Source: Proteinivorax hydrogeniformans (lineage in GTDB: Bacteria; Bacillota; Proteinivoracia; Proteinivoracales; Proteinivoracaceae). From it: a stretch of 64,000 nt of DNA. The translations under genes were made by a program, and so were the position numbers. Of this stretch, positions 1 through 64,000 are shown one piece after another. The stretch is from contig NZ_CP159485.1 in assembly GCF_040515995.1 (NCBI RefSeq), positions 434,001 through 498,000 on the forward strand, read 5' to 3'. The number at the start of each line of letters is the position of its first letter. The stretch's first letter is position 1. The notes beneath the pieces are model-generated. The model saw only the letters and a list, made by a program, of their open reading frames with translations. It was not told the origin of the DNA and made no database searches.

Positions 1-797
1 TATCTGTTGTGCCTTTAAGTGTTGTTTTTGAGAGTGGAGAAGTGTATAAAGAGAGCTCTATAACCAACAAAGAGTTTTATGAAAAGCTTGAAGCTGCTGA
101 TGAGATTCCTAAGTCTTCACAGCCTTCTGTAGAGGAATTATACGAGACCTTTGAGAAAATAATTAAAAGTGGAGAGGAAATTATAGGGGTTTTTATTTCG
201 TCTGAAATGAGTGGTACATATAGCACAGCTAACATGGTAAAGGATATGATTTTAAAGGATTATCCTGAAGCTAGTATTAAACTTATAGATTCTAGATCTA
301 ACTGTATGCAACTAGGCTTTGCTGCCATAACTGCTGCAAAAGCTGCAAAAGAAGGTAAAAAAATAGATGAAGTTGTTAGTTTAGTAGAAAAAAATATAGT
401 TAAAAGCAGGTTTATCTTTACTCCAGATACGCTGGATTACCTGAAAAAAGGTGGTAGAATCGGTGCGGCATCAGCGCTTTTGGGTTCTTTTTTAAATATT
501 AAACCCATACTTACTGTCACTGACGGTAAAACTGATGTTATAACTAAAATTAGAGGTAAGAAAAAGACTGTAAATAAAATAGTAGATATCTTTGTCCAAG
601 ACGTTAAAGAATATGGGTTTGGAGATGCCATAATACATCACATAAATTGCGAGCAGGAAGCTAAGGAACTAGCAGACAAAATAAAGAAAATCATAGGTGA
701 GACACTACCTATATGCTCCATAGGTCCTGTGATTGGGGCCCATGTGGGGCCAGGATCATTAGGAGTTGCCTATTTTACTAAAAAGAATTGGGACTAG
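1..797 (+). CDS. DegV family fatty-acid-binding protein (5' end cut by window)
   Basis: DegV proteins bind one fatty acid and, in Gram-positives, can serve as the FakB subunit of the fatty acid kinase system. The visible 262+ residues include the internal SSEMSGTY-type segment, the linker LDYLKKGGRIG and the C-terminal GPVIGAHVGPGSLGVAY, all typical of the family. The frame stays open to the window edge (codons for S-V-V-P-L-S-V-V-F from base 3), and the family normally has about 15-20 more N-terminal residues, so the GTG at 9 is internal and the true start lies upstream. No FakA-like kinase gene is visible nearby, so the partner is unknown. Confidence 0.92.
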   Translation, partial: SVVPLSVVFESGEVYKESSITNKEFYEKLEAADEIPKSSQPSVEELYETFEKIIKSGEEIIGVFISSEMSGTYSTANMVKDMILKDYPEASIKLIDSRSNCMQLGFAAITAAKAAKEGKKIDEVVSLVEKNIVKSRFIFTPDTLDYLKKGGRIGAASALLGSFLNIKPILTVTDGKTDVITKIRGKKKTVNKIVDIFVQDVKEYGFGDAIIHHINCEQEAKELADKIKKIIGETLPICSIGPVIGAHVGPGSLGVAYFTKKNWD

Positions 798-817
798 GAT
801 TATCCTCGTCCCTTTTT
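790..817 (+). terminator. Rho-independent terminator of degV
   Basis: GGGAC...GTCCC with an inner GGA/TCC pairing, followed by TTTTT. The 5' arm overlaps the degV stop codon. Confidence 0.6.
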
Positions 818-946
818 CACGTATAAACCGAGAGTTTTCTCTTTATTTAATTTGTACTTTGATTAAAGGGAAATGCGGATCATATATAGAATCTAATTAA
901 AGGCTTGAAGTTTCACTTTATCAAGTTACTTTATAGGGAGGCTTCC

Positions 947-1678
947 ATGAAAAAGTTAAGGGTAAATAATGTTTTTGTCTTTATACTAGGTCTGCTATGT
1001 TTGAGCCTTGGAGTTGTGCTAGTGATTAAGTCTGATTTAGGTGTATCGGTAGCTACATCTTTACCTTATGTAGTTAGTTTGCAATTTACTGCGATTAGCT
1101 TTGGAATGTGGAACTATATAATACATGGGCTAGTCCTTTTGCTACTAGCTGTAATTGTAAAAAGATTGACGGTAAAGTATTTAATGTCTTTTCTAGTGGC
1201 ATTTTTATTTGGAACAGCTATAGACTTGTTTTACATGATGTTAGAACCAGTTTCTGCAGATGCCTTTATTGAAAAAGTAGGGTTATTTATACTTGGGTCT
1301 ATAGTTATATCTATCGGGGTGGCTTCTTTTATAAAGAGTAATTATCCAATTTTGCCATTTGATACATTTGTAAAAGAAATTTGCTTAGTAAAGAATATAA
1401 GGATATCAAAGTTTAAAACTGGATTTGATTTGGTGATATTTTCGCTATCTATAAGCTTTAGCTTAATTTTCTTTAGGGCTATCGAGGGTTTGCATATAGG
1501 AACACTTGTATCTGCAGCTATTTTAGGTAGTATGATAGGTCTTTGTTTAAAGCTGTTGAATAACTATGTAGAGGGTACAACGTTTTTCCCCGAAGAGAAA
1601 ACAAAGATTTTGTTAGATTTAAACCTTCTAAACATAAGGCCTAAAAGCGGGCAACAAGGAGAAAATCTTAAGAAATAA
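947..1678 (+). CDS. YczE/YyaS/YitT-type integral membrane protein
   Basis: A 243-residue membrane protein with about five hydrophobic spans. The opening pattern (hydrophobic helix, GVVLVIKSDLGVSVATSLPY, then another helix) matches the YczE/YitT-like family, whose transport role is not well defined. The ATG at 947 is preferred over an upstream in-frame start at 905 because AGGGAGG lies 5 nt before it (935-941), and the extra 14 residues would be unlike the family. It ends with a charged cytoplasmic tail. It sits 41 bp upstream of darA in the same direction and may be cotranscribed. Substrate unknown. Confidence 0.75.
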   Translation: MKKLRVNNVFVFILGLLCLSLGVVLVIKSDLGVSVATSLPYVVSLQFTAISFGMWNYIIHGLVLLLLAVIVKRLTVKYLMSFLVAFLFGTAIDLFYMMLEPVSADAFIEKVGLFILGSIVISIGVASFIKSNYPILPFDTFVKEICLVKNIRISKFKTGFDLVIFSLSISFSLIFFRAIEGLHIGTLVSAAILGSMIGLCLKLLNNYVEGTTFFPEEKTKILLDLNLLNIRPKSGQQGENLKK

Positions 1679-1719
1679 GTAAAAAAATTGATATATAAAA
1701 TAACTTAGGAGGTATATTT

Positions 1720-2043
1720 GTGAAACTTATAGTTGCGGTCTTAGAAAGCAGGGACTTCGCAAATCTTCGTCATGATTTGCTGGAGAATGGACATCCAGTA
1801 ACTTTACTATCTAGCAGCGGGGGTTTTTTAAAAGAAGGCAACTCCACAGTTCTGATAGGAGTGGAAGAGAACAAAGTTTCCGCAGTTTTGGATATTATCG
1901 AAGCTAATTGCCGGGATAATAAGAGAGTAAACACTCCGCCTATTTTTGGGAAAAAGGCGGAAGGTGGAAATCTTCCCATAGAGCTTACCATTGGAGGAGC
2001 AACTGTATTTGTTTTAGATGTAGAGCAGTTTATAAAAGTTTAG
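1720..2043 (+). CDS. darA: Cyclic-di-AMP receptor, PII-like (DarA/PstA family)
   Basis: A 107-residue PII-like protein of the DUF970 family, known in Bacillus (DarA) and Staphylococcus (PstA) as a trimeric cytosolic receptor for c-di-AMP. Visible family features are the N-terminal strand KLIVAVLESRD, the T-loop region LLSSSGGFLKEGNSTVLIGV, and the C-terminal GGATVFVLDVEQF. Length equals the usual 105-110 residues. The start is GTG with AGGAGG 6 nt upstream (1708-1713). A terminator follows. In many Firmicutes the gene lies near tmk/holB; that context is not seen here. Confidence 0.93.
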   Translation: MKLIVAVLESRDFANLRHDLLENGHPVTLLSSSGGFLKEGNSTVLIGVEENKVSAVLDIIEANCRDNKRVNTPPIFGKKAEGGNLPIELTIGGATVFVLDVEQFIKV

Positions 2044-2059
2044 CAACTAAATATACAAT

Positions 2060-2096
2060 AAAAAAAGTGTGGGAACTTTTATCCCGCACTTTTTTA
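2060..2096 (+). terminator. Rho-independent terminator after darA
   Basis: AAAAAAGTGTGGGA pairs with TCCCGCACTTTTTT (one G-T wobble) around a 7-nt loop. Confidence 0.85.
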
Positions 2097-2164
2097 TTTA
2101 GTGAAATACTTAGGGTTTTCGTTCGTTTCTTAATTAAACTTTATTGAATAACGATAAAAATATA

Positions 2165-2193
2165 TTGCAATTCAGAATATTATACCGTATAAT
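2165..2193 (+). promoter_or_regulatory. Sigma-A promoter of the DUF2975 gene
   Basis: TTGCAA (2165-2170), exact 17-bp spacer, TATAAT (2188-2193), 31 bp before the start codon at 2224. Confidence 0.75.
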
Positions 2194-2223
2194 AGACATA
2201 AGAATATTAAAAGGGGTGGTATA

Positions 2224-2700
2224 ATGAATAAGTTTTTGTTGGGGGCTTTAAATGGGTTGCTAGTGTTAACTAGTATGATTGTGCTTGCATTATGTATATT
2301 TGTTTTGCCGAATATGGCAGACGTTACAGTGGAGCTTTTTCCAGAAGCTGACTACTTGAAGTATCCGATTTTGGTTGGGATTTATTTAACCTGTATACCT
2401 TTTTATGCAGGGATATTCCAAACATTTAAGTTGTTAAATTTAATTCAAAAAGAAAGTGCATTCACCGAGAAGGCGGCAAAGTCGCTGGGCATAATTAGCT
2501 ACTGTGCTGGTGCTGTTATCGCAGCTTACATTGCTGGAACATTATATCTTGGCTTACAAAATGCCTTGCCGCCAGGTGTAATAATGCTAGGGTTTACAAT
2601 TATTTTTACTTCCTTTGTTATAGCGCTATTTGCATTAGTGCTAAAATTGTTATTAATTAAGGTGATAGCAATTAAAAAAGAAAATGACCTTGTGATATAG
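2224..2700 (+). CDS. DUF2975 family membrane protein
   Basis: A 158-residue protein with four predicted transmembrane helices (about residues 5-30, 48-70, 88-110, 118-145) matching DUF2975 in size and layout. The family is usually encoded directly before a small Cro/CI-type helix-turn-helix gene that often overlaps it. Here no such regulator follows; a terminator comes at once, so this copy stands alone. AAAGGGGTGG precedes the ATG. Function unknown. Confidence 0.75.
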   Translation: MNKFLLGALNGLLVLTSMIVLALCIFVLPNMADVTVELFPEADYLKYPILVGIYLTCIPFYAGIFQTFKLLNLIQKESAFTEKAAKSLGIISYCAGAVIAAYIAGTLYLGLQNALPPGVIMLGFTIIFTSFVIALFALVLKLLLIKVIAIKKENDLVI

Positions 2701-2728
2701 TAAAGAATTTAGCTTATGCAAAGGATTT

Positions 2729-2754
2729 CCTCCCGGACTAAGGGAGGTTTTTTT
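2729..2754 (+). terminator. Rho-independent terminator
   Basis: CCTCCC-7 nt-GGGAGG followed by seven T residues. Confidence 0.85.
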
Positions 2755-2841
2755 ACTAAAAATATAAAGGAGATAGATTGCAATTATCGAACAAGTATAT
2801 AGCTGATGGTTATAAGACTATTATAGAATGGGGATGGTATA

Positions 2842-3282
2842 GTGGATAAGATTAGAAAAGGTTTGTTACGTTATGCTACAGGGATAGAGGTTGTTTTGGC
2901 AGTGCTAATTTTACTGGGGGTGACAATTGCCTTAAGCTCTGTGTTGCGCTACCTTGCAATAATTCCGCAAACTGATATATATGACATTTATGAGGTTTTA
3001 CAAAAGTTTTTGAGTATAGCTTTACTTTTGATTATCGGAATTGAGCTTGTGCTAATGTTACTAACCCACTCTGCAACTAGCGTGCTAGAACTTGTTCTTT
3101 TTGCAATTGCTCGTAAGATGCTTGTTTATAGCGAAACCATGCTAGAACTGTTAATAGCTGCTGCAGCGATTGCTATTGTCTTTGCGGTAAAGAAATATTT
3201 GCTTGATTCTAAGCATTTGTTGAGGGAAAAACAAGATTTGTTGAGCTATAAAAATGTCAATAGTGAAAAAAAAGAAAAATAA
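2842..3282 (+). CDS. PsiE-like membrane protein
   Basis: A 146-residue protein resembling the phosphate-starvation-inducible PsiE family: an N-terminal KGLLRYATGIEVVLAVLILLG helix, a Y-E-x-x-Q-K-F-L segment, a second helix LLLIIGIELVLMLL, the conserved AIARKMLVYS loop and a fourth helix. It ends in a charged tail. The start is GTG with only a weak GGGATGG upstream. The last 29 bp overlap the next small gene, suggesting translational coupling. Nothing here shows phosphate control. Confidence 0.7.
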   Translation: MDKIRKGLLRYATGIEVVLAVLILLGVTIALSSVLRYLAIIPQTDIYDIYEVLQKFLSIALLLIIGIELVLMLLTHSATSVLELVLFAIARKMLVYSETMLELLIAAAAIAIVFAVKKYLLDSKHLLREKQDLLSYKNVNSEKKEK

Positions 3283-3472
3283 AACGTCGCAAAAAAAGGA
3301 AGTACTAAAAGATCTAATCAATTGTCTGCCAGAGGATGAACAAGAAATAAGAGAAGGAAAAGAGTTCAAGTTGGGAGATCTAAGGTTAAGGATAGTTTCT
3401 ATAGTAGATGGAGTTATCAAGGATATTCATGTTGAAAAACAAAGGTCTGCAGATGGGAGCGACAATACTTAA
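3254..3472 (+). CDS. Small hypothetical protein, overlaps PsiE-like gene
   Basis: A 72-residue charged protein (KEFKLGDLRLRIVSIVDG central segment) in a different frame from the PsiE-like gene it overlaps by 29 bp. No recognisable domain. It has no strong ribosome site of its own, but overlap-coupled translation is plausible. It could be a spurious frame; the evidence is length, position and lack of a better alternative on either strand. Confidence 0.45.
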   Translation: MSIVKKKKNKTSQKKEVLKDLINCLPEDEQEIREGKEFKLGDLRLRIVSIVDGVIKDIHVEKQRSADGSDNT

Positions 3473-3589
3473 CTTTAAAGATTTTAAGTTTTCTTTAAGA
3501 AGCGTGAAAAACATGTCTAGTTATAGTAAAATACTATTAAGTGCTATGGCTACATATAAATATCTAAATCAAATAAGGGAGGAATTTAA

Positions 3590-4822
3590 GTGTCAAAAAA
3601 CATCGAGAGATATGCAGATTTGCTGGTACGAATCGGAATAAATATCCAAGAAAACCAGGTATTGGTGATAAACTCTCCAATTGACTGCGCAGAATTTGCC
3701 AGAATCGTCTCTATTAAAGCCTATGAGGCTGGAGCTAGAGAAGTTGTTATGAGATGGAATGATGAAAAATCGACAAAAATTCGTTATGAAATGGCTAACG
3801 ATGAAGTATTTGACGAGTTTCCAAATTGGGCAAAGCAGCAAATGAATGAGCTTGCGGAAAAGGATGCAGCCTTTTTGAGCATTGCTGCCTCAGACCCTGA
3901 ACTTATGAAGGATGTGGACCCTAAAAAAATAAGCCGACAAAACAAAGCGGGAAGTATAGCTTTGGAAGCCTATAGAACAAGGCTTATGAGTAATAAAAAT
4001 GTATGGTGTGTTGCATCTATACCTACCGAAGCATGGGCTAAAAAAGTATTTCCTAATGACAGCACCGAAAACGCTATGGAAAAGCTATGGGAGGCAATTT
4101 TTAAAGCTGTACGAGCAGATAAAGATGATCCGGTTAAAGCTTGGGTTCAGCATCAAAATGATTTAGATTCAAGACTTAAATTTTTAAATGAAAATAAATT
4201 TAAGTCGCTAAGGTTTAAAAATAGCTTAGGAACAGACATCACAACCGAACTACCTAAAGACCATGTATGGGTAGGCGGTGGAAGTGAGGCTCCAAAAGGA
4301 TACACCTTTGTGGCTAATATGCCTACTGAAGAGGTATTTACCATGCCAAAGCTCGATGGAGTAAATGGCAAAGTAGTAAGCTCCATACCACTAAATTACA
4401 ATGGTAATCTTATAGATGACTTCACCTTAACCTTCAAAGATGGCTTAGTAGTGGATTATACAGCAAAAAAAGGTGAAAACTCTCTAAAAGAGCTGCTAAA
4501 CACCGACGATGGGGCAAAAAGATTAGGTGAAGTGGCCTTAGTTCCTTACGATTCACCGATATCAAACCAAAACATATTATTTTACAACACTTTATTCGAT
4601 GAAAATGCATCGTGCCACTTTGCCTTAGGAAAAGCTTATTCAAGCTGCGTAAAAGGCGGAGATGACATGAGCAAAGAAGAGCTAAAAGAAGTGGGCGCAA
4701 ATGACTCCCTAACCCATGTTGATTTTATGATTGGAACAGAAGACCTTGAGATAATGGGAATTAAAGAAGACGGCACCGAGACCTTGGTGTTTGATAAAGG
4801 AAACTTTGTCCAGTTTAGCTAA
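3590..4822 (+). CDS. Aminopeptidase, M29 family (AmpS/PepS type)
   Basis: A 410-residue cytosolic metallo-aminopeptidase that removes N-terminal residues from peptides using two metal ions. Family landmarks: NMPTEEVFTMP (first metal-binding Glu), GEVALVPYDSPIS (second Glu), ASCHFALGKAY (His and Tyr) and THVDFMIGTEDLEI (His and Asp). Full family length. The start is GTG with AGGGAGG at 3576-3582. It is followed by its own terminator and then the tRNA cluster. One of several peptidases in the window, which fits a peptide-fermenting or peptide-recycling cell. Confidence 0.93.
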   Translation: MSKNIERYADLLVRIGINIQENQVLVINSPIDCAEFARIVSIKAYEAGAREVVMRWNDEKSTKIRYEMANDEVFDEFPNWAKQQMNELAEKDAAFLSIAASDPELMKDVDPKKISRQNKAGSIALEAYRTRLMSNKNVWCVASIPTEAWAKKVFPNDSTENAMEKLWEAIFKAVRADKDDPVKAWVQHQNDLDSRLKFLNENKFKSLRFKNSLGTDITTELPKDHVWVGGGSEAPKGYTFVANMPTEEVFTMPKLDGVNGKVVSSIPLNYNGNLIDDFTLTFKDGLVVDYTAKKGENSLKELLNTDDGAKRLGEVALVPYDSPISNQNILFYNTLFDENASCHFALGKAYSSCVKGGDDMSKEELKEVGANDSLTHVDFMIGTEDLEIMGIKEDGTETLVFDKGNFVQFS

Positions 4823-4836
4823 CTTAGCTTTATTGC

Positions 4837-4888
4837 AAAAAGTCACCTTCTCTACGTAATTTTTTTGCGTTTGGAGTTGGTGACTTTT
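4837..4888 (+). terminator. Terminator after the M29 aminopeptidase gene
   Basis: AAAAGTCACC pairs with GGTGACTTTT around a long T-rich loop. Confidence 0.65.
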
Positions 4889-4966
4889 CTTAAGTTATAA
4901 AGGGGAATAGCAGCCACTATTCTAATCTTTATTTAGGGTCAAAAATAAAAAAACTAAAATTCCCCA

Positions 4967-4995
4967 TTGACTATATCTTAAATTTGTTATATACT
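4967..4995 (+). promoter_or_regulatory. Sigma-A promoter of the tRNA cluster
   Basis: TTGACT (4967-4972), exact 17-bp spacer, TATACT (4990-4995). The first tRNA begins 12 bp later. Confidence 0.9.
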
Positions 4996-5007
4996 AAATT
5001 TTGTTGT

Positions 5008-5084
<77 letters not shown>

Positions 5085-5087
5085 TTA

Positions 5088-5163
5088 GGAGCTGTGGTGT
5101 AGTGGTTAACATGCCTGCCTGTCACGCAGGAGATCGCGGGTTCGACTCCCGTCAGCTCCGCCA
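5088..5163 (+). tRNA. tRNA-Asp (anticodon GTC)
   Basis: 76 nt with acceptor stem GGAGCTG/CAGCTCC, anticodon stem-loop CCTGCCTGTCACGCAGG, T-loop GTTCGACTC, discriminator G and encoded CCA. Confidence 0.97.
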
Positions 5164-5177
5164 TTTAAACTTAATAT

Positions 5178-5253
5178 GCCGACGTAGCTCAATTGGCAGA
5201 GCAGCTCACTTGTAATGAGCAGGTTGCGGGTTCGAGTCCCATCGTCGGCTCCA
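5178..5253 (+). tRNA. tRNA-Thr (anticodon TGT)
   Basis: 76 nt with acceptor stem GCCGACG/CGTCGGC, anticodon arm GCTCACTTGTAATGAGC, T-loop GTTCGAGTC and encoded CCA. Confidence 0.97.
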
Positions 5254-5256
5254 TTT

Positions 5257-5332
5257 GAGCCATTAGCTCAGTCGGTAGAGCACCTGACTTTTAATCAGGG
5301 TGTCCCGTGTTCGAATCGCGGATGGCTCACCA
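5257..5332 (+). tRNA. tRNA-Lys (anticodon TTT)
   Basis: 76 nt with acceptor stem GAGCCAT/ATGGCTC, anticodon arm CTGACTTTTAATCAG and encoded CCA. The T-stem CCGTG/CGCGG has one T-G wobble. Only 3 nt separate it from tRNA-Thr. Confidence 0.97.
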
Positions 5333-5335
5333 AGT

Positions 5336-5420
5336 GCGAGAGTGGTGGAACTGGCAGACACGCTAGACTTAGGATCTAGTGCCGCAAGGTGTGGGGGTTC
5401 GACTCCCCCCTCTCGCACCA
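5336..5420 (+). tRNA. tRNA-Leu (anticodon TAG)
   Basis: 85 nt class II tRNA with acceptor stem GCGAGAG/CTCTCGC, anticodon arm CTAGACTTAGGATCTAG, a variable arm TGCCGCAAGGTGT and encoded CCA. Last gene of the cluster. Confidence 0.97.
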
Positions 5421-5435
5421 CAATTTATTAAGCTA

Positions 5436-5462
5436 ACATCACTTTTAAAGTGATGTTTTTTT
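5436..5462 (+). terminator. Terminator of the tRNA cluster
   Basis: ACATCAC-TTTTAAA-GTGATGT followed by seven T residues, 15 bp after tRNA-Leu. Confidence 0.85.
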
Positions 5463-5496
5463 ATATAAAGGCTTGGAGTTACTCAGCATGCATACA

Positions 5497-5547
5497 AAAC
5501 AGGCTGTCTCTTAAGGAAAAAATATTCCTACTTGAGACAGCCTGTTT
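5497..5547 (-). terminator. Terminator of the MMPL transporter gene
   Basis: AAACAGGCTGTCTC and GAGACAGCCTGTTT form a perfect 14-bp stem directly after the minus-strand stop codon at 5551. A/T flanks on both sides mean it may act in both directions. Confidence 0.7.
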
Positions 5548-5550
5548 ATT

Positions 5551-8500
5551 TTATATCCTGCTTTTTCTTCTTATCTTTCTAGCTTTTTTAGTGCTATGTT
5601 TATTATACCCATTTAGCATATTAGGGTTATGAGCTTTTTTAGATTTAGCACTATCCACTGAAGGTATATTAAGTAGTTGTTGATTTGCTTCAGAACTAAT
5701 TTTAATTTCTGAGACGTCTGCACTTGGAGTTAAACCACCGGCTTTCTTTATTAATTCGCTTAAGGGCGTATCGTCCTTGATTGTATATTCGCCTGGCTTG
5801 TAAACTTCCCCTTCGATATATATGGTTAGGTCGCTGGATTTACTTTTGTTTTTTAAGGTAAATCTTTTTTCTTTGGGATCCCAGTTTATTAAGTTAAAAG
5901 GCCACCAATTGTATTCACCTAAAAACATAGCTACAGCCGGTATGAAAATAGGCAGTAGTATTAAGATATAAAACATCAATCCTATGATAATCCATGCTCC
6001 TATTTGCAATAGAGATAGCACTCCAGAAAGCATCATCGCTGCAAAGCTAGAAGCAAGGATTACTGCAGCGGAAAAAACTGCTGAACCCACTTTTTTCATA
6101 GCAGTAACCATGGCTGTTTTGATATTTTCTCTACTACGGACTTTATAATTCTGTATTTCCTCATTAAAACGTGCCATTAAAAATATAGAGTAATCTACAC
6201 CCATAGACATTAGCATAACAAAAGTAAAAAATGGAACGGACCACATAACTCCAGGATATCCAAGTCCATCGATAAAAATAAATTCCACTAAAGCATGGGA
6301 GGCGATGTAAGCTACGCCTAAAGACGCCATGGCGTAGATAGGCATCATAAAGGATTTGAATAGAACTGAAAGTACGATAAAAATACCGATAAGCATATAT
6401 ATTGATGTTCTGAAAAAATCTTCGCTAGAAAGCACTTTTAAGTCTCTGTTGTTGCTGGGAAGGCCATCGACTGCATACCGTGCTTCTTCATACGGCGTAC
6501 CTTTTAATGTGAAATCTGTTATTTCTTCTATTTCCCCCACAATCTCCATTGCTCGCATGCCATAGGGATTAGTATCACTTACAACTTGCAGCAGTACAAC
6601 TTCGTTGTTGGGGGTTGCGTAGTTATCCCAAGCTTTTTGTAACTGATCTGTGTAGATAGACTTTGGAATAAAGAATCCATCTAAAATATTTTCCGATTGG
6701 TCTTCTAGCTCAAAAAGGAAATCTTGCATTTCTTCCATACCAGTAAATAACTCTTCTAGTCCTTCATCTAACTGATCTAAGCCCTGCAAAAACTCCTCTA
6801 AACCTTTAAGTAGCTCGTCATATTGCTCTAAAAGTAGTTTTTGTCCTTGATGGACTTCAGAAAGTCCATCACTTAGCTCTTTAGAGCCAGAAGAGAGGTC
6901 GTCTAAGCCCTGAGACACCTCACTGAGACTATAAGTAAGCACTGCCATTTCATGAACTACTTCTTCAAAAAGCTCTAATATAGGGGTGAAAATCGAGCTG
7001 GATTGACCTGTTAGCTCTAAAAATTGATCGTGAATGCTGTCAGCTAAACTATAATAGCCTTCTGCGTCCTGGTAAGCTGATGCTACCTGCCAGGATATTT
7101 GCTCTACCCCTTGGTTTGTTTCTTTAATTCCTTGATGAAGGTCCTGTGCACCTTGCTTTGATTCATTAGTGCCGTCAATAAGCCTGAGTAAATCATCTTC
7201 GCCGGCCCTTAACTCATCTTTAGCATACCTAAGCTCAGAAGACATTTCAGACACTCCGCTTTTCATATCTCTGATGCCATCTAATACTTCATCAAGCTCA
7301 CCTGCTGCTTCTCCTGCTTGATAGGAAATCCTAAGTTCGTCGATTTTAAGGCCTTCCGGCCTTGTAATCGAGCGAACTTCTGTTACATCATCAATTTTTA
7401 AGAGGTTATCCGATAAGAGCTCTACATATGATACTCTTTGGGAATCATCCCAAGTAGGATCGTTAGCTTCTATTGTCAATATGTGATAAAAGAAGTCTCC
7501 TTCTCCAAACTTATCTTCTATAATCCTAAAGGCTTTTACAGACCCGTAATCATCATCAATCTCATCTAAGGAGTGAAAGGAACGCAGGTTGTCAAAACTG
7601 AGAAAAAGAGGTAGTACTATCACTAATAAGATTAGTAAACCTAAAGCTGGTTTGTTGGTGGCAAACTGACCGAGTTTTCCCCACAATTTGTGCTCGTTTT
7701 GTTGTTTGTTCAATTTAGCAGGCCAGAAAACCTTAGACCCGAACAAATTCAGTATAATAGGAACCCATACCCAAATAGCTAGGATAAGGGTAACTACCGC
7801 AACTGCTACGCCAACCCCTGATTGATAGAGATTAAAATTTGCAAGTCCGATAGCTAAAAAACCTACAAACCCTGTAAAAGCGCTAGATAAAACAGCTCCT
7901 TGTGTTAATTTAAAGGTTCTTTTTACGGTGCTATAGTCATCGCTCCCATTAGCTAACTCTTCTCGATATCTGGTCATCAGCAGTATTACATAATCTGTAC
8001 CTATAGCAAAGGTTACGGTTAGCACGAAAACCTGAGAAAAGTTAGAAACGGGAAAGTTAAGGTTGTCAATTAACAAGGAAACGATTGATATACTCAAATA
8101 GTAGGACGAACCCAAAGTAATTAACGGCACCAAAGGCGCTATAGGTGAGCGAAATACTGCTAGCAGCACTATGTACACTAAAGCAACTGTCAGATACTCG
8201 ATAGCTCCTAGGCGTTCCTCTGTTGTGCTTAAAACATCATCTTCGATAATAGCAGCACCAGTGATATAACTGGTTAATCCTTTGATGCTAGTTTTGTCCT
8301 GCAGCTCATCGCGAATAAAGGAGATTTCTGCAGTAGTCATGTCCAACTCAACTACCGCTAGTAAAATGTTCTCTGACTCATCAACTAAAAGGTTTCTTTG
8401 CTGCTCTCCGTCAAAGGGGGTGATGATATCGTGGACTTTAATATCACCAGGGTCTTCTTTGAACTTATCTAATGTTTTTTCTATTTGGTCTTCATGCTGC

Positions 8501-8730
8501 GCTATGCCATTTTCGGTATCCTTATATAATAATAAGATTTCTTCCCCTGTAAAACCATCATCTTCCTCTAATAGTTCTTTAGCAAACTGGGTGGGGAATC
8601 CATCGGGCACTTCTAGCTGTCCATGCTTTCTAACTAACATGTCAATATCGGGGGCTAGGTATCCTAAAAGCACAGATACCGCTATCCATATAGTTAAAAG
8701 TCCGTATAATCGTATGTTGTCTTTTTTCAT
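5551..8730 (-). CDS. MMPL/RND-family transporter with C-terminal SLBB domain
   Basis: A 1059-residue membrane protein of the MMPL/RND superfamily (YdfJ/YdgH-like), proton-driven exporters of lipids or drugs. It has an N-terminal helix (about 8-27), two duplicated helix bundles with the family loops AIGTDYVILLMTRYREE and SMGVDYSIFLMARFNEE, and a long heptad-like extracytoplasmic insert (about 470-700). Unusually, after the last helix there is a soluble beta-grasp (SLBB-like) segment at about 967-1015 (IEGEVYKPGEYTI...LSELIKKAGGLTPSAD) and a basic tail ending KARKIRRKSRI. SLBB domains normally bind ligands or polysaccharide in secreted proteins. RBS GGGGGGAAG precedes the ATG. Monocistronic. 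Substrate unknown. Confidence 0.9.
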   Translation of the reverse strand: MKKDNIRLYGLLTIWIAVSVLLGYLAPDIDMLVRKHGQLEVPDGFPTQFAKELLEEDDGFTGEEILLLYKDTENGIAQHEDQIEKTLDKFKEDPGDIKVHDIITPFDGEQQRNLLVDESENILLAVVELDMTTAEISFIRDELQDKTSIKGLTSYITGAAIIEDDVLSTTEERLGAIEYLTVALVYIVLLAVFRSPIAPLVPLITLGSSYYLSISIVSLLIDNLNFPVSNFSQVFVLTVTFAIGTDYVILLMTRYREELANGSDDYSTVKRTFKLTQGAVLSSAFTGFVGFLAIGLANFNLYQSGVGVAVAVVTLILAIWVWVPIILNLFGSKVFWPAKLNKQQNEHKLWGKLGQFATNKPALGLLILLVIVLPLFLSFDNLRSFHSLDEIDDDYGSVKAFRIIEDKFGEGDFFYHILTIEANDPTWDDSQRVSYVELLSDNLLKIDDVTEVRSITRPEGLKIDELRISYQAGEAAGELDEVLDGIRDMKSGVSEMSSELRYAKDELRAGEDDLLRLIDGTNESKQGAQDLHQGIKETNQGVEQISWQVASAYQDAEGYYSLADSIHDQFLELTGQSSSIFTPILELFEEVVHEMAVLTYSLSEVSQGLDDLSSGSKELSDGLSEVHQGQKLLLEQYDELLKGLEEFLQGLDQLDEGLEELFTGMEEMQDFLFELEDQSENILDGFFIPKSIYTDQLQKAWDNYATPNNEVVLLQVVSDTNPYGMRAMEIVGEIEEITDFTLKGTPYEEARYAVDGLPSNNRDLKVLSSEDFFRTSIYMLIGIFIVLSVLFKSFMMPIYAMASLGVAYIASHALVEFIFIDGLGYPGVMWSVPFFTFVMLMSMGVDYSIFLMARFNEEIQNYKVRSRENIKTAMVTAMKKVGSAVFSAAVILASSFAAMMLSGVLSLLQIGAWIIIGLMFYILILLPIFIPAVAMFLGEYNWWPFNLINWDPKEKRFTLKNKSKSSDLTIYIEGEVYKPGEYTIKDDTPLSELIKKAGGLTPSADVSEIKISSEANQQLLNIPSVDSAKSKKAHNPNMLNGYNKHSTKKARKIRRKSRI

Positions 8731-8845
8731 ATCTTCCCCCCTATCCTAATATTAAATAAAGCTAAAAAAATAATTGCGTAATTGAACTTATTCGATAAAA
8801 AAACCTAATATTCCTGTTTAAGTGAGAGGATAAATGAGGAGACAG

Positions 8846-9073
8846 TTAATCAGTTGGTCATTTGGTCAGGAGGTCAAGGGCTATACCATAAACCACCTCT
8901 GCACCCTGCTTTCATCATTGCAAGATTCTTCACTGCGCTTCGCATGACAAATTAGTAAAATTTAACCCACTTCTCACTTCTCACTTCCCAAAGACCGACC
9001 CCTGCATTTGGACCATCGGGGTCTGGATTTGAAACCAATTTGGGACCTCAGTAGCTGTCCGCTTTAGACCGCG
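8846..9073. repeat. Dispersed modular repeat, left part, split by the IS21 element
   Basis: This stretch holds pieces of the dispersed intergenic repeat family found elsewhere in the window, here in reverse orientation: a decayed 'gaattcttcac...cattgcaag'-type motif near 8920, then GACCGACCCCTGCA, CATCGGGGTCTGG and CAGTAGCTGTCCGC. It runs straight into the IS21 left end at 9074 and resumes at 11482. No gene is visible between 8731 and 9140 other than this. Confidence 0.8.
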
Positions 9074-9140
9074 TGTTTTTGGCAATAGGAAAATACAAAA
9101 AATGGCCAAGAAAAATGCAAGTACAATCCGGTTGTTAATT

Positions 9141-9866
9141 TTAACCTTGCTTCATTAACGCATGCTTCTTTCTGTGGCTTTCTCTATCGAAAAATAATAA
9201 GTGTGAATGATGAACTAATCGGTCAATTATTGCTACTGTTAACTTCTCGTCAAACAAGAAATTTTTCCAGTGGTTAAACTCCATATTAGTAGTAATTATG
9301 ATGCTTTTTCGTTCATAGCAAAGACTGATAACTTCAAATAAAAGCCTAGCTCCCTCTTGATGTAGAGGCAAATAGCCCCATTCGTCTAATATTAATAAGT
9401 CAGCTTTTTCTATCTTCTTCATTAACTTTTCATGAGAATGTTCTTCTTTAGCCTTCACTAATTCATTAATCAGGGAGTGTACTGTGTAAAAGAGAACAGA
9501 CTTCTGATTATTGATTGCCATGGTTCCAAGAGCAATACCTAAATGCGTTTTACCAGCGCCAGGTCCACCATAAAAGATTAGATTCTCCTTGTTTTCAATA
9601 AAGTTAAGTCCTTTTAACTGTTCTATTGTTAGCTTTTCAGGGAAAATAATATCTGTAAAGTCATAGCCATTTAAGGTTTTTACTACTGGAAATTTAGCAG
9701 CTTTCAATTTCCTTTCTCGGCTTCTTTCTAATCTTTCTTTATACAGCTCTTCAAGTAAATCCATTAAAAATTGTTCTTTAGATCTAAACTCAAGTCCGTC
9801 ACATATATCCATTAGCGAATTGGATATGCTCAGTTTTTTTTGGTAAAATTTAATTTTATCTATCAT
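9141..9866 (-). CDS. istB: IS21-family helper ATPase IstB
   Basis: A 241-residue AAA+ ATPase related to DnaC that assembles on target DNA and stimulates the IstA transposase. Walker A is GGPGAGKTHLG (about 99-109) and Walker B is LLILDEWGYLP. The family sensor segment IIITTNMEF follows. Length is normal. The ATG has GGGAGG upstream inside the end of istA, and the two genes overlap by 11 bp, the usual coupled IS21 arrangement. Confidence 0.96.
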   Translation of the reverse strand: MIDKIKFYQKKLSISNSLMDICDGLEFRSKEQFLMDLLEELYKERLERSRERKLKAAKFPVVKTLNGYDFTDIIFPEKLTIEQLKGLNFIENKENLIFYGGPGAGKTHLGIALGTMAINNQKSVLFYTVHSLINELVKAKEEHSHEKLMKKIEKADLLILDEWGYLPLHQEGARLLFEVISLCYERKSIIITTNMEFNHWKNFLFDEKLTVAIIDRLVHHSHLLFFDRESHRKKHALMKQG

Positions 9867-11364
9867 CTCTCATTCCTCCCATAAGTGAGTTGTAGGATTC
9901 TGCACTGATGTCATAGTCTGGGAGGCGAGGTAAAGCAGGGGGTGATTGAATTTGGTGGTAAACGGAGACATCCTCTGTAAGACGGTAGTAAGTTGTCCAT
10001 AAAGCAGCAGTTTCTTTAACAGATTTCCTTATGTTTTCAGCTAAAACCTTCTCCGCAAATGCCATACCTTTTTCAAGTAAGCACATTTTTAAAAACTTTA
10101 GACTTTGTTTTAAATCCTCATTATCCATTTCATTTGTATACGACTTCCAATTATCCGGAAGTAAAGAGTAAAACCCTGAATATTTTAATGCTCTTGGTCT
10201 TGCTGCGATAACGTCGATAAAGTCCATCCAATGTGTAGATTTTCTGCCCTTTTCAAAAAGCCTGTTATGCCTTGTTATCTCACGATAGTCTTTATCATAA
10301 ATCACCAACTCGTTAGCAAGAATTTTTACCCATACATAACTGCCTACATACTTAGGCGAAACAGAGTATGAGCAATGATCATTAATTATATACCCTAGTT
10401 TATTGACCCTTCTCTTTTCAAATTTTCCATAGTCAAAGTCTATCTTAGTTGTGGTCTTCATAAGCTCAGTCTCTTTTATAAATATCTCATTTATTGTCCC
10501 TGGTTCTTTGTAATGACTTCTCTGATTATCCTCGGAACATCGATTAAGCAGGTCAAAATTGTACTTTTCTAAGTCACTGATTTCTGGTTCTGGCACAAAA
10601 AGGTTTTTTCGAAAGTAACCTACTTTTTTTTCAACATTACCTTTTTCGTTGCCACTATCAGGGTTGCAAAACACTGGCTCAAAGCCATAATGGAGGGCTA
10701 ATCGTGCAAATCTCTCTGTCATAACTGGCTGCCCTTTAGAATCTTTTTTTCTAATACAAGCAGCTGCCATTTGGTCAAACCATATTTTGTTTGGGGTAAA
10801 GCTAATATATTTAAATATGTTAATCAAAGCTTCACATAAAGCCTCCATGGTCTCACTACGAGTAACTTGGCAAAACCCAGCATTGCTTTTAGGGAAGGAA
10901 AGCACAAGCTCATGGGCTTTTTTCTTAGTGCCATTTTCGACAATATATATTTCTCCAAAATCAACTTGAGCTTCTCCACCAGGGTGATCTAGACCAAGAT
11001 GACAATCGTCAGTGTTGTAGACCTTTTGCTTTTCTTCTTTTACTAAAGTTCGCATTGTCCGCTCAGAAATCAGATATTTATCAGGACGTTCTACCTTTAA
11101 TCTCTCATGTATTTTCTTGGCAGTATGTCGATATTTCTTCTTTTTATCCTTATCTTCTTCTAGTATTTCTCTGACATAGGGTCTGATCAAGTCCGATTTT
11201 GTTGGACCGGATTTTTTCTTAGGCTTTACATTAAAATCTTCTTTTTCTAAGTACTTTTTAATTGTGCGATAATTATGACCAGTGCGTCGTTCTATTTCAG
11301 AATAACTTAGGCCTTTCTCAAAATACATTTTTCGTATATAATTTAATTGAGTAATTGTCAGCAC
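9856..11364 (-). CDS. istA: IS21-family transposase IstA
   Basis: A 502-residue DDE transposase. An N-terminal helix-turn-helix (ITQLNYIRKMYFEKGLSYSE...RTIKKYL) precedes an rve core with acidic residues in EAQVDFGEIYIV, KIWFDQMAA and GNEKGNVEKKVGY, and a C-terminal Mu-type beta-barrel region. The GTG at 11364 is chosen because homologues begin M-L-T-x-T-Q-x-N and GGGGGAAAGG lies just upstream; the frame is open to 11427, but that N-terminal extension is unlike the family. Confidence 0.94.
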   Translation of the reverse strand: MLTITQLNYIRKMYFEKGLSYSEIERRTGHNYRTIKKYLEKEDFNVKPKKKSGPTKSDLIRPYVREILEEDKDKKKKYRHTAKKIHERLKVERPDKYLISERTMRTLVKEEKQKVYNTDDCHLGLDHPGGEAQVDFGEIYIVENGTKKKAHELVLSFPKSNAGFCQVTRSETMEALCEALINIFKYISFTPNKIWFDQMAAACIRKKDSKGQPVMTERFARLALHYGFEPVFCNPDSGNEKGNVEKKVGYFRKNLFVPEPEISDLEKYNFDLLNRCSEDNQRSHYKEPGTINEIFIKETELMKTTTKIDFDYGKFEKRRVNKLGYIINDHCSYSVSPKYVGSYVWVKILANELVIYDKDYREITRHNRLFEKGRKSTHWMDFIDVIAARPRALKYSGFYSLLPDNWKSYTNEMDNEDLKQSLKFLKMCLLEKGMAFAEKVLAENIRKSVKETAALWTTYYRLTEDVSVYHQIQSPPALPRLPDYDISAESYNSLMGGMRDDR

Positions 11365-11481
11365 ATCCTTTCCCCCTTTTAAGTTGTGGTCACTTAAAAG
11401 GATATATTGATTGGATTGTACTGGCAATTACTTTTTGTATTTTTGACGGCCATTTATTGTATTTTTACTTTACCATAAACA

Positions 11482-11600
11482 GACCGCGGACGTTAAGGTG
11501 CGGGAGCAGAAACTGCTCCCCTACAGTCAATCCTGAACTGACCTATTTAAACCTGCCATATTCGCTGACCATCTCAGGGTAAATACAGCAGGTATAAACC
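11482..11600. repeat. Dispersed modular repeat, right part
   Basis: Continuation of the repeat split by the IS21 element: GACCGCGGACGTTAAGGTGC, a GGGAGCAG/CTGCTCCC hairpin, and reversed segments matching copies near 29.2 kb (CCTGAACTGAC; CCATATTCGCTGACC). From here to 11777 there is only this repeat and the terminator of the following small gene. Confidence 0.8.
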
Positions 11601-11616
11601 CCTGTGGTTTTATTCA

Positions 11617-11662
11617 GCAAAAAACGGTTCCAATCATCAAAAGTCGATGATAAGAACCGTTT
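11617..11662 (-). terminator. Minus-strand terminator
   Basis: Long hairpin AAACGGTTC..ATCATC / GATGAT..GAACCGTTT; read on the minus strand it ends in TTTTTT. It lies downstream of the small membrane protein gene at 11778. Confidence 0.75.
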
Positions 11663-11777
11663 CCTAATTTGTCTTGGCTATATATGTCCCAGCCTCAATT
11701 AAAAATACTGTTCTGTACGGTCAAAAATACATAGCTTCCTTCAGCTGACTAACTAATTCTTTCTCTTAATCCCATTT

Positions 11778-12041
11778 CTACTTACTATCTCTTCTTAAAA
11801 ACGAAAAATCATTGCCTTTCTCTTTCTCCTTTTTAAGATAGTTAGGAATATGAACTATCGAATAGGCAATGGTAAACTTAATTAAGTCTAAAAAAAAGGC
11901 TGGTAAGCTGAAGCCATCATGAAGATGTCGATGATTAAACTTCTCTATACCCAAACTTACCCCTATCTCTTGAACAAATGTCGCCACCATAAGAAAAATA
12001 ATAAATCTAATTACCTCTTTAAAAACCCCAGATTTTTTCAT
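11778..12041 (-). CDS. Small hypothetical membrane protein
   Basis: An 87-residue protein with two predicted membrane helices (about 10-30 and 48-66) separated by a His-rich loop (KFNHRHLHDG) and followed by a lysine-rich tail (YLKKEKEKGND). The ATG has TAGGGGGA upstream and a clear terminator follows, which supports a real gene. No family recognised. Confidence 0.6.
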   Translation of the reverse strand: MKKSGVFKEVIRFIIFLMVATFVQEIGVSLGIEKFNHRHLHDGFSLPAFFLDLIKFTIAYSIVHIPNYLKKEKEKGNDFSFLRRDSK

Positions 12042-12202
12042 TAAATCCCCCTATAATCAAGTTTTACCGCAGGTTAACTGGCTGTAAGCCCCCACTGATT
12101 GAAGTTTGACTTTACTAATTAAATTAGACACTATCATAATTATTTTGAAATTTCAACCTCTTTTTAAAAAAACAACAGTTATAAAAACGCCTATTAAAAA
12201 AT

Positions 12203-13258
12203 ATTAAGCCCCAAACTGGGTCAGGGCGCGAAGAAGGCTCCAGATTCCCAGCACAAAAAAACACAGCGCCGGAGCGTATAACTAACACGAGGCAAACTGT
12301 AGGTTTTGAATTAACCAAGCAGTTTGGGTTTTATTATTAAAAAGAAGTAGGTTTTATCTTTACCAAAGAATTTATTTTTATTAAGGATATTAAGCCCCAA
12401 ATGGGTCAGGGCGCGAAGAAGGCTCCAGATTCCCAGCACAAAAAACACAGCGCTGGAGCGTATAACTAACACGTGGCAAACTGTAGGTTTTGAATTAACC
12501 AAGCAGTTTGGGTTTTATTATTAAAAAGAAGTAGGTTTTATCTTTACCAAAGAATTTATTTTTATTAAGGGTATTAAGCCCCAAACTGGGTCAGGTCGCT
12601 AAGGAGGTTTTAGATTCTCGGCACATAAAAACCACAGCCCCGGAGCGTATAACTAACACGTGGCAAACTGTAGGTTTTGAACTAACCAAGGAGTTTGGGT
12701 TTTATTATTAAAAGAAATATGTTTTATCTCTAACCCAAAGCAATTATTTTTAGGTTTCAAGACCCAAACTGGGTCAGGGCGCTAAGAAGGTCCCAGATTC
12801 GCGGCGCAAAAAAACCTCAGCACCGGAGCGTATAACTAACACGAGGCAAACTGTAGGTTGTGAATTAACTAAGGAGTTTGGTCTTATTATTAAAAAGAAG
12901 TAGGTTTTATCAATTTATTTTTATTAATGTATTAGACCCAAACTGGGTCAGGGCGCTAAGAAGGTCTCAGATTCGCGGCGCAAAAAAACCTCAGCGCCGG
13001 AGCGTATAGTTAATACGTGGTAAACTGTAGGTTTTGAATTAACTAAGGAGCTTGGGTCTTATTATTAAAAAGAAGTAGGTTTTATCTCTAACCAAAGCTT
13101 TTTTTTACTAAGGTTTAAAACCCAAACTGGGTCAGGGCGCTAAGAAGGTTCCAGATTCGCGGCGCGAAAAAACCTCAGCGCCGGAGCGTATAAATAATAC
13201 GTGACTAGCTGAGGTTTTTGAAGCAACAAAGAAGATGGGGCCTTATTAGCGCCCTGAC
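12203..13258. repeat. Tandem array of six structured repeats (period 174-185 bp)
   Basis: The landmark GGGTCAGG recurs at 12218, 12403, 12588, 12771, 12945 and 13129, giving periods of 185, 185, 183, 174 and 184 bp. Each unit can fold: an outer stem of the type AAGCCCCAAACTG/CAGTTTGGGTTTT, an inner stem GGCGCT/AGCGCC, and a conserved loop with CGTAT...ATACG. The last unit is bounded by a perfect 13-bp inverted repeat (GTCAGGGCGCTAA 13131-13143; TTAGCGCCCTGAC 13246-13258) whose final base lies in the MFS stop codon, and holds AAAAACCTCAGC/GCTGAGGTTTTT. No credible protein is encoded on either strand. Related to the array at 46689-47035. Confidence 0.9.
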
Positions 13259-14586
13259 TAGAGGGATTTAATCTCTTTTATCTTACTCATAAAAAAAGTC
13301 AAAACAACCATGATAACCCCACAAGAAAACGGTAATATCCATGGACTAACCAAGTCCACCAACGCCCCGGCAACCACCGCTCCAATTGGTGATAATCCTA
13401 TCGCCAAAGTTCCTAAAGCGCCATACACTCTTCCTAGCTTATCGTTAGGCACAAGCTTTTGCATGGTAACCGTTACTGGCACATTAATAAATATAGATGA
13501 AACCGCCATCGCCAAATATAAAAATGTAAGAACTATAAGGTACTGAACGTTTGAAAGCATTATTAGATCCGATGCAACTATACCTGCTAGCAAAATCATT
13601 ACCGAAAAGGTTAAAATACAGCTCATAATTCTTCTGTAGTTACTTTTTGCTTGGGGAAGCTGGGCAAGTATAAGAGAACCTAGTAGCATACCGGCGGGAA
13701 ACATCATACTTAAAATCCCATATTGTTGTGGAGTAAAGCCCCAAACTTGGTTTGCCATGTACGGAATAGGAACGGTTAGACCTATCATTATAAACAAGTT
13801 GAAAAATACTACAAAAAGACCGAATACAATGAGCCATTTTTGGCTAATCATATATTTTACCCCATCAACTAAATCTACAATAAAAGTTTTTTTAAGTTTA
13901 TCTGATGCACGCTCTTTAGGTACATCACTTGTTTTTTCCTTTTTACCGCAAAGCTTATCCCTTAAATTAAAGTCGATAAAACTTTCAGATATGCCCGAGA
14001 AGATAAATGACAATCCGTTTATGAGCAAAAATAGGTGGATGTTAACTAATGCAAAAATAAACCCACCAATGAAAGGTCCGGCAATTGTAGCTATGGAGTC
14101 AGCAGACTGACTTAAAGAATTAGCTCTAGTTAGATTTTTATCATCTACTATATTAGGGATAGAGGCTGTCAGTGGGGTGTTAAAAAATGTACTACAAGTT
14201 GACAATAAAAATGTAGCTATATAAATATAGACTAATCTTAACTCACCAATCAAACCTACAGCCAATAAAACCATCATTATAAACCCTGACAAGATATCCA
14301 GACTCACCACTAGTTTCTTTCTATCAAAGCGATCAGCTACCACCCCAGAAACTGCGCCAAAAACTACTCTGGGCACAGTAGAGATTGCTAAATTTAACGA
14401 AAAACTTAACCCTGAACCTGTTACCTGTAAAATGTAAAGACTCATAGCAAAACTATAGATGCTGCTTCCTAACAATGAAACTAGCTTGCCCGCAATCAGC
14501 AGGGCGATGTTTGTTTTTACAATTTTGTTAGCCTTTTTTTCGTCAATGTTTAATTCCGGGCTAACTGCTGTTGCTGTTGTACTCAT
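13258..14586 (-). CDS. MFS efflux transporter
   Basis: A 442-residue major facilitator with 12 predicted helices, of the MFS_3/EntS-macrolide-efflux type. The N-half carries the family loop GVVADRFDRKKLVVSLD after helix 2, and a long cytoplasmic linker (KKEKTSDVPKERASDKLKK) lies in the centre. Probable drug or metabolite exporter of the inner membrane; substrate unknown. RBS AGGAGG lies 9 nt before the ATG. It is 97 bp downstream of an ECF-like sigma factor gene on the same strand, which may control it. Its stop codon abuts the tandem repeat array, so the array forms its 3' region. Confidence 0.88.
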   Translation of the reverse strand: MSTTATAVSPELNIDEKKANKIVKTNIALLIAGKLVSLLGSSIYSFAMSLYILQVTGSGLSFSLNLAISTVPRVVFGAVSGVVADRFDRKKLVVSLDILSGFIMMVLLAVGLIGELRLVYIYIATFLLSTCSTFFNTPLTASIPNIVDDKNLTRANSLSQSADSIATIAGPFIGGFIFALVNIHLFLLINGLSFIFSGISESFIDFNLRDKLCGKKEKTSDVPKERASDKLKKTFIVDLVDGVKYMISQKWLIVFGLFVVFFNLFIMIGLTVPIPYMANQVWGFTPQQYGILSMMFPAGMLLGSLILAQLPQAKSNYRRIMSCILTFSVMILLAGIVASDLIMLSNVQYLIVLTFLYLAMAVSSIFINVPVTVTMQKLVPNDKLGRVYGALGTLAIGLSPIGAVVAGALVDLVSPWILPFSCGVIMVVLTFFMSKIKEIKSL

Positions 14587-14683
14587 GTTAAACTCCTCCT
14601 TTTATCACTTCTACTAATATAGTGTCAAAAGAGGAACATTGGTTATCTAACTTTTGAAAATTTATAAAAAAATATTTTCTGCA

Positions 14684-16294
14684 TCAACAGCCCGCTTTAT
14701 TTTGGTTGATTTTGTTTTTATAGGTTTTTTCATTTAATATCATTAAAATCGACAGCATTTCTTTGGAATTTTCCGGGTAATAAATGCACCCCCTGTTATA
14801 TAAAATTTCCATAGGTTTTCTGATAAAGTCTTCTGCAGCCTTTAAGGCTGATAAAGGTCTTAATTGACTTTTTAGATGTGCAGGAACGAAATCTTTAAGA
14901 GTTTTTTCAATTGTTTCTTGATGGATGTTCAAAATTTTATCCAAGTTTTCTAGCATTGGACTTAAAATGTTTGAAAGTTTTTGGTACTGCGTTTGCGTAA
15001 AGATTGGGAAATTAGGCTTAAGCTCACCGTTTGAGGGTTTAACAAGCCCCTGTTGGACTAGCTCCACTAACTTCTCTTTTTCATCTTCCGTTGGTGCATA
15101 GCTGTTATTATTAACGATAGCTGTTAACTGCTTAGCTAAGCTTTTATCCCATAACTTAATGGAAAAGGGGTATAGCGCAAAATCTACAAAACGAATTGTT
15201 CCAACGCTATCTGAGTAGTTTCCCAGACCTGGGTTAAACTTATTATCTTGAAAATACTGCTCCAAACCCCATAGGAATCCGCGGTTTCCAGTGCTTAAAA
15301 GAGGCATTTTAACCATCTTAAGATAATCTGATAAGAATCTATATATGCTAGCCTCTGTGAGACAGTGGGTAGCTAGTTGCCATGTTAGCTGATTAAGGTC
15401 AATATTATTTCCGTAAAATCCAATGCTTTTAATTTTGCTTTCATTTTGTTTGATGAAAGAATGTAAACTCTCAGCTATTTCGGTATATACATCATCGGTT
15501 TTTTTAGACAACTCTGTTTCAAACTGCTTGGTGAATATAGCGATGTTAGACTGAAATCTATGATTTTTAACTTTTTTAACTAGTCCATGATCATATAGGA
15601 TCTTTAATTCATCCTCTAAATACACTGCGGATACTCCAAGTTCAACACTTAGCTGCTCTAAAGTGATAGGCTGATTATATAGTTCTAGCATGATGTTGCC
15701 AGGTAATTTTCTTTTAAAAAGGTCAGCGCAGTAGTTACCTTGGTTTCCCCAATAATATATGCTAAATTTTTGGGGATTAAAGCTTTTCTCGCCTGTTTGC
15801 CGAATCATAGTCATCCCATCCTTCACTTTCTTTCTAGATTTAAACAAGTATTGTTTTACCATGTTTATGCTAATGTTTAGCTTTTTGGCAATATCCTCAC
15901 AGCTATAATCTTCAAGATAGTATAGCACCATTGCTTCTCTATATAGTCCCGATAATACTGATAGTTCCCTATTTAAAAGGCCAATTTCTTCTTTATGAAG
16001 ATAATCGATTTCCCAGTCCTCCACCTTAGGGGAGGAGGAGCTATCATACAAAGGGACTGTTTTATTCTTTTCACGTGTTCTAAGAAAGCCTTTGTATACA
16101 TTATTTGCTACGGCCCACATCCAGCCATAAAACCGGTTAGGGTCTTTTAATGAGGGGAGAGAGCTATACAAATTTACTATAATTTCTTGGGACAAGTCCT
16201 CAGCCTCATGCCAGTTGTTAGTCCTTTTTAGCGAAAAAGCAAATATGGTATCAGCTAAGCTGCTTATTTTTTCTTCGGCTACATCTTTGTTCAT
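14684..16294 (-). CDS. ECF-like sigma factor with large C-terminal extension
   Basis: A 536-residue protein. Residues about 10-90 form a sigma-70 region 2 (FAFSLKRTNNWHEAEDLSQE, then RFYGWMWAVANNVYKG) and about 115-165 a region 4 (YREAMVLYYLEDYSCEDIAKKLNIS). The remaining roughly 360 residues are unusual for an ECF factor and include a winged-helix-like stretch (LEQLSVELGVSAVYLEDELK). The extension may act as a built-in sensor or anti-sigma module. The ATG at 16294 with GGGGTG 8 nt upstream is preferred to an upstream GTG at 16303. The MFS gene follows on the same strand. Confidence 0.82.
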   Translation of the reverse strand: MNKDVAEEKISSLADTIFAFSLKRTNNWHEAEDLSQEIIVNLYSSLPSLKDPNRFYGWMWAVANNVYKGFLRTREKNKTVPLYDSSSSPKVEDWEIDYLHKEEIGLLNRELSVLSGLYREAMVLYYLEDYSCEDIAKKLNISINMVKQYLFKSRKKVKDGMTMIRQTGEKSFNPQKFSIYYWGNQGNYCADLFKRKLPGNIMLELYNQPITLEQLSVELGVSAVYLEDELKILYDHGLVKKVKNHRFQSNIAIFTKQFETELSKKTDDVYTEIAESLHSFIKQNESKIKSIGFYGNNIDLNQLTWQLATHCLTEASIYRFLSDYLKMVKMPLLSTGNRGFLWGLEQYFQDNKFNPGLGNYSDSVGTIRFVDFALYPFSIKLWDKSLAKQLTAIVNNNSYAPTEDEKEKLVELVQQGLVKPSNGELKPNFPIFTQTQYQKLSNILSPMLENLDKILNIHQETIEKTLKDFVPAHLKSQLRPLSALKAAEDFIRKPMEILYNRGCIYYPENSKEMLSILMILNEKTYKNKINQNKAGC

Positions 16295-16491
16295 CGTAAT
16301 CACCCCGGACCTAAAAAACTATTTTAACACCTTAAAGTTTATTCTGTTTTAGAGAGAGTATTCCCTGCATAAGTTATGTTAACAAAGGTTAAATATTTGT
16401 TATAAAGATGGTTGAAATTTTAAAGGAGATAAGACAGCAAACCATAATAATGGTAAAATATAATTTGAATACATATATGGGAGGAAAAAAT

Positions 16492-16713
16492 ATGTCTAGT
16501 TTTAAGTATGATATAGTAAAACAGCTTGGTGAGGTATCTCAGTCTCCTAAAGGATGGACAAAGGAGTTAAACCTAATAAGCTGGAATGGGAGAGAGCCAA
16601 AGTATGATTTGAGAGATTGGGCTCCAGGACATGAAAAAATGGGAAAAGGCATAACATTATCCAAAGATGAGCTTATAAGTCTTCGGGATATCTTAAATGA
16701 AATGGAACTGTAG
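16492..16713 (+). CDS. PC4/YdbC-like single-strand DNA-binding protein
   Basis: A 73-residue protein with the PC4 (transcriptional coactivator p15) fold seen in Bacillus YdbC: LGEVSQSPKGWTKELNLISW, KYDLRDWAPGHEKMGKGITL and a short C-terminal helix DELISLRDIL. Family members bind single-stranded DNA or RNA without strong sequence preference. The ATG at 16492 has GGGAGG 7 nt upstream; an open frame back to 16408 adds 28 residues foreign to the family. Confidence 0.88.
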   Translation: MSSFKYDIVKQLGEVSQSPKGWTKELNLISWNGREPKYDLRDWAPGHEKMGKGITLSKDELISLRDILNEMEL

Positions 16714-16800
16714 TGCTTTTATACTCTCGCTTAGTTGGTTATTTTTGGAGGAGTTTTGCTTTAGTTTAGCGAAGTGTATAAGTGAGAGGAGCTGATAGAT

Positions 16801-18036
16801 TTGAGGCAAAGAATATTGTCTTTAAGGCAACAGGGGGAAACTCTTAACCGTTGGCTTAACATTCGGATGAAAACTATTCTGCCTGAGCTAATGGAGAGGG
16901 CAGAGCTTGATATGTGGATAGTGATAGCGCGGGAAAATAATGAAGATCAGATTTTGTCTACTCTGATACCCGCTCCTGCTTTATCAGCAAGACGCCGAAC
17001 TATATTAGTTTTTAGCCGCAATGAAGATGGCACTATTGAAAGGTTGAATCTTGGTCCTGCGGGCTCTGAAATGGACTTAGTTTATAACTCCATAAGGCAG
17101 AACAAGCAAGATGACCAATGGTTGTTTTTAAGAAATGTGGTTAAAAAGAGAAATCCCAAAACCATAGGTGTTAATATCTCCGAAACATTTGCTGGGGCAG
17201 ATGGTTTGAGCAGTACTGACCACAAGAATTTACTAGATGCTTTAAAAGGTTTAGACGTTAACGTTATATCTGCGGAAAAAGTAGCAGTGGGTTGGCTGGA
17301 GCAGCGTATACCAGAGGAGCTAGAAGCCTATCACGTAATTAATCGAATTGCCCATGATATAATTGCAGAGGCTTTTTCTAGCAAGGTTATTGTGCCAGGG
17401 CAAACTACAACCTTAGATGTAGTTTGGTGGATACGTCAGCGAATCCACGATCTTGGTCTTAGGGCATGGTTCCAACCAACGGTAGATGTTCAGCGCCAAG
17501 GAGAAGAAAAACCGCTGTTTGATACAGTAATTAGAGGTGGAGACTTGCTCCATTGTGATGTAGGACTGCATTACTTGGGTTTATCTACAGATACCCAGCA
17601 GCTAGCATATGTTAGAAGGCCTGGTGAGGAAGAGGCACCATCGGAATTTGAAGAAGCTTTGGCGGAAGGGAATAAGCTTCAAGATATAACTGCTAATGAG
17701 TTTATTACAGGCAGAACAGGAAACGAAATATTAGCTAATGCTTTAGAGGAAGCTTGTCAAGCTGGACTTAAAGCAAGAGTTTATACCCATCCTATTGGTT
17801 TTCATGGCCATGGGTCTGGCCCAACAATAGGGCTTTATGAAAAACAAGATAAAGTGGCAGGGGCGGGAGAATACCCACTATACAGCAATACCTGCTATGC
17901 CTTAGAATTAAATGTAGTTACATACTTAACAAAATGGCAACAAGAAATTACAATCCCGCTAGAGCAAACTGTGGCTTTTTCAGCTGGAGAAGTAAAGTAT
18001 CTAGGTGGAAGGCAATCAAAGTTGCACTTGGTCTAA
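16801..18036 (+). CDS. M24 family metallopeptidase (Xaa-Pro peptidase-like)
   Basis: A 411-residue pita-bread-fold peptidase: an N-terminal creatinase-like domain (about 1-170) and a C-terminal catalytic domain. The five metal ligands of the family are visible: Asp in LLHCDVGLHY, Asp in LSTDTQQLA, His in PIGFHGHGSG, Glu in CYALELNVV and Glu in ITIPLEQTV. The start is TTG with GAGAGGAG about 10 nt upstream. Likely cytosolic cleavage of X-Pro peptides or a related substrate; the exact substrate cannot be read from sequence. Confidence 0.87.
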   Translation: MRQRILSLRQQGETLNRWLNIRMKTILPELMERAELDMWIVIARENNEDQILSTLIPAPALSARRRTILVFSRNEDGTIERLNLGPAGSEMDLVYNSIRQNKQDDQWLFLRNVVKKRNPKTIGVNISETFAGADGLSSTDHKNLLDALKGLDVNVISAEKVAVGWLEQRIPEELEAYHVINRIAHDIIAEAFSSKVIVPGQTTTLDVVWWIRQRIHDLGLRAWFQPTVDVQRQGEEKPLFDTVIRGGDLLHCDVGLHYLGLSTDTQQLAYVRRPGEEEAPSEFEEALAEGNKLQDITANEFITGRTGNEILANALEEACQAGLKARVYTHPIGFHGHGSGPTIGLYEKQDKVAGAGEYPLYSNTCYALELNVVTYLTKWQQEITIPLEQTVAFSAGEVKYLGGRQSKLHLV

Positions 18037-18067
18037 AATTAAGAAAAAATAATATTATAAAACTTAG

Positions 18068-18105
18068 CCCCTTCTTTTTGCCTGCATGATTTTAAAAAGA
18101 AGGGG
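18068..18105. other. Hairpin between the M24 and TraB genes
   Basis: CCCCTTCTTTTT and AAAAAGAAGGGG form a perfect 12-bp stem. No clear T tract follows on either strand, so it could be a weak terminator or a 5' leader structure of the next gene. Confidence 0.5.
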
Positions 18106-18126
18106 AATTTGGTAAGGGGGAGCAGT

Positions 18127-19080
18127 ATGATTAGGAAAATTTTTAGTGTTTTTGTTTTAATTGTTATGCTATTGACTTTAGTAGCATGTGGAGCAGACAA
18201 GGAGGAAACTCAACAGGTAGAAAACGCCGAACAACCTAACGAAGAAATCCAGCAATTATCTAAGGGGATTTTTTATGAGGTTGCAGGAGGAGAAAACCAA
18301 GTTTACTTATTTGGTTCGGTTCATATGGGCCATGAAGAAATGTATCCGTTAGATGATGCTGTTGAGGAAGCTTTTACTCAGTCGGATGTTTTGGCTATGG
18401 AGCTAGATATGGTAAATGTATCGGAGTTTGAGCTTGGGCTAGAAATGGTTGAGTTAGCAGTCTTTAACGACGGCAGATCTATGACCGACATTGTGCCAGA
18501 AGAGGACTTTTTAAAACTATATGAGCTGGTCAAACCTTTTGGAATGACAAAGGATGTTTTAAACCAGTTTCAGCCATGGTACGGCGCTATGTTGTTATCA
18601 GAAGTTATGGCACAACAAGCGGGGGTGAGCTCTGATTATGGGGTGGAAACTTATTTTATAGAGCAGGCAGCGGACATGGAAGTAATTGGACTAGAAACTG
18701 TAGCAAGTCAGCTGTATCCATTTAGTTTATTATCTGATGAATCACAAGCAATTTATTTACAAAGCTCCTTAGATGAAGTGGATGAGTCAGAAGAAGAGCT
18801 AGAGGAGCTAATTAGGTACTGGCAAGAAGGGGATGTGGAAGCATTTGCACAGGCAAGAGATGAAATGATGCAAGACTACCCTACTGAATCATATAAAGAG
18901 TTTCAAAATGCCTTTTTAGACGGCAGGGATGAACAAATGTCAGATGCCATCGAGGAGTTATTAGAAAGTGATAGCGGTAATACATATTTTGTTGTTGTAG
19001 GTTCATTGCACCTTGCCGGCGAAAACAGCATTGTGGAGCAGCTTTCAGAAAGAGGATATCAAGTGGATATAGCTAACTAA
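18127..19080 (+). CDS. TraB/GumN family lipoprotein
   Basis: A 317-residue protein with a lipoprotein signal (IRKIFSVFVLIVMLLTLVAC, lipobox LVAC) followed by a TraB/GumN domain. Family marks are the two G-x-x-H motifs: GSVHMG near the start of the mature domain and GSLHLAGENSIVEQL near the end, plus conserved Glu in AMELDM. Related proteins (Tiki, TraB) are proposed metalloproteases. Anchored outside the membrane. The ATG at 18127 has GGGGGAG upstream; an in-frame TTG at 18109 would spoil the signal peptide. Confidence 0.87.
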   Translation: MIRKIFSVFVLIVMLLTLVACGADKEETQQVENAEQPNEEIQQLSKGIFYEVAGGENQVYLFGSVHMGHEEMYPLDDAVEEAFTQSDVLAMELDMVNVSEFELGLEMVELAVFNDGRSMTDIVPEEDFLKLYELVKPFGMTKDVLNQFQPWYGAMLLSEVMAQQAGVSSDYGVETYFIEQAADMEVIGLETVASQLYPFSLLSDESQAIYLQSSLDEVDESEEELEELIRYWQEGDVEAFAQARDEMMQDYPTESYKEFQNAFLDGRDEQMSDAIEELLESDSGNTYFVVVGSLHLAGENSIVEQLSERGYQVDIAN

Positions 19081-19089
19081 AGAAAAGTT

Positions 19090-19119
19090 AAGCCGAGTGC
19101 ATAAGAGCTCTCGGCTTTT
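19090..19119 (+). terminator. Terminator after the TraB/GumN gene
   Basis: AAGCCGAG-12 nt-CTCGGCTTTT. Confidence 0.8.
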
Positions 19120-19304
19120 AACATATAGAAATATATATTTGCTATCTAAGATAATTTTGTCAGCATTATTAATACAAGTATAAAGGCAAGCATATTATAT
19201 GTTAGTATCTAGATGATTGCAAAAGACCTTATAAAATTGGAGTATGTAGGAAGTGGATTTATACCGTTTTTTGCGATGTCGATATCATAAGGGAGGAGTA
19301 GATT

Positions 19305-19883
19305 ATGAGTAACTATGAATTCAAGGACTATGATTTTGAAAAACCTAGTTTTTTGCATATCATATTAGACAGTACCTTGATGAACCTTTTAGCCCCATTT
19401 ATTTATGGCAAATACTATGATACTTTCAATTTAAAAGGGGATGAAAAAGTTTTAGATTTTGGTTCAGGAGGAGGTTTAGGTGCTAGAGAACTTGCAAAAA
19501 GATTGCCTTACCGGGGCGAGTTATGGTGTGTAGATACTTCGACTTATTGGACTAATAAGGCTAAAAAGAGACTTAATAAATTTAAAAACGTAAAGTTTTA
19601 TGTTGGAGATATTAAAAACAAAGATATCCCCAAAGGATACTTTGACGTAATCACTATAAACGCCGTTTTACATGACATCACTCCAGCTCAAAGGCAAGAG
19701 GTTATTATGAATTTGGTCAAAAAGTTAAAGCAAGGAGGAAAGCTTTTAATCCAGGAGCCTATCGAACCCTCACATGGCATGGAAATTAAGGAGATACAAC
19801 TTATCTTAAATAATGCTAATTTAAAAGAAGCAAGTCATAGTGTAAAAAGGTCTGCTTATCAAGGAGTTTACGTAGATAGGTAG
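19305..19883 (+). CDS. Class I SAM-dependent methyltransferase
   Basis: A 192-residue protein with motif I VLDFGSGGGLGARELAKRL (about 48-66), motif II acid in WCVDTS, and motif IV-like FDVITINAVLHDI. Such proteins transfer methyl groups to small molecules or macromolecules; nothing here indicates which. RBS GGGAGGAG precedes the ATG. It stands alone between two terminators. Confidence 0.85.
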   Translation: MSNYEFKDYDFEKPSFLHIILDSTLMNLLAPFIYGKYYDTFNLKGDEKVLDFGSGGGLGARELAKRLPYRGELWCVDTSTYWTNKAKKRLNKFKNVKFYVGDIKNKDIPKGYFDVITINAVLHDITPAQRQEVIMNLVKKLKQGGKLLIQEPIEPSHGMEIKEIQLILNNANLKEASHSVKRSAYQGVYVDR

Positions 19884-19919
19884 CGGCCTACCCTTTTGTT
19901 TGAACTAGTTGAACTAGAG

Positions 19920-19944
19920 ATACTACCTCGGTAGTATTTTTTTT
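19920..19944 (+). terminator. Terminator after the methyltransferase gene
   Basis: ATACTACC-TC-GGTAGTAT followed by seven to eight T residues. Confidence 0.85.
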
Positions 19945-19997
19945 GTTTAAGGTAAAACTAAGAAAATATAAGGTTAGATATGAAGGGTGAGCCGGTG

Positions 19998-21095
19998 ATG
20001 AGCAACCAAAGTGGCAAGAGCATAACTCAAATGCAATGGATAGCTATGATAGTTGGAATATTAGTGGGCGTTGCCATAACTACTTTACCTCGCGAGCTAG
20101 TTACAGAGACAGGGAGAGATGGTTGGATTACAATCATAGCTGCTACTTTACTTATCTTGATATATATGTCCATATGCATGTATTATGCTAGGTTGTTTCC
20201 CAAGATGACTTTAGCTGAGTCTATCAAACTAGTTTTGGGCAAATGGATAGGTACATTAGTGATGATAGTTTTTGTGGTATATTATTTGGCGGTGGCTGGT
20301 ATAGTAGTTAGATCTTCCTTAGAGGTTAGCTCAGTTTATTTAGATATCACTACTCCGATATGGGTAATTGCCATAACCCCGACCTTGGTTATAGCTTATA
20401 TGGTTAAATGTGGGTTAGGTACTGTTGCAAAGATTTCTGAGGTGATTTTTATGTTAACGGTACCTCTTATTGTTATGCTAGTTTCTCCCATTCTACAAGG
20501 AGAAGTTATACATATGTTGCCGGTTTTCGAGCAAGGTTTTACAGAGCCGTTTTTAGCGTTGCCTACTGCATATTTTGCATTTAGTACTATAGAGTTAGTT
20601 GTGTTAGTTTTTTATCCTTATCTTGAAAATAAAGATGCACCATATAGAGTTACTTACTTAGGTATAATTATTGTTGGCATAATTTATACAGCAATTTTTT
20701 TTACAAGCCTTTTTGTAATGGGGGTTGAACAGGTAGAGATGTTTTATTGGCCTTTTGTAGAAGTTCTTAAAATTATTGGACTACCTGTACTTGAAAGAGT
20801 GGATACTTTTTTTCTGTACTTTTGGTCTGCGCAGATCACAGTGGGAGCAGGGATTCTTACATTCGGCAGTGTGTTTTCTTTAACCTCTGTCACCAAAAAA
20901 GATTATGATAACATCTGGATAGCAATATGTATAATAGTTGTTTTTCTATTTGTTATTTATCCGGAAAATATAACCGAATTAGAGCAGATAACTAGCATAG
21001 TAAGCTTGTGGGGAGGTTTATTTGCTATAATTTTGCCGATAATGTTGGTTGTTATAGCTAAACTTAGAGGTTTGCCAGGTGAACTGGATAAATAG
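19998..21095 (+). CDS. GerAB-type spore germination permease (orphan)
   Basis: A 365-residue membrane protein with about ten helices, in the GerAB/amino acid permease superfamily. The family signature ITTLPRELVTETGRDGWITI lies at the end of helix 1. It is clearly paralogous to the germination permease at 41656-42741 (same signature, same GVEQVEMFYWPF loop). GerAB subunits bind germinant inside the spore inner membrane. No gerAA or gerAC gene accompanies it, so it may be an auxiliary B subunit. The ATG at 19998 with GGGTGA 8 nt upstream is preferred over the ATG at 19980. Confidence 0.85.
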   Translation: MSNQSGKSITQMQWIAMIVGILVGVAITTLPRELVTETGRDGWITIIAATLLILIYMSICMYYARLFPKMTLAESIKLVLGKWIGTLVMIVFVVYYLAVAGIVVRSSLEVSSVYLDITTPIWVIAITPTLVIAYMVKCGLGTVAKISEVIFMLTVPLIVMLVSPILQGEVIHMLPVFEQGFTEPFLALPTAYFAFSTIELVVLVFYPYLENKDAPYRVTYLGIIIVGIIYTAIFFTSLFVMGVEQVEMFYWPFVEVLKIIGLPVLERVDTFFLYFWSAQITVGAGILTFGSVFSLTSVTKKDYDNIWIAICIIVVFLFVIYPENITELEQITSIVSLWGGLFAIILPIMLVVIAKLRGLPGELDK

Positions 21096-21097
21096 AT

Positions 21098-21143
21098 AAA
21101 AGGCGCTGTAAATATTGCCGTGGCAATATTTACAGCGCCTTTT
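21098..21143. terminator. Bidirectional terminator
   Basis: A perfect 22-bp inverted repeat (AAAAGGCGCTGTAAATATTG... and complement, 2-nt loop) with A and T tracts at the ends, placed between convergent genes ending at 21095 and 21175. Confidence 0.92.
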
Positions 21144-21174
21144 AGTTTTGTTTGTTGTAAGTTCTGGTGAGTTT

Positions 21175-23049
21175 TTAACCAGCTCGGCTTACTAATTCTG
21201 ATCCTGTAAATTGGCTGTTGTAAAGACCTCTGTAGAAGCTTTCTTGATCCATTAGTTCTTGGTGGGTACCTTTTTCTATTACTTTCCCTTCTTTCATAAC
21301 TAAAATCATATCTGCGTTGCGTATGGTGGACAGTCTGTGGGCGATTACGAAGCTAGTTCTGCCCTTCATTAGCTGGGACATAGCTTTTTGGATAATTTCT
21401 TCTGTTCGGGTATCAACGCTGCTGGTAGCTTCATCTAGAATTAGGATTGTGGGGTCTGCTAATACTGCACGGGCAATAGTGATTAGCTGTTTTTGACCTT
21501 GAGAGATATTTGAAGCTTCTTCATTTAACACAGTGTCATAGCCATCTGGAAGGGTGCGTATAAAGTGGTCGGCATGAGCAGCTTTTGCAGCTTGAATAAT
21601 ATCCTCTTCTGTGGCATCTAAGCGACCATAGGCAATGTTATCTCGAATAGTTCCGTTAAACAGCCATGTGTCTTGTAGTACCATGCCGAAAATTTTTCGC
21701 AAATCTCCTCGTTTTAGCTGTTGAATATCGTGGCCATCGACGGTTATTTTACCGCTGTTAATATCGTAAAAACGCATTAGAAGGTTAACCAAAGTTGTTT
21801 TGCCAGCTCCTGTTGGACCCACGATGGCTATGGTTTCACCTTGTTTAACTTGAATGTTCATATCATCAAATAAAACCTCATCCTTTTTATATCCAAACTC
21901 CACTTTTTCAAAAGATACTTCACCTTTAGGATTTGGAATCTGAACTGCATTAACATCTTCTTTAGGTTCTTCGCTTTCATCTAATAACTCAAAAACTCTT
22001 TCTGCAGCAGCAATGGTTGATTGAAGAATGTTAGCGATGCTGGCCGTTTGTGATATTGGCTGGGTGAACTGCTTGGAGTACTGGATAAGGGCCTGGACAT
22101 CACCTATAGGGAGCATACCAGAAGTTACAAACACTCCCCCGGCTACACAGACAATTACATATCCAATATTGTTGATGAAAGTCATAAGTGGCATCAAAAG
22201 TCCCGACATAAACTGAGCCTTCCATGCAGAATCATAAAGCTTATCGTTTACATCTTCAAATTGCTCGATAGCCTCTTTTTCTCGTCCAAAGGCTTTGACT
22301 ATTTTATGGCCTGTAAACATTTCTTCAACATGGCCATTTAATTCCCCTAGTTTTTTCTGCTGACCGGCAAAGTATTTTCGCGAGCGAGTTGTTATTTTCT
22401 TTGTTACATAGAAAGAAGCAGGTAGAATAAATAAACATACTAATGTCATTAACGGACTTATCACTATCATCATAACAAGGATACCCACTAATGTAACAAC
22501 TGCGGTTATAAGCTGGGTTAAGCTTTGCTGTAGTGTTTGGCTGATTGTATCAACATCGTTGGTGACGCGGCTAAGAATTTCGCCATGGCTTTTAGAGTCA
22601 AAAAACTTAAGGGGAAGCTTTGAAAGCTTGCCTTTTACTTCTTTTCGCATCTGGTAAACTGTCTTTTGAGCAACATCAGCCATTATATACTGTTTAGCAA
22701 ATCCAAATATAAAGCTAAAAATATATAACCCTACTAACGCTAGCAAAATATTAAAAATGTAATCAAAATCAATGGCGGCCTCTGGGTTGCCTTGAACTCG
22801 CTCCATCACCCCATCAAATAGTCTAGTTGTAGCTAAACCCATAATCTTAGGAGAAACAATCATGAAAGCTGTGCTAAGGATAGACATAACTAGCACAATA
22901 ATAAGCTGAACTTTCTTTGGCTTAAGGTAGCTTGTCAGTCGTAATAAAGTGCCCTTAAAATCTTTGGGTTTTTCAGATGGAGACATAGCCCCAGCAAACC
23001 TGCCCCCGCCCATCACTTTTGGTGGTCTTTTATTCTTTTCTTGGCTCAT
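21175..23049 (-). CDS. ABC exporter subunit with intact catalytic residues
   Basis: A 624-residue half-transporter: six membrane helices (about 45-345) followed by an ATPase domain with Walker A IVGPTGAGKTTL, Walker B LILDEATSSVD (catalytic Glu present) and H-loop VIAHRLST. Its signature is degenerate, ISQGQKQL rather than LSGGQ. This is the complement of its partner at 23046-24773, so the pair should form one competent and one degenerate ATP site, as in TM287/288 or LmrCD. Likely exports drugs, lipids or peptides. It overlaps its partner gene by 4 bp and lies downstream of marR. Confidence 0.93.
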   Translation of the reverse strand: MSQEKNKRPPKVMGGGRFAGAMSPSEKPKDFKGTLLRLTSYLKPKKVQLIIVLVMSILSTAFMIVSPKIMGLATTRLFDGVMERVQGNPEAAIDFDYIFNILLALVGLYIFSFIFGFAKQYIMADVAQKTVYQMRKEVKGKLSKLPLKFFDSKSHGEILSRVTNDVDTISQTLQQSLTQLITAVVTLVGILVMMIVISPLMTLVCLFILPASFYVTKKITTRSRKYFAGQQKKLGELNGHVEEMFTGHKIVKAFGREKEAIEQFEDVNDKLYDSAWKAQFMSGLLMPLMTFINNIGYVIVCVAGGVFVTSGMLPIGDVQALIQYSKQFTQPISQTASIANILQSTIAAAERVFELLDESEEPKEDVNAVQIPNPKGEVSFEKVEFGYKKDEVLFDDMNIQVKQGETIAIVGPTGAGKTTLVNLLMRFYDINSGKITVDGHDIQQLKRGDLRKIFGMVLQDTWLFNGTIRDNIAYGRLDATEEDIIQAAKAAHADHFIRTLPDGYDTVLNEEASNISQGQKQLITIARAVLADPTILILDEATSSVDTRTEEIIQKAMSQLMKGRTSFVIAHRLSTIRNADMILVMKEGKVIEKGTHQELMDQESFYRGLYNSQFTGSELVSRAG

Positions 23050-24773
23050 GCGATCTCCTCCTTAGAAAGCTGAGAGAATACAATTTGTTGATAGACCTCG
23101 CTGCTTTCCATAAGCTCTTTATGAGTTCCCATTCCTGCTATCTTACCTTGGTCAAGTACGATTATTCTATCTGCATCCATTATACTGCTCACCCTTTGGC
23201 CAACAATTAAAAGAGTTGAATCTTTAGTTTCAGATTTTAGCGCCTTGCGCAACTGGGCATCAGTCTTAAAATCTAATGCGGAAAAGCTATCATCAAATAT
23301 ATAAATCTCTGGTTTTCTTATTAAAGCCCGCGCTATGGAAAGGCGTTGTTTCTGTCCGCCGGAGAGGTTTACTCCTCCTTGGTTTATTTCAGATTCAAAT
23401 CCATCTTTCATATCAGAAATAAACTCTAAAGCTTGCGCCGTTTCAGCAGCATGGCGTACCTCTTCATCGCTGGCATTGTCTTTACCGTAGCGTATGTTAT
23501 CTGAAATAGTTCCGGAAAAAAGCAAAGCTTTTTGGGGCACGTAACCTATTTTCTCCCGCAGGTGTTTTTGAGAAAAATCTTTTATGCTGACGTCATTTAT
23601 TAAAATATCTCCGCAAGTAACATCATAAAAGCGCGGCATTAGATTTACTAAAGTTGATTTACCTGAGCCGGTGCTTCCTATAATTGCAGTCACCTCACCG
23701 GGTTTTGCGCTAAAGGAGATGTTGCTGAGAGCCGGTTTTTCAGCCCCAGGATAATAGAAGCTGACATTTTTAAATTCAATATGACCTTTTTTCTTCTTTG
23801 GATTGTTTTTAGTTTCTGGATCTTTAATCTTTGGCTCAACCTCTAAAACTTTAGAAACCCTATCTGCAGAGACCATAGCCCTAGGAATCATAACAAACAT
23901 CATGGATACCATCATTAACGAAAACATGATAAACATTATATACTGTAGAAATGCCATCAAATCTCCAACTTGCATACTGCCGGCATCGACTCTGAAGCTG
24001 CCATACCATATTGTTGCTACTGCGGTAAGGTTTAATAGCAAGGTCATTAACGGCATGGCAACTGCCATTAGTTTGTTGACTTTTATGGCGGTGTTAGTTA
24101 AATCCTTGTTGGCCACATCAAAGCGGTTTTGTTCATGGTCAATCCGATTAAATGCTCGGATCACTCGGATGCCGGTTAAGTTTTCCCGCATAACTCGGTT
24201 AAGTTTATCTAGTTTTGTTTGAACAGCCTTAAATAGCGGCAGCCCTTTTTTTGCTATGACTGTGATTGTTAAAACAAGGAGAGGCATTACTATAAAAACT
24301 ACCATAGATAGCTGGGGGTCTCTTGAAACCGCCATTATAATGCCGCCAATCATCATCAGAGGGGCTGTGAACATCATTCTAAGCATCATAAGAACAACCA
24401 TTTGTACCTGAACGATGTCGTTAGTGGTCCTGGTGATTAAAGAAGCAGCTCCAAACTTATCATACTCATTAAGAGAAAAACTTTGAATGTGGGTAAATAA
24501 ACTACTGCGAACTTGCTTTCCAAAACCAATAGCGGTTTTGGAAGCTAAAAAACTAGCTCCAATTGCACATATGGTTCCGCCTAAGGTTACTAAAATCATG
24601 ACAAGCCCCACATTGAAGATATAATTTATGTCACCACTTACAATCCCATTATCCACTATGTCTGCCATTAGCCCAGGCAAAAACAATTGAGATAAAGATT
24701 GTATAAAAACCAACAGTACTATGGCACAAATTATAAGCCGGTAAGGTTTTAAAAACTTTATTAACTTAAGCAT
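23046..24773 (-). CDS. ABC exporter subunit with degenerate catalytic residues
   Basis: A 575-residue half-transporter with six helices and an ATPase domain: Walker A IIGSTGSGKSTL and a canonical signature LSGGQKQRLSIARAL. The Walker B end reads IFDDSFSALD, with Asp where the catalytic Glu should be, and the H-loop is IVGQRVSSI, with Gln for His. Its own Walker site is therefore probably inactive, while its good LSGGQ serves the partner's site. Second gene of the marR-ABC-ABC operon, starting 20 bp after marR. Confidence 0.93.
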   Translation of the reverse strand: MLKLIKFLKPYRLIICAIVLLVFIQSLSQLFLPGLMADIVDNGIVSGDINYIFNVGLVMILVTLGGTICAIGASFLASKTAIGFGKQVRSSLFTHIQSFSLNEYDKFGAASLITRTTNDIVQVQMVVLMMLRMMFTAPLMMIGGIIMAVSRDPQLSMVVFIVMPLLVLTITVIAKKGLPLFKAVQTKLDKLNRVMRENLTGIRVIRAFNRIDHEQNRFDVANKDLTNTAIKVNKLMAVAMPLMTLLLNLTAVATIWYGSFRVDAGSMQVGDLMAFLQYIMFIMFSLMMVSMMFVMIPRAMVSADRVSKVLEVEPKIKDPETKNNPKKKKGHIEFKNVSFYYPGAEKPALSNISFSAKPGEVTAIIGSTGSGKSTLVNLMPRFYDVTCGDILINDVSIKDFSQKHLREKIGYVPQKALLFSGTISDNIRYGKDNASDEEVRHAAETAQALEFISDMKDGFESEINQGGVNLSGGQKQRLSIARALIRKPEIYIFDDSFSALDFKTDAQLRKALKSETKDSTLLIVGQRVSSIMDADRIIVLDQGKIAGMGTHKELMESSEVYQQIVFSQLSKEEIA

Positions 24774-24793
24774 AGGTAAACTCCCTTCATCAT

Positions 24794-25228
24794 CTAATTA
24801 CTTTCGAAGTATTCATACGCCTCTTCTAGCAAGGCGATAAGCTCTTGACTTCTGCTTTTGCCCATATGATTAACAAGTCCTTGAAACTGAGATTTAAACT
24901 CTAAAAAGGCAGCTTCTAGTTTTTCAACACCGCTATCGGTTAGAAAAAGTCTTACCGCCCTGCGGTCAGCGGAGTCAGCACAACGTCTGACTAGCTCTTT
25001 TTTTACTAAGCTGTTAACAGTCTGCGTAATGGAAGGAGCAGATACCTTTAAAAGAGCGCTAAGCTCAGACACCATAACTCCCTGACCATTATCTAATCTA
25101 GAAATATTGCGAAGCACCACTAATTCGCTATGCCTCATTTCTGCTATTGGTGTAGCGTGGAGACGCTGTCGATTAAGCTGCATGAAGGCTTGCATAAGCT
25201 TATATGCAACATCATTACTGGATTCCAT
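24794..25228 (-). CDS. MarR family transcriptional regulator
   Basis: A 144-residue winged-helix repressor: VMVSELSALLKVSAPSITQT recognition region and the wing VRRCADSADRRAVRLFLT (D-x-R-D/R motif). As first gene of an operon with a heterodimeric exporter it probably represses that operon and itself and is released by the exporter's substrate. Two palindromes in the leader are good operator candidates. RBS GGAGG lies upstream of the ATG. Confidence 0.92.
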   Translation of the reverse strand: MESSNDVAYKLMQAFMQLNRQRLHATPIAEMRHSELVVLRNISRLDNGQGVMVSELSALLKVSAPSITQTVNSLVKKELVRRCADSADRRAVRLFLTDSGVEKLEAAFLEFKSQFQGLVNHMGKSRSQELIALLEEAYEYFESN

Positions 25229-25251
25229 AAGATTACCTCCAATTTATATAT

Positions 25252-25281
25252 TTAACCTAGTTAATTATTAAGTTACTTAAT
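25252..25281. promoter_or_regulatory. Two candidate MarR operators
   Basis: Two perfect odd palindromes lie between the marR -10 box and its start codon: TTAACCTAGTTAA (25252-25264) and ATTAAGTTACTTAAT (25267-25281). Size, AT-rich arms and position match MarR boxes. Confidence 0.6.
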
Positions 25282-25309
25282 TATACGGTAAACGAAGATG
25301 ATTTGTCAA
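25280..25309 (-). promoter_or_regulatory. Sigma-A promoter of the marR-ABC operon
   Basis: On the minus strand TTGACA (complement of 25304-25309), 18-bp spacer, TATAAT (complement of 25280-25285). The rest of the 329-bp gap to 25557 shows only a short inverted repeat (ATCAAATT/AATTTGAT, 25328-25354) and no gene. Confidence 0.85.
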
Positions 25310-25557
25310 TATTTTTGTGAAAATTTAATCAAATTATCGAAGGAGTAATTTGATGTAGTCTTGTTAAGAGGAAATACCTGATGCACTATAGAATTACATA
25401 TTAACAATATATGAAGTCAACAGACCATCAAACTGTATCGCAAGGTGATTTAAGAAATAGGAAAGTGTAGGCGTTGATTTTAATGGTTCTAGATTGTGAG
25501 ATAGTCAACGTATATATGATTTAATGGTAAATAATTAGTTAGGCGAGGAGGGGGAGT

Positions 25558-26364
25558 ATGTTCAAAAGAGCAATTATTTTTATAAGCTTTACTTTTGTTT
25601 TGACATGGGGGTTTTGGTGGCTGTTGGCGCTATTAACCCACCACGATATAACTAGCTTTGAAAGTGCGCTAAGTATTTTGTTATTATTTATGGGGGGCAT
25701 TGGACCTACCATAGGGGCTTATGTTGCCATTTTAGCCACTGACAAAAAGGATTTAAAAGAGTTTCACTCTAAAGTGTTAAAAATAGAGGTTAATTACAAA
25801 TACTTTCTATTTGCTTTTCTAGTACCTGTACTTTTAGGGGTTTTAGGGATTAGCATGGCATTTATAATAGACAGGGAATTTTTTATTAACAATCCTATAG
25901 GTCCGCTTTATTTTTTTATTCCCAGCATAGCTTCAGCGATAATTTTTGGCGGGATAGAGGAGTTAGGGTGGCGTGGGGTTTTACAGCCAGAGCTTTTTAA
26001 AGTTTGTAAAAATATTTTCCTAATTAATCTAATAATAGGGGTAGTTTGGGCGTTGTGGCACTTGCCACTTTTTTATATTCAAGGATCTAATCACTTTGGT
26101 AATTCTTTCTTGGCATATACGCTAACTGCCATCGGCTTTAGTTCGTTTTTAACCTGGCTTTATGATAAGACAAAAAGTGTTTTACTTTGTGTTTTGTTTC
26201 ATGCTTCCATTAACGCTACAATGGCAGTAGGTTTGTCTGTACCGATGAACGAAACTTTACCCAACATCGCCCAAGGGGCTTTGATACTATTTTTAGGGAC
26301 TGTACTACTTTTAAAAAGAAGAGTTCATTATATAAACTTTAATAAAAAGATGACGCTTAAATAA
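25558..26364 (+). CDS. CPBP family intramembrane metalloprotease
   Basis: A 268-residue membrane protein with about seven helices. The CPBP (CAAX protease/bacteriocin-immunity) motifs are present: EELGWRGVLQPEL (EExxxR), ALWHLPLFYIQG (second motif His) and LFHASINATMA (third motif His and Asn). Members cleave within membranes or give self-immunity to peptides. No bacteriocin gene is visible nearby. RBS GAGGAGGGGG precedes the ATG. Confidence 0.9.
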   Translation: MFKRAIIFISFTFVLTWGFWWLLALLTHHDITSFESALSILLLFMGGIGPTIGAYVAILATDKKDLKEFHSKVLKIEVNYKYFLFAFLVPVLLGVLGISMAFIIDREFFINNPIGPLYFFIPSIASAIIFGGIEELGWRGVLQPELFKVCKNIFLINLIIGVVWALWHLPLFYIQGSNHFGNSFLAYTLTAIGFSSFLTWLYDKTKSVLLCVLFHASINATMAVGLSVPMNETLPNIAQGALILFLGTVLLLKRRVHYINFNKKMTLK

Positions 26365-26454
26365 TAAAAATCAGCTAACAAATTTTAAGGTGTATTCACT
26401 TTTCTTTTTTCGGGAATACTGTTTGTATAGTATTTTCGGAAGGAGTGGAGTTAG

Positions 26455-27837
26455 TTGAAAAAGATACCTCATGTTTATGCACTGCTCTTTATGGTAATCA
26501 TTTTTGCTGCGGTGCTTACCCATATTGTTCCAGCTGGTGAATACCAGAGGGTGGAGGACCCAGAAACCGGAAGAACTGTGGTTGATCCAGAATCTTTTCA
26601 ATATGTAGAAGCTGATCCTGTTGGAGTATTTGATACTTTGCAGGCAGTGCAGCTTGGGTTAGTAGATGCGGCAAACATAGTGGCGTTTATCTTTATAGTT
26701 GGTGGCGCATTTGGCATAATTCGAGGCACTGGCTCGATAGACGCGGGGTTAGGACTTGCCGTTGATAAGATGCAAGGAAGAGAGAGATTATTGTTTCCTG
26801 CCTTGATACTACTGTTTTCTATAGGCGGTGCGACCTTCGGATTAGCGGAGGAGACCATACCTTTTATTCCGATTGCTGTGCTATTATGTAGAAGGCTAGG
26901 CTACGATGCTATGGTGGGATTTGCTTTGGTATCTATAGGCGCAAGATTGGGTTTTTCAGCAGGAATGCTTAACCCATTTACTATAGGTGTTGCACAAGAG
27001 ATAGCTGAACTGCCGCTATTTTCAGGGCTACTTTATCGCACGATTTGGTATGTGATATTACTTATTGTCACAATTTGGTATATAAACAGGTATGCCCAGG
27101 CAGTTAAGAAAAATCCCGATAAAAGCTATGTGCGAGATATAGAACTTTCAAGCTCAGACGAAGCTGACGACTCTAATATACCGGAGTACGAAACTAAGCA
27201 TACACTAGTACTAGTAGCTGTTGTGCTAGGATTTATAGCTATGATATATGGTGTATTCCAGCTAGAATGGTATATAAATGAGATAGCGGGGGTTTTCTTA
27301 GCTATCGGAATTGTCGCTGGATTAGTTGGTCGGTTAGGCATAAATGGGACTGCTTCAAACTTTGTGGAAGGTGCAAGGGAGTTGACCTTTGGTGCTTTGG
27401 TAGTTGGGGTTGCTAGAGGAATATTAGTTGTTTTAGAGCAAGGGATGATAGTAGATACCATCATTAATGCAGCAGGATTAGGACTGCAAACGCTTCCTAC
27501 AGTGTTAGCAGCAAATGGGATGTTTGTTTTTCAGTTAATATTAAATGTTCTTATTCCATCTGGTAGTGGGCAGGCTGCTACAACAATGCCAATTATGGCA
27601 CCTATTGCTGATATCGCAGGAATAACAAGACAAACAGCGGTGCTTGCATTCCATTATGGAGATGGATTTACAAACATAATTACTCCCACTGGTGGAACAC
27701 TAATGGCGAGTTTAGCAATTGCTAACATTCCCTTTGAGCGCTATGCAAAATGGGTCTTGCCGCTTTTAGGTATTTGGACTTTGGTCGGAATTACAGCTAT
27801 AACGATAGCAACCTTAATAGGGTATGGACCCTTTTAA
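26455..27837 (+). CDS. YfcC family transporter
   Basis: A 460-residue integral membrane protein of the YfcC/C4-dicarboxylate anaerobic carrier-like family with about 11-12 helices. Family segments seen: THIVPAGEYQRVEDPETGR after helix 1, GGATFGLAEETIPFIPI, and near the C-terminus LIPSGSGQAATTMPIMAPI and HYGDGFTNIITPTGGTLM. Related proteins import or exchange basic amino acids or dicarboxylates. The start is TTG with AAGGAGTGGAG upstream. A short inverted repeat (AATACT/AGTATT, 26415-26434) sits just before the RBS. Its own terminator follows. Confidence 0.88.
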   Translation: MKKIPHVYALLFMVIIFAAVLTHIVPAGEYQRVEDPETGRTVVDPESFQYVEADPVGVFDTLQAVQLGLVDAANIVAFIFIVGGAFGIIRGTGSIDAGLGLAVDKMQGRERLLFPALILLFSIGGATFGLAEETIPFIPIAVLLCRRLGYDAMVGFALVSIGARLGFSAGMLNPFTIGVAQEIAELPLFSGLLYRTIWYVILLIVTIWYINRYAQAVKKNPDKSYVRDIELSSSDEADDSNIPEYETKHTLVLVAVVLGFIAMIYGVFQLEWYINEIAGVFLAIGIVAGLVGRLGINGTASNFVEGARELTFGALVVGVARGILVVLEQGMIVDTIINAAGLGLQTLPTVLAANGMFVFQLILNVLIPSGSGQAATTMPIMAPIADIAGITRQTAVLAFHYGDGFTNIITPTGGTLMASLAIANIPFERYAKWVLPLLGIWTLVGITAITIATLIGYGPF

Positions 27838-27846
27838 GGTTAAAAT

Positions 27847-27877
27847 AAAAAGGACAGCCGATTTTGGCTGTCCTTTT
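27847..27877 (+). terminator. Terminator after the yfcC-like gene
   Basis: AAAAAGGACAGCC-6 nt-GGCTGTCCTTTT. The A tract would also allow function for the opposing gene ending at 27915. Confidence 0.88.
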
Positions 27878-27914
27878 ATGTGTCCTTCCTTCTCCTACTG
27901 CTTGAAGGTTCTCT

Positions 27915-28586
27915 TTATACGGTTTTATCTGTGTCAGTGTGATATAAATCTAGATACATATGAGTAACTATTAGAAAGGTTATAGGTATGGTGAAAATCC
28001 TAAATAATAGTAAAGGATAAAGCTCTGCTACCTCCCCTATAATTGCAAAAACATCTAAAGCCGCTGTTATAATAATGATAGCGACAACTTTTAGGAAGTT
28101 TTCTTTGGCTATACCAATACTGTCTGTAATAATGTCATAAAAATCAAGGTCTACATGAGTATCTGCTAAAAGCCAGTAAACAAAAAGGAAAAAGACTATA
28201 CACAATAGCAAAGCCGCTACAAAAATTAAAATCACAAAAGGGCTTATTGTCAAAGCAATAGCTACAATTGCAATAAGGCCTATCGCAATTAAGAGAACTG
28301 CTAATGCAAAGAAACCAAATGCTTTGCCATATTGGCCATTAGTTTCAAATATAGAACTAATTGTAAAATGCTCATTTCTGGCCGCCCTAAGAGCTACATT
28401 ACACATACCAAGAGAAATGATGGGGCCTATTATGATAGTTGGCAAAAAGAAAAACCCAGTAAGCTCCATAGCATGTGTTAAGGCAAGAAGAATAAGTGAC
28501 GCTAAAGCGAAGGATAGAGTGAGCAAACCAAAATTACTTTTGTACGTTAAAAACCCCTTTTTTACCCAATCAATAACTTGTTTAAT
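27915..28586 (-). CDS. Hypothetical membrane protein, apparent ATT start
   Basis: About 223 residues with five or six hydrophobic spans; no family recognised with confidence. No ATG, GTG or TTG opens the frame near a ribosome site: the first standard candidate is TTG at 28526, which has no Shine-Dalgarno and would cut into the first domain. Upstream in frame the codons read I-K-Q-V-I-D-W-V-K-K-G-F, a natural N-terminus, beginning with ATT at 28584-28586, 9 nt after AGGAG. ATT initiation, or a recent ATG-to-ATT change, is the simplest reading. If wrong, the protein starts at 28526 (203 residues). Confidence 0.65.
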   Translation of the reverse strand: MKQVIDWVKKGFLTYKSNFGLLTLSFALASLILLALTHAMELTGFFFLPTIIIGPIISLGMCNVALRAARNEHFTISSIFETNGQYGKAFGFFALAVLLIAIGLIAIVAIALTISPFVILIFVAALLLCIVFFLFVYWLLADTHVDLDFYDIITDSIGIAKENFLKVVAIIIITAALDVFAIIGEVAELYPLLLFRIFTIPITFLIVTHMYLDLYHTDTDKTV

Positions 28587-28659
28587 ACATACCCTCTCCT
28601 TTTTTCAAATATTTACACAAAAGTCTAACACCAGTTACAATATTTGTCAACAGAAGTCA

Positions 28660-30900
28660 AATGAATGGTGAACAGAACCATAGTTGAACAATAGTTAAAC
28701 AATAGTTATAACTGTGTTTTTCCAAAAATACGTGCAACAAACGCAAAGCCAAGGGACAAGGGGGACTGGTATGCTGTACCATCGATTCCCAATGGGACTG
28801 CCGTACCTGTCCCCTCTGTCCCGAAGATGGATAGCACCCACTGATAACCCTAATTGACTGTAGGGGAGCAGTCTCCTGCTCCCGCACCTAACGTCCGCGG
28901 TCTAAAGCGGATAGCTACTGCAATCCCTAACTGGTATCAAGTCCAGACCCCGATGGACTGTACCATGCACTGCAAATGCAGGGGTCGGTCTTTTAAAATT
29001 ACCTTTCTTGAACTGTAGAAAGTTAATTTTGACAGGCTGACCCCAGACCCTACAAAACCTAATTGGCCACGAAAACGTATAAATAAGCTACATGCTGGGA
29101 CTAGGATCTAAAGATTTGAAATACTGAACTGATGCTGGGTCTGAAACCCAAAATGATGCTTCAAATGACAAAACCAAGATGGTACCCCCTCAGTAAATGG
29201 TCAGCGAATATGGCCGGTCTTGAATATGTCAGTTCAGGATTAGCATATATTTCCGGGTTTGTAAGAAGCCTAAGCTGTTTCTCCACATGTGGGACAGCTT
29301 TAACTTTGAGTCGACATTGTCATGTCTCTGATATTAATGGAAGCGAGCTCAAAGCCAAATCTTTACCCACAGGGAGAAAAGACGCCGCCTTCAATCAAAC
29401 CCTCCAATATATAGCAAATCCTTCAGCAGAGGGGAAAGCACCAAATGATGACCCAATCATAAAAACCAAGGGACAAGGGGGACTGGTATGCTGTACCATC
29501 GATTCCCAATGGGACTGCCGTACCTGTCCCCTCTGTCCCGAAGATGGATAGCACCAACTGATAACCCTAATTGACTGTAGGGGGGCAGTCTCCTGCTCCC
29601 GCACCTAACGTCCGCGGTCCAAAGCGGACAGCTACTGCAATCCCTAACTGATTTCAAATCCAGACCCCAATGGACTGTACCAAGCACCGCAAATGCAGGG
29701 GTCGGTCTTTTAAAATTACCTTTCTTGAACTGTAGAAAGTTAATTTTGACAGGCTGACCCCAGACCCTACAAAACCTAATTGGCCACGAAAACGTATAAA
29801 TAAGCTACATGCTGGGACTAGGATCTAAAGATTTGAAATACTGAACTGATGCTGGGTCTGAAACCCAAAATGATGCTTCAAATGACAAAACCAAGATGGT
29901 ACCCCCTCAGTAAATGGTCAGCGAATATGGCCGTTCTTGAATATGTCAGTTCAGGATTAGCATATATTTCCGGGTTTGTAAGAAGCCTAAGCTGTTTCTC
30001 CACATGTGGAACAGCTTAGGCTTTGAGTCGACATTGTCATGTCTCTGATATTAATGGAAGCGAGCTCAAAGCCAAATCCTTACCCACAGGGAGAAAAGAC
30101 GCCGCCTTCAATCAAACCCTCCAATATATAGCAAATCTTTCAGGAAGTGAAAACCCCAAATGATGACCCAATCATAAAAACCAAGGGACAATGGGGACTG
30201 GTATGCTGTACCATCGATTCCCAATGGGACTGCGTACCTGTCCCCTCGTCCCGAAGATGGATAGCAGCAACTGATAACCCTAATTGACTGTAGGGGAGCA
30301 GTTTCTGCTCCCGCACCTAACGTCCGCGGTCCAAAGCGGACAGCTACTGACGTCCCAAATTGGTATCAAATCCAGACCCCGATGGCCAAAATGCAGGGGT
30401 CGGTCTTTTAAAATTACCTTTCTTGAACTGTAGAAAGTTAATTTTGACAGGCTGACCCCTGACCCTAACAAAACCTAATTGGCCACGAAAACGTATAAAT
30501 AAGCTACATGCTGGGACTAGGATCTAAAGATTTGAAATACTGAACTGATGCTGGGTCTGAAACCCAAAGTAGCTTGTCATTGTGAACGAAGTGAAGAATC
30601 TATGAACTTAAATATGTCAGTTCAGGATTAGCAATATATTTCCGGGTTTGCACGTAGGGGAGCAGTCTCCTGCTCCCGCACCTAACGTCCGCGATCCAAA
30701 GCGGACAGCTACTGCAGTCCCAAGTTGGTATCAAATCCAGACCCCGATGGGCTGTTTCTCCACATGTGGGACAGCTTTAACTTTGAGTCAACGCTGAACA
30801 ATAGTTAAACAATCGTTGAACCATCGTTAAAAAGGATGGATTGATTTGGAGCCAGCATGTAGCCAATATCGTATTCTTTACCGCGGCCAGGTAGCAGGTA
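28660..30900. repeat. Modular repeat block with a 716-bp tandem triplication
   Basis: No gene in 2.4 kb. Near-identical copies begin at 28751, 29468 and 30183 (periods 717 and 715 bp), the third shortened and rearranged. Each contains the same modules in order: a 70-bp hairpin GGGACAAGGGGGACTGG...CCCCTCTGTCCC (28753-28822, 29470-29539, 30185-30252); GGGAGCAG/CTGCTCCC plus GTCCGC/GCGGAC hairpins; a 64-bp hairpin GGGGTCGGTC...GGCTGACCCC (28981-29044, 29698-29761, 30396-30459); a GGCCACGAAAACGTATAAAT segment; and, in the first two copies, AAGCTGT/ACAGCTT around CCACATGTGG. Short 11-bp repeats (GTTGAAC/GTTAAAC type) occur near 28675-28705 and 30788-30830. A fragment of module order recurs at 30650-30780. 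Confidence 0.9.
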
Positions 30901-31024
30901 GCAGTGAGCAGGTAGCAAAAGCAAATACTGCCAAACAAACCCCCCTAGAACTCCTGACCAACTGACAACGTGACTTTGCCCTTAATCTCCTGTCCCTTAA
31001 TCAACGCAGTGCTTATGATTTCTC

Positions 31025-31064
31025 TTTTTTTAAACATACTAATAATACCAATATGTTTAAAAAA
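31025..31064. other. AT-rich inverted repeat before the PHP gene
   Basis: TTTTTTAAACATA and TATGTTTAAAAAA form a 13-bp perfect stem with a 13-nt loop, ending 12 nt before the start codon and just before the GGGG of the ribosome site. It could be an operator or an mRNA structure controlling initiation. Confidence 0.5.
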
Positions 31065-31075
31065 GGGGTTTTAGG

Positions 31076-32059
31076 ATGAAGAAAATTATCGTGTATTGTT
31101 ATGTGCTCACAACATTTTTATGTTTAGCTATTTCAATTAATGCCTCTTTGGCTTTTGCCCAAACCCAAATATATAATCCTTATGAAGACGTTGATTGGGA
31201 GAGGTGCGGGCATTACAAGGCAAACCTTCACAGTCATACCACTAATAGTGACGGAAAGCTAGACCCTGATCAGGTTATTGCAGAATACTACAATAGGGAT
31301 TATGGTATTTTATCAATTACAGACCATAATCACGTTACCTGGCCATGGAGTGACTATACCAAAACAGATAGCGTAGGCATGCTTTCGGTACAGGGAAATG
31401 AAATTTCAAATAATCATCATATGTTAAGTTATTTTACAGACTACAAAAGCTCGCTAACTAACAAAAAAGAGGTTTTAACAGAAATAGGCGAAAAAGGTGG
31501 GCTGGTAGTCATGGCCCACCCAGGCAGATATAACGCATCAGCTGGGTGGTATGCAGAGCTGTATGAAAAGCATCCTAACCTTATTGGCTTTGAAGCCATA
31601 AATCAAGGGAATAGATATTCTGATGATTTAAAGCTTTGGGATAAGGTGTTATCTATTTTGCCTGCTGATAATCTTGTTTGGGGATTTTCTAATGATGACA
31701 TGCATAAACATGAGCATCTTGGTAGAGACTGGAATGTCTTTTTGCTGACAGAGCTTTCAGAGCAAAACCTAAAAAATGCCATGATTAAAGGTCAGTTTTA
31801 CTTTTCTTCTATAAGTACAGTGGATAACCCCGTGGGGTTACCACCGGTTATCAACAGTGTAGATGTAGATAGAGAAGACAACATGGTCTCTATCCAGGCT
31901 GAAAACTATGACAAAGTAGTGTGGATTTCCAATGGAAAAATAATACACATAGGCGAATCTATAAATTATAAAAACGCTAAAGGACTGCAAAATTATCTAA
32001 GAGCAGAAGTCATTGGTCAAGGTGGAGTAAGCTATACTCAGCCTATTGGTTTTAAATAA
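31076..32059 (+). CDS. Secreted PHP-domain phosphoesterase
   Basis: A 327-residue protein with a signal peptide (about 1-28, ending ASLAFAQ) and a PHP metallo-hydrolase domain. Metal-binding motifs visible: NLHSHTTNSDGKL, ITDHNHVTWP, VMAHPGRY and FSNDDMHKHEHLG. The C-terminal roughly 80 residues form a beta-rich extension (INSVDVDREDNMVSIQAENY). Extracytoplasmic PHP proteins hydrolyse phosphodiesters or phosphomonoesters; the substrate is not evident. It lies alone between the large repeat block and a bidirectional terminator. Confidence 0.87.
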   Translation: MKKIIVYCYVLTTFLCLAISINASLAFAQTQIYNPYEDVDWERCGHYKANLHSHTTNSDGKLDPDQVIAEYYNRDYGILSITDHNHVTWPWSDYTKTDSVGMLSVQGNEISNNHHMLSYFTDYKSSLTNKKEVLTEIGEKGGLVVMAHPGRYNASAGWYAELYEKHPNLIGFEAINQGNRYSDDLKLWDKVLSILPADNLVWGFSNDDMHKHEHLGRDWNVFLLTELSEQNLKNAMIKGQFYFSSISTVDNPVGLPPVINSVDVDREDNMVSIQAENYDKVVWISNGKIIHIGESINYKNAKGLQNYLRAEVIGQGGVSYTQPIGFK

Positions 32060-32097
32060 AAATAAAGAGATGGGCAAAGGCCCATCTCTTTATTTTT
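32060..32097. terminator. Bidirectional terminator
   Basis: AATAAAGAGATGGGC-AAAG-GCCCATCTCTTTATT, a perfect 15-bp stem with T tracts in both directions between convergent genes. It contains the stop codon of the minus-strand gene. Confidence 0.92.
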
Positions 32098-32452
32098 TCT
32101 TTTCCTCAGATACCATCTGTTCTATCCATTTCCCAAGGTCAGGAAGTCCTAGTGGTTGTCCACGCATTTTCTTAGACACCTCTCTAAACTGTCTTAAAGT
32201 TCCCATAAGAACCACGTCTGTAGTTTTATCTTTGCAGTTTACAGTTCTTTCGCTAACAGCGGCCTCGCCACCTCTTGAAAGCATCTCTTGCTTTAGTATG
32301 TTTGCAGCAGTTGTAGACATATCGTTTATTTTAATTGTTTTAAATATGCTTTTTTCCGCCATAAGGTTTACAGACGGAGGGCTAGCTTTGACAGCCTCTA
32401 TTTCCTTTTTTGCTTCGGAAAATGTGCCTATTTTTAGTTCTTTGATGTCCAT
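32090..32452 (-). CDS. Stand-alone dihydropteroate-synthase N-terminal-type domain
   Basis: A 120-residue protein resembling, from memory of the family, the extra N-terminal domain of clostridial FolP: AEKSIFKTIKINDMSTTAAN, ILKQEMLSRGGEAAVSE, VVLMGTLRQFREV and QPLGLPDLGKWI. The pterin-binding TIM barrel of dihydropteroate synthase is absent. It lies 35 bp after folT, downstream of a THF riboswitch, so a role in folate uptake, binding or salvage is likely, but the activity is unknown. RBS AGGAGG lies before the ATG. Confidence 0.65.
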   Translation of the reverse strand: MDIKELKIGTFSEAKKEIEAVKASPPSVNLMAEKSIFKTIKINDMSTTAANILKQEMLSRGGEAAVSERTVNCKDKTTDVVLMGTLRQFREVSKKMRGQPLGLPDLGKWIEQMVSEEKKK

Positions 32453-32487
32453 AATTTACCTCCTAGGTACTATTTTGCGCTAAGAAG

Positions 32488-33330
32488 CTATTTAATTTCA
32501 GTTAATGGTGAAGTGGCTATCTTGCTAAAGACCTTGCCGTTAAGAAGGTACACAACAAATGAATAAACACCCATGTTAATAAGCTGGCCGGGCATTCTGG
32601 TCACAAAAGTTTCAATTAGCGGCCATTCAAAGGTGATTGCAAGTCCGTAGGTAGTGAGCGAACCACACACAAACTGCGTAACCACTGTGGCAGCTGCAAA
32701 CGCTAACGGTGTTTTTTCCTTAAATAATTTTAGTACAAAAAACGGAATCACTCCGTAAAGAGTTTGTGCCATAAATATCCAAAAAATCGGAGCGCCTTGA
32801 GGAGCGATGATAATACCAATTATATCAGAACCTGCACCTACCAGTGCACCGGTAGCAGGACCTAATAAAATGCTTGCAGTTATTATAGGTATGGGTCCAA
32901 ATCCTATTCTTGTAGTAGGAAGCTGTATGCTTACTAGACGAGTAAGAGCGATACTAGTTGCCATCAAGATTGCTCCGTATACAAGATGTTGGGTAGGAAT
33001 TTTTTTGTCATTGTTTACACCTATGGTCATAATATATACAATAGGTAAGATTACATTAAAAATTAAGGTAAGAAAAAACCAGATGGGTTCACTGCGAAAG
33101 AAGTTACCTTGATGTTGAATAAAAGCATCTGTGGTCATAATCAGAGAAAAAGTTCCTATGAGAAAGGAACATATCCAAAAAGCTTTAGTTTGAGTGCTGA
33201 GATTTGTCTTTACAGCCATTGATGCTAAAAAGAGTGGTAGAAGCAACAGTCCAAAACACAAAATTTGTAGATTGAAACCTAACTCGTGAAAATTAACTAA
33301 AAAGTTTGCAAAAAAATTAAAAACATTCAT
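32488..33330 (-). CDS. folT: Folate ECF transporter S component (FolT-like) with N-terminal extension
   Basis: A 280-residue membrane protein. Residues about 110-275 fit an ECF S component of the FolT type: LTRLVSIQLPTTRIGFGPIP, SILLGPATGALVGAGSDIIG and a C-terminal helix pair with MPGQLINMGVYSF. About 100 N-terminal residues add three or more helices not found in ordinary FolT (about 170 residues). S components bind folate and dock on a shared EcfAA'T module, which is not in this window. A THF riboswitch in the leader supports the folate assignment. RBS AAAGGAGG precedes the ATG. Confidence 0.85.
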   Translation of the reverse strand: MNVFNFFANFLVNFHELGFNLQILCFGLLLLPLFLASMAVKTNLSTQTKAFWICSFLIGTFSLIMTTDAFIQHQGNFFRSEPIWFFLTLIFNVILPIVYIMTIGVNNDKKIPTQHLVYGAILMATSIALTRLVSIQLPTTRIGFGPIPIITASILLGPATGALVGAGSDIIGIIIAPQGAPIFWIFMAQTLYGVIPFFVLKLFKEKTPLAFAAATVVTQFVCGSLTTYGLAITFEWPLIETFVTRMPGQLINMGVYSFVVYLLNGKVFSKIATSPLTEIK

Positions 33331-33372
33331 AAAAAAAAGCCTCCTTTTTTGTTTGAGAGGCAGGCGTCGTGT

Positions 33373-33399
33373 TAAAAAAATAAGTGTTTTTTAACTTAT
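33373..33399 (-). terminator. Putative expression-platform terminator of the THF riboswitch
   Basis: On the minus strand ATAAGT-TAAAAAAC-ACTTAT followed by TTTTTT, directly after the aptamer. The stem is short, so this is tentative. Confidence 0.5.
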
Positions 33400-33494
33400 C
33401 ACAGCGGACGCGACGGTCATACCGCAGGAAAAATCCTTTCGTCTGTAGGCTACATCCCATCCCACAGCACTTAACGCATGACGTCTACTCTGCC
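33399..33494 (-). promoter_or_regulatory. Tetrahydrofolate (THF) riboswitch
   Basis: On the minus strand the leader of folT reads GGCAGAGTAGACGTCATGCG, then TTAAGTG, GGGATGGGATGT, GACGAAAGG, TGCGGTATGACC and CGCGTCCGCTGTG. These match the conserved blocks of the folate-sensing THF riboswitch (AGAGUAG, GCGUUAAGUG, GGGAUGGGAUGU, CGAAAGG, GGU, UCCGCU) in order. It should lower expression of folT and the following gene when folate is plentiful. Confidence 0.92.
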
Positions 33495-33589
33495 TTTTTT
33501 ATGGTTTAATGGCATTATAACATCAACATAAAAAAAAGAAAACAATAATTAACAAAAATATCTAAAAATATGGAAAGTAAATCTTATCC

Positions 33590-33618
33590 TTTAACATGCC
33601 GATAAAATGTTGTATAAT
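33590..33618 (+). promoter_or_regulatory. Candidate sigma-A promoter of the HAD gene
   Basis: TTTAAC (33590-33595), 17-bp spacer, TATAAT (33613-33618), 56 bp before the start at 33675. Confidence 0.55.
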
Positions 33619-33674
33619 GTGATATGTTTTAAAAGAAATTGATCAATTATCAAAACTAGAAGGAGGTGGCGAGA

Positions 33675-34562
33675 ATGTATAAAATCATTGCTATTGACAT
33701 AGATGGTACGTTGATAGATAAATGCGGGAACATACAAGAAAAGACAGCAAAAGCTATTAAAACTGCGAGCGCCCAAGGAATGATAGTAACTCTATCTACG
33801 GGGAGGAGCTATCACTCAGCCCTTTGTTTTGCTAAAAAGCTTAACATAAAAGCACCTCTAATAACTGCTAACGGTAGCATGATCCGGGACCCTCAAAATG
33901 GGGAATTGAAAAAATGCCACCGCTTTTCTAAAAATACAGTTAATAAGATGTTAGAGATACTCAAGAATGAAAAGGAAGTTTTTATCCAAGGCTATCACCT
34001 AGATGGCATAGTATCTTTTGGGAGAAATAATTTAATAGAGTTGGCAAAAATGTTAAATGGGACTAATAAATTTTCCTTTAAAAATACTATTAGGATGTTA
34101 AAGGACTATAAAGAAAGTAAGGTAAGTATTAAAAAAAGTTTAACTATCGAAGATGGTTACGATATACACAAGTTTTTTGTTGTTGGTGACAAAAAGAGCT
34201 GCAAAAATATTGAGGGCAAACTGGCCAATCTCTCATGCCGTATTGAATCACATTTTGTTGGTAACTACGGTTATTTAGAAATCATCCCGGAGCAAGCTTC
34301 AAAAGGTGAGGGGTTAATCTGGCTAGCGGAGTATTATAATGTACCGCTGGATAAAACCATAGCAATTGGAGATAGCGCCAACGATATTTCAATGTTTAAA
34401 AAAGCGGGCATGGCTATAGCCATGGCAAATGGAACAAACGAAGCTAAGCAAAATGCTAACCATATAACCTTTAGCAATAATGATAATGGTGTAGCTACAG
34501 CGATAAAAGAATTTGCGCTAACAAAAAAGAAAGATTTCGATATAATTAAAAGGACAGTTTAA
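33675..34562 (+). CDS. Cof-type HAD family hydrolase
   Basis: A 295-residue cytosolic phosphatase of the HAD-IIB (Cof/YbiV) class, acting on sugar phosphates, flavin or similar small phosphates. Motif I is IAIDIDGTLID (nucleophile Asp), motif II VTLSTGRSY, the cap lies at about 85-195, motif III Lys is in EQASKGEGL, and motif IV is IAIGDSANDISMF. Full length. The ATG at 33675 has AGGAGG 8 nt upstream, better placed than the in-frame GTG at 33666. Confidence 0.92.
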   Translation: MYKIIAIDIDGTLIDKCGNIQEKTAKAIKTASAQGMIVTLSTGRSYHSALCFAKKLNIKAPLITANGSMIRDPQNGELKKCHRFSKNTVNKMLEILKNEKEVFIQGYHLDGIVSFGRNNLIELAKMLNGTNKFSFKNTIRMLKDYKESKVSIKKSLTIEDGYDIHKFFVVGDKKSCKNIEGKLANLSCRIESHFVGNYGYLEIIPEQASKGEGLIWLAEYYNVPLDKTIAIGDSANDISMFKKAGMAIAMANGTNEAKQNANHITFSNNDNGVATAIKEFALTKKKDFDIIKRTV

Positions 34563-34580
34563 GTTATTAAGTTTTTTACT

Positions 34581-34618
34581 ATCCTCCACGATGCCCTGTG
34601 GCATGTTGGAGGATTTTC
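34581..34618 (+). terminator. Terminator after the HAD gene
   Basis: ATCCTCCACGATGCC-CTGT-GGCATGTTGGAGGAT followed by TTTTC. Confidence 0.82.
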
Positions 34619-34672
34619 TTTTAAAAAAGTTTTTGCAAAGTTTAGCAAGTTCTGATAGGATTAAAGGGAATA

Positions 34673-34753
34673 GCTGAACAGTAGTTGAACGATGGTTGAA
34701 CAGTGGTTGAACAGTAGTTAAACAGTAGTTAAACCATAGTTAAACAATCGAGA
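34673..34753. repeat. 11-bp tandem repeats (GTTGAACAGTA type)
   Basis: Seven consecutive 11-mers: GCTGAACAGTA, GTTGAACGATG, GTTGAACAGTG, GTTGAACAGTA, GTTAAACAGTA, GTTAAACCATA, GTTAAACAATC. The period equals about one DNA turn. Beyond it, to 35003, are a TCATTCTGAACGCAGTGAAG motif (34819 region), short pieces of the dispersed repeats and the pepF leader, with no gene. Confidence 0.85.
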
Positions 34754-35003
34754 AACCCGTTGCTTCACACCGATTTTAAACTACTGCTTAACAGTTGTTA
34801 ATGGCCTTTAGTGCTTTGTCATTCTGAACGCAGTGAAGAATCTGTGGTTTTATGGTTAGGGTTTCCTGTCCAACTGGCCAACTGTCTGCTGTCCAACTGA
34901 ACTTATCCATTGTGAATTGTAAATTTGATTTTACTAGAAAGTAGTATTCATTAGCTCTTAAAGAGCTATGGGATAAATATTTTAAATAAGTGGAGGGATA
35001 GTT

Positions 35004-36797
35004 ATGGCAAAAGCGTTACCTTTAAGAAGTGAAATTGACAGCAAGTATAAGTGGCAAGTTGAAGACATCTATGAAAGCTGGGATAAATGGGAGACCGACT
35101 ACCGTAACGTAGTAATAAACCTTAAGAAATTTGCAGATTTTAAAGGCAACCTTAACGACGGAAAAACTTTATTAGAATGTCTTCAGCTTAGAGATGAACT
35201 AGCTGAAAAACTTGGTAAAGTATTTACCTTTACCAGCCTTAAGCGAGATGAAGACACTTCTAATACTGAGCATCAAAATTACTATCAAAAGGCGGAAAGC
35301 TTATATTCCCAGGCCATGACCGCCACGTCCTTTATAACTCCTGAAATATTATCCTTAGGCGAAGAAAAAGTTACCAAGCTTATGGAGCAGGAGCCAAAAC
35401 TTAAGTTTTATGATTTTTACTTAGAAAATATTCTTAGAGAAGCGCCGCACACTCTTTCAATTGAAGAAGAAAGGTTGCTATCCCTTTCACAAGAGCTTAA
35501 CAACGGACCTGCTTCAGTTTTTGGAATGTTTAACAACGCTGACATTCAGTTCCCATTAGTAACAGATGAAAATGGCGAAAAAGTGGAGCTTTCTCACGGT
35601 AGATATGTTAAGTTTTTGATGTCAAAAGATCGCAGAGTGCGTAAAGAAGCTTTTGAAGCAATGTACTCAACATATGAAAAGTTTAAAAATACTTTGGCTG
35701 CTAACTATAGCGCTAGAATAAAGGGAGATATTTTCTATGCTAAGGCTAGAAAACACAACAACTCTTTAGACGCTGCACTCTTCCCTGATAACATACCTGA
35801 AGCTGTCTATTATAATGTGGTAGACACCATTAACAAACACATAAAATCGTTGCACCGCTATGTATCTTTAAAAAAGAAGATGTTAGGATTAGACAAACTA
35901 CATATGTATGATGTTTATACTCCTTTAGCTAGCAATATATCCATGGACATACCATATGAAGAGGCTAAAAAGATGGTATTAAAAGGTTGTGAAAAGCTAG
36001 GCGATGAGTACACCTCTATTATGAAAAAAGGGTTAGAAGAAGGCTGGGTAGATGTATACGAAAACAAAGGCAAAAGGAGTGGGGCATACTCTTCAGGCTC
36101 TTATGGAACCAAACCATATATACTACTTAACTACGATGACACACTTAATTCAACTTCTACATTAGCGCATGAGCTGGGGCACTCCATTCACAGTTATCTA
36201 TCGCAAAAGAACCAACCATTTACCTACTCTCGTTATAATATTTTTGCCGCTGAGGTTGCTTCAACGGTCAACGAAGCGCTTTTAAACGACTATCTTATGA
36301 AAACAAACAACGATAAAGAAAAGAGATTTTATATAATTAACCAATACTTAGAAGCAATCAGGGGAACGGTTTTCCGCCAGTCTATGTTTGCTGAATTTGA
36401 GCTTAAAGCCCATGAACTAGTTGAAGAAGGTAACCCTGTTACAGCAGAGGCGCTACAACAACTTTGGATAGCTCTTAACGAGAAGTACTTTGGGCCAGAT
36501 GCTGTGATCGATGAACCGATTAGCATGGAATGGGCAAGAATTCCCCATTTTTACAGAAGCTATTATGTGTTTAAATATGTAACAGGATTTTCTGCAGCTA
36601 CTTCTATAGCTGAGGACATTTTACAAGATAAACCAAACGCCATAGAAAACTACATGTCATTTTTAAAAGGTGGCGGCAGCGATTATGCCATGAACCTACT
36701 GAAAAATGCAGGAGTTGATATGACAGAACCAGACCCTATCGAAAAGACTATAGATGTATTTAACAGATTGATGGATGAGCTAGAAGAGCTAATATAA
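35004..36797 (+). CDS. pepF: Oligoendopeptidase F (M3 family)
   Basis: A 597-residue cytosolic zinc endopeptidase that cuts short peptides. The zinc site LAHELGHSIHSYLS (HExxH at about 388-392) is followed by a downstream Glu in FAAEVASTVNEALL. Full family length. Typical segments such as the N-terminal LPLRSEIDSKYKWQVEDIY and C-terminal PHFYRSYYVFKYVTGFSAA are present. RBS GGAGGG precedes the ATG; a clean terminator follows. With the M29, M24 and M20 peptidases it points to strong peptide use. Confidence 0.96.
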   Translation: MAKALPLRSEIDSKYKWQVEDIYESWDKWETDYRNVVINLKKFADFKGNLNDGKTLLECLQLRDELAEKLGKVFTFTSLKRDEDTSNTEHQNYYQKAESLYSQAMTATSFITPEILSLGEEKVTKLMEQEPKLKFYDFYLENILREAPHTLSIEEERLLSLSQELNNGPASVFGMFNNADIQFPLVTDENGEKVELSHGRYVKFLMSKDRRVRKEAFEAMYSTYEKFKNTLAANYSARIKGDIFYAKARKHNNSLDAALFPDNIPEAVYYNVVDTINKHIKSLHRYVSLKKKMLGLDKLHMYDVYTPLASNISMDIPYEEAKKMVLKGCEKLGDEYTSIMKKGLEEGWVDVYENKGKRSGAYSSGSYGTKPYILLNYDDTLNSTSTLAHELGHSIHSYLSQKNQPFTYSRYNIFAAEVASTVNEALLNDYLMKTNNDKEKRFYIINQYLEAIRGTVFRQSMFAEFELKAHELVEEGNPVTAEALQQLWIALNEKYFGPDAVIDEPISMEWARIPHFYRSYYVFKYVTGFSAATSIAEDILQDKPNAIENYMSFLKGGGSDYAMNLLKNAGVDMTEPDPIEKTIDVFNRLMDELEELI

Positions 36798-36799
36798 CA

Positions 36800-36827
36800 A
36801 AAAAAGGAGCCCTATGGCTCCTTTTTT
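36800..36827 (+). terminator. Terminator of pepF
   Basis: AAAAAAGGAGCC-TAT-GGCTCCTTTTTT. Confidence 0.92.
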
Positions 36828-36866
36828 ACGCTTTTAATCTAAAACTTCTAAAGTGAAAACATTATT

Positions 36867-37080
36867 TGGCCACGAAAACGTCGATACTTGCTCTTTCTGC
36901 TTGGTCTAAGATCTAGACAATTGAAACTAGATGTGATGCTGGGTCTGGAATACTAGTGTTTTTAAAAACATTGCTCTTTGTAAGACATTATAATTAGCAA
37001 ATAGTTAACCATCCTCTCACCGACCCAGCATGTAGCTAATTTGGAAAAGGAACTGCGACCCAGCAGAATGATATGCTCCC
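36867..37080. repeat. Dispersed repeat, left flank of the IS3 element
   Basis: TTGGCCACGAAAACGT at 36867-36890, then a repeat at 36935-37066 that begins GATGCTGGGTC and contains GACCCAGCAT (inverted pair). The same 130-bp repeat occurs in direct orientation at 38747-38880 beyond the IS. Confidence 0.85.
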
Positions 37081-37131
37081 TACAAAGTAGACAGTTGAAA
37101 TAAAAAAATCTACTGGTTAGGGGGAATATTT

Positions 37132-37815
37132 TTGAACACTAAAAATAAATACAGTGCCAAAGAAAGGTATCATATCATACAGGAATACAAAAACGGAGAT
37201 AGTCCAAAAACTAGCATTGCTTACAAATATAATATTAATAGAGGGACTATAAGCGAGTGGTTAGATAAGTTCTCAAGGCTTGGTATAGAAGGACTTGCCG
37301 ATTGTAAAGCGCCAGTCGAGTATTCTAAAAAAGTAAAGGAAAATGCTATTAAAGAATATTTATCAGGTGAACATACTTTAAGATTTTTAGCAAAAAAATA
37401 TGGAATTACTGATCATAGTGTTTTACGTAAGTGGGTAAAAAAGTATAATGGACATAGAAAATTAAATTCAGTAACAGAAATGGAAGGGATGGATTGCTCT
37501 ATGTCTAAACGAAAATCTGTTGAAGATAAAGTTAAAATAGTATTATTTTGCATTGAAAACGATTATAACTATGAACTTACTGCTAAAACTTATCAGGTCT
37601 CCTACCAGCAAGTTTATCAGTGGGTTAGAAAATACAACTCCGGTAACAAGGATGCATTAAAGGATGGACGTGGTCGTAAGAAAAGCGAAGAAGAACTCAC
37701 AGCAACAGAAAAAGCTAAACTTGAAATGGAGAAAATAAAAAGAGAAAACGAAAAATTAAGAGCGGAGAATGCTTTCTTAAAAAAGCTGAAGGCTTTAGAA
37801 AGGGGGAATCTTTAA
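37132..37815 (+). CDS. IS3-family OrfA (helix-turn-helix protein)
   Basis: A 227-residue protein of the long IS150-type OrfA, with two or three successive helix-turn-helix units (KTSIAYKYNINRGTISEWL; TLRFLAKKYGITDHSVLRKW; TAKTYQVSYQQVYQWVRKY) and a C-terminal leucine-zipper-like coil (EKIKRENEKLRAENAFLKKL). It binds the element ends. The start is TTG with AGGGG 7 nt upstream. The end overlaps the -1 frame of orfB. Confidence 0.92.
   Translation: MNTKNKYSAKERYHIIQEYKNGDSPKTSIAYKYNINRGTISEWLDKFSRLGIEGLADCKAPVEYSKKVKENAIKEYLSGEHTLRFLAKKYGITDHSVLRKWVKKYNGHRKLNSVTEMEGMDCSMSKRKSVEDKVKIVLFCIENDYNYELTAKTYQVSYQQVYQWVRKYNSGNKDALKDGRGRKKSEEELTATEKAKLEMEKIKRENEKLRAENAFLKKLKALERGNL
37779..37785 (+). other. 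Programmed -1 frameshift site A AAA AAG
   Basis: In the orfA frame the codons are TTA AAA AAG, giving the classical slippery heptamer AAAAAAG. A -1 slip enters the orfB frame, which is open from here to 38702, giving a fusion transposase of about 523 residues. Confidence 0.85.
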
Positions 37816-37856
37816 ATAGAGTAAGACAAGAAAACAAATATATTGTTATTAAAGAA

Positions 37857-38702
37857 TTGAATGAGGAAGACAATTTTCCAATAATATTGCTATGCGAGGT
37901 AGCTGGTGTTACTCGCTCTGCTTATTATAAATGGCTAGACAAGAAAAAAACTGATTTAGAAGTAGAAAACGAACAAATTATGGAAGATCTGATTTTACTC
38001 TATAATGGTTTTAAAGGTGTTTATGGTTATAGAGTGTTAAAGTTGTACCTAGACCGTATATATCAAAAGAAGATAAACCATAAAAGAGTTCATCGCCTAA
38101 TGAAAGTTGCAGGTCTAAAATCAATTACCCGAAGAAAAAAGAAACGCTATGGTAAATCTAAACCAGAACACATAGCGGAAAACATATTAAAACGTAACTT
38201 CAAAGCAGATAAGGTAAATGAAAAATGGGTAACAGATATTACAGAGTTTAAATATGGCAACAAAAAAGCTTATTTAAGTGCTATTTTAGACTTGTACGAT
38301 AACTCCATTGTTTCATATGTTGTAAGCCACTCTAATAATAATCAGCTAGTATTTCAGACCTTAGATAAGGCTTTGATAAAATCACCTGGAGCGACTCCTT
38401 TACTCCATAGTGACCGTGGTTTCCAGTATACCTCCAATGGATTTAAACAAAAAATAAAGGCTGCAAATATAACACAGAGTATGTCAAGAGCAGGAAACTG
38501 CCTTGATAATGCACCAATAGAAAGTTTTTTTGGTAAGCTAAAGGTCGAAAAGTATTACTTAGAGGGCAACTATCAAACATTTAAAGAGTTAAAAGATGCA
38601 ATAGACGAGTATATCCACTTCTATAACCATACCAGGCTACAGAAAAAGCTGAGCGGATTAAGTCCAATAGAATATCGATATCAATATCAGTTAACTGCTT
38701 AA
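37857..38702 (+). CDS. IS3-family OrfB transposase (DDE, rve)
   Basis: A 281-residue catalytic protein: an HTH_21 segment (LILLYNGFKGVYGYRVLKLYL-like), then the rve core with Asp in KWVTDITEFKYG, Asp in LLHSDRGFQYTS and Glu in NAPIESFFGKLK (DDE triad). The TTG at 37857 has no good ribosome site, and the frame continues upstream to the slippery site at 37779-37785, so it is mainly made as the OrfAB fusion. Intact, so possibly active. Confidence 0.93.
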   Translation: MNEEDNFPIILLCEVAGVTRSAYYKWLDKKKTDLEVENEQIMEDLILLYNGFKGVYGYRVLKLYLDRIYQKKINHKRVHRLMKVAGLKSITRRKKKRYGKSKPEHIAENILKRNFKADKVNEKWVTDITEFKYGNKKAYLSAILDLYDNSIVSYVVSHSNNNQLVFQTLDKALIKSPGATPLLHSDRGFQYTSNGFKQKIKAANITQSMSRAGNCLDNAPIESFFGKLKVEKYYLEGNYQTFKELKDAIDEYIHFYNHTRLQKKLSGLSPIEYRYQYQLTA

Positions 38703-38733
38703 TTTTTTTATTATTTTCATTGTCTACTTGACA

Positions 38734-38960
38734 GGGGGCAGGTCATGATGCTGGGTCTGGAATAAGTATAACTACTAGCATTTTTAAATCTTTGTAAGAC
38801 ATTATAATTAGCAAATAGTTAACCATCCTCTCACCGACCCAGCATGTAGCTAATTTGGAAAAGGAACCGCGACCCAGCAGATAGCTAATTTATACGTTTT
38901 CGCGGCCAATAAGGGTTTAAAACGCTTAAAATTTTGGTTCCCGTGGCCAATTATCTTATA
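38734..38960. repeat. Dispersed repeat, right flank of the IS3 element
   Basis: Second copy of the 130-bp repeat (38747-38880) in the same orientation as the left one, then the TATACGTTTTCGCGGCCAAT segment inverted relative to that at 36867. Confidence 0.85.
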
Positions 38961-38984
38961 TTTTACTGAAAGGTTGTGCTTAAC

Positions 38985-39269
38985 ATGAGGGTGTTATATT
39001 TAGAAATGGATTTTCTTATTTACCAGTGCGAGAGTTTAAAGGTTAAGCGTAATATTAGTAACAGTTTAGCTGAAAAGCTTCGGAATAAGTTTAATGTGTC
39101 GGTGGCGCAAAAGCATTTTCCTGAGCAAAAAAACAAATTTATGCTTGGAATTTGCAGTGTTTCGATAAATTTGCAACAATTGGATAAGCTAAGACAGAGA
39201 GTAATTAACTATATTGACAATAGCGAGCATGAGGTAGAGATTAGCTCCATAAATCATGAAATACTGTAA
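38985..39269 (+). CDS. DUF503 family protein
   Basis: A 94-residue protein of the DUF503 (YlxP-like) family, shown by MRVLYLEMDFLIYQCESLKV-type opening (normally 'ihl..p.a.SLKeKR') and NKFNVSVAQ. In other Firmicutes the family is encoded in the nusA-infB-rbfA region; here it is outside that context. The ATG at 38985 follows GAAAGG; the in-frame GTG at 38976 is too close to that site. Confidence 0.75.
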   Translation: MRVLYLEMDFLIYQCESLKVKRNISNSLAEKLRNKFNVSVAQKHFPEQKNKFMLGICSVSINLQQLDKLRQRVINYIDNSEHEVEISSINHEIL

Positions 39270-39332
39270 AAGAATAAAAAAGCAACTAAAAGCATAAATT
39301 TTATTAAACAAGAAATTTTTAGGAGGGTATCC

Positions 39333-39743
39333 ATGCGCCACCGTATAAAGGGAGTTACCTACACCGTTTTGTATGATGAAAAAGCAAAAGAGATGGGTGA
39401 ATATGCACTTCTTTCACTCAAAAGGCTATCCCCAAAGCTTAAAAATCAATACTATTCTTGGGATTCTAAATACTGTTTAGATAGAATTAAAAACCAGTTT
39501 GGAAAACCTAGCTATATTATTGATGGATTATATAGCGGAGAGGTGGAGGTATGGGTGCTACTTACTCCAACCGGTAACGTTATTTATGTCGAGGGCTGGC
39601 CGTATGTTGAGCCGGCTGCTTTGTATGTGCACTGTAAAAACTTTGATGAGACAATAACATCTTTTTGTAAGTGGTTGACCATATCTAATAACTCTAAGCA
39701 CTTAAAAGTTTTAGATGGTGGAAAAACAGTAGCATATTCATAA
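39333..39743 (+). CDS. Hypothetical protein, 136 residues
   Basis: A soluble protein with strong translation signal AGGAGG 6 nt before ATG. Segments include KRLSPKLKNQYYSWDSKYCL and VWVLLTPTGNVIYVEGWPYV, mixed alpha/beta. No family recognised. It is followed after 68 bp by another small gene in the same direction. Confidence 0.75.
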   Translation: MRHRIKGVTYTVLYDEKAKEMGEYALLSLKRLSPKLKNQYYSWDSKYCLDRIKNQFGKPSYIIDGLYSGEVEVWVLLTPTGNVIYVEGWPYVEPAALYVHCKNFDETITSFCKWLTISNNSKHLKVLDGGKTVAYS

Positions 39744-39811
39744 AAAAAGGAATATAGATGCATCCTCTTAAGCAAACTAATTATATCAACTACTAAGGAG
39801 GAGCATATATA

Positions 39812-39997
39812 GTGAGAGAGGTTAGATTAGGAGATGTTCAATTTACCACCAAGGTTTCAGAGGAAACGATAGACCAATTTATTAGGGAACTTCCCGAGCA
39901 TAAAAAGGAATCCCTATATGAAATTATGAAACAACTGTCAGACCATAACCTAATAGATTTGCAAGGGTTTAGATACTCTCAGGATGAGGACTGTTAA
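39812..39997 (+). CDS. Small hypothetical protein, 61 residues
   Basis: An acidic helical protein (VSEETIDQFIRELPEHKKES) with GTG start and a very strong AAGGAGGAG site 8 nt upstream. A terminator begins at its stop codon. No family recognised. Confidence 0.7.
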   Translation: MREVRLGDVQFTTKVSEETIDQFIRELPEHKKESLYEIMKQLSDHNLIDLQGFRYSQDEDC

Positions 39998-40039
39998 AAC
40001 ATCGCTACCGATTAATTTCGGCAGCGGTGTTTATTTTTT
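39997..40039 (+). terminator. Terminator
   Basis: AAACATCGCTACCGA-6 nt-TCGGCAGCGGTGTTT followed by ATTTTTTG. Confidence 0.85.
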
Positions 40040-40094
40040 GACTTTTAAGGAAAAACTATGAAATATCACCATTTACTGTTTAGGAGGCATGAAA

Positions 40095-41684
40095 ATGAAA
40101 AGAGCGATAAAAAAGTTAATACGAAAAGTGTCTCCACCAAAGTCTATGACTCAATCAATGAACAATAGCAGTAACGGTAAAAAAGTATACAGCTCGCTTA
40201 AAAAAAATCATGATTATTTAAAGAACCTTTTTAAAGATTGTGACGACATAGACTTTCGAAAGATAAAAATTGCCGACTCTTCCATAACTGTGTTAATAGT
40301 TTACGTCGATGGATTAGCTGCCCAAGAGACCATTGGCGCAGATATTGTCAAATCCCTCACTGTATTAGCACCTAAATCTAAGGACATGAGATACTCCAAA
40401 CAAAATATACATGACAGCCTGTTAAGCACCGCCCAAGCAGAGGAACAAGATGACTTTGACAATGTAGTGGAGTCCTTATTAGGTGGAGAGGCACTGGTAT
40501 TTGTAGATGGGATAAATGGCGCCTTTTCAATTGATATCAGAAGTTGGGAAGGGCGGTCGGTGGAAGAGCCCAGTAACGAACAAACTATTAGGGGACCTAG
40601 AGAGGGATTTACTGAAACTCTTAGATTTAACACAGCTCTAATCAGAAGAAGACTTAAAAATAATGATCTTAAGATGAAGCACTTTAAGGTGGGGCGACAA
40701 AGTAAAACTGATGTAGTAATAACTTATTTTGCCAGCATCGCAGATGACACAGTAGTTCGGGAAGTGGAAGAGCGGATAAAAAAGATAGATATAGACGGAG
40801 TGCTAGAAAGTAGCTATATTGAGGAGTTAATAGAAGAACGGACCATATCTATTTTTCCGCAAATATTAAATACTGAACGTCCAGATAGGGCGGTTGGCCA
40901 CCTACTTGAAGGCAAGGTGGTAATACTTGTGGACAACACCCCTTTTGCTTTAGTACTTCCCGTGACCTTAGCCCAATTTTTTCATTCTCCCGAGGATCAT
41001 TATAACCGGTATATCTACACTTTTATAACTCGAATATTTCGTTTTGCAGGCTTTTTTCTAGCTACCTGCCTGCCTGCAATATATGTGATTTTGACAAGCT
41101 TCCGGTATGAGATGATACCCATAGATATTATCTTTTCTATAGCGGAAACAAGAGAGGAGCTTCCCTTTACTCCATTTATGGAGGCTTTACTATTAGAGGT
41201 AATCGTGGAGTTTTTGAGGGAGGCTACTTTAAGGCTACCCGGACCAATTGGTCAAACAATTGGTATAGTGGGAGCTCTTGTAATAGGAGAGGCTGCTGTT
41301 CAGGCTAGGTTAATTAGCCCTATTTTAGTTATATTTACCGCCACAACTATGTTGGGTAGTTTTGCAATACCCAACTACAACATGGCCTCTTCTGTTAGAT
41401 TGCTTAGGTTTCCTTTGCTTTTTGCTTCGGGGCTTTTAGGTGGATTTGGTTTTGTTCTTACTTGGATGGTTATCTTTATCCATATTTGTAATCTTCAAAG
41501 CTTCGGAGTGCCTTTTTTACAACCTTTCTCACCCTTAAAGCTTTCTGAGCAACGGGACAATATTTTTAGGGCCCCTATTAGATGGATGAGAAGGCGACCG
41601 GTTCAAACTGCAAAAACTGAAAATTTAAGGCGGCAGATAGGAGTGGAAAACGACGATGAAAAGACACGAAAAAAGAAAGATTAG
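40095..41684 (+). CDS. gerAA: Spore germination receptor A subunit (GerA family)
   Basis: A 529-residue GerA-family protein: a large N-terminal cytoplasmic region (about 1-300, with ITVLIVYVDGLAAQETI and ISIFPQILNTERPDR) and a membrane region with the conserved LRLPGPIGQTIGIVGALVIG and AAVQARLISPILVI. Sits in the spore inner membrane with the B and C subunits and triggers germination, probably as an ion channel. The ATG at 40095 is 7 nt after AGGAGG; the ATG at 40089 is too close. First gene of an A-B-C operon. Confidence 0.94.
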   Translation: MKRAIKKLIRKVSPPKSMTQSMNNSSNGKKVYSSLKKNHDYLKNLFKDCDDIDFRKIKIADSSITVLIVYVDGLAAQETIGADIVKSLTVLAPKSKDMRYSKQNIHDSLLSTAQAEEQDDFDNVVESLLGGEALVFVDGINGAFSIDIRSWEGRSVEEPSNEQTIRGPREGFTETLRFNTALIRRRLKNNDLKMKHFKVGRQSKTDVVITYFASIADDTVVREVEERIKKIDIDGVLESSYIEELIEERTISIFPQILNTERPDRAVGHLLEGKVVILVDNTPFALVLPVTLAQFFHSPEDHYNRYIYTFITRIFRFAGFFLATCLPAIYVILTSFRYEMIPIDIIFSIAETREELPFTPFMEALLLEVIVEFLREATLRLPGPIGQTIGIVGALVIGEAAVQARLISPILVIFTATTMLGSFAIPNYNMASSVRLLRFPLLFASGLLGGFGFVLTWMVIFIHICNLQSFGVPFLQPFSPLKLSEQRDNIFRAPIRWMRRRPVQTAKTENLRRQIGVENDDEKTRKKKD

Positions 41685-42741
41685 TCAGTTTGAGTGGTAC
41701 GCAATTCTGATAGGGGCTATGGTTGGGGTTGGGGTTACAACTTTGCCGCGGGAAGTTACGGCAGAAGCCGGAAGGGACGGGTGGATTAGCATAACCATAG
41801 CTGCCTTAGTGGTTCTTATCTACAGCCAAATTTGCATCTACTATGCTAAAATGTTTCCTGACAAAACCCTAGCTCAATCTAGTGTGTTGGTGCTAGGTAA
41901 ATACCTAGGATCAGCTGTCATAATCTTGTATGCACTTTACACCTTTATTACTGCCGCAGCAGTTTTAAGAATGTTTATGGAGTTAGTGTATATTTACATT
42001 CAGATTACTGTCCCTCTAATACTCATCTTGTTTATCAACTTAGCCATAATAGTATATCTTAGCCGCTGTGGGTTAGGTACACTGAGCCGTTTTACCATAG
42101 TAATAATGTTTGCCACAGGTCCGCTTTTTTTTCTTTTTTTTCAGCCAGCTTTTGCAGGCGAGTATGTAAATCTATTGCCGGTGTTAGAATGGGGAGTTAT
42201 GCCCCCTTTAATCGCAACTCAAGAGGCTGTTTTAGCTTTTTTAGGAATAGAGCTGATATTGATTTTCTACCCATATATAAACAATAAAAAAAGCTTTAGC
42301 AGGGTTACAACTTTAGCTATCGGTTCAGTATGGTTTATATATGCATCCATAACCGCTGTGGTAGTTTTGATGATGGGAGTAGAGCAGGTGGAGCTTATAT
42401 ATTGGCCCTTTTTAGAGCACATGAAGCTTGTTGAGATGGAAATATTTGAAAGGCTAGACACCTTGTTTATTTACATGTGGACTTCTAAAATTGTGCTGGT
42501 AGCAGGAATTCAATATTTTGCCGGAACCTTTTCGCTGGCCCACCTAACTAACAAAGACTATCATGACATTTGGTCGCTAGCGTGTTGGCCTATTGTGTTA
42601 GTAGCTGCTTGGTACCCTGACAGCACTCCGCAGGTTGAGGAATTAGCAGGTACTACTGCGTTATATGGAGGAATTTTGATAGTAGCTATACCGATTATAT
42701 TAATAATAGTTGCCAAGATAAGGGGCGTGAAAAATGAGTAA
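41656..42741 (+). CDS. gerAB: Spore germination receptor B subunit (permease)
   Basis: A 361-residue, ten-helix permease of the GerAB family with VGVTTLPREVTAEAGRDGWI at the first helix. It senses germinant. It overlaps the A-subunit gene by 29 bp and the C-subunit gene by 8 bp. Paralogue of the orphan at 19998-21095. Confidence 0.94.
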   Translation: MKRHEKRKISQFEWYAILIGAMVGVGVTTLPREVTAEAGRDGWISITIAALVVLIYSQICIYYAKMFPDKTLAQSSVLVLGKYLGSAVIILYALYTFITAAAVLRMFMELVYIYIQITVPLILILFINLAIIVYLSRCGLGTLSRFTIVIMFATGPLFFLFFQPAFAGEYVNLLPVLEWGVMPPLIATQEAVLAFLGIELILIFYPYINNKKSFSRVTTLAIGSVWFIYASITAVVVLMMGVEQVELIYWPFLEHMKLVEMEIFERLDTLFIYMWTSKIVLVAGIQYFAGTFSLAHLTNKDYHDIWSLACWPIVLVAAWYPDSTPQVEELAGTTALYGGILIVAIPIILIIVAKIRGVKNE

Positions 42742-43864
42742 GAAAGTATTGATAATTGTAATTGTTCTTTTATTAACATGTACGGGGTGTTTAAGACAGG
42801 AAGTAAATATAATTGATGATTTGGCGATCATTATAGCTATGGGATTTGAAACCTTTCCTGACGAAGATCCGGATAAGGTGAGTTTTACCACAGTTACGCC
42901 ACTGTTTGGTGAAAGAGCGGCAGATGAAACTAGGGTAATGACTGTCTCGGGCTTTGGGCTAGCCGGAGCTATGGACAACTGGCAAAGATACCGCAACAGA
43001 AACATGGCGGTTGGAAAGGTACAGCTTATCGTATTCGGCGAAAATATTACAGAAAATGGTCTTATCGAAAAGACGCAGGATTTGAGACAAATCCCTGAAA
43101 TAGAAGTGCAAAGTAGCGTCATTTACTTTCCAGGAGATCCCAAAGATATTCTTGCTTTAAAACCACCAGAGGAGCAGCGGATAGGGACCTTTGTTAATGA
43201 AAATTTAATGTGGATGCGTGATGAAGGATTTAGCCTTAATGTATCCCTTCATGATCTTTGGTCACATACTCTTTCATTAGGCCGGGACCCCTTTATGCCT
43301 ATGTTTGAAATAGAAGAAAACGAAGAAATCCCCTATTTTAGCGGAATGGCGCTGCTAGATGAGGAGGCCAAATTAGCAACAACACTAGATTTTGATGAAA
43401 GTAAATTACTGTATTTTTTAATGGATAGGCAAGCTACCCCCACCATGACTACCAAACTAAATGGGGAACATCTAGGAGAAGGATTGGTCATATTCTCCAT
43501 AACCTCCAGTGACAGAAAAGTAGAAGTTGATGTAGTGGATGGAAACGTTAGTATCGATATAATAAAGGAAGTAAAAATGAGAGTAGAGGAAGTGCAAATG
43601 CGAGATGTTGAGGTTGTAGAAGATGAGAGCTTTGAAATTTTTGCGGAAGATATCGCTAAAGATTTGACTTTAGCCTGTACAGCATTAGTTGAAAAGCTCC
43701 AAGAAGCTAATACCGATCCCTTAGGGCTAGGACATTTTGTTAGAATCCAACAGACAGACTATTATCACCAGGGCACGTGGCGCGACGACTATCCAGAGGC
43801 AGAGATAGGTATAGACATCAATATTGATGTAATCAGAGGAACAACGTTCCAAAGAAATTATTAA
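42734..43864 (+). CDS. gerAC: Spore germination receptor C subunit (lipoprotein)
   Basis: A 376-residue GerAC-family lipoprotein: signal ending in lipobox LTCTGC at about 16-21, then typical segments INIDDLAIIIAMGF-like, NRNMAVGKVQLIVFGENITE and ISITSSDRKVEVDVVDGNVS. The last gene of the germination operon. Anchored on the outer face of the inner spore membrane. Confidence 0.93.
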   Translation: MSKKVLIIVIVLLLTCTGCLRQEVNIIDDLAIIIAMGFETFPDEDPDKVSFTTVTPLFGERAADETRVMTVSGFGLAGAMDNWQRYRNRNMAVGKVQLIVFGENITENGLIEKTQDLRQIPEIEVQSSVIYFPGDPKDILALKPPEEQRIGTFVNENLMWMRDEGFSLNVSLHDLWSHTLSLGRDPFMPMFEIEENEEIPYFSGMALLDEEAKLATTLDFDESKLLYFLMDRQATPTMTTKLNGEHLGEGLVIFSITSSDRKVEVDVVDGNVSIDIIKEVKMRVEEVQMRDVEVVEDESFEIFAEDIAKDLTLACTALVEKLQEANTDPLGLGHFVRIQQTDYYHQGTWRDDYPEAEIGIDINIDVIRGTTFQRNY

Positions 43865-43892
43865 ATCTTCAAAACTCCTTCAAAGAGGTTAT

Positions 43893-43912
43893 TATTCTTG
43901 CTGTGTAGAATA
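43893..43912. promoter_or_regulatory. Palindrome TATTCT-N8-AGAATA (candidate operator)
   Basis: TATTCT-TGCTGTGT-AGAATA lies in the leader of the lipid kinase gene. An equally spaced copy with spacer CGTTTTGT lies before rubrerythrin (45718-45737); the last bases TGT of the spacer are shared. Confidence 0.4.
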
Positions 43913-43946
43913 CTATTTAAATAAATATCTACATAGGAGGAAAGCC

Positions 43947-44876
43947 ATGAAGGAGTTTTTTTTCGTTATAAATCCTAAATCCGCCAATGGCAGCACTGCT
44001 CAATACTGGCCTCGTATTAAAGAAATGCTGCAAGATGAAAAATATGATTTTGATTACCAACTGACCTCTGCGCCTAATCAAGCCGATGAAATTGCCATGG
44101 AGGCTATTAGAAAAGGGTATGAAAAAATTGTGGCAGTTGGAGGGGATGGAACTGTAAATGAAGTGGTAAACGGATTCTTTTTAGATGACGGTAGTTTAGT
44201 TAACCCCAAAGCAAAGTTAGGAATCATTTCTAGAGGAACAGGTTGTGACTTTATACGTACTATGGGAATCCCAAAAGATGTAAAATATGCCATAAGGGCT
44301 TTAAAAAGTGGAAAAGCTAAACCTTCTGATGTAATTGAGGGAGAGTATATTTCTCAGCAAGGACAAAAAATTATAAGAAGATGCATAAACATATCAGACG
44401 TAGGTCTAGGAGGGTTTGTAGTTAGACGGGTAAACCACACCACTAAATCCTCCGGCGGATTTTTGTCATACTTACTCGGAACTTTGCTAAGCGTGTTAAA
44501 GTGCCCCACATTTGATTTAGAAATTATATTAGATAATAAACTTTTTTTTAGTGGGGAAGTATATCTAGCTGCTGTAGCAAATGGCAAGTACCTTGGTGGT
44601 GGGATGAAGCTAGCGCCGGAGGCGATTTTAGATGACGGTTTGCTGGATCTAGTGCTAGTTAAGGCAATGACCAAACCTAGGCTGTTATGGAATTTGAGGA
44701 AGGTATATTCGGGCACTCACCTAAGTCATCCCAAAATTGCAGCTGATAAGTGCAAAACCGTAACGGTAAGATCATTAAACGGGGACATGCCCTTAGAAAT
44801 GGACGGCGAGACCGGCAGTGTCAAGTCAATAAATTATAAATTAAACAAGGAAAAGATAGAGGTGATTTGCGAGTAA
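43947..44876 (+). CDS. Diacylglycerol/lipid kinase family protein (YegS/DgkB-like)
   Basis: A 309-residue cytosolic kinase: FFVINPKSANGSTAQYW at the N-terminus, nucleotide motif KIVAVGGDGTVNEVVNGF at about 61-78, LGIISRGTGCDFIRTMG, and the C-terminal MKLAPEAILDDGLLDLVL. Phosphorylates diacylglycerol or a related lipid. RBS TAGGAGGAAAG precedes the ATG. It has its own leader with a 20-bp palindrome. Confidence 0.92.
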   Translation: MKEFFFVINPKSANGSTAQYWPRIKEMLQDEKYDFDYQLTSAPNQADEIAMEAIRKGYEKIVAVGGDGTVNEVVNGFFLDDGSLVNPKAKLGIISRGTGCDFIRTMGIPKDVKYAIRALKSGKAKPSDVIEGEYISQQGQKIIRRCINISDVGLGGFVVRRVNHTTKSSGGFLSYLLGTLLSVLKCPTFDLEIILDNKLFFSGEVYLAAVANGKYLGGGMKLAPEAILDDGLLDLVLVKAMTKPRLLWNLRKVYSGTHLSHPKIAADKCKTVTVRSLNGDMPLEMDGETGSVKSINYKLNKEKIEVICE

Positions 44877-45045
44877 GGCTTAGGATGCAGTTGAAAGTTT
44901 TCACTTCTCAATACTATATAAAAAAAACTAATAACATAAATAAAGGTAGATAATACTCCGTTGTTGAAATAACATACATAATAAAGTAAGCGAAAATATA
45001 AAATTTAAATTATTAAACAAAATTTAACATAGGGAGGGCGTAGTA

Positions 45046-45618
45046 ATGAGAATTGTCGATAACAAGGGGTTGGACTGTCCGCAGCCTGTTATAAATACTA
45101 AAAAAGCCATAGAAAAAGGATTGCCAGTTACATCTATTGTTGATAATGAGGTGGCACGGGACAATGTTACTAAGCTTTGTACAAAATTAGGCTTTAAAAG
45201 TCAGTGCCAAGAAAAGGACGGTTTTTTTCACATAACCATAGCTGGTGAAGAAGCGGAGCTCGTTTGCCAGGAGAAAACTGAAGCTGTTGGAAAACATTTA
45301 ATCATTCAAAGCGATAAATTGGGCCAAGGTGATGATACTTTGGGTAATGCGTTAATGAAATCTTTTTTCTTTACCCTTACCGAAACTCAGCCGTATCCAA
45401 AAAGAATATCCTTTGTAAACAGCGGTGTTCGCTTAGCATGCGAGGGGTCTGAAGTTTTAGACGCGATTAAGGATTTGCAGCAAAAAGGTACAAAAGTAGC
45501 TAGTTGTGGTATATGCTTAGACTTCTATAAGCTAAAAGATAAGCTTATAGGTGGCGAGATAACAAACATGTATGACATAGTAGAGTCAATGAATGAAATA
45601 GACACAGTGAGCATATAA
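45046..45618 (+). CDS. yedF: YedF: TusA-DsrE fusion, selenium/sulfur metabolism
   Basis: A 190-residue protein with an N-terminal TusA-like domain (GLDCPQPVINTKKAIE, CPxP motif at about 10-13) and a C-terminal DsrE-like domain (SFFFTLTETQPYPKRISFVN; GTKVASCGICLDFY with two Cys). This is the 'sulfurtransferase-like selenium metabolism protein YedF', often found with selenophosphate synthase genes, which are not in the window. RBS GGGAGG precedes the ATG. Confidence 0.93.
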   Translation: MRIVDNKGLDCPQPVINTKKAIEKGLPVTSIVDNEVARDNVTKLCTKLGFKSQCQEKDGFFHITIAGEEAELVCQEKTEAVGKHLIIQSDKLGQGDDTLGNALMKSFFFTLTETQPYPKRISFVNSGVRLACEGSEVLDAIKDLQQKGTKVASCGICLDFYKLKDKLIGGEITNMYDIVESMNEIDTVSI

Positions 45619-45629
45619 TTTAAACGGTG

Positions 45630-45669
45630 GTTAAGCAGTAGTTAAACGGTGGTTTGGCTACTGCTTAAC
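45630..45669 (+). terminator. Hairpin after yedF built from 11-bp repeats
   Basis: GTTAAGCAGTAG and CTACTGCTTAAC form a perfect 12-bp stem; a T-rich run follows at 45684. The stem arms are members of the GTTAAAC-type 11-bp repeat family, so the repeat may be serving as a terminator. Confidence 0.5.
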
Positions 45670-45717
45670 TATTGTTATTGAAATTTTTTTAAAAAAAATT
45701 AAATATTTAGCAGGAAT

Positions 45718-45745
45718 TATTCTCGTTTTGTAGAATAGGTATAAT
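45718..45745 (+). promoter_or_regulatory. Rubrerythrin promoter with TATTCT-N8-AGAATA palindrome
   Basis: TATAAT at 45740-45745, with TTATTC 17 bp upstream as a weak -35. The palindrome TATTCT-CGTTTTGT-AGAATA (45718-45737) fills the spacer, where a repressor would block polymerase. Confidence 0.5.
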
Positions 45746-45793
45746 AATAGGAAAAATTCCTATTAAGAACTCATATAAAAAGGAGAGGATCTA

Positions 45794-46327
45794 ATGAATT
45801 TAAAGGGAAGTAAGACAGAAAAGAATCTATGGGAAGCTTTTGCGGGAGAATCTCAGGCTAGGAATAAATACGAGTACTGGGCTAAAGCAGCTAAAAAAGA
45901 AGGATACGAGCAAATTTCAGGCCTGTTTTCCGAGACTGCTGACAATGAAAAAGCTCATGCAAAGCAAATCTTTAAATATCTAAATGGAATCACCACCACA
46001 ACAGACCACCTAAAAGCAGCGGCTGAAGGTGAAAACTATGAGTGGACCACTATGTATGCAGAGTTTGAAAAAACAGCAAGAGAAGAAGGATTTGAAAAAA
46101 TTGCCGATTTCTTTAGAGAAGTTGCAGAAGTGGAAGAAGAACACGAAAAACGTTATAGACACTTATTAAATATGGTAGAAGAGGGTAAAGTATTTAAGAG
46201 AGAAGAAAAAATCGAGTGGAAATGTAGAAACTGTGGCTATGTTCACACAGGAACTACTCCTCCTGAACTTTGCCCAGCATGTTTCCACAGCAAAGCACAC
46301 TATGAGGAGCTTTGCAGAAACTACTAA
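45794..46327 (+). CDS. rbr: Rubrerythrin
   Basis: A 177-residue non-haem iron peroxidase that reduces hydrogen peroxide in anaerobes. The ferritin-like domain has diiron ligands in [30 protein letters not shown] and [14 protein letters not shown]; the C-terminal rubredoxin domain has [10 protein letters not shown] and [13 protein letters not shown] (four Cys). RBS GGAGAGG precedes the ATG. It is followed after 15 bp by a rubredoxin-like gene, a likely electron donor. Confidence 0.95.
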
Positions 46328-46342
46328 AGGAGGACATAATAA

Positions 46343-46672
46343 ATGTATAAATGCACTGTTTGTAACTACCTAAATACAGAAGATGAAGCCCCAGAAAAAT
46401 GTCCCAAATGTGGAGCGCCACAAGAAAAGTTTGAAAAGCTAAAAAAGGAACACGTAGATAAAATAACCAGAAGCCGTCAAACAAACTACCTTTTAAAAGA
46501 TTTAATCACATCCATGGAAACAATAAATGACATAGCAGATCAAGGCATCGACGATGACCTAGACCCAGGCTGTAGAAAATTATTCACTGAAGCCAAAGAA
46601 AGCGCAGAATTCTTGCGCCAAACTGCTATGGCGGAGATTGAGAATCATATAGGTAAGGGTAAGTGGGGCTAA
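46343..46672 (+). CDS. Rubredoxin-domain protein with helical tail
   Basis: A 109-residue protein: an N-terminal rubredoxin-type iron site (YKCTVCNYL...PEKCPKCGAPQEKFEKL) followed by about 70 helical residues (NYLLKDLITSMETINDIADQ). It overlaps functionally with rubrerythrin and is the second gene of its operon, so it probably passes electrons to it or binds it. RBS AAAGGAGG precedes the ATG. Confidence 0.85.
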   Translation: MYKCTVCNYLNTEDEAPEKCPKCGAPQEKFEKLKKEHVDKITRSRQTNYLLKDLITSMETINDIADQGIDDDLDPGCRKLFTEAKESAEFLRQTAMAEIENHIGKGKWG

Positions 46673-46688
46673 CACAGCCGAGCGGCTG

Positions 46689-47035
46689 CTTATAAGCACC
46701 TATCTTCGTTGTTGCAAAAAAAATCCCAGACTCCTCACGTATTACATATACGCTGCGGGCCTGGGATTTTTTAGCGCCTAGAATCTAGGCACTTCTAAGC
46801 AGCCTTGGTGGGGTCGATAAGCGCCTGACTTCGTTGTTGCAATTAGCGCCCCAGACCAGTCACGTATTATATATACGCTCCCGCCCTGCGTCGCAAATTG
46901 CGCCTAGAATCTAGGCACTTCTAAGCAGCCTTGGTGGGGTCGAATAAGCGCCTGCCTTCGTTGTTGACAAAAAATCCCAGACTCCTCACGTATTACATAT
47001 ACGTTGTGGGTCTGGGGTTTTTTAACGCCCTAGAA
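46689..47035. repeat. Second tandem array of the structured repeat (period 125-126 bp)
   Basis: CACGTATTA-N-ATATACG recurs at 46736, 46861 and 46987. Each core is enclosed by a stem of different sequence: AAAAAATCCCAG (46718-46729)/CTGGGATTTTTT (46761-46772); GCAATTAGCG (46839-46848)/CGCAAATTGC (46892-46901); AAAAAATCCCAGAC (46969-46982)/GTCTGGGGTTTTTT (47010-47023). Between cores lies GCGCCTAGAATCTAGGCACT, then TCTAAGCAGCCTTGG, and ATAAGCGCCTGMCTTCGTTG. The complement of the 12.2-13.26 kb array shares the core and the GCGCC..GAATCT...TTCTtAGC segment. The remaining gap to 47189 has only a CCCC/GGGG hairpin near 47056-47085. Confidence 0.88.
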
Positions 47036-47189
47036 CTTTTCTATTCCCCTCGCTACAGGCCCCCTACTCTTCGGGGGTGTTTTGGTATTTCAAACTAATA
47101 ATAAATACTTAATGTGGTTTAGGAAGGATAACGTCGGTTTTGGTCGAATATATATTTAATTAGCAAAATATAGATAAAGGAGTGGGAGG

Positions 47190-48371
47190 ATGAAGGAGAA
47201 AATGTTGGATATGCAAGAAACTATTGCTCAGTGGCGTCGATACTTTCATCAGTATCCTGGCGTGGGGTTTGATGTGGAAGAAACATCAACAAGGATTGAG
47301 CAAGAGTTAGATAAAATGGGTATAACAAATCGAAAAAGATTTGCATCTACGGGGATTGCAGCACTGATTGAGGGAAATAGTGGCTGCGATAAAACTGTGG
47401 CATTGCGCGCTGATATAGATGGACTACCCATTCAACAAATTAATGATGTCCCCTATAAATCCAAGATAGATGGCAGGATGCACGCTTGCGGTCATGATGC
47501 TCATATAGCTATGGCTTTAGGGGTGGCAAAATATTTTACTGAGCACAAAGAAGAGCTAGACGGCAATTTGCTACTTATTTTCCAGCCAGGTGAGGAAGGG
47601 TACGGAGGAGCTCAAGCTATGTTAGATGACGGCTTGTATGAAGAATATCCTTTTGAAACAGTGTTTGGCTGCCATGTTGGCTCTATCTTCCCTGATGTTA
47701 AGTACAACAAAATCGGTCTAAGTGCAAAGCCTACTATGGCTGCGGCAGTTGAGTTTTCATTAGATATCTATGGAAAAGGGGGGCACGGAGCTGTTCCTCA
47801 AGAAACTGTGGATCCTGTGGTGGTATCAGCTCATGTAATCACTGCTTTGCAAACAATTAAAAGTAGAAGACTAGCTCCCACGGACAACGCCATAGTAACT
47901 ATCGGGGAGATAAAGGGTGGTTCAGCCCCTAATATAATCCCTGATAAAGTCACGCTAAGAGGAACTGCCAGATATTTGACAGATGATATAGGAAAATGTA
48001 TTTATAGCAGCATAGATGAAATTGCTAAAGGGGTTACAGCCGCATTTGGTGGTAGGCATAATTTGACCTTTAAAGACCCATATCCACCAGTAAAAAATGA
48101 CGATGAATTAGTAAAGTGGGCTAAAGAGGAACTATCTGAAGTAACAGAGTCCGATCAGATTGTGGAAATAGAAAAACCTAGCATGGGCGGAGAGGACGTA
48201 GCAGTATTTTTGCGCAAAGCACCGGGGATATTCTTTTTCTTAGGGACAAATAATAACACCGAAAAAACAAGCTACCCTCACCACCATCACAAGTTTGATA
48301 TAGATGATAGTTTGCTGTGGAAGGGCACTAATGTGTTTGTAAATCTCATAAAAAAATACTATAAAAGGTGA
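47190..48371 (+). CDS. M20 family amidohydrolase/peptidase
   Basis: A 393-residue zinc amidohydrolase of the M20D (HipO/AbgB/N-acetyl-diaminopimelate deacetylase) type. The metal site MHACGHDAHIAMAL (about 97-110), FQPGEEGYGGAQAML with catalytic Glu, and a dimerisation lid (FSLDIYGKGGHGAVPQETVD) are present, and the late Glu in MGGEDVAVFL. It hydrolyses N-acyl amino acids or small peptides; the substrate is uncertain. RBS AAAGGAGTGGGAGG precedes the ATG. Confidence 0.92.
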   Translation: MKEKMLDMQETIAQWRRYFHQYPGVGFDVEETSTRIEQELDKMGITNRKRFASTGIAALIEGNSGCDKTVALRADIDGLPIQQINDVPYKSKIDGRMHACGHDAHIAMALGVAKYFTEHKEELDGNLLLIFQPGEEGYGGAQAMLDDGLYEEYPFETVFGCHVGSIFPDVKYNKIGLSAKPTMAAAVEFSLDIYGKGGHGAVPQETVDPVVVSAHVITALQTIKSRRLAPTDNAIVTIGEIKGGSAPNIIPDKVTLRGTARYLTDDIGKCIYSSIDEIAKGVTAAFGGRHNLTFKDPYPPVKNDDELVKWAKEELSEVTESDQIVEIEKPSMGGEDVAVFLRKAPGIFFFLGTNNNTEKTSYPHHHHKFDIDDSLLWKGTNVFVNLIKKYYKR

Positions 48372-48519
48372 AACTTTTTGATAGGTTAAAACGTCTATAA
48401 CATTAGAGGGGTATTTTTCTTGTAGATGTTATTTTGGGGAAAGTTAAGGGGATAAGGATAACAAATTAAAACGCTAGCTAGAGGGTGTAACTTAAAGATA
48501 TGAGAGGGGAGAGGGGAAA

Positions 48520-49287
48520 GTGAAGACTACTCCTATTCTTGGGGTCATTTCAATAGCCATTATAATAGTTATTTTGGCAACTAACTTAGGCAATTCAAAA
48601 CTAGAACCAACAAAACCTGAGTTTTTGCAGGTAAAAACCTCCCTTGATAGATATGGATCGGAGGAAGTAATTCACGTTTGCATAAAAAACAAAAGCGATG
48701 ATGAGATTTTGTTTGGGGATAATTTTTTAGGGTTAAATATGTTTGTGCGAAAATCATCAGGACTTTGGGAGCGTTATTATCCAGACATAGATATTAAACT
48801 TGTGTCTTTGTCGTTAAAACCAGGAGAAGTAGCAAACTTGGAAATTCGTTGCTCTGGCATGGATCCTGGGGAGTATAAGTTGACCTTTGAAGGGTGGGAA
48901 AAGGAAAACTTTAATGAACTAATCACAGCACAAGTAAATTTAATTATAACTCCCTATCCTAAAATAAAAGTAAAGAGCGATAAAACAGAGGTTAGACCAC
49001 GGGAGAGCCTTAGTTTGACTGTTATTAACGATCGCTTACACGACATAACGTTTTCTGATAGCACATTGGGAATGAAAGTATATATTAAAGATGACGATGA
49101 ATGGATGCAAATACCATCTCCTTTATACAGTGATGGTATAGAGTTAACCTTAAGTCCAGGGCAGATATATGAGCTTGACATACCACCTCTTAGGGCAAGT
49201 GGGAGGTATAGATTTATGTTTTATGGCGTTGACTCAGAAGATGCTGTGATAACAGGTGAAAAAGAAATTACTGTTATCAGAAGATAA
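48520..49287 (+). CDS. Membrane-anchored protein with two Ig-like repeats
   Basis: A 255-residue protein with an N-terminal signal anchor (about 5-24) and two tandem beta-sandwich repeats at about 38-140 and 150-250. The repeats align with each other: FGDNFLGLNMFVRKSSGLWE...LSLKPGEVANLEI against FSDSTLGMKVYIKDDDEWMQ...LTLSPGQIYELDI, each ending in GEYKLTFEG/GRYRFMFYG. This looks like internal duplication of an immunoglobulin-like domain. Extracytoplasmic; function unknown. GTG start with GGGGAGAGGGG upstream. Confidence 0.75.
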   Translation: MKTTPILGVISIAIIIVILATNLGNSKLEPTKPEFLQVKTSLDRYGSEEVIHVCIKNKSDDEILFGDNFLGLNMFVRKSSGLWERYYPDIDIKLVSLSLKPGEVANLEIRCSGMDPGEYKLTFEGWEKENFNELITAQVNLIITPYPKIKVKSDKTEVRPRESLSLTVINDRLHDITFSDSTLGMKVYIKDDDEWMQIPSPLYSDGIELTLSPGQIYELDIPPLRASGRYRFMFYGVDSEDAVITGEKEITVIRR

Positions 49288-49291
49288 TAAG

Positions 49292-49340
49292 AAAAAGGGT
49301 TGTCTTCTTAAGAAAATACTCTTAAGAGACAACCCTTTTT
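49292..49340. terminator. Bidirectional terminator
   Basis: AAAAAGGGTTGTCT..CTTAAG / CTTAAGAGACAACCCTTTTT, a long stem between convergent genes, overlapping the stop codon of the DUF441 gene. Confidence 0.9.
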
Positions 49341-49800
49341 AGTTAAAAAAGCGGTTTACTATACTAAATATAAATGCCAAAATCCCGCTGGCTACTAACG
49401 GCCCTACAGCAACACCTTGAAAAAAAGAAACCCCGATTATCGTTCCGCCTATTAGGGCAGGGACTAAGTCAGGACGAGTATCCATCATGTTAACACCTTC
49501 TCTAGCTAAGTAAGTGGCGAAGCAACCCATCAACAAAGCGGTGATTCCAACTGGAGTTTTTATGTTGGAATAAATCTCAGAAATAGAAACCTTTCCAGAG
49601 GCAAAGGGTGCCAAAATTGCTGCAGTTAAAAAAATTATCGACCATTTAAGACCTTGCTCATCTAACCATTCGATGGCGCTATTAAGCCGGAGTAGTTTTA
49701 GAACTAGCAATATGGCAACTGCATAAGCAACTGACTGATTCTGGGTAAAAACTGCCAATGCCATGATGGCAATTAAAATAAGCATTCCTTCTCCAAACAT
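49339..49800 (-). CDS. DUF441 family membrane protein
   Basis: A 153-residue protein with about four helices, matching DUF441 (Bacillus YtwI-like): KTPVGITALLMGCFATYLAR, then RPDLVPALIGGTIIGVSFFQ and GVAVGPLVASGILA. The ATG at 49800 is 8 nt after AGGAGG; the GTG two codons upstream is too close. It lies 13 bp downstream of queT and is probably cotranscribed. Function unknown. Confidence 0.88.
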   Translation of the reverse strand: MFGEGMLILIAIMALAVFTQNQSVAYAVAILLVLKLLRLNSAIEWLDEQGLKWSIIFLTAAILAPFASGKVSISEIYSNIKTPVGITALLMGCFATYLAREGVNMMDTRPDLVPALIGGTIIGVSFFQGVAVGPLVASGILAFIFSIVNRFFN

Positions 49801-49813
49801 TAACACAGCCTCC

Positions 49814-50284
49814 TTATTGCCAATTTTTAATGCGTCGTTTTAATACAGCTATAAGCGGCACACCCAGTCCCAATATAATGATGGCTTGGCTTATAAATAT
49901 GGACAAAACAGTAGGCAAAAAAGGAACCGCGAAGGCGTAATACAAAATCATCGGAATAAATATAGCGTTTAGCACGATAGGGAATGAGTATGCAAGTTTA
50001 GAACCTCTAAAATAGTAGGTTAGTATCGCTGCAACTAGTGTAATTAGGCTTCCACCAACTATATCAAGTATATGGGCTCCAGCAAAAATGTTTGCCAATA
50101 AACAACCTATAAAAACTCCTAGGATTGATTGAGGCATAATTATAGGCAGCACAGTAAGAGCTTCGGCGACTCTAAATTGTATCGGACCCATAGTAAACTG
50201 AGCAAAAGGAGCTGTTAGCACTATGTATAAAGCAGCTACCATGCCTCCTAACGCCAAACCTCTAGGTGAAAAAATATCTTTCAT
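49814..50284 (-). CDS. queT: QueT family ECF transporter S component
   Basis: A 156-residue, five- to six-helix membrane protein with GGMVAALYIVLTAPFAQFTM and the FRVAEALTVLPIIMP motif typical of QueT, the proposed S component for import of queuosine precursors through the shared ECF module. It heads a two-gene unit with the DUF441 gene. Homologues often follow a preQ1 riboswitch; none is seen here. Instead a perfect 34-bp palindrome lies 31 bp before the start. Confidence 0.88.
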   Translation of the reverse strand: MKDIFSPRGLALGGMVAALYIVLTAPFAQFTMGPIQFRVAEALTVLPIIMPQSILGVFIGCLLANIFAGAHILDIVGGSLITLVAAILTYYFRGSKLAYSFPIVLNAIFIPMILYYAFAVPFLPTVLSIFISQAIIILGLGVPLIAVLKRRIKNWQ

Positions 50285-50314
50285 AGCTTAACCTCCAAAA
50301 ATATATAATTGCAT

Positions 50315-50348
50315 AAATTAACACCATTTAATTAAATGGTGTTAATTT
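50315..50348. promoter_or_regulatory. Perfect 34-bp palindrome before queT
   Basis: AAATTAACACCATTTAA is followed directly by its exact complement (centre between 50331 and 50332). It is in the leader of the queT unit. A TAAAAT-type -10 lies upstream. It could be an operator or a leader hairpin; as an RNA on the plus strand it would resemble a terminator, but no plus-strand gene precedes it. Confidence 0.6.
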
Positions 50349-50402
50349 TTTTGTGCTATGTTATTTTACCACATTTTGATGAACGTTACACCTAAAAAAA
50401 CT

Positions 50403-51386
50403 TTAGGTGTTTGAAGAAAGTTCTACTACATCTTTATCTTGTAGTACATGATCATGATTAACCCATTGTCCATCAAACTTTGCAGAACCCCATACCCTAG
50501 CCTTTTCAAGGTTTGCAGCTATGTCTTTGTGAATTTGTTCTGCAAGGTCTAAGATAGTGCTTCCTTTAGGCAGTGTAAAAGGCTTTGAAAAGTCAGGATC
50601 TTTTCCTGGAGCTTTGGTATAAATTCTATTGACTTCTAGTTTTTGAAATAAAACTTCCGTCAAGTTATCCAATCCTAGAGAGTCTTTAACTGAAATCTTG
50701 TAAAAATCAGGAAAGTCATCTACAAGGTCTTGAGCAACTTCAAAGTTTTCCATAGCTTCTGGGCTATCAAACTTGTTTCCTACCCAAAGCACTTTATAGG
50801 GAAGAAGCCCTTGAACTCCAGGTGTATTACTGTGGTTTATTATTCTTTTTTCCTCAATTAGCTTTTGAATTTTGGGTATATGCTCAATGCAATCTCCGTC
50901 TGTAAAATCAACCATAATAATTAAAAGATGGGCATTTTTAATACCGCTGGCAAACTCTCCGGATATCCCTTGAGGATCGATGGGAGGAGTGTCCACTAGC
51001 TGGATAAATACGTCATGATAAGGGAGCATTCCAACTACTGGGGTAAATGTAGAAAAAGGATAAGGTTGCTCTTCTGTTTTAGCAGCGGTAAGCTTTCCCA
51101 CAAAAGCCGATTTTCCACAGTTTGGGAATCCAAGCAAAAAAACCTGGCCTGCTCCTTGTTTTTCGATAACAAAAGGACTGACTGTTTTCTTGCTACCACC
51201 TTTATCCTCACTTTTTTTCAGCTTAGATAGTTTTTTACGTAGTTCTCCCTGAATTTTTTCGGTACCTTTATGCTTAGGAATAACAGCAAGCATCTCTTCT
51301 AAATGGGCTATTTTCTCCTCTGTTGTGGTGGCCTTTTTGTAAGCCTCTTCAGCGGCATAATATTGTGGTGTTAGATTCGCGGCCAT
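50403..51386 (-). CDS. DRG/Obg-type GTPase with TGS domain
   Basis: A 327-residue GTPase: a helical N-terminus (about 1-70), a G domain with G1 LGFPNCGKSAF, G3 LVDTPPI (where most GTPases have DxxG), G4 VGNKFD, and a C-terminal TGS domain (PFTLPKGSTILDLAEQIHKD, QWVNHDHVLQDKDVVEL). DRG/Obg-like proteins bind ribosomes or RNA; the exact role is unknown. The ATG at 51386 follows GGAGG by 11 nt; the frame is open to 51407, with a TTG there that lacks a site. Confidence 0.87.
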   Translation of the reverse strand: MAANLTPQYYAAEEAYKKATTTEEKIAHLEEMLAVIPKHKGTEKIQGELRKKLSKLKKSEDKGGSKKTVSPFVIEKQGAGQVFLLGFPNCGKSAFVGKLTAAKTEEQPYPFSTFTPVVGMLPYHDVFIQLVDTPPIDPQGISGEFASGIKNAHLLIIMVDFTDGDCIEHIPKIQKLIEEKRIINHSNTPGVQGLLPYKVLWVGNKFDSPEAMENFEVAQDLVDDFPDFYKISVKDSLGLDNLTEVLFQKLEVNRIYTKAPGKDPDFSKPFTLPKGSTILDLAEQIHKDIAANLEKARVWGSAKFDGQWVNHDHVLQDKDVVELSSNT

Positions 51387-51513
51387 TTTTAATAACACCT
51401 CCGTCAATCAGGTTTGTTTAATTAAGTTATATTCAACATTACGTGAATTTTTTCCTCCTATTTTTGTCATCTTTACTTAGACGTGGATATAAACATAAGT
51501 GGGGGGATAAATA

Positions 51514-51831
51514 ATGATTAATAAAGTAGAAAGACTAGAAAGTGAACGCTATTATATTGATAACTTTAAAGACCTTAATTTAAATAAAACTTTAAAACAA
51601 GTAGTTTTAAGCGATAAGTTTCTCTGTATTTTTGCAAGGCTACTACCTTGGGAGCTGGTACTAAAATATCAGGTTCCAAGTGTGAGTACAGTAAGCTACT
51701 GTATAAAAGCAATGAAAAGTAGATTTCCAGACAAGGAAACTGCCATTAGCTGCATAAATAGCAACAAATCCTTACTAACCAGCCAAAAAAAAGGACTTAT
51801 CCAGCTGATAGAAAGGGAACACTGTTATTAA
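51514..51831 (+). CDS. Hypothetical protein, 105 residues
   Basis: A basic, mostly helical soluble protein (LPWELVLKYQVPSVSTVSYC; KSLLTSQKKGLIQLIEREH). RBS GGGGGGA about 7 nt before the ATG. Followed directly by the repeat block. No family recognised. Confidence 0.6.
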   Translation: MINKVERLESERYYIDNFKDLNLNKTLKQVVLSDKFLCIFARLLPWELVLKYQVPSVSTVSYCIKAMKSRFPDKETAISCINSNKSLLTSQKKGLIQLIEREHCY

Positions 51832-51839
51832 TATAGAAT

Positions 51840-53700
51840 ACTATAGTAACGTATAACGGTAGATGTAGACGAACAGTAGTTTAACAATAGTTGAACAGTA
51901 GTTGAACAGTAGTTGAACGATAGTTAAACCATTGTTAAACCATCGTCAAATGCTGACCCCAACGACAAAACCAAGGGACAAGGGGGACTGGTATGCAGTC
52001 CCATCGTTTTCCAATGGGACTGCCGTACCTGTCCCCTCTGTCCCGAAGATGGATAGCCCCAATTAATACCGCAACTGATGACCCCAATTGACTGTAGGGG
52101 AGCAGCACTACTGCTCCCGCACCTAACGTCCGCGGGCTAAAGCGGACAGTTACTGAGGTCCCAAACTGGTATTAAATCTAGACCCCGATGGCCCAAATGC
52201 AGGGGTCGGCCTTTTAAAATTACCTTTCTTGAACTGTAGAAAGTTAATTTTGACAGGCTGACCCCAGCCCCCACTGGTTTTATTCCCCGGGGTAGCAAAA
52301 GAAGAAGTTAGAAATTATATCTCTAGGTCAAAAATTCCAAAACCTAATTGGCCGCGAAAACGTATAAATAAGCTACATGCTGGGACTAGGATCTAAAGAT
52401 TTGAAATACTGAACTGATGCTGGGTCTGAAACCCAAAATGATGCCCCAAATGAAAAATCAAAATGGCACCTTCTCGAAGAGGTATGGGGCGACCTCAGTG
52501 TCGCCCATCAGTAGATGGCCAGCGAAAATGGCCAGGTTTAAATAGGTAGTTAAACGATAGTAAAACGATAGTTAAACCATTGTTCAACCATTGTTAAACT
52601 ATCGTTAAAAACTTTACCGTGGCCAATTAGGTTTTAGCATTTGGCAGTTAGCAGGTGGTAAAAGCAAATACTGCCAGGCAGAACAAACCGCTCTTGATAT
52701 CCTGTCCAACTAACCAACTAACCAACTAACCAACTGACTGCTGTATCTAGCACCGTCAGTTCAGGATTAGCATATATTTCCGGGTTTGTAGGGGAGCAGT
52801 ACCTGCTCCCGCACCTAACGTCCGCGCCCCAAAGCGGACAGCTACTGAGGTCCTAAACTGGTATCAAATCATGACCCCGATGGACTGTTTCTCCACATGT
52901 TCGACACCTTTAACTTTGAGTCGACGCTGAACAATAGCTGAACAATCGTTGAACCATTGTTAAACAATTGTTGAACCATCGTTAAAAACGTTACCGTGGC
53001 CAATTAAGGTTTTAGCATTTAGCAGGTAGCAGATGCTCTGCCAACGGGACTCTGACCTTAATTGTCAATTGTAAGTTGAATGGAAGCGAGCTCAAAGTCA
53101 AAGCCTTACTCACAGGGAGAAAAGACGCCGCCTTCAATCAAACCCTCCAATATATAGCAAATCCTTCAGCAGAGGAAAAACCCAAATGACAAAACCAAGG
53201 GACAAGGGGGACTGGTATGCTGTACCATCGTTTTCCAATGGGACTGCCGTACCTGTCCCCTCTGTCCCGAAGATGGATAGCCCCAATTAATACCCTAACT
53301 GATGACCCCAATTGACTGTAGGGGAGCAGTGTCTGCTCCCGCACCTAAAGTCCGCGGGCTAAAGCGGACAGCTACTGTAATCCATAACTGGTATCAAATC
53401 TAGAACCCGATGGCCCAAATGCAGGGGTCGGTCTTTTAAAATTATCTTTCTTGAACTGTAGAAAGTTAATTTTGACAGGCTGACCCCAGACCCCACAAAC
53501 CCAAATTGGCCGCGAAAACGTACTGTGTCAACCCATCAGCAATTGGCTAGCCAATATGGCAATGACCACCAAAACTTCGCTGTTACTAGGGGCATAGGAT
53601 GTTATGTTCTTTGTTACCAACTTCCGACCTCAAATTACTTATTACCACTACTCATGTAACCAATATCGTAATCTTTACCGTGGCTAATTAGTATTTAGTA
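51840..53700. repeat. Modular dispersed-repeat block
   Basis: No gene in 1.9 kb. It has 11-bp repeats of GTTGAAC/GTTAAAC type (51868-51945, 52545-52610, 52925-52990); 70-bp GGGACAAGGGGGAC hairpins (51975-52044, 53199-53268); 64-bp GGGGTCGG/CTGACCCC hairpins (52202-52265, 53424-53487); three GGGAGCAG/CTGCTCCC modules; GGCCGCGAAAACGTATAAAT; and about four copies of the 8-mer CCAACTAA (52704-52738). The modules are the same as at 28.7-30.9 and 62.2-63.6 kb but in other orders. The hairpin at 51975 pairs better (GCAGTCCCA/TGGGACTGC) than its relatives. Confidence 0.9.
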
Positions 53701-53786
53701 TCTAGTAGAAAGCAGAAAGTAGAAAGCAGATAGAATTGAAATTTGCACCACCTGTATGATAGAAAGTAATGGAGGGAGCTGGACTT

Positions 53787-55229
53787 ATGGGCTGGCTTTG
53801 GATGACTTTGTTTTTGGCTATAGTATTTATAATTAGTATAATTGTGCTACTGCAAAATCGTGATCCTTCACGAACTTTAGCGTGGATTTTAGTGCTGTTT
53901 TTTCTTCCGGGGTTGGGTATATTATTATACCTTTATCTAGGTCAAACCCATCGGAAGAAAAAGACTTTTCTTAAAAAGAGGAAATCCGATTATAAGGCTG
54001 TAAAGCAGCTGTTGCGAGGTAACATCCCTTTAACTAAACATAATGAATATGTAAAAAGTCTTTCTAACGATTCCATAGCAAAAAAGATGATCCCGTTATT
54101 TGTAAATAGCAGTCACGCGCCACTTACCACAGAAAATGACGCAGAGATTTTGCAAAACGGCTCTGCTGCCTTTTCTGAGATGCTCCGCTGCATAAAAGAG
54201 GCGAAAAGTCACGTTCATGTGGAGTTTTTTATAATAAAAGAAAGCGATATAGGAGAAGAGTTTAGACAAGCTCTTATAGACAAAGCAAAAGAAGGGATAC
54301 CCGTTAGGCTAGTCTACGACGCAGTAGGTAGTTGGAAATTAAAAAAGTCTTTTCTAAAACCTTTAGAGGATGCTGGTGTTGACGTTAGAGCTTTTTTGCC
54401 AGTTAGTTTACCTTTTTTAGGTGAAAAACTTAACTATAGAAATCATCGCAAGATTTTAGTAGTAGATGGCAAGATAGGATTTTTAGGTGGGTTAAACATA
54501 GGGGACGAGTACCTAGGTAAGGACCCTAAAAGAGGTTTTTGGAGAGATACCCATTTAAAAGTAGCGGGAGCATCGGTTTATGTATTGCAAACAATATTTC
54601 TAAGAGACTGGCAATTTGTCTCAAAGCAAGATATCGAGGTTAATAGCGTAAAATATTATCCTCCAATTGAAAAAAAGGGAAACGTGTCCATGCAGATAGT
54701 TTCAAGTGGGCCGGATTCTTACTGGACGGGTATCCAACAAGGATACTTTGCCTCTATAGCTAATGCTAAAGAAAAAGTTTATATAACCACTCCATATCTT
54801 ATCCCTGACGAAAGTATTTTGGTAGCTCTAAAAACAGCAGCTCTTGCAGGTATTGATGTTAGAATTTTAGTTCCTAGCATTCCGGATCATAAGACGGTTT
54901 TTTGGGCATCTAAATCCCACTTTCAGGATCTTTTAGATGCAGGGGTTAGGATATATCAATATGAAAAAGGGTTCGTTCATGGTAAAGTTATAATAGTTGA
55001 TGACAATTTTACCTCTATTGGCTCTGCCAACCTTGATGTCAGAAGCTTTGAACTTTCTTTTGAGGTTAACGGATTTATATATGATAAAAAGATTTGTGCC
55101 CAAGCTACAAAAGATTTTTTGGAGGATTTAGGGAATAGTAAAGAAGTAATCTTGAAAGAATATCTTAAAAGGCCTATCACAGATAAGATAAAAGAATCAC
55201 TAGCAAGGCTTTTGTCGCCCCTTTTATAG
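53787..55229 (+). CDS. cls: Cardiolipin synthase
   Basis: A 480-residue membrane phospholipase-D-family enzyme that joins two phosphatidylglycerol molecules to cardiolipin. Two N-terminal helices (about 3-22 and 32-52) are followed by two HKD motifs: HRKILVVDGKIGFLGG (about 218) and HGKVIIVDDNFTSIGSANLD (about 397). Full length. The ATG at 53787 lies 9 nt after GGAGGG; an in-frame ATG at 53769 overlaps that site and is rejected. Confidence 0.94.
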   Translation: MGWLWMTLFLAIVFIISIIVLLQNRDPSRTLAWILVLFFLPGLGILLYLYLGQTHRKKKTFLKKRKSDYKAVKQLLRGNIPLTKHNEYVKSLSNDSIAKKMIPLFVNSSHAPLTTENDAEILQNGSAAFSEMLRCIKEAKSHVHVEFFIIKESDIGEEFRQALIDKAKEGIPVRLVYDAVGSWKLKKSFLKPLEDAGVDVRAFLPVSLPFLGEKLNYRNHRKILVVDGKIGFLGGLNIGDEYLGKDPKRGFWRDTHLKVAGASVYVLQTIFLRDWQFVSKQDIEVNSVKYYPPIEKKGNVSMQIVSSGPDSYWTGIQQGYFASIANAKEKVYITTPYLIPDESILVALKTAALAGIDVRILVPSIPDHKTVFWASKSHFQDLLDAGVRIYQYEKGFVHGKVIIVDDNFTSIGSANLDVRSFELSFEVNGFIYDKKICAQATKDFLEDLGNSKEVILKEYLKRPITDKIKESLARLLSPLL

Positions 55230-55319
55230 TGATGACGAAAAAGCAAAATAGATATAATCTATGGAATTACTTGACGCAATATATTCATTTCGATTAGACT
55301 ATACTTACAATAAAAAATT

Positions 55320-55416
55320 CTTATCGAGAGTGGTGGAGGGAAGGGCCCGATGAAACCCGGCAACCTAACTTGTGGTGCTAAATCCCACAGAGTTTTTTTA
55401 TGCTCTGAAAGATAAG
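55320..55416 (+). promoter_or_regulatory. SAM-I riboswitch (S-box) upstream of metK
   Basis: CTTATC...GATAAG closes the aptamer (P1). Within it are the S-box blocks GAGAGTGGTGGAGGGAAGGG, CCCGATGAAACCCGGCAACC, a GTGGTGCTAAATCC segment and the final AAAGATAAGAG. When SAM is abundant it should shut down metK. Confidence 0.97.
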
Positions 55417-55423
55417 AGCCAGT

Positions 55424-55447
55424 CTCTTTGTCGAACTAGAGTTTTTT
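55424..55447 (+). terminator. Possible S-box expression-platform terminator
   Basis: CTCT-10 nt-AGAG then TTTTTT. The stem is short and tentative; a larger alternative pairing with the aptamer arm is possible. Confidence 0.45.
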
Positions 55448-55449
55448 AT

Positions 55450-55486
55450 TGTAAAAACCATTATTTTATATGAGGAGGTTTTTACA
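55450..55486 (+). other. Hairpin around the metK ribosome site
   Basis: TGTAAAAACC (55450-55459) pairs perfectly with GGTTTTTACA (55477-55486). The ribosome site GAGGAGG (55472-55478) lies at the loop edge and the start codon is 1 nt beyond, so the fold could hide it. Confidence 0.5.
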
Positions 55487-55487
55487 A

Positions 55488-56675
55488 ATGACCAAAAGAT
55501 TTTTATTTACTTCAGAGTCGGTGACAGAGGGGCATCCCGACAAAATTGCCGATCAAATTTCAGATTCGATTTTAGATGAAATTTTATCAAAGGACCCCAA
55601 TGCAAGAGTTGCTGCCGAAACAACTGTATCCACAGGCCTTGTGCTAGTTTCTGGCGAAATCAGCACAAAATGCTATGTTGATATTCCCAAGATTGTACGG
55701 GAGACTATAGCTGACATAGGTTATACCCGTGCTAAGTTTGGCTTTGACAGCGAAACATGCGCTGTTCTCACCGCCATCGATGAGCAATCCCCAGATATTG
55801 CTCAAGGGGTGGATAGAGCGTTAGAATCAAAAGAAGGCCATACAGAACTAATGGATGAGATAGGAGCAGGTGATCAAGGTATGATGTTTGGATTTGCCTG
55901 TGATGAGACCGTAGAGCTTATGCCGCTACCTATTTCATTAGCTCACAAGCTGTCTATGAAACTAACATCAGTAAGGAAAGACGGAGTGCTAGAATATCTA
56001 AGACCTGACGGAAAAACTCAGGTGACCATCGAATACGAGGGTGATACTCCTGTTAGAGTTGATACAGTGGTGGTTTCAACACAACATAGCTCTGAAGTTA
56101 CTTTAGAAGAGCTTAAAAGTGATATTATAGAAAAGGTAATAAGACCTACTATTCCAGAAAATTACCTTGATGAAAACACAAATTTTTTCGTTAACCCAAC
56201 TGGTAAATTTGTCATAGGTGGACCTCAAGGAGATGCAGGACTTACAGGAAGAAAAATAATTGTGGACACTTACGGAGGCTACTCTCGTCACGGAGGAGGG
56301 GCTTTTTCAGGTAAAGACGCCACTAAGGTTGATCGATCAGCAGCTTATGCAGCTCGCTATGTTGCAAAAAATATAGTTGCTGCGGGACTTGCAAAAAAAT
56401 GTGAAATACAGCTAGCGTATGCTATTGGTGTAGCAAAACCTGTATCGCTGATGGTGGAGACCTTCGGAACAGAAAAGGTAGATCCAGCTAAAATAACAGA
56501 AGCTGTTAAAAAGGTTTTTGACCTAAGACCGGCAGCTATAATAAAAGAACTTAAGCTAACTCGACCTATCTTTAAAAAGACCGCAGCTTACGGACACTTT
56601 GGAAGGCAGGGAGAGGAGTTCACTTGGGAAAAAACAGATAAGGTTGATTTATTAAGAAAAGAATTAGGACTATAG
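55488..56675 (+). CDS. metK: S-adenosylmethionine synthetase
   Basis: A 395-residue enzyme making SAM from methionine and ATP in the cytosol. Motifs: [16 protein letters not shown] near the N-terminus, [13 protein letters not shown] (central ATP-binding loop) and [19 protein letters not shown]. Full length. The ATG at 55488 follows GAGGAGG by 9 nt; the frame is open to 55470 but the extra residues do not belong to the family. Controlled by the SAM-I riboswitch upstream. Confidence 0.98.
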
Positions 56676-56682
56676 ACTAACG

Positions 56683-56710
56683 CCCTGGCAAAAGCTGGGG
56701 CTATTTTAAT
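56683..56710 (+). terminator. Weak hairpin after metK
   Basis: GCCCTGGC-AAA-AGCTGGGGC followed by TATTTTAA; the stem has mismatches. Confidence 0.4.
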
Positions 56711-56776
56711 GTGCCGAGTTTTGCAGGATATTGCCATCTTTTGTAGAAAAGTTAATAGAAAGCTGAGGTGATATCT

Positions 56777-57934
56777 TTGAAGCTGGAGTTAGAAAATTTA
56801 GAACAAATAACTAACCAAGTGATTTCTAGTATCGAACAGGGTAAAAATGATATTTTTGAAATTACGGAAAAGGCAAGAAAAGAAGAAGAAACAGTTAAAT
56901 ACCAGCTAGCCTCCCTTAGTAGCGAGGTTAGCGCAGTTATAAATGAAGTGGACTCAACGGAGCTTAAGGAAAAAAAGGCCAGGCAAAGGCTTATGGATGT
57001 CAGTAGAAAATTTGAAGAGCATAGCCAGGAAAATATTCAAGCAGCTTACGAGACCGCGCATAATTTGAATATCAAACTAGCAGGCCTTAGACAGAAAGAA
57101 CAGTCGCTAATAGAAAAACGTAGTGAATTGGAGCGAAGGTTGGTCTCTATCAGGGAAATGGTGAAAAAAGCGGAAAACTTAGCTACCCATGTTTCTATAG
57201 CTTTTGACTATTTAGTAAACAACCTATACAGCGTAAGTCACCAGTTAGCTAATTTCCAACAAGCAAAAAATATAGGTTATAAGATAATACAAGCTCAAGA
57301 AATTGAACGCAAAAGAGTGGCCAGGGAAATCCATGACGGTCCTGCGCAAAGCCTGGCAAAACTAACGTTAGCTGCTGAACTATGGGAAGAGGAAATTTCA
57401 ACGGACTCTTCTAAGGTTAGGGAATGCCTGACAGACATCAAGAAAGAGTCGAGAAGCATTTTAACTGAAATACGAAGGATAATTCATCAGCTAAGACCTA
57501 TGACAATTGATGATTTAGGCCTGGTTCCAACACTGCGCAGGTTTTGCGAAGAATTTAACGAGAACAATAACATTCAGCTAGAGTTTATATGTTTTGGAGA
57601 GGGGAGCAAGTTAGATAAAAATATAGAGGTTACACTTTATAGAATTGTGCAGGAATCTGTACAAAATATGCTTAAACATAGCCAAGCCACTAGAGGGGTC
57701 ATTAAGCTGCAGTTATCTAAAAAACTGACTTTGAATATTCGGGACAATGGCAAAGGCTTTTGTCCGGAAGAGGTCCTAGGTGACATTAGTGCCGAGAAAT
57801 TTGGCCTTTTAGGTATGAAAGAGAGAGTGAACCTAGCAGGTGGAGAGCTTAACATAAAATCATCTTTAGGCCAGGGCACCTTAATAAATGTAGTTATTGA
57901 CAAAAAACAACAGGGGGAGGAATATCATGACTAA
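56777..57934 (+). CDS. degS: Sensor histidine kinase DegS
   Basis: A 385-residue soluble kinase: an N-terminal coiled-coil sensor domain (about 1-170), HisKA_3 box ERKRVAREIHDGPAQSLAKL with the phospho-His, and an HATPase_c domain (VQESVQNMLKHSQA; NIRDNGKGFCPEEV; FGLLGMKERVNLAGG). No membrane helix, as in Bacillus DegS. It phosphorylates DegU. The TTG at 56777 is 7-8 nt after GAGGTG; the upstream in-frame GTG at 56768 lacks a site. Overlaps degU by 8 bp. Confidence 0.9.
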   Translation: MKLELENLEQITNQVISSIEQGKNDIFEITEKARKEEETVKYQLASLSSEVSAVINEVDSTELKEKKARQRLMDVSRKFEEHSQENIQAAYETAHNLNIKLAGLRQKEQSLIEKRSELERRLVSIREMVKKAENLATHVSIAFDYLVNNLYSVSHQLANFQQAKNIGYKIIQAQEIERKRVAREIHDGPAQSLAKLTLAAELWEEEISTDSSKVRECLTDIKKESRSILTEIRRIIHQLRPMTIDDLGLVPTLRRFCEEFNENNNIQLEFICFGEGSKLDKNIEVTLYRIVQESVQNMLKHSQATRGVIKLQLSKKLTLNIRDNGKGFCPEEVLGDISAEKFGLLGMKERVNLAGGELNIKSSLGQGTLINVVIDKKQQGEEYHD

Positions 57935-58592
57935 TCATATTAGAACAGCAGTAATAGATGACCATTCTATGATCAGAGAGGGTATTGTCAATTTATTAGA
58001 AAGAGAAGATGAAATAGATATTGTTGCACAGGGTGCAAATGGCCAAGAGGCTATAGAGATTGTAAAAGAGCATAGGCCGGATATCGTGCTAATGGATATA
58101 AATATGCCTATCTTAAATGGAATCGAAGCTACTGAAAAAATAAAAAATGAGTACCCAAAAACCAAGATCATCATGCTAACCATTCACGACGGAGAGGAAT
58201 ATATCTTTAAAGCCATTAATTTAGGGGCGGAAGGCTATGTTTTAAAAGATGCTGGCAAAGAAATTCTTCTTTCTGCGTTAAAAAATGTATATAATGGTGA
58301 CGCGTTTATTTCCCCTAACATAACGAAAAAAGTTTTTAAAGAATTAACAAGGCTGGAGAGAAAAAAGCCGACTAAAGAAAATCCACAACAGGTATTTCGA
58401 TTTAGTAAAAGAGAATGGGAAGTTTATAAATTGATGGCCGAAGGCAACAGCAATAAGGAGATAGGATGCGCTCTTAACATAACTGAAAAGACGGTAAAAA
58501 ACCATGTCAGTAGCATATTTAAAAAAATGGAAGTTTTTGATCGTACTCAAGCAGTTATTAAAGGTATAAAGGAAGGTGTAGTGGAAGTTTAA
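57927..58592 (+). CDS. degU: Response regulator DegU (NarL/FixJ family)
   Basis: A 221-residue regulator: a receiver domain with acidic pocket AVIDDHSMIREG, phospho-Asp in DIVLMDINMP, and Lys in GYVLKDAGKE, then a LuxR-type helix-turn-helix (SKREWEVYKLMAEGNSNKEI...TEKTVKNHVSSIFKKM). In Bacillus DegS-DegU controls exoenzymes, motility, competence and biofilm. The ATG at 57927 follows GGGGGAGG by 6 nt. Cotranscribed with degS. Confidence 0.95.
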   Translation: MTNHIRTAVIDDHSMIREGIVNLLEREDEIDIVAQGANGQEAIEIVKEHRPDIVLMDINMPILNGIEATEKIKNEYPKTKIIMLTIHDGEEYIFKAINLGAEGYVLKDAGKEILLSALKNVYNGDAFISPNITKKVFKELTRLERKKPTKENPQQVFRFSKREWEVYKLMAEGNSNKEIGCALNITEKTVKNHVSSIFKKMEVFDRTQAVIKGIKEGVVEV

Positions 58593-58648
58593 TTTTATTG
58601 GTACATAAGCCCACGCTTTTGCATATAGTAAAGCAAGAGGTGAGGCTG

Positions 58649-59119
58649 ATGATAGTTAACATTATCTTATGGTTGCTAGCTTTATATGGGCTTTGGTCTA
58701 TTTTTAACCTTGTTTGGGAATCCTTCCAATCTACAAAAAAGCCAAAAGCTAACTTATCAGTGCTACTAATAGTAAATAACTGGGAAGATAAGGTTGAAAA
58801 GGTGATTAGATACCTAGCAAATCAAAGCTATTTTAATAAGCACCCATTAACCCCCGTTGATGTTGTTGCAGTGGATAAAGGCTCTGCGGATAACACGCTG
58901 AAGATACTTAAACAATTAGCCAGAAATTATTCATTTTTGAAAGTGGTTGATAGCAAAAGAATCAGCAGCTCTAGCGTAGTAGAATATGGTAAGAATAGGT
59001 GTGTTGGTGAAGTAGTGTTAGTGTTTGATGATGCTGATTTTGACAACTTAGAAGATATAGAACAAGCAATTAAGTTCTACTTTAGCAATTCTAATTGTAA
59101 GTTTTACAAAGAAGAATAA
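58649..59119 (+). CDS. Short glycosyltransferase-2-like membrane protein
   Basis: A 156-residue protein with an N-terminal membrane helix (IVNIILWLLALYGLW) and a partial GT-A-like fold: LSVLLIVNNWEDKVEKVIRY, then VVAVDKGSADNTLKILKQLA and the acidic VVLVFDDADFDNLEDIEQ. True GT2 enzymes are longer, so it may be a degenerate or specialised form. The ATG at 58649 follows GAGGTGAGG by 6 nt; the frame opens at 58598 but lacks a site. It is 56 bp after degU in the same direction. Confidence 0.7.
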   Translation: MIVNIILWLLALYGLWSIFNLVWESFQSTKKPKANLSVLLIVNNWEDKVEKVIRYLANQSYFNKHPLTPVDVVAVDKGSADNTLKILKQLARNYSFLKVVDSKRISSSSVVEYGKNRCVGEVVLVFDDADFDNLEDIEQAIKFYFSNSNCKFYKEE

Positions 59120-59132
59120 ACAATTACTTGAG

Positions 59133-59160
59133 TCCTTTCCAACTTGGAGGGGATTTTTTT
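59133..59160 (+). terminator. Terminator after the degS-degU unit
   Basis: TCCTTTCC-AACTT-GGAGGGGA (G-T wobbles) followed by seven T residues. Confidence 0.75.
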
Positions 59161-59275
59161 TCTTAATTTTATCGTAATAATACGGTAATTCTATAGTAAT
59201 ATTTCTATCGTTGTGGTAAAATTGAGTAGACAAAGCATAAAGGTCAGCTTGGTTATGAACTGAGGGGGGGAAGTT

Positions 59276-60940
59276 ATGAATAAGCTTAAAGCTTTTAAGC
59301 TGTTGATAGCCTTTATAGGAGTAACCTGGCTTGTTAAAATAACAGCGTCATCGGAGCAGCTTCTGCAGGTAGGATGGTGGGAGGTGCTACTTTTTGTTTC
59401 TTTGGCTGTACTCATAGAGAGAATACATATACCATTGCCTCAGGGGCATGTATCTTTTTCCCTAGTTTTTATACTATGGGCTTTTTCTGTGTTTGGACAT
59501 GTGATTTTTGCGCTCTGGGCAGTACTTATTGGGATTTTCATCAATCAAGCTTTACTAATAGGGCGTAAGCTAGGAGATGTATTTTTTAATATAGGGATGA
59601 TGACTATTACAATCTTGACCTCTAACCACGTTTTTCATTTTTTAGGTGGTAACTGGGGTGGTTTAATTTTAGAAAACACCGTTCCTATGCTTGGCATGCT
59701 TTTAGTTATGTTTATTTTAAATCATGCATGTTTATATGTGTTGTACAAGCTCATGAACCCTACTTATTCTGTTGTTGATATAGTGAAAGATTCTAGGTGG
59801 GATCTTGTCACCTACCTTATAACTGTGCCTCTAGGCATTTTAATGGCTTACTTACATTCAGAACTTCATCTTATCGGAGGATTGTTATTATTTATACCTA
59901 TAGTAATTTCGTCTTACATATTTAGGCTTTATAAAAAGCTAGACAATATCTACGCTCGCATGAAGGGGTTATACACCGTTGCGGCGGAAATCAACGGAAA
60001 TCTAGATGTTAACAAGACATTAAATTCTATAGGGGATGTTTGCCTTAGAATCTTAGAGTTGGACTCTTTTTATATATTTTTAGCTAGAAACAACAATGAA
60101 CTAACTGCTGTTTACAGCAGGGGGGAAATGGACGAATATTTAAAGACTGAAGACGTAAAGTTAGGACAAGGTATTACCGGTAAGGTTGCTCAAAGTAAAA
60201 AAAGCATAATTGTAAGAGATACCAGCAAGGATAAGCGAGTTTTTACAATCCCCGGTAGAGAAAAAGGGGCAATGATGTCGGTGCCATTAATAAGAGGGGG
60301 AAAGGCTATCGGAGTTATGACTGCGGTTAAGTATCAGCCCTTTTCTCTGAATGATCAAGACTTACAAATTCTAGAGATAATTGCTTCCCAATCTGCGGTA
60401 GCTTTGGATAACGCTAAGCTTTATGAGCAGATGCAAAACCTAAGTCAGGTGGATGAATTAACAAATACTTATAACTATAGGTACTTTCAAAAGCGGCTAG
60501 AGCTGGAGGTTCAGAATTCCAAAGACTCAAAGCAGCCCGTCAGCCTGATGGTTATAGACCTAGATAACTTTAAAAGAATTAACGATACTTACGGGCATGA
60601 GGTAGGAAACAAGGTGTTATCTGAGTTGGCTGATATCTTAAAAGGTCTTATTAGGCAAAAAGATGTTCTGGCCCGTTACGGCGGCGATGAGTTTGTAATT
60701 ATTTTTTCCAAAACTGCAAAGGATGTTGCGGAGAAGGTAGCGCTTAGAATATTAGCTACTCTTACCAAGCACAACTTCAAATGTGGTGATAGTTATGAAA
60801 AAATCACATTTAGTGCGGGGATAGCGGACTTTCCCAATGATGCTGAGGACAGTTTAGATTTAATGCGAAAAGCTGATAGAATAATGTACACAGGATCTAA
60901 AGAAAAAGGCAAGTCAAAAGTGGCGGTATTTAACAAGTAA
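59276..60940 (+). CDS. Membrane diguanylate cyclase with GAF and GGDEF domains
   Basis: A 554-residue enzyme making c-di-GMP. About 1-220: six to eight membrane helices (MASE-like sensor). About 225-375: GAF domain (YTVAAEINGNLDVNKTLNSI; IIVRDTSKDKRVFTIPG; MMSVPLIRGGKAIGVMT). About 385-550: GGDEF domain with the intact catalytic YGGDEF and, five residues before it, RQKD, the RxxD inhibitory site, so it is probably feedback-inhibited. RBS GAGGGGGGGAAG precedes the ATG. Monocistronic, with its own terminator. Confidence 0.94.
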   Translation: MNKLKAFKLLIAFIGVTWLVKITASSEQLLQVGWWEVLLFVSLAVLIERIHIPLPQGHVSFSLVFILWAFSVFGHVIFALWAVLIGIFINQALLIGRKLGDVFFNIGMMTITILTSNHVFHFLGGNWGGLILENTVPMLGMLLVMFILNHACLYVLYKLMNPTYSVVDIVKDSRWDLVTYLITVPLGILMAYLHSELHLIGGLLLFIPIVISSYIFRLYKKLDNIYARMKGLYTVAAEINGNLDVNKTLNSIGDVCLRILELDSFYIFLARNNNELTAVYSRGEMDEYLKTEDVKLGQGITGKVAQSKKSIIVRDTSKDKRVFTIPGREKGAMMSVPLIRGGKAIGVMTAVKYQPFSLNDQDLQILEIIASQSAVALDNAKLYEQMQNLSQVDELTNTYNYRYFQKRLELEVQNSKDSKQPVSLMVIDLDNFKRINDTYGHEVGNKVLSELADILKGLIRQKDVLARYGGDEFVIIFSKTAKDVAEKVALRILATLTKHNFKCGDSYEKITFSAGIADFPNDAEDSLDLMRKADRIMYTGSKEKGKSKVAVFNK

Positions 60941-60956
60941 ATAAAAGGCGTGAGAT

Positions 60957-61003
60957 AGTCTGGCTCTACAGAAAAAATATTCTGTAGAGCCAGACTTTTT
61001 TTA
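60957..61003 (+). terminator. Terminator after the diguanylate cyclase gene
   Basis: AGTCTGGCTCTACAGAA pairs with TTCTGTAGAGCCAGACT over 17 bp, followed by seven T residues. Confidence 0.93.
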
Positions 61004-61196
61004 TTAATTCTATGGTTGTTGATAATTTTTAAGCCAAATAACAAAAGATTATGGACAGGTTTTGCAAACTTTCAGGATAGTTTTCAAAACTCATAGCATA
61101 GTTACACCGATTAGACTTTTCCCATCTTTACCCCATTAAGAGATAATAAAACCACCTAGGGAAAACACTTACAGCCGGCTGGGTTGGGAGAAGAAA

Positions 61197-61688
61197 ATGA
61201 ATAAAGAGTTAATAGACATGGTGCACAAAGGAATCTACTACTTTATAAATCGGTATAGCATCAGTTTGCAAGATCAACAGGACGTATATAACAACTGTGT
61301 GGTAAAAATTCTGGAAAGTTATCCTCAATTTGACGCCCAAAGAGGGGTAAAGCTAAATATCTATTTGATGGCCAAAATCAGGGGCGAGGTAAAAAAATGG
61401 GTAAGGCAGAAAGGAAAAGAGGTGCCGTCAGAGCTAAATGTTGATAATGAATCGACATGGGGAAACCCTGAAGAGGAGCTGGATAACTATTTAGATAGCA
61501 AGCTGCTGCAAAAAGGGATTAGCAGCTTATCTCTTAGGCAGAGACAGGTGCTTAAAATGAAGTATTTTGATCACATGACATTTAAGGAGATAGCCGAGCA
61601 TCTCTCCGTTAACTATCAGACGGTAATTAAATATCACAATCGGGGAGTTAAGATGTTGAGAAAAAAACTTGACGAGAAAGTGTGGTAA
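61197..61688 (+). CDS. Small sigma-70 family sigma factor
   Basis: A 163-residue sigma factor with region 2 (NRYSISLQDQQDVYNNCVVK; MAKIRGEVKKWVRQKGKE) and region 4 (SLRQRQVLKMKYFDHMTFKE...NYQTVIKYHNRGVKML). No region 3. It heads a cluster with DUF1659 and DUF2922 genes and, beyond a repeat block, yvrJ, as in many Firmicutes; in Bacillus yvrJ is next to the SigO/RsoA genes. Its target promoters are unknown. RBS GGGAG is 5 nt before the ATG. Confidence 0.88.
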   Translation: MNKELIDMVHKGIYYFINRYSISLQDQQDVYNNCVVKILESYPQFDAQRGVKLNIYLMAKIRGEVKKWVRQKGKEVPSELNVDNESTWGNPEEELDNYLDSKLLQKGISSLSLRQRQVLKMKYFDHMTFKEIAEHLSVNYQTVIKYHNRGVKMLRKKLDEKVW

Positions 61689-61734
61689 AAACAAACCTTC
61701 TTTTGCATTGTGAGGGTGAAAGGAGGTGAGTGAT

Positions 61735-61953
61735 ATGCCAGTGACTTCAACACCTTTAAACACCAGCATGAGGCTTCGATATGAGGCGGGAAACGATGAT
61801 GAAGGCAACATCATCTACATCAACCGCAGCTACGGAAGAATTAAAGCAGACTGCTCCGATGAGGATTTTTTCGATATAGCAGTAGCTTTATCCTCATTGC
61901 AGGAACATCCCCTTGCTAAAGTTAGGCGAGTTGATGAAAACGTACTGACTTAA
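61735..61953 (+). CDS. DUF1659 family protein
   Basis: A 72-residue protein of DUF1659: PVTSTPLNTSMRLRYEAGND at the N-terminus and YGRIKADCSDEDFFDIAVAL. The ATG at 61735 is preceded by a near-perfect AAAGGAGGTGA. Second gene of the sigma-factor cluster. Function unknown; always small and paired with DUF2922. Confidence 0.88.
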   Translation: MPVTSTPLNTSMRLRYEAGNDDEGNIIYINRSYGRIKADCSDEDFFDIAVALSSLQEHPLAKVRRVDENVLT

Positions 61954-61988
61954 AATGAATTAAAGATTTAAAGAAAGGAGGGATTTAC

Positions 61989-62204
61989 ATGCCAAACGTT
62001 ACTTTACAGCTAGTGTTTAGAAATCAGGATGGAAATCAGACTACTTTAACAGTTAGAGACCCAATTCAGCCAGTAGATAGCGAACAGGTTGAAGAAGTTA
62101 TGGATGACATCATCGAAAAGAATGTTTTCGATAGTACCGGTGGGGACTTTGTAGAAAAAATAACTGCCCGCCTTGTGTCTCGGGAAGTGGAAGAGGTTAT
62201 TTAG
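61989..62204 (+). CDS. DUF2922 family protein
   Basis: A 71-residue protein of DUF2922: NVTLQLVFRNQDGNQTTLTV, RDPIQPVDSEQVEEVMDDII, then a C-terminal VEKITARLVSREVEEVI. RBS AAAGGAGG precedes the ATG. Third gene of the cluster, followed by a strong terminator. Confidence 0.88.
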   Translation: MPNVTLQLVFRNQDGNQTTLTVRDPIQPVDSEQVEEVMDDIIEKNVFDSTGGDFVEKITARLVSREVEEVI

Positions 62205-62206
62205 AC

Positions 62207-62242
62207 ATAAAAAAGGTGGGGGATACCCCCACCTTTTTTATG
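62207..62242. terminator. Strong terminator closing the sigma-DUF1659-DUF2922 unit
   Basis: ATAAAAAAGGTGGGGG-ATA-CCCCCACCTTTTTTAT, a perfect stem with A and T tracts on both sides. Confidence 0.95.
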
Positions 62243-63412
62243 TTAGGCAGGTACCAAATCCAGACCCAATGCACCCCCTCGAAGAGGTAGGGGGCGACCT
62301 CCGCGAAGGCCCCATCAGTAGATGGCCAGCGAATATGGAGTGTTTATGGTAAAGTGCAAATGCAGGGGTCAGTCTTTTAAAATTACCTTTCTTGAACTGT
62401 AGAAAGTTAATTTTGACAGGCTGACCCCACACCCCAAGTGAGAAGTGAGACTTTAGAAGTGGGCAAAAAGAAAAAGCCTAAAACAGCAAGACGCCCCAAC
62501 TAATGACCCAAATGACTGTAGGGGAGCAGTACCTGCTCCCGCACCTAACGTCCGCGGTCTAAAGCGGACAGCTACTGACGTCCCAAATTTGTATCAGATC
62601 CAGACCCCGATGGACCAACTCCCCATTCACCGTCAGTTCAGGATTAGCAATATATCTCCGGGTTTGTAAGAAGCCTAAGCTGTTTCTCCACATGTAGGAC
62701 ACCTTTAACTTTGAGTCGACATTGTCATGTCTCTGATGTTAATGGAAGAGAGCTCAAAGTCAAAGCCTTACTCACAGGGAGAAAAGACGCCGCCTTCAAT
62801 CAAACCCTCCAATATATAGCAAATCCTTCAGCAGAGAAACCAAACAAAACTCTTGTGTCATCGAAGAGGGGGAAATTCAAAGATGCCAAAGATGCCCCAA
62901 TTGATGACCCCAAATGATGACCCCAAATGATGACCCCAACTGACTGTAGGGGAGCAGCTCCACTGCTCCCGCACCTAACGTCCGCGGTCTAAAGCGGACA
63001 GCTACTGCGATCCCTAACTGGTATCAAATCCAGACCCCTATGACAAAACCAAGGGACAAGGGGGGACTGGTATGCTGTACCATCGGTTCCCAATGGGACT
63101 GCCGTACCTGTCCCCTCTGTCCCGAAGATGGGAAGACCAAGATGGCACCCCCTCGAAGAGGTAGGGGGCGACCTTAGTGTCGCCCTATCAGTAGATTGCC
63201 AGCTAATATGGTCAGGTTTAAATAGGTAGATTTAACAATCGTCAAACAATTGTTTAACAATTGTTAAACAATTGTTAAACAATTGCTAGACCATCGTTAA
63301 AAACCGGGTCATTCCCAAATACCGGCAAAAACTGAACGGGTTTGGACCCAGCATGTAACTAATTTCGTAATCTTTACCGTGGCTAATTAAGGTTTTTGCC
63401 CTTGATCTCCTG
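62243..63412. repeat. Modular dispersed-repeat block inside the yvrJ cluster
   Basis: No gene. It contains a 64-bp hairpin GGGGTCAGTC...GGCTGACCCC (62365-62428), two GGGAGCAG/CTGCTCCC modules with GTCCGCGGTCTAAAGCGGAC hairpins (from 62521 and 62949), the AAGCTGTTTCTCCACATGT segment, a 70-bp hairpin (63053-63123) and 11-bp GTTAAACAATT-type repeats (63225-63302). It parts yvrJ from the sigma factor and DUF genes. Confidence 0.9.
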
Positions 63413-63550
<138 letters not shown>

Positions 63551-63613
63551 TCTGTCAAATTGTAAATTCGCTTTTGATCTCCAACTAATAAACCCAAAAA
63601 AGGAGTGAGACAA

Positions 63614-63757
63614 ATGGAAGGTCTAACTGATGTTATAGCTAACTTTGGATTTCCCATAGCTATTACCATCTACCTGTTAGTTAGAATGGAAAAGCGGCTG
63701 GAAAGGTTAACAGAAAGCATCTATCAATTAGCCAAGACAATTTCCGCCCACAGGTAA
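63614..63757 (+). CDS. yvrJ: YvrJ family protein
   Basis: A 47-residue protein (MEGLTDVIANFGFPIAITIY, then LLVRMEKRLERLTESIYQLA) with one membrane helix and an amphipathic tail, matching the YvrJ family exactly in length and layout. RBS AAAAGGAGTGAGA lies just upstream of the ATG. In other genomes it follows DUF1659/DUF2922 genes; here a 1.4-kb repeat block intervenes. Confidence 0.9.
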   Translation: MEGLTDVIANFGFPIAITIYLLVRMEKRLERLTESIYQLAKTISAHR

Positions 63758-63778
63758 AATTAGAAAAATTAAAAAAGG

Positions 63779-63807
63779 TTGACTACGAACATATGTTCTG
63801 TTAAAAT
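63779..63807 (+). promoter_or_regulatory. Sigma-A promoter with a LexA box in its spacer
   Basis: TTGACT (63779-63784), exact 17-bp spacer, TAAAAT (63802-63807). Confidence 0.88.
63786..63799. promoter_or_regulatory. LexA/DinR operator (SOS box)
   Basis: CGAACATATGTTCT, a match to the Gram-positive LexA consensus CGAACRNRYGTTYG at all but the last base, centred between -35 and -10. Confidence 0.85.
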
Positions 63808-63829
63808 ATACCTGAAAGGAGGAATGAGT

Positions 63830-64000
63830 ATGCAAGAAGGTCAGTTAGAAAAAATAGTGACAGAGTTGTCAGCCCTTCAGCCACAATACCTTAAAGGGAC
63901 TGGAAAAGTAACAAAAGTTCATTTAAAAAGCGGCAAGCATTTAACTATAAAATGCAAACCAGAAACGGTTGTCACCAACATAGCCGGATATCTAGGCACC
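63830..64000 (+). CDS. Putative SOS-controlled gene (3' end cut by window)
   Basis: 57 codons are visible (MQEGQLEKIVTELSALQPQY, then KVTKVHLKSGKHLTIKCKPE). Not recognised. The ATG at 63830 is 7 nt after AAAGGAGG; the ATG at 63824 is too close. It is directly behind the LexA-box promoter, so DNA damage should induce it. Confidence 0.75.
   Translation, partial: MQEGQLEKIVTELSALQPQYLKGTGKVTKVHLKSGKHLTIKCKPETVVTNIAGYLGT

Follow-up and report, generated by a model that had tools for sequence, protein, structure and literature searches.

Locus and tandem array

The window, that is, the whole stretch of 64,000 nucleotides that was analysed, carries a tandem array at the 3' end of a gene for an MFS transporter. 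It also holds a cluster of five tRNA genes (5008-5420, +), an IS21-type istA/istB pair (9141-11427, -), a THF riboswitch (33400-33494, -) and a SAM riboswitch (55318-55418, +). Tandem Repeats Finder (TRF) gave a single strong array at 12202-13218, with a period of 184 bp, 5.6 copies, 86% matches and a score of 1380. Repeat search and alignment resolved it into six units over 12202-13258, spaced by 174-187 bp, in agreement with the six-copy array described in the first-pass annotation. No protein appears to be encoded there, as had also been stated, with no ORF of at least 80 aa inside the array. The MFS transporter has 442 aa, and its stop codon, TAG, lies at 13258-13260 on the minus strand, where unit 6 ends. 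The features of the locus are listed below, together with their matches to R1, a covariance model built on 23 copies of the element.

12202-12386, + strand: array unit 1, decayed copy with a linker of ~60 nt; no R1 match (TRF, repeats, alignment)
12387-12570, + strand: array unit 2, decayed copy; R1 match at 12416-12519, 30.3 bits
12571-12754, + strand: array unit 3, decayed copy; R1 match at 12596-12715, 39.2 bits
12755-12928, + strand: array unit 4, decayed copy; R1 match at 12783-12889, 34.6 bits
12929-13112, + strand: array unit 5, the least decayed among units 1-5; R1 match at 12957-13064, 53.0 bits
13131-13258, + strand (AGCGTA...TACGTGA strand): array unit 6, complete hairpin; R1 match at 13132-13257, 116.6 bits
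13131-13158, + strand: unit 6, left outer arm (82% complementarity with 13231-13258; inverted repeat I5)
13182-13205 (limits approximate), + strand: apical core of unit 6, GGAGCGTATAAATAATACGTGA; reverse-strand pattern match at 13186-13203
13231-13258, + strand: right outer arm of unit 6, reaching the MFS stop codon (inverted-repeat search)
13258-14586, - strand: MFS transporter gene facing into the array (ORF; TIGR00900-like, under the TIGR00900 cut-off)

Unit 6 folded into one long imperfect hairpin of ~125 nt (-74.8 kcal/mol, z -9.7 to -10.2). Its terminal inverted repeat, GTCAGGGCGCTAA / TTAGCGCCCTGAC, touches the stop codon of the MFS gene, just as the first-pass annotation had it. Units 1-5 behaved differently. 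On the + strand their folds were no more stable than those of dinucleotide-shuffled sequences (z -0.7 to +2.1), and with the previously proposed outer stem included the range was -2.1 to +0.25. On the minus strand the signal was weak (z -0.75 to -2.0), except for unit 5 at -5.0. The idea of a structure conserved throughout the array thus applies to unit 6 (z about -10) and not to units 1-5, for which the + strand gave hardly any fold signal or none. In the alignment, the right-arm terminus GCGCCCTGAC was replaced by linker in units 1-5, and the rest of the right arm had diverged; the sequences of units 1 and 2 were near-identical. The paired change quoted earlier for the outer stem (AAACTG/CAGTTT against AAACT/AGCTT) turned out to be one-sided and not compensatory. 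Units 3-6 all have the left arm CCCAAACTGGG, and the variation is confined to the right arm, leading to an A.C mismatch in unit 5.

A dispersed hairpin family

BLAST with one array unit as query revealed nine additional sites in the 2.83-Mb genome, and the core CACGTA-N-TACGC occurred there 40 times, compared with 4 occurrences of the reversed control pattern. The copies that were read were mostly hairpins of ~125 nt sharing one anatomy:

outer arms: CCAGAC.GCTTAGAAGTGCCTA / TAGGTGCTTATAAGC.GTCTGG
irregular internal loop: GATTCTAGGCG / CAACAACGAAGA
inner stem: variable
apical core: GGAGCGTAT..ATACGTGA

Model R1 matched 51 times in this genome, 30 times in a genome of the same genus and 21 times in another genus of the family, counts that include a few copies counted on both strands. 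Searches of Rfam 15 at gathering and permissive thresholds gave nothing credible over the element and no match above the gathering score, in line with the earlier remark that no described element matches. The array had also been linked to units near 46.7 kb, and this link was confirmed by three family members in tandem:

46679-46807, - strand: complete family member; R1 120.3 bits; fold z -6.6; 7 nt past the stop of the ORF at 46343-46672
46809-46933, - strand: second tandem copy, terminal arm truncated; R1 86.3 bits
46934-47051, - strand: third tandem copy, terminal arm truncated; R1 56.4 bits

Several loci had such an organization, with a full terminal arm in the gene-proximal copy, and each distal copy starting after ...GCTT|ATAAG (gene sense). 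Because all gene-distal copies start at this same point, the arrays have one breakpoint in common, which points to a putative amplification from a fixed point within the terminal arm. The array beside the MFS gene was likewise arranged, with a flank of ~60 nt carried within the unit. It is an ordinary local tandem amplification, mostly decayed, that goes back to a single copy of the dispersed ~125-nt hairpin; units 1-5 are decayed copies amplified jointly with the ~60-nt flank, by-products of the amplification.

Arrays of similar spacing were found elsewhere, in the genomes G033 (185 bp), G196 (182 bp), G071 (175 bp) and G022 (148 bp). In G033, four tandem core-bearing hairpins, exactly 185 bp apart, lie in an operon for a thiamine-type ABC transporter (G033:473600-474176, positions 5602-6177 of locus L105). 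The core motif is present in them, yet they matched neither R1 nor R2, a second model built on 27 sequences; the array may be a divergent member of the family.

Other repeats were recorded alongside. A subfamily of the hairpin sits inside a larger repeat whose long flanks are conserved (GTAACCATATAAGGAGACCCAAATGG ... AACTCCGTAGCCCAGAAGTAAATGACAAACCCTGAACTGACC) and is clustered in this genome (G000) at 953-956 kb, 1117-1120 kb, 1630-1635 kb, 1651-1654 kb and 1945-1947 kb. A degenerate 11-bp repeat (AACAATAGTTG-like, period 11/22) forms several intergenic arrays in the window, at 28676-28708, 34669-34757, 51871-51943, 52547-52609, 52928-52986 and 63234-63301; its motif also flanks the element at G000:211504. 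At 63413-63547 there is a near-perfect 8-bp tandem repeat of ACCAACTA with 16.9 copies, and a shorter array of the same unit lies at 52706-52735.

Covariation and strand preference

In the family fold, 23 of 36 pairs showed two-sided changes and 92.7% of cells were paired. None of 500 shuffles attained any of these measures, structures slid along the alignment fell to 33-45%, and the picture was unchanged with six families. A de novo fold by RNAalifold on 30 diverse sequences had 29 pairs, 24 of them with two-sided changes; the invariance of its core pairs is partly due to selection of the loci, since most were retrieved by a pattern that fixes the core. Covarying pairs are therefore present far above the background of shuffled and slid structures and, as judged from this base-pair conservation, the family fold is under selection. 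The selection on structure proposed in the first-pass annotation thus holds for the dispersed ~125-nt hairpin, and not for the tandem unit as such.

Inner stems were swapped as matched pairs between copies. In the orthologous copies at 211504 and G001:203371 (G001 being the sister genome), the outer arms were 97% and 83% identical, and the inner arms 47% and 50%. Because inner stems are exchanged in this way, a paired change need not mean base-by-base selection.

Among the copies of the own lineage, the non-Watson-Crick pairs read on the AGCGTA strand comprised 79 G.U and 2 A.C, or 26 and 2 when three fixed wobble positions were left out. This asymmetry could partly stem from a few shared ancestral wobble pairs. 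In the own genome the AGCGTA...TACGTGA strand is antisense to the adjoining gene, so the selected fold is there not that of the mRNA.

Position at stop codons and empty orthologous sites

In 24 of the 42 loci of G000 and its sister G001, the right end of the element was at most 16 nt from the stop codon of a gene facing into it. Random intergenic placement would give 1.8 such loci, with a maximum of 9 in 200,000 simulations. The left end was at a stop codon in none of the 42. The remaining 18 loci were away from stop codons, and about nine of these exceptions belong to the subfamily embedded in the larger repeat. ORFs were called mechanically (at least 90 aa), and single distances between element and stop codon may be off for this reason. 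The stop codon was often provided by the element itself, as CCA GAC AGC TTA TAA or CTA GGC TGC TAA.

Some sites occupied in one species were empty in relatives at the orthologous position. At these sites without the element, homology stopped at the stop codon or a few codons from it:

1722716: PTPS* vs PTP|SDR*
2227815: SEFL* vs SEFM|LGC*
2579069: KLK* (G002) vs LEK|SDSL*
735798: KMFVIK* or KMFLI* vs KMF|PDCL*

At 1947130 / G001:983796 both species were occupied, the two copies lying at different points of one gene end and differing in their inner stems. The site 214172 (glmS by similarity) had a copy in G000, an apparently decayed one in G001 and none in G003. Some copies were kept at the same gene across species and genera (735798 and G002; glmM). 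The gene-side junction was clear, and the flanks on the far, downstream side were too diverged to fix the left boundary for recognizing a target-site duplication; no new insertion or target duplication was seen in the genomes compared.

Distribution across bacteria

The family is not confined to one strain, as covariance-model matches were obtained both in relatives and in other phyla. Within the own phylum, R2 had matches in 51 of 399 sampled genomes, from many families, for which the 8 best candidates of each genome were scored. A pattern scan over named GTDB genomes supplied at least 52 loci, and in 52 of these R2 matched 42 times at E <=0.01, the E-values of both models being rough. Among the matches listed were the labels Deltaproteobacteria, Nitrospira, Acidobacteria, Spirochaetia and Eisenbacteria, as well as Aegiribacteria, Planctomycetota, Clostridium and Sporomusa. 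Because many carriers are metagenome-assembled, individual phylum labels may be wrong; isolates are also among the carriers. In 23 such genomes, R2 matches ranged from 2 to 121 per genome, with 121 in G410, 33 in Geobacter sp. AOG1, 28 and 35 in two Nitrospira and 17 in Sporomusa sp. KB1.

In Sporomusa and G410, the element often occupied the whole gap between consecutive genes, in both orientations. Copies also directly adjoined the 5' end of a tmRNA gene in Nitrospira (L376, ~1950) and that of a tRNA gene in Sporomusa (L364, ~1980). Behind the array stands a real family of hairpin repeats at gene ends, with a conserved structure and a very wide distribution.

Origin of the array and possible mobilisers

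The array is probably a local tandem expansion of a dispersed, non-autonomous hairpin of ~125 nt that resembles mobile elements of the REP/MITE kind and sits at gene 3' ends. In favour of this reading are the 40 core matches against 4 for the reversed control, the copy numbers in the three related genomes, the covariation, the convergent stop codons at 24 of 42 loci, the empty orthologous sites where homology breaks off at or near the stop, the 79:2 ratio of G.U to A.C on one strand, the swapping of inner stems in pairs, the common tandem breakpoint and the decayed fold of units 1-5. Against it count the absence of a transposase or autonomous relative among the candidates searched, the lack of any observed new insertion or target duplication, the diverged downstream flanks, and the 18 loci away from stop codons, although most of the latter lie within a larger repeat. 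The element would be copied as DNA, its AGCGTA...TACGTGA strand presumably being recognised as a folded single strand, which tolerates G.U but not A.C pairs. One copy beside the MFS gene would have been amplified in tandem, with units 1-5 as decayed by-products.

A host regulatory hairpin of the 3'-UTR (mRNA stabiliser, terminator or modulator of translation termination), selected as such and spread by recombination between copies without transposition, would also account for the position at stop codons, for loops and a fold conserved across phyla, for the copies kept at the same gene between species or genera, and for the lack of any mobiliser among the candidates searched. We consider it unlikely, since in the own genome selection acts on the strand antisense to the mRNA, the element occurs either way round in Sporomusa and other genomes, a terminator-like T-tract is found in 16 of 62 copies only, many orthologous genes lack the element, and copies adjoin tRNA and tmRNA genes too. 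It is very improbable that the array itself is under selection for a six-fold structure, working as a multi-unit RNA or as an array that binds protein. The retention of six units and the tandem members elsewhere (at 46.7 kb in the window, in G022 and G196, and the four G033 copies) would suit such a role, but five of the units are without fold and terminal arm, and units 1 and 2 are as alike as a recent duplication would predict.

Two kinds of machinery were considered for the copying. Movement by a RAYT (Y1 HUH) transposase, as for REP/REPIN-type elements, is quite improbable here, despite several points in its favour. The own genome has RAYT genes, a decayed RAYT-like Y1 transposase gene (G000:215525-215773, locus L077) lies at most 1.3 kb from three copies, RAYTs occur in 31 of 51 element-positive genomes of the phylum compared with 147 of the 348 others, and REPs share the stop-codon position and tandem clustering (PMC3733652). 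Against it, intact RAYTs had no element at their flanks, except for one copy 0.7 kb from the RAYT of G002, and their inverted repeats were unrelated to the element, the G002 RAYT having its own pair, GGGGTCAGGCTTGAAG. The element also has no GTAG or CGTC tag. Y1_Tnp was missing from 10 of 28 element-positive genomes, among them G410 (121 matches), a Nitrospira with 35, Geobacter sp. AOG1 (33) and G148 (listed as 100% complete). Because of such copy-rich genomes without a detectable Y1 transposase, the element is not a RAYT-driven REP, and RAYT/Y1 mobilisation was rejected as a general rule. A retro-element, whose RNA from the AGCGTA strand would be reverse-transcribed into nicked gene ends, would fit the folding favoured on that strand and the greater precision of the gene-side end; it is scarcely probable, and the RVT_1 version was rejected, with no RVT_1 reverse transcriptase in the own complete genome, its sister or several copy-rich carriers. 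No autonomous transposon with the same arms or ends was present among the loci fetched. For the dispersed mobile-element-like hairpin, mobilisation by host recombination, by another transposase or with past help from a lost element is possible.

Taken further, the data allow the tentative proposal, on balance still doubtful, of one hitherto unrecognised ~125-nt hairpin family, found under at least eight bacterial phylum labels, with copy numbers that reach 121 or more in a genome, at gene ends, and copied via one folded strand by machinery other than a RAYT/Y1 transposase or an RVT_1 reverse transcriptase of the same genome. Genomes with several different phylum labels share the internal loops, the apical stem and the position at gene ends, and no Rfam family covers them. 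Unless mis-binned metagenome contigs have produced this pattern, the element ranks beside REPs as a common stop-codon hairpin. It offers a concrete test of how hairpins spread and of their effects on translation termination and mRNA 3' ends.

Function at gene ends

According to PMC12306157, which cites earlier work, E. coli REPs at most 15 nt from the stop codon reportedly affect translation termination. By analogy, a hairpin 0-13 nt past the stop codon, or overlapping it, would probably influence how translation terminates or how the mRNA 3' end is formed. A general role as intrinsic terminator was rejected. At least five T after the inner stem, in mRNA sense, were found in only 16 of the 62 copies, most of them thus lacking the U-tract of an intrinsic terminator, and a terminator scan over the array gave 1 site against 2.0 expected, which is chance level. 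The multi-step terminator suggested in the first-pass annotation was thus not borne out as a general function.

Comparison with known systems

The element was compared with the REPs that carry a GTAG or CGTC tag (Di Nocera et al. 2013, PMC3733652) and with REPINs (PMC3116915). Like REPs, BIMEs and REPINs, it is dispersed, high-copy, hairpin-forming and intergenic, mainly 3' of genes. The ends of REPs, too, often provide the stop codon, and REP clusters are reiterated in tandem together with flanking DNA (PMC3733652). The element is longer (~125 nt, compared with 20-40 nt for REPs) and has conserved irregular internal loops and an apical stem. In the alignments read it lacks the GTAG/CGTC tag of REPs, its ends being CCAGAC/GTCTGG here and different elsewhere, and many of its copy-rich genomes have no RAYT, in contrast to the REP/REPIN systems.

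With MITEs it shares the short, non-coding sequence, the inverted-repeat arms and the many copies; it differs in its conserved internal structure with covariation, and none of the fetched loci held a parental insertion sequence that shares its ends. Some left ends (...TGGGTCAGGG...) resemble the GGGGTCAGGCTTGAAG repeat of the G002 RAYT and so recall TIRYTs, the TIRs of RAYT-like transposases with the motif GGGGWSAS (PMC3733652). This likeness is confined to ~8 nt, and the other end of the element has no matching inverted copy.

In the open-access literature, where a described family was sought, only a multicopy RNA of Geobacter came close. It is a 24-copy 'predicted short RNA element' of Geobacter metallireducens, the Gmet_R1005 family (Aklujkar et al. 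2009, PMC2700814), which is intergenic and multicopy, like the element, and is described there solely as a Geobacter RNA near lysine/arginine genes. Its central palindrome, given there as GRCGTAGCGCTGCTACGCC, reads GGCGTAGCAGCGCTACGYC when reverse-complemented and fits the element core GGCGTA..TACGTC. By this comparison of core consensus sequences, the Gmet_R1005 short RNA probably belongs to the same family as the element.
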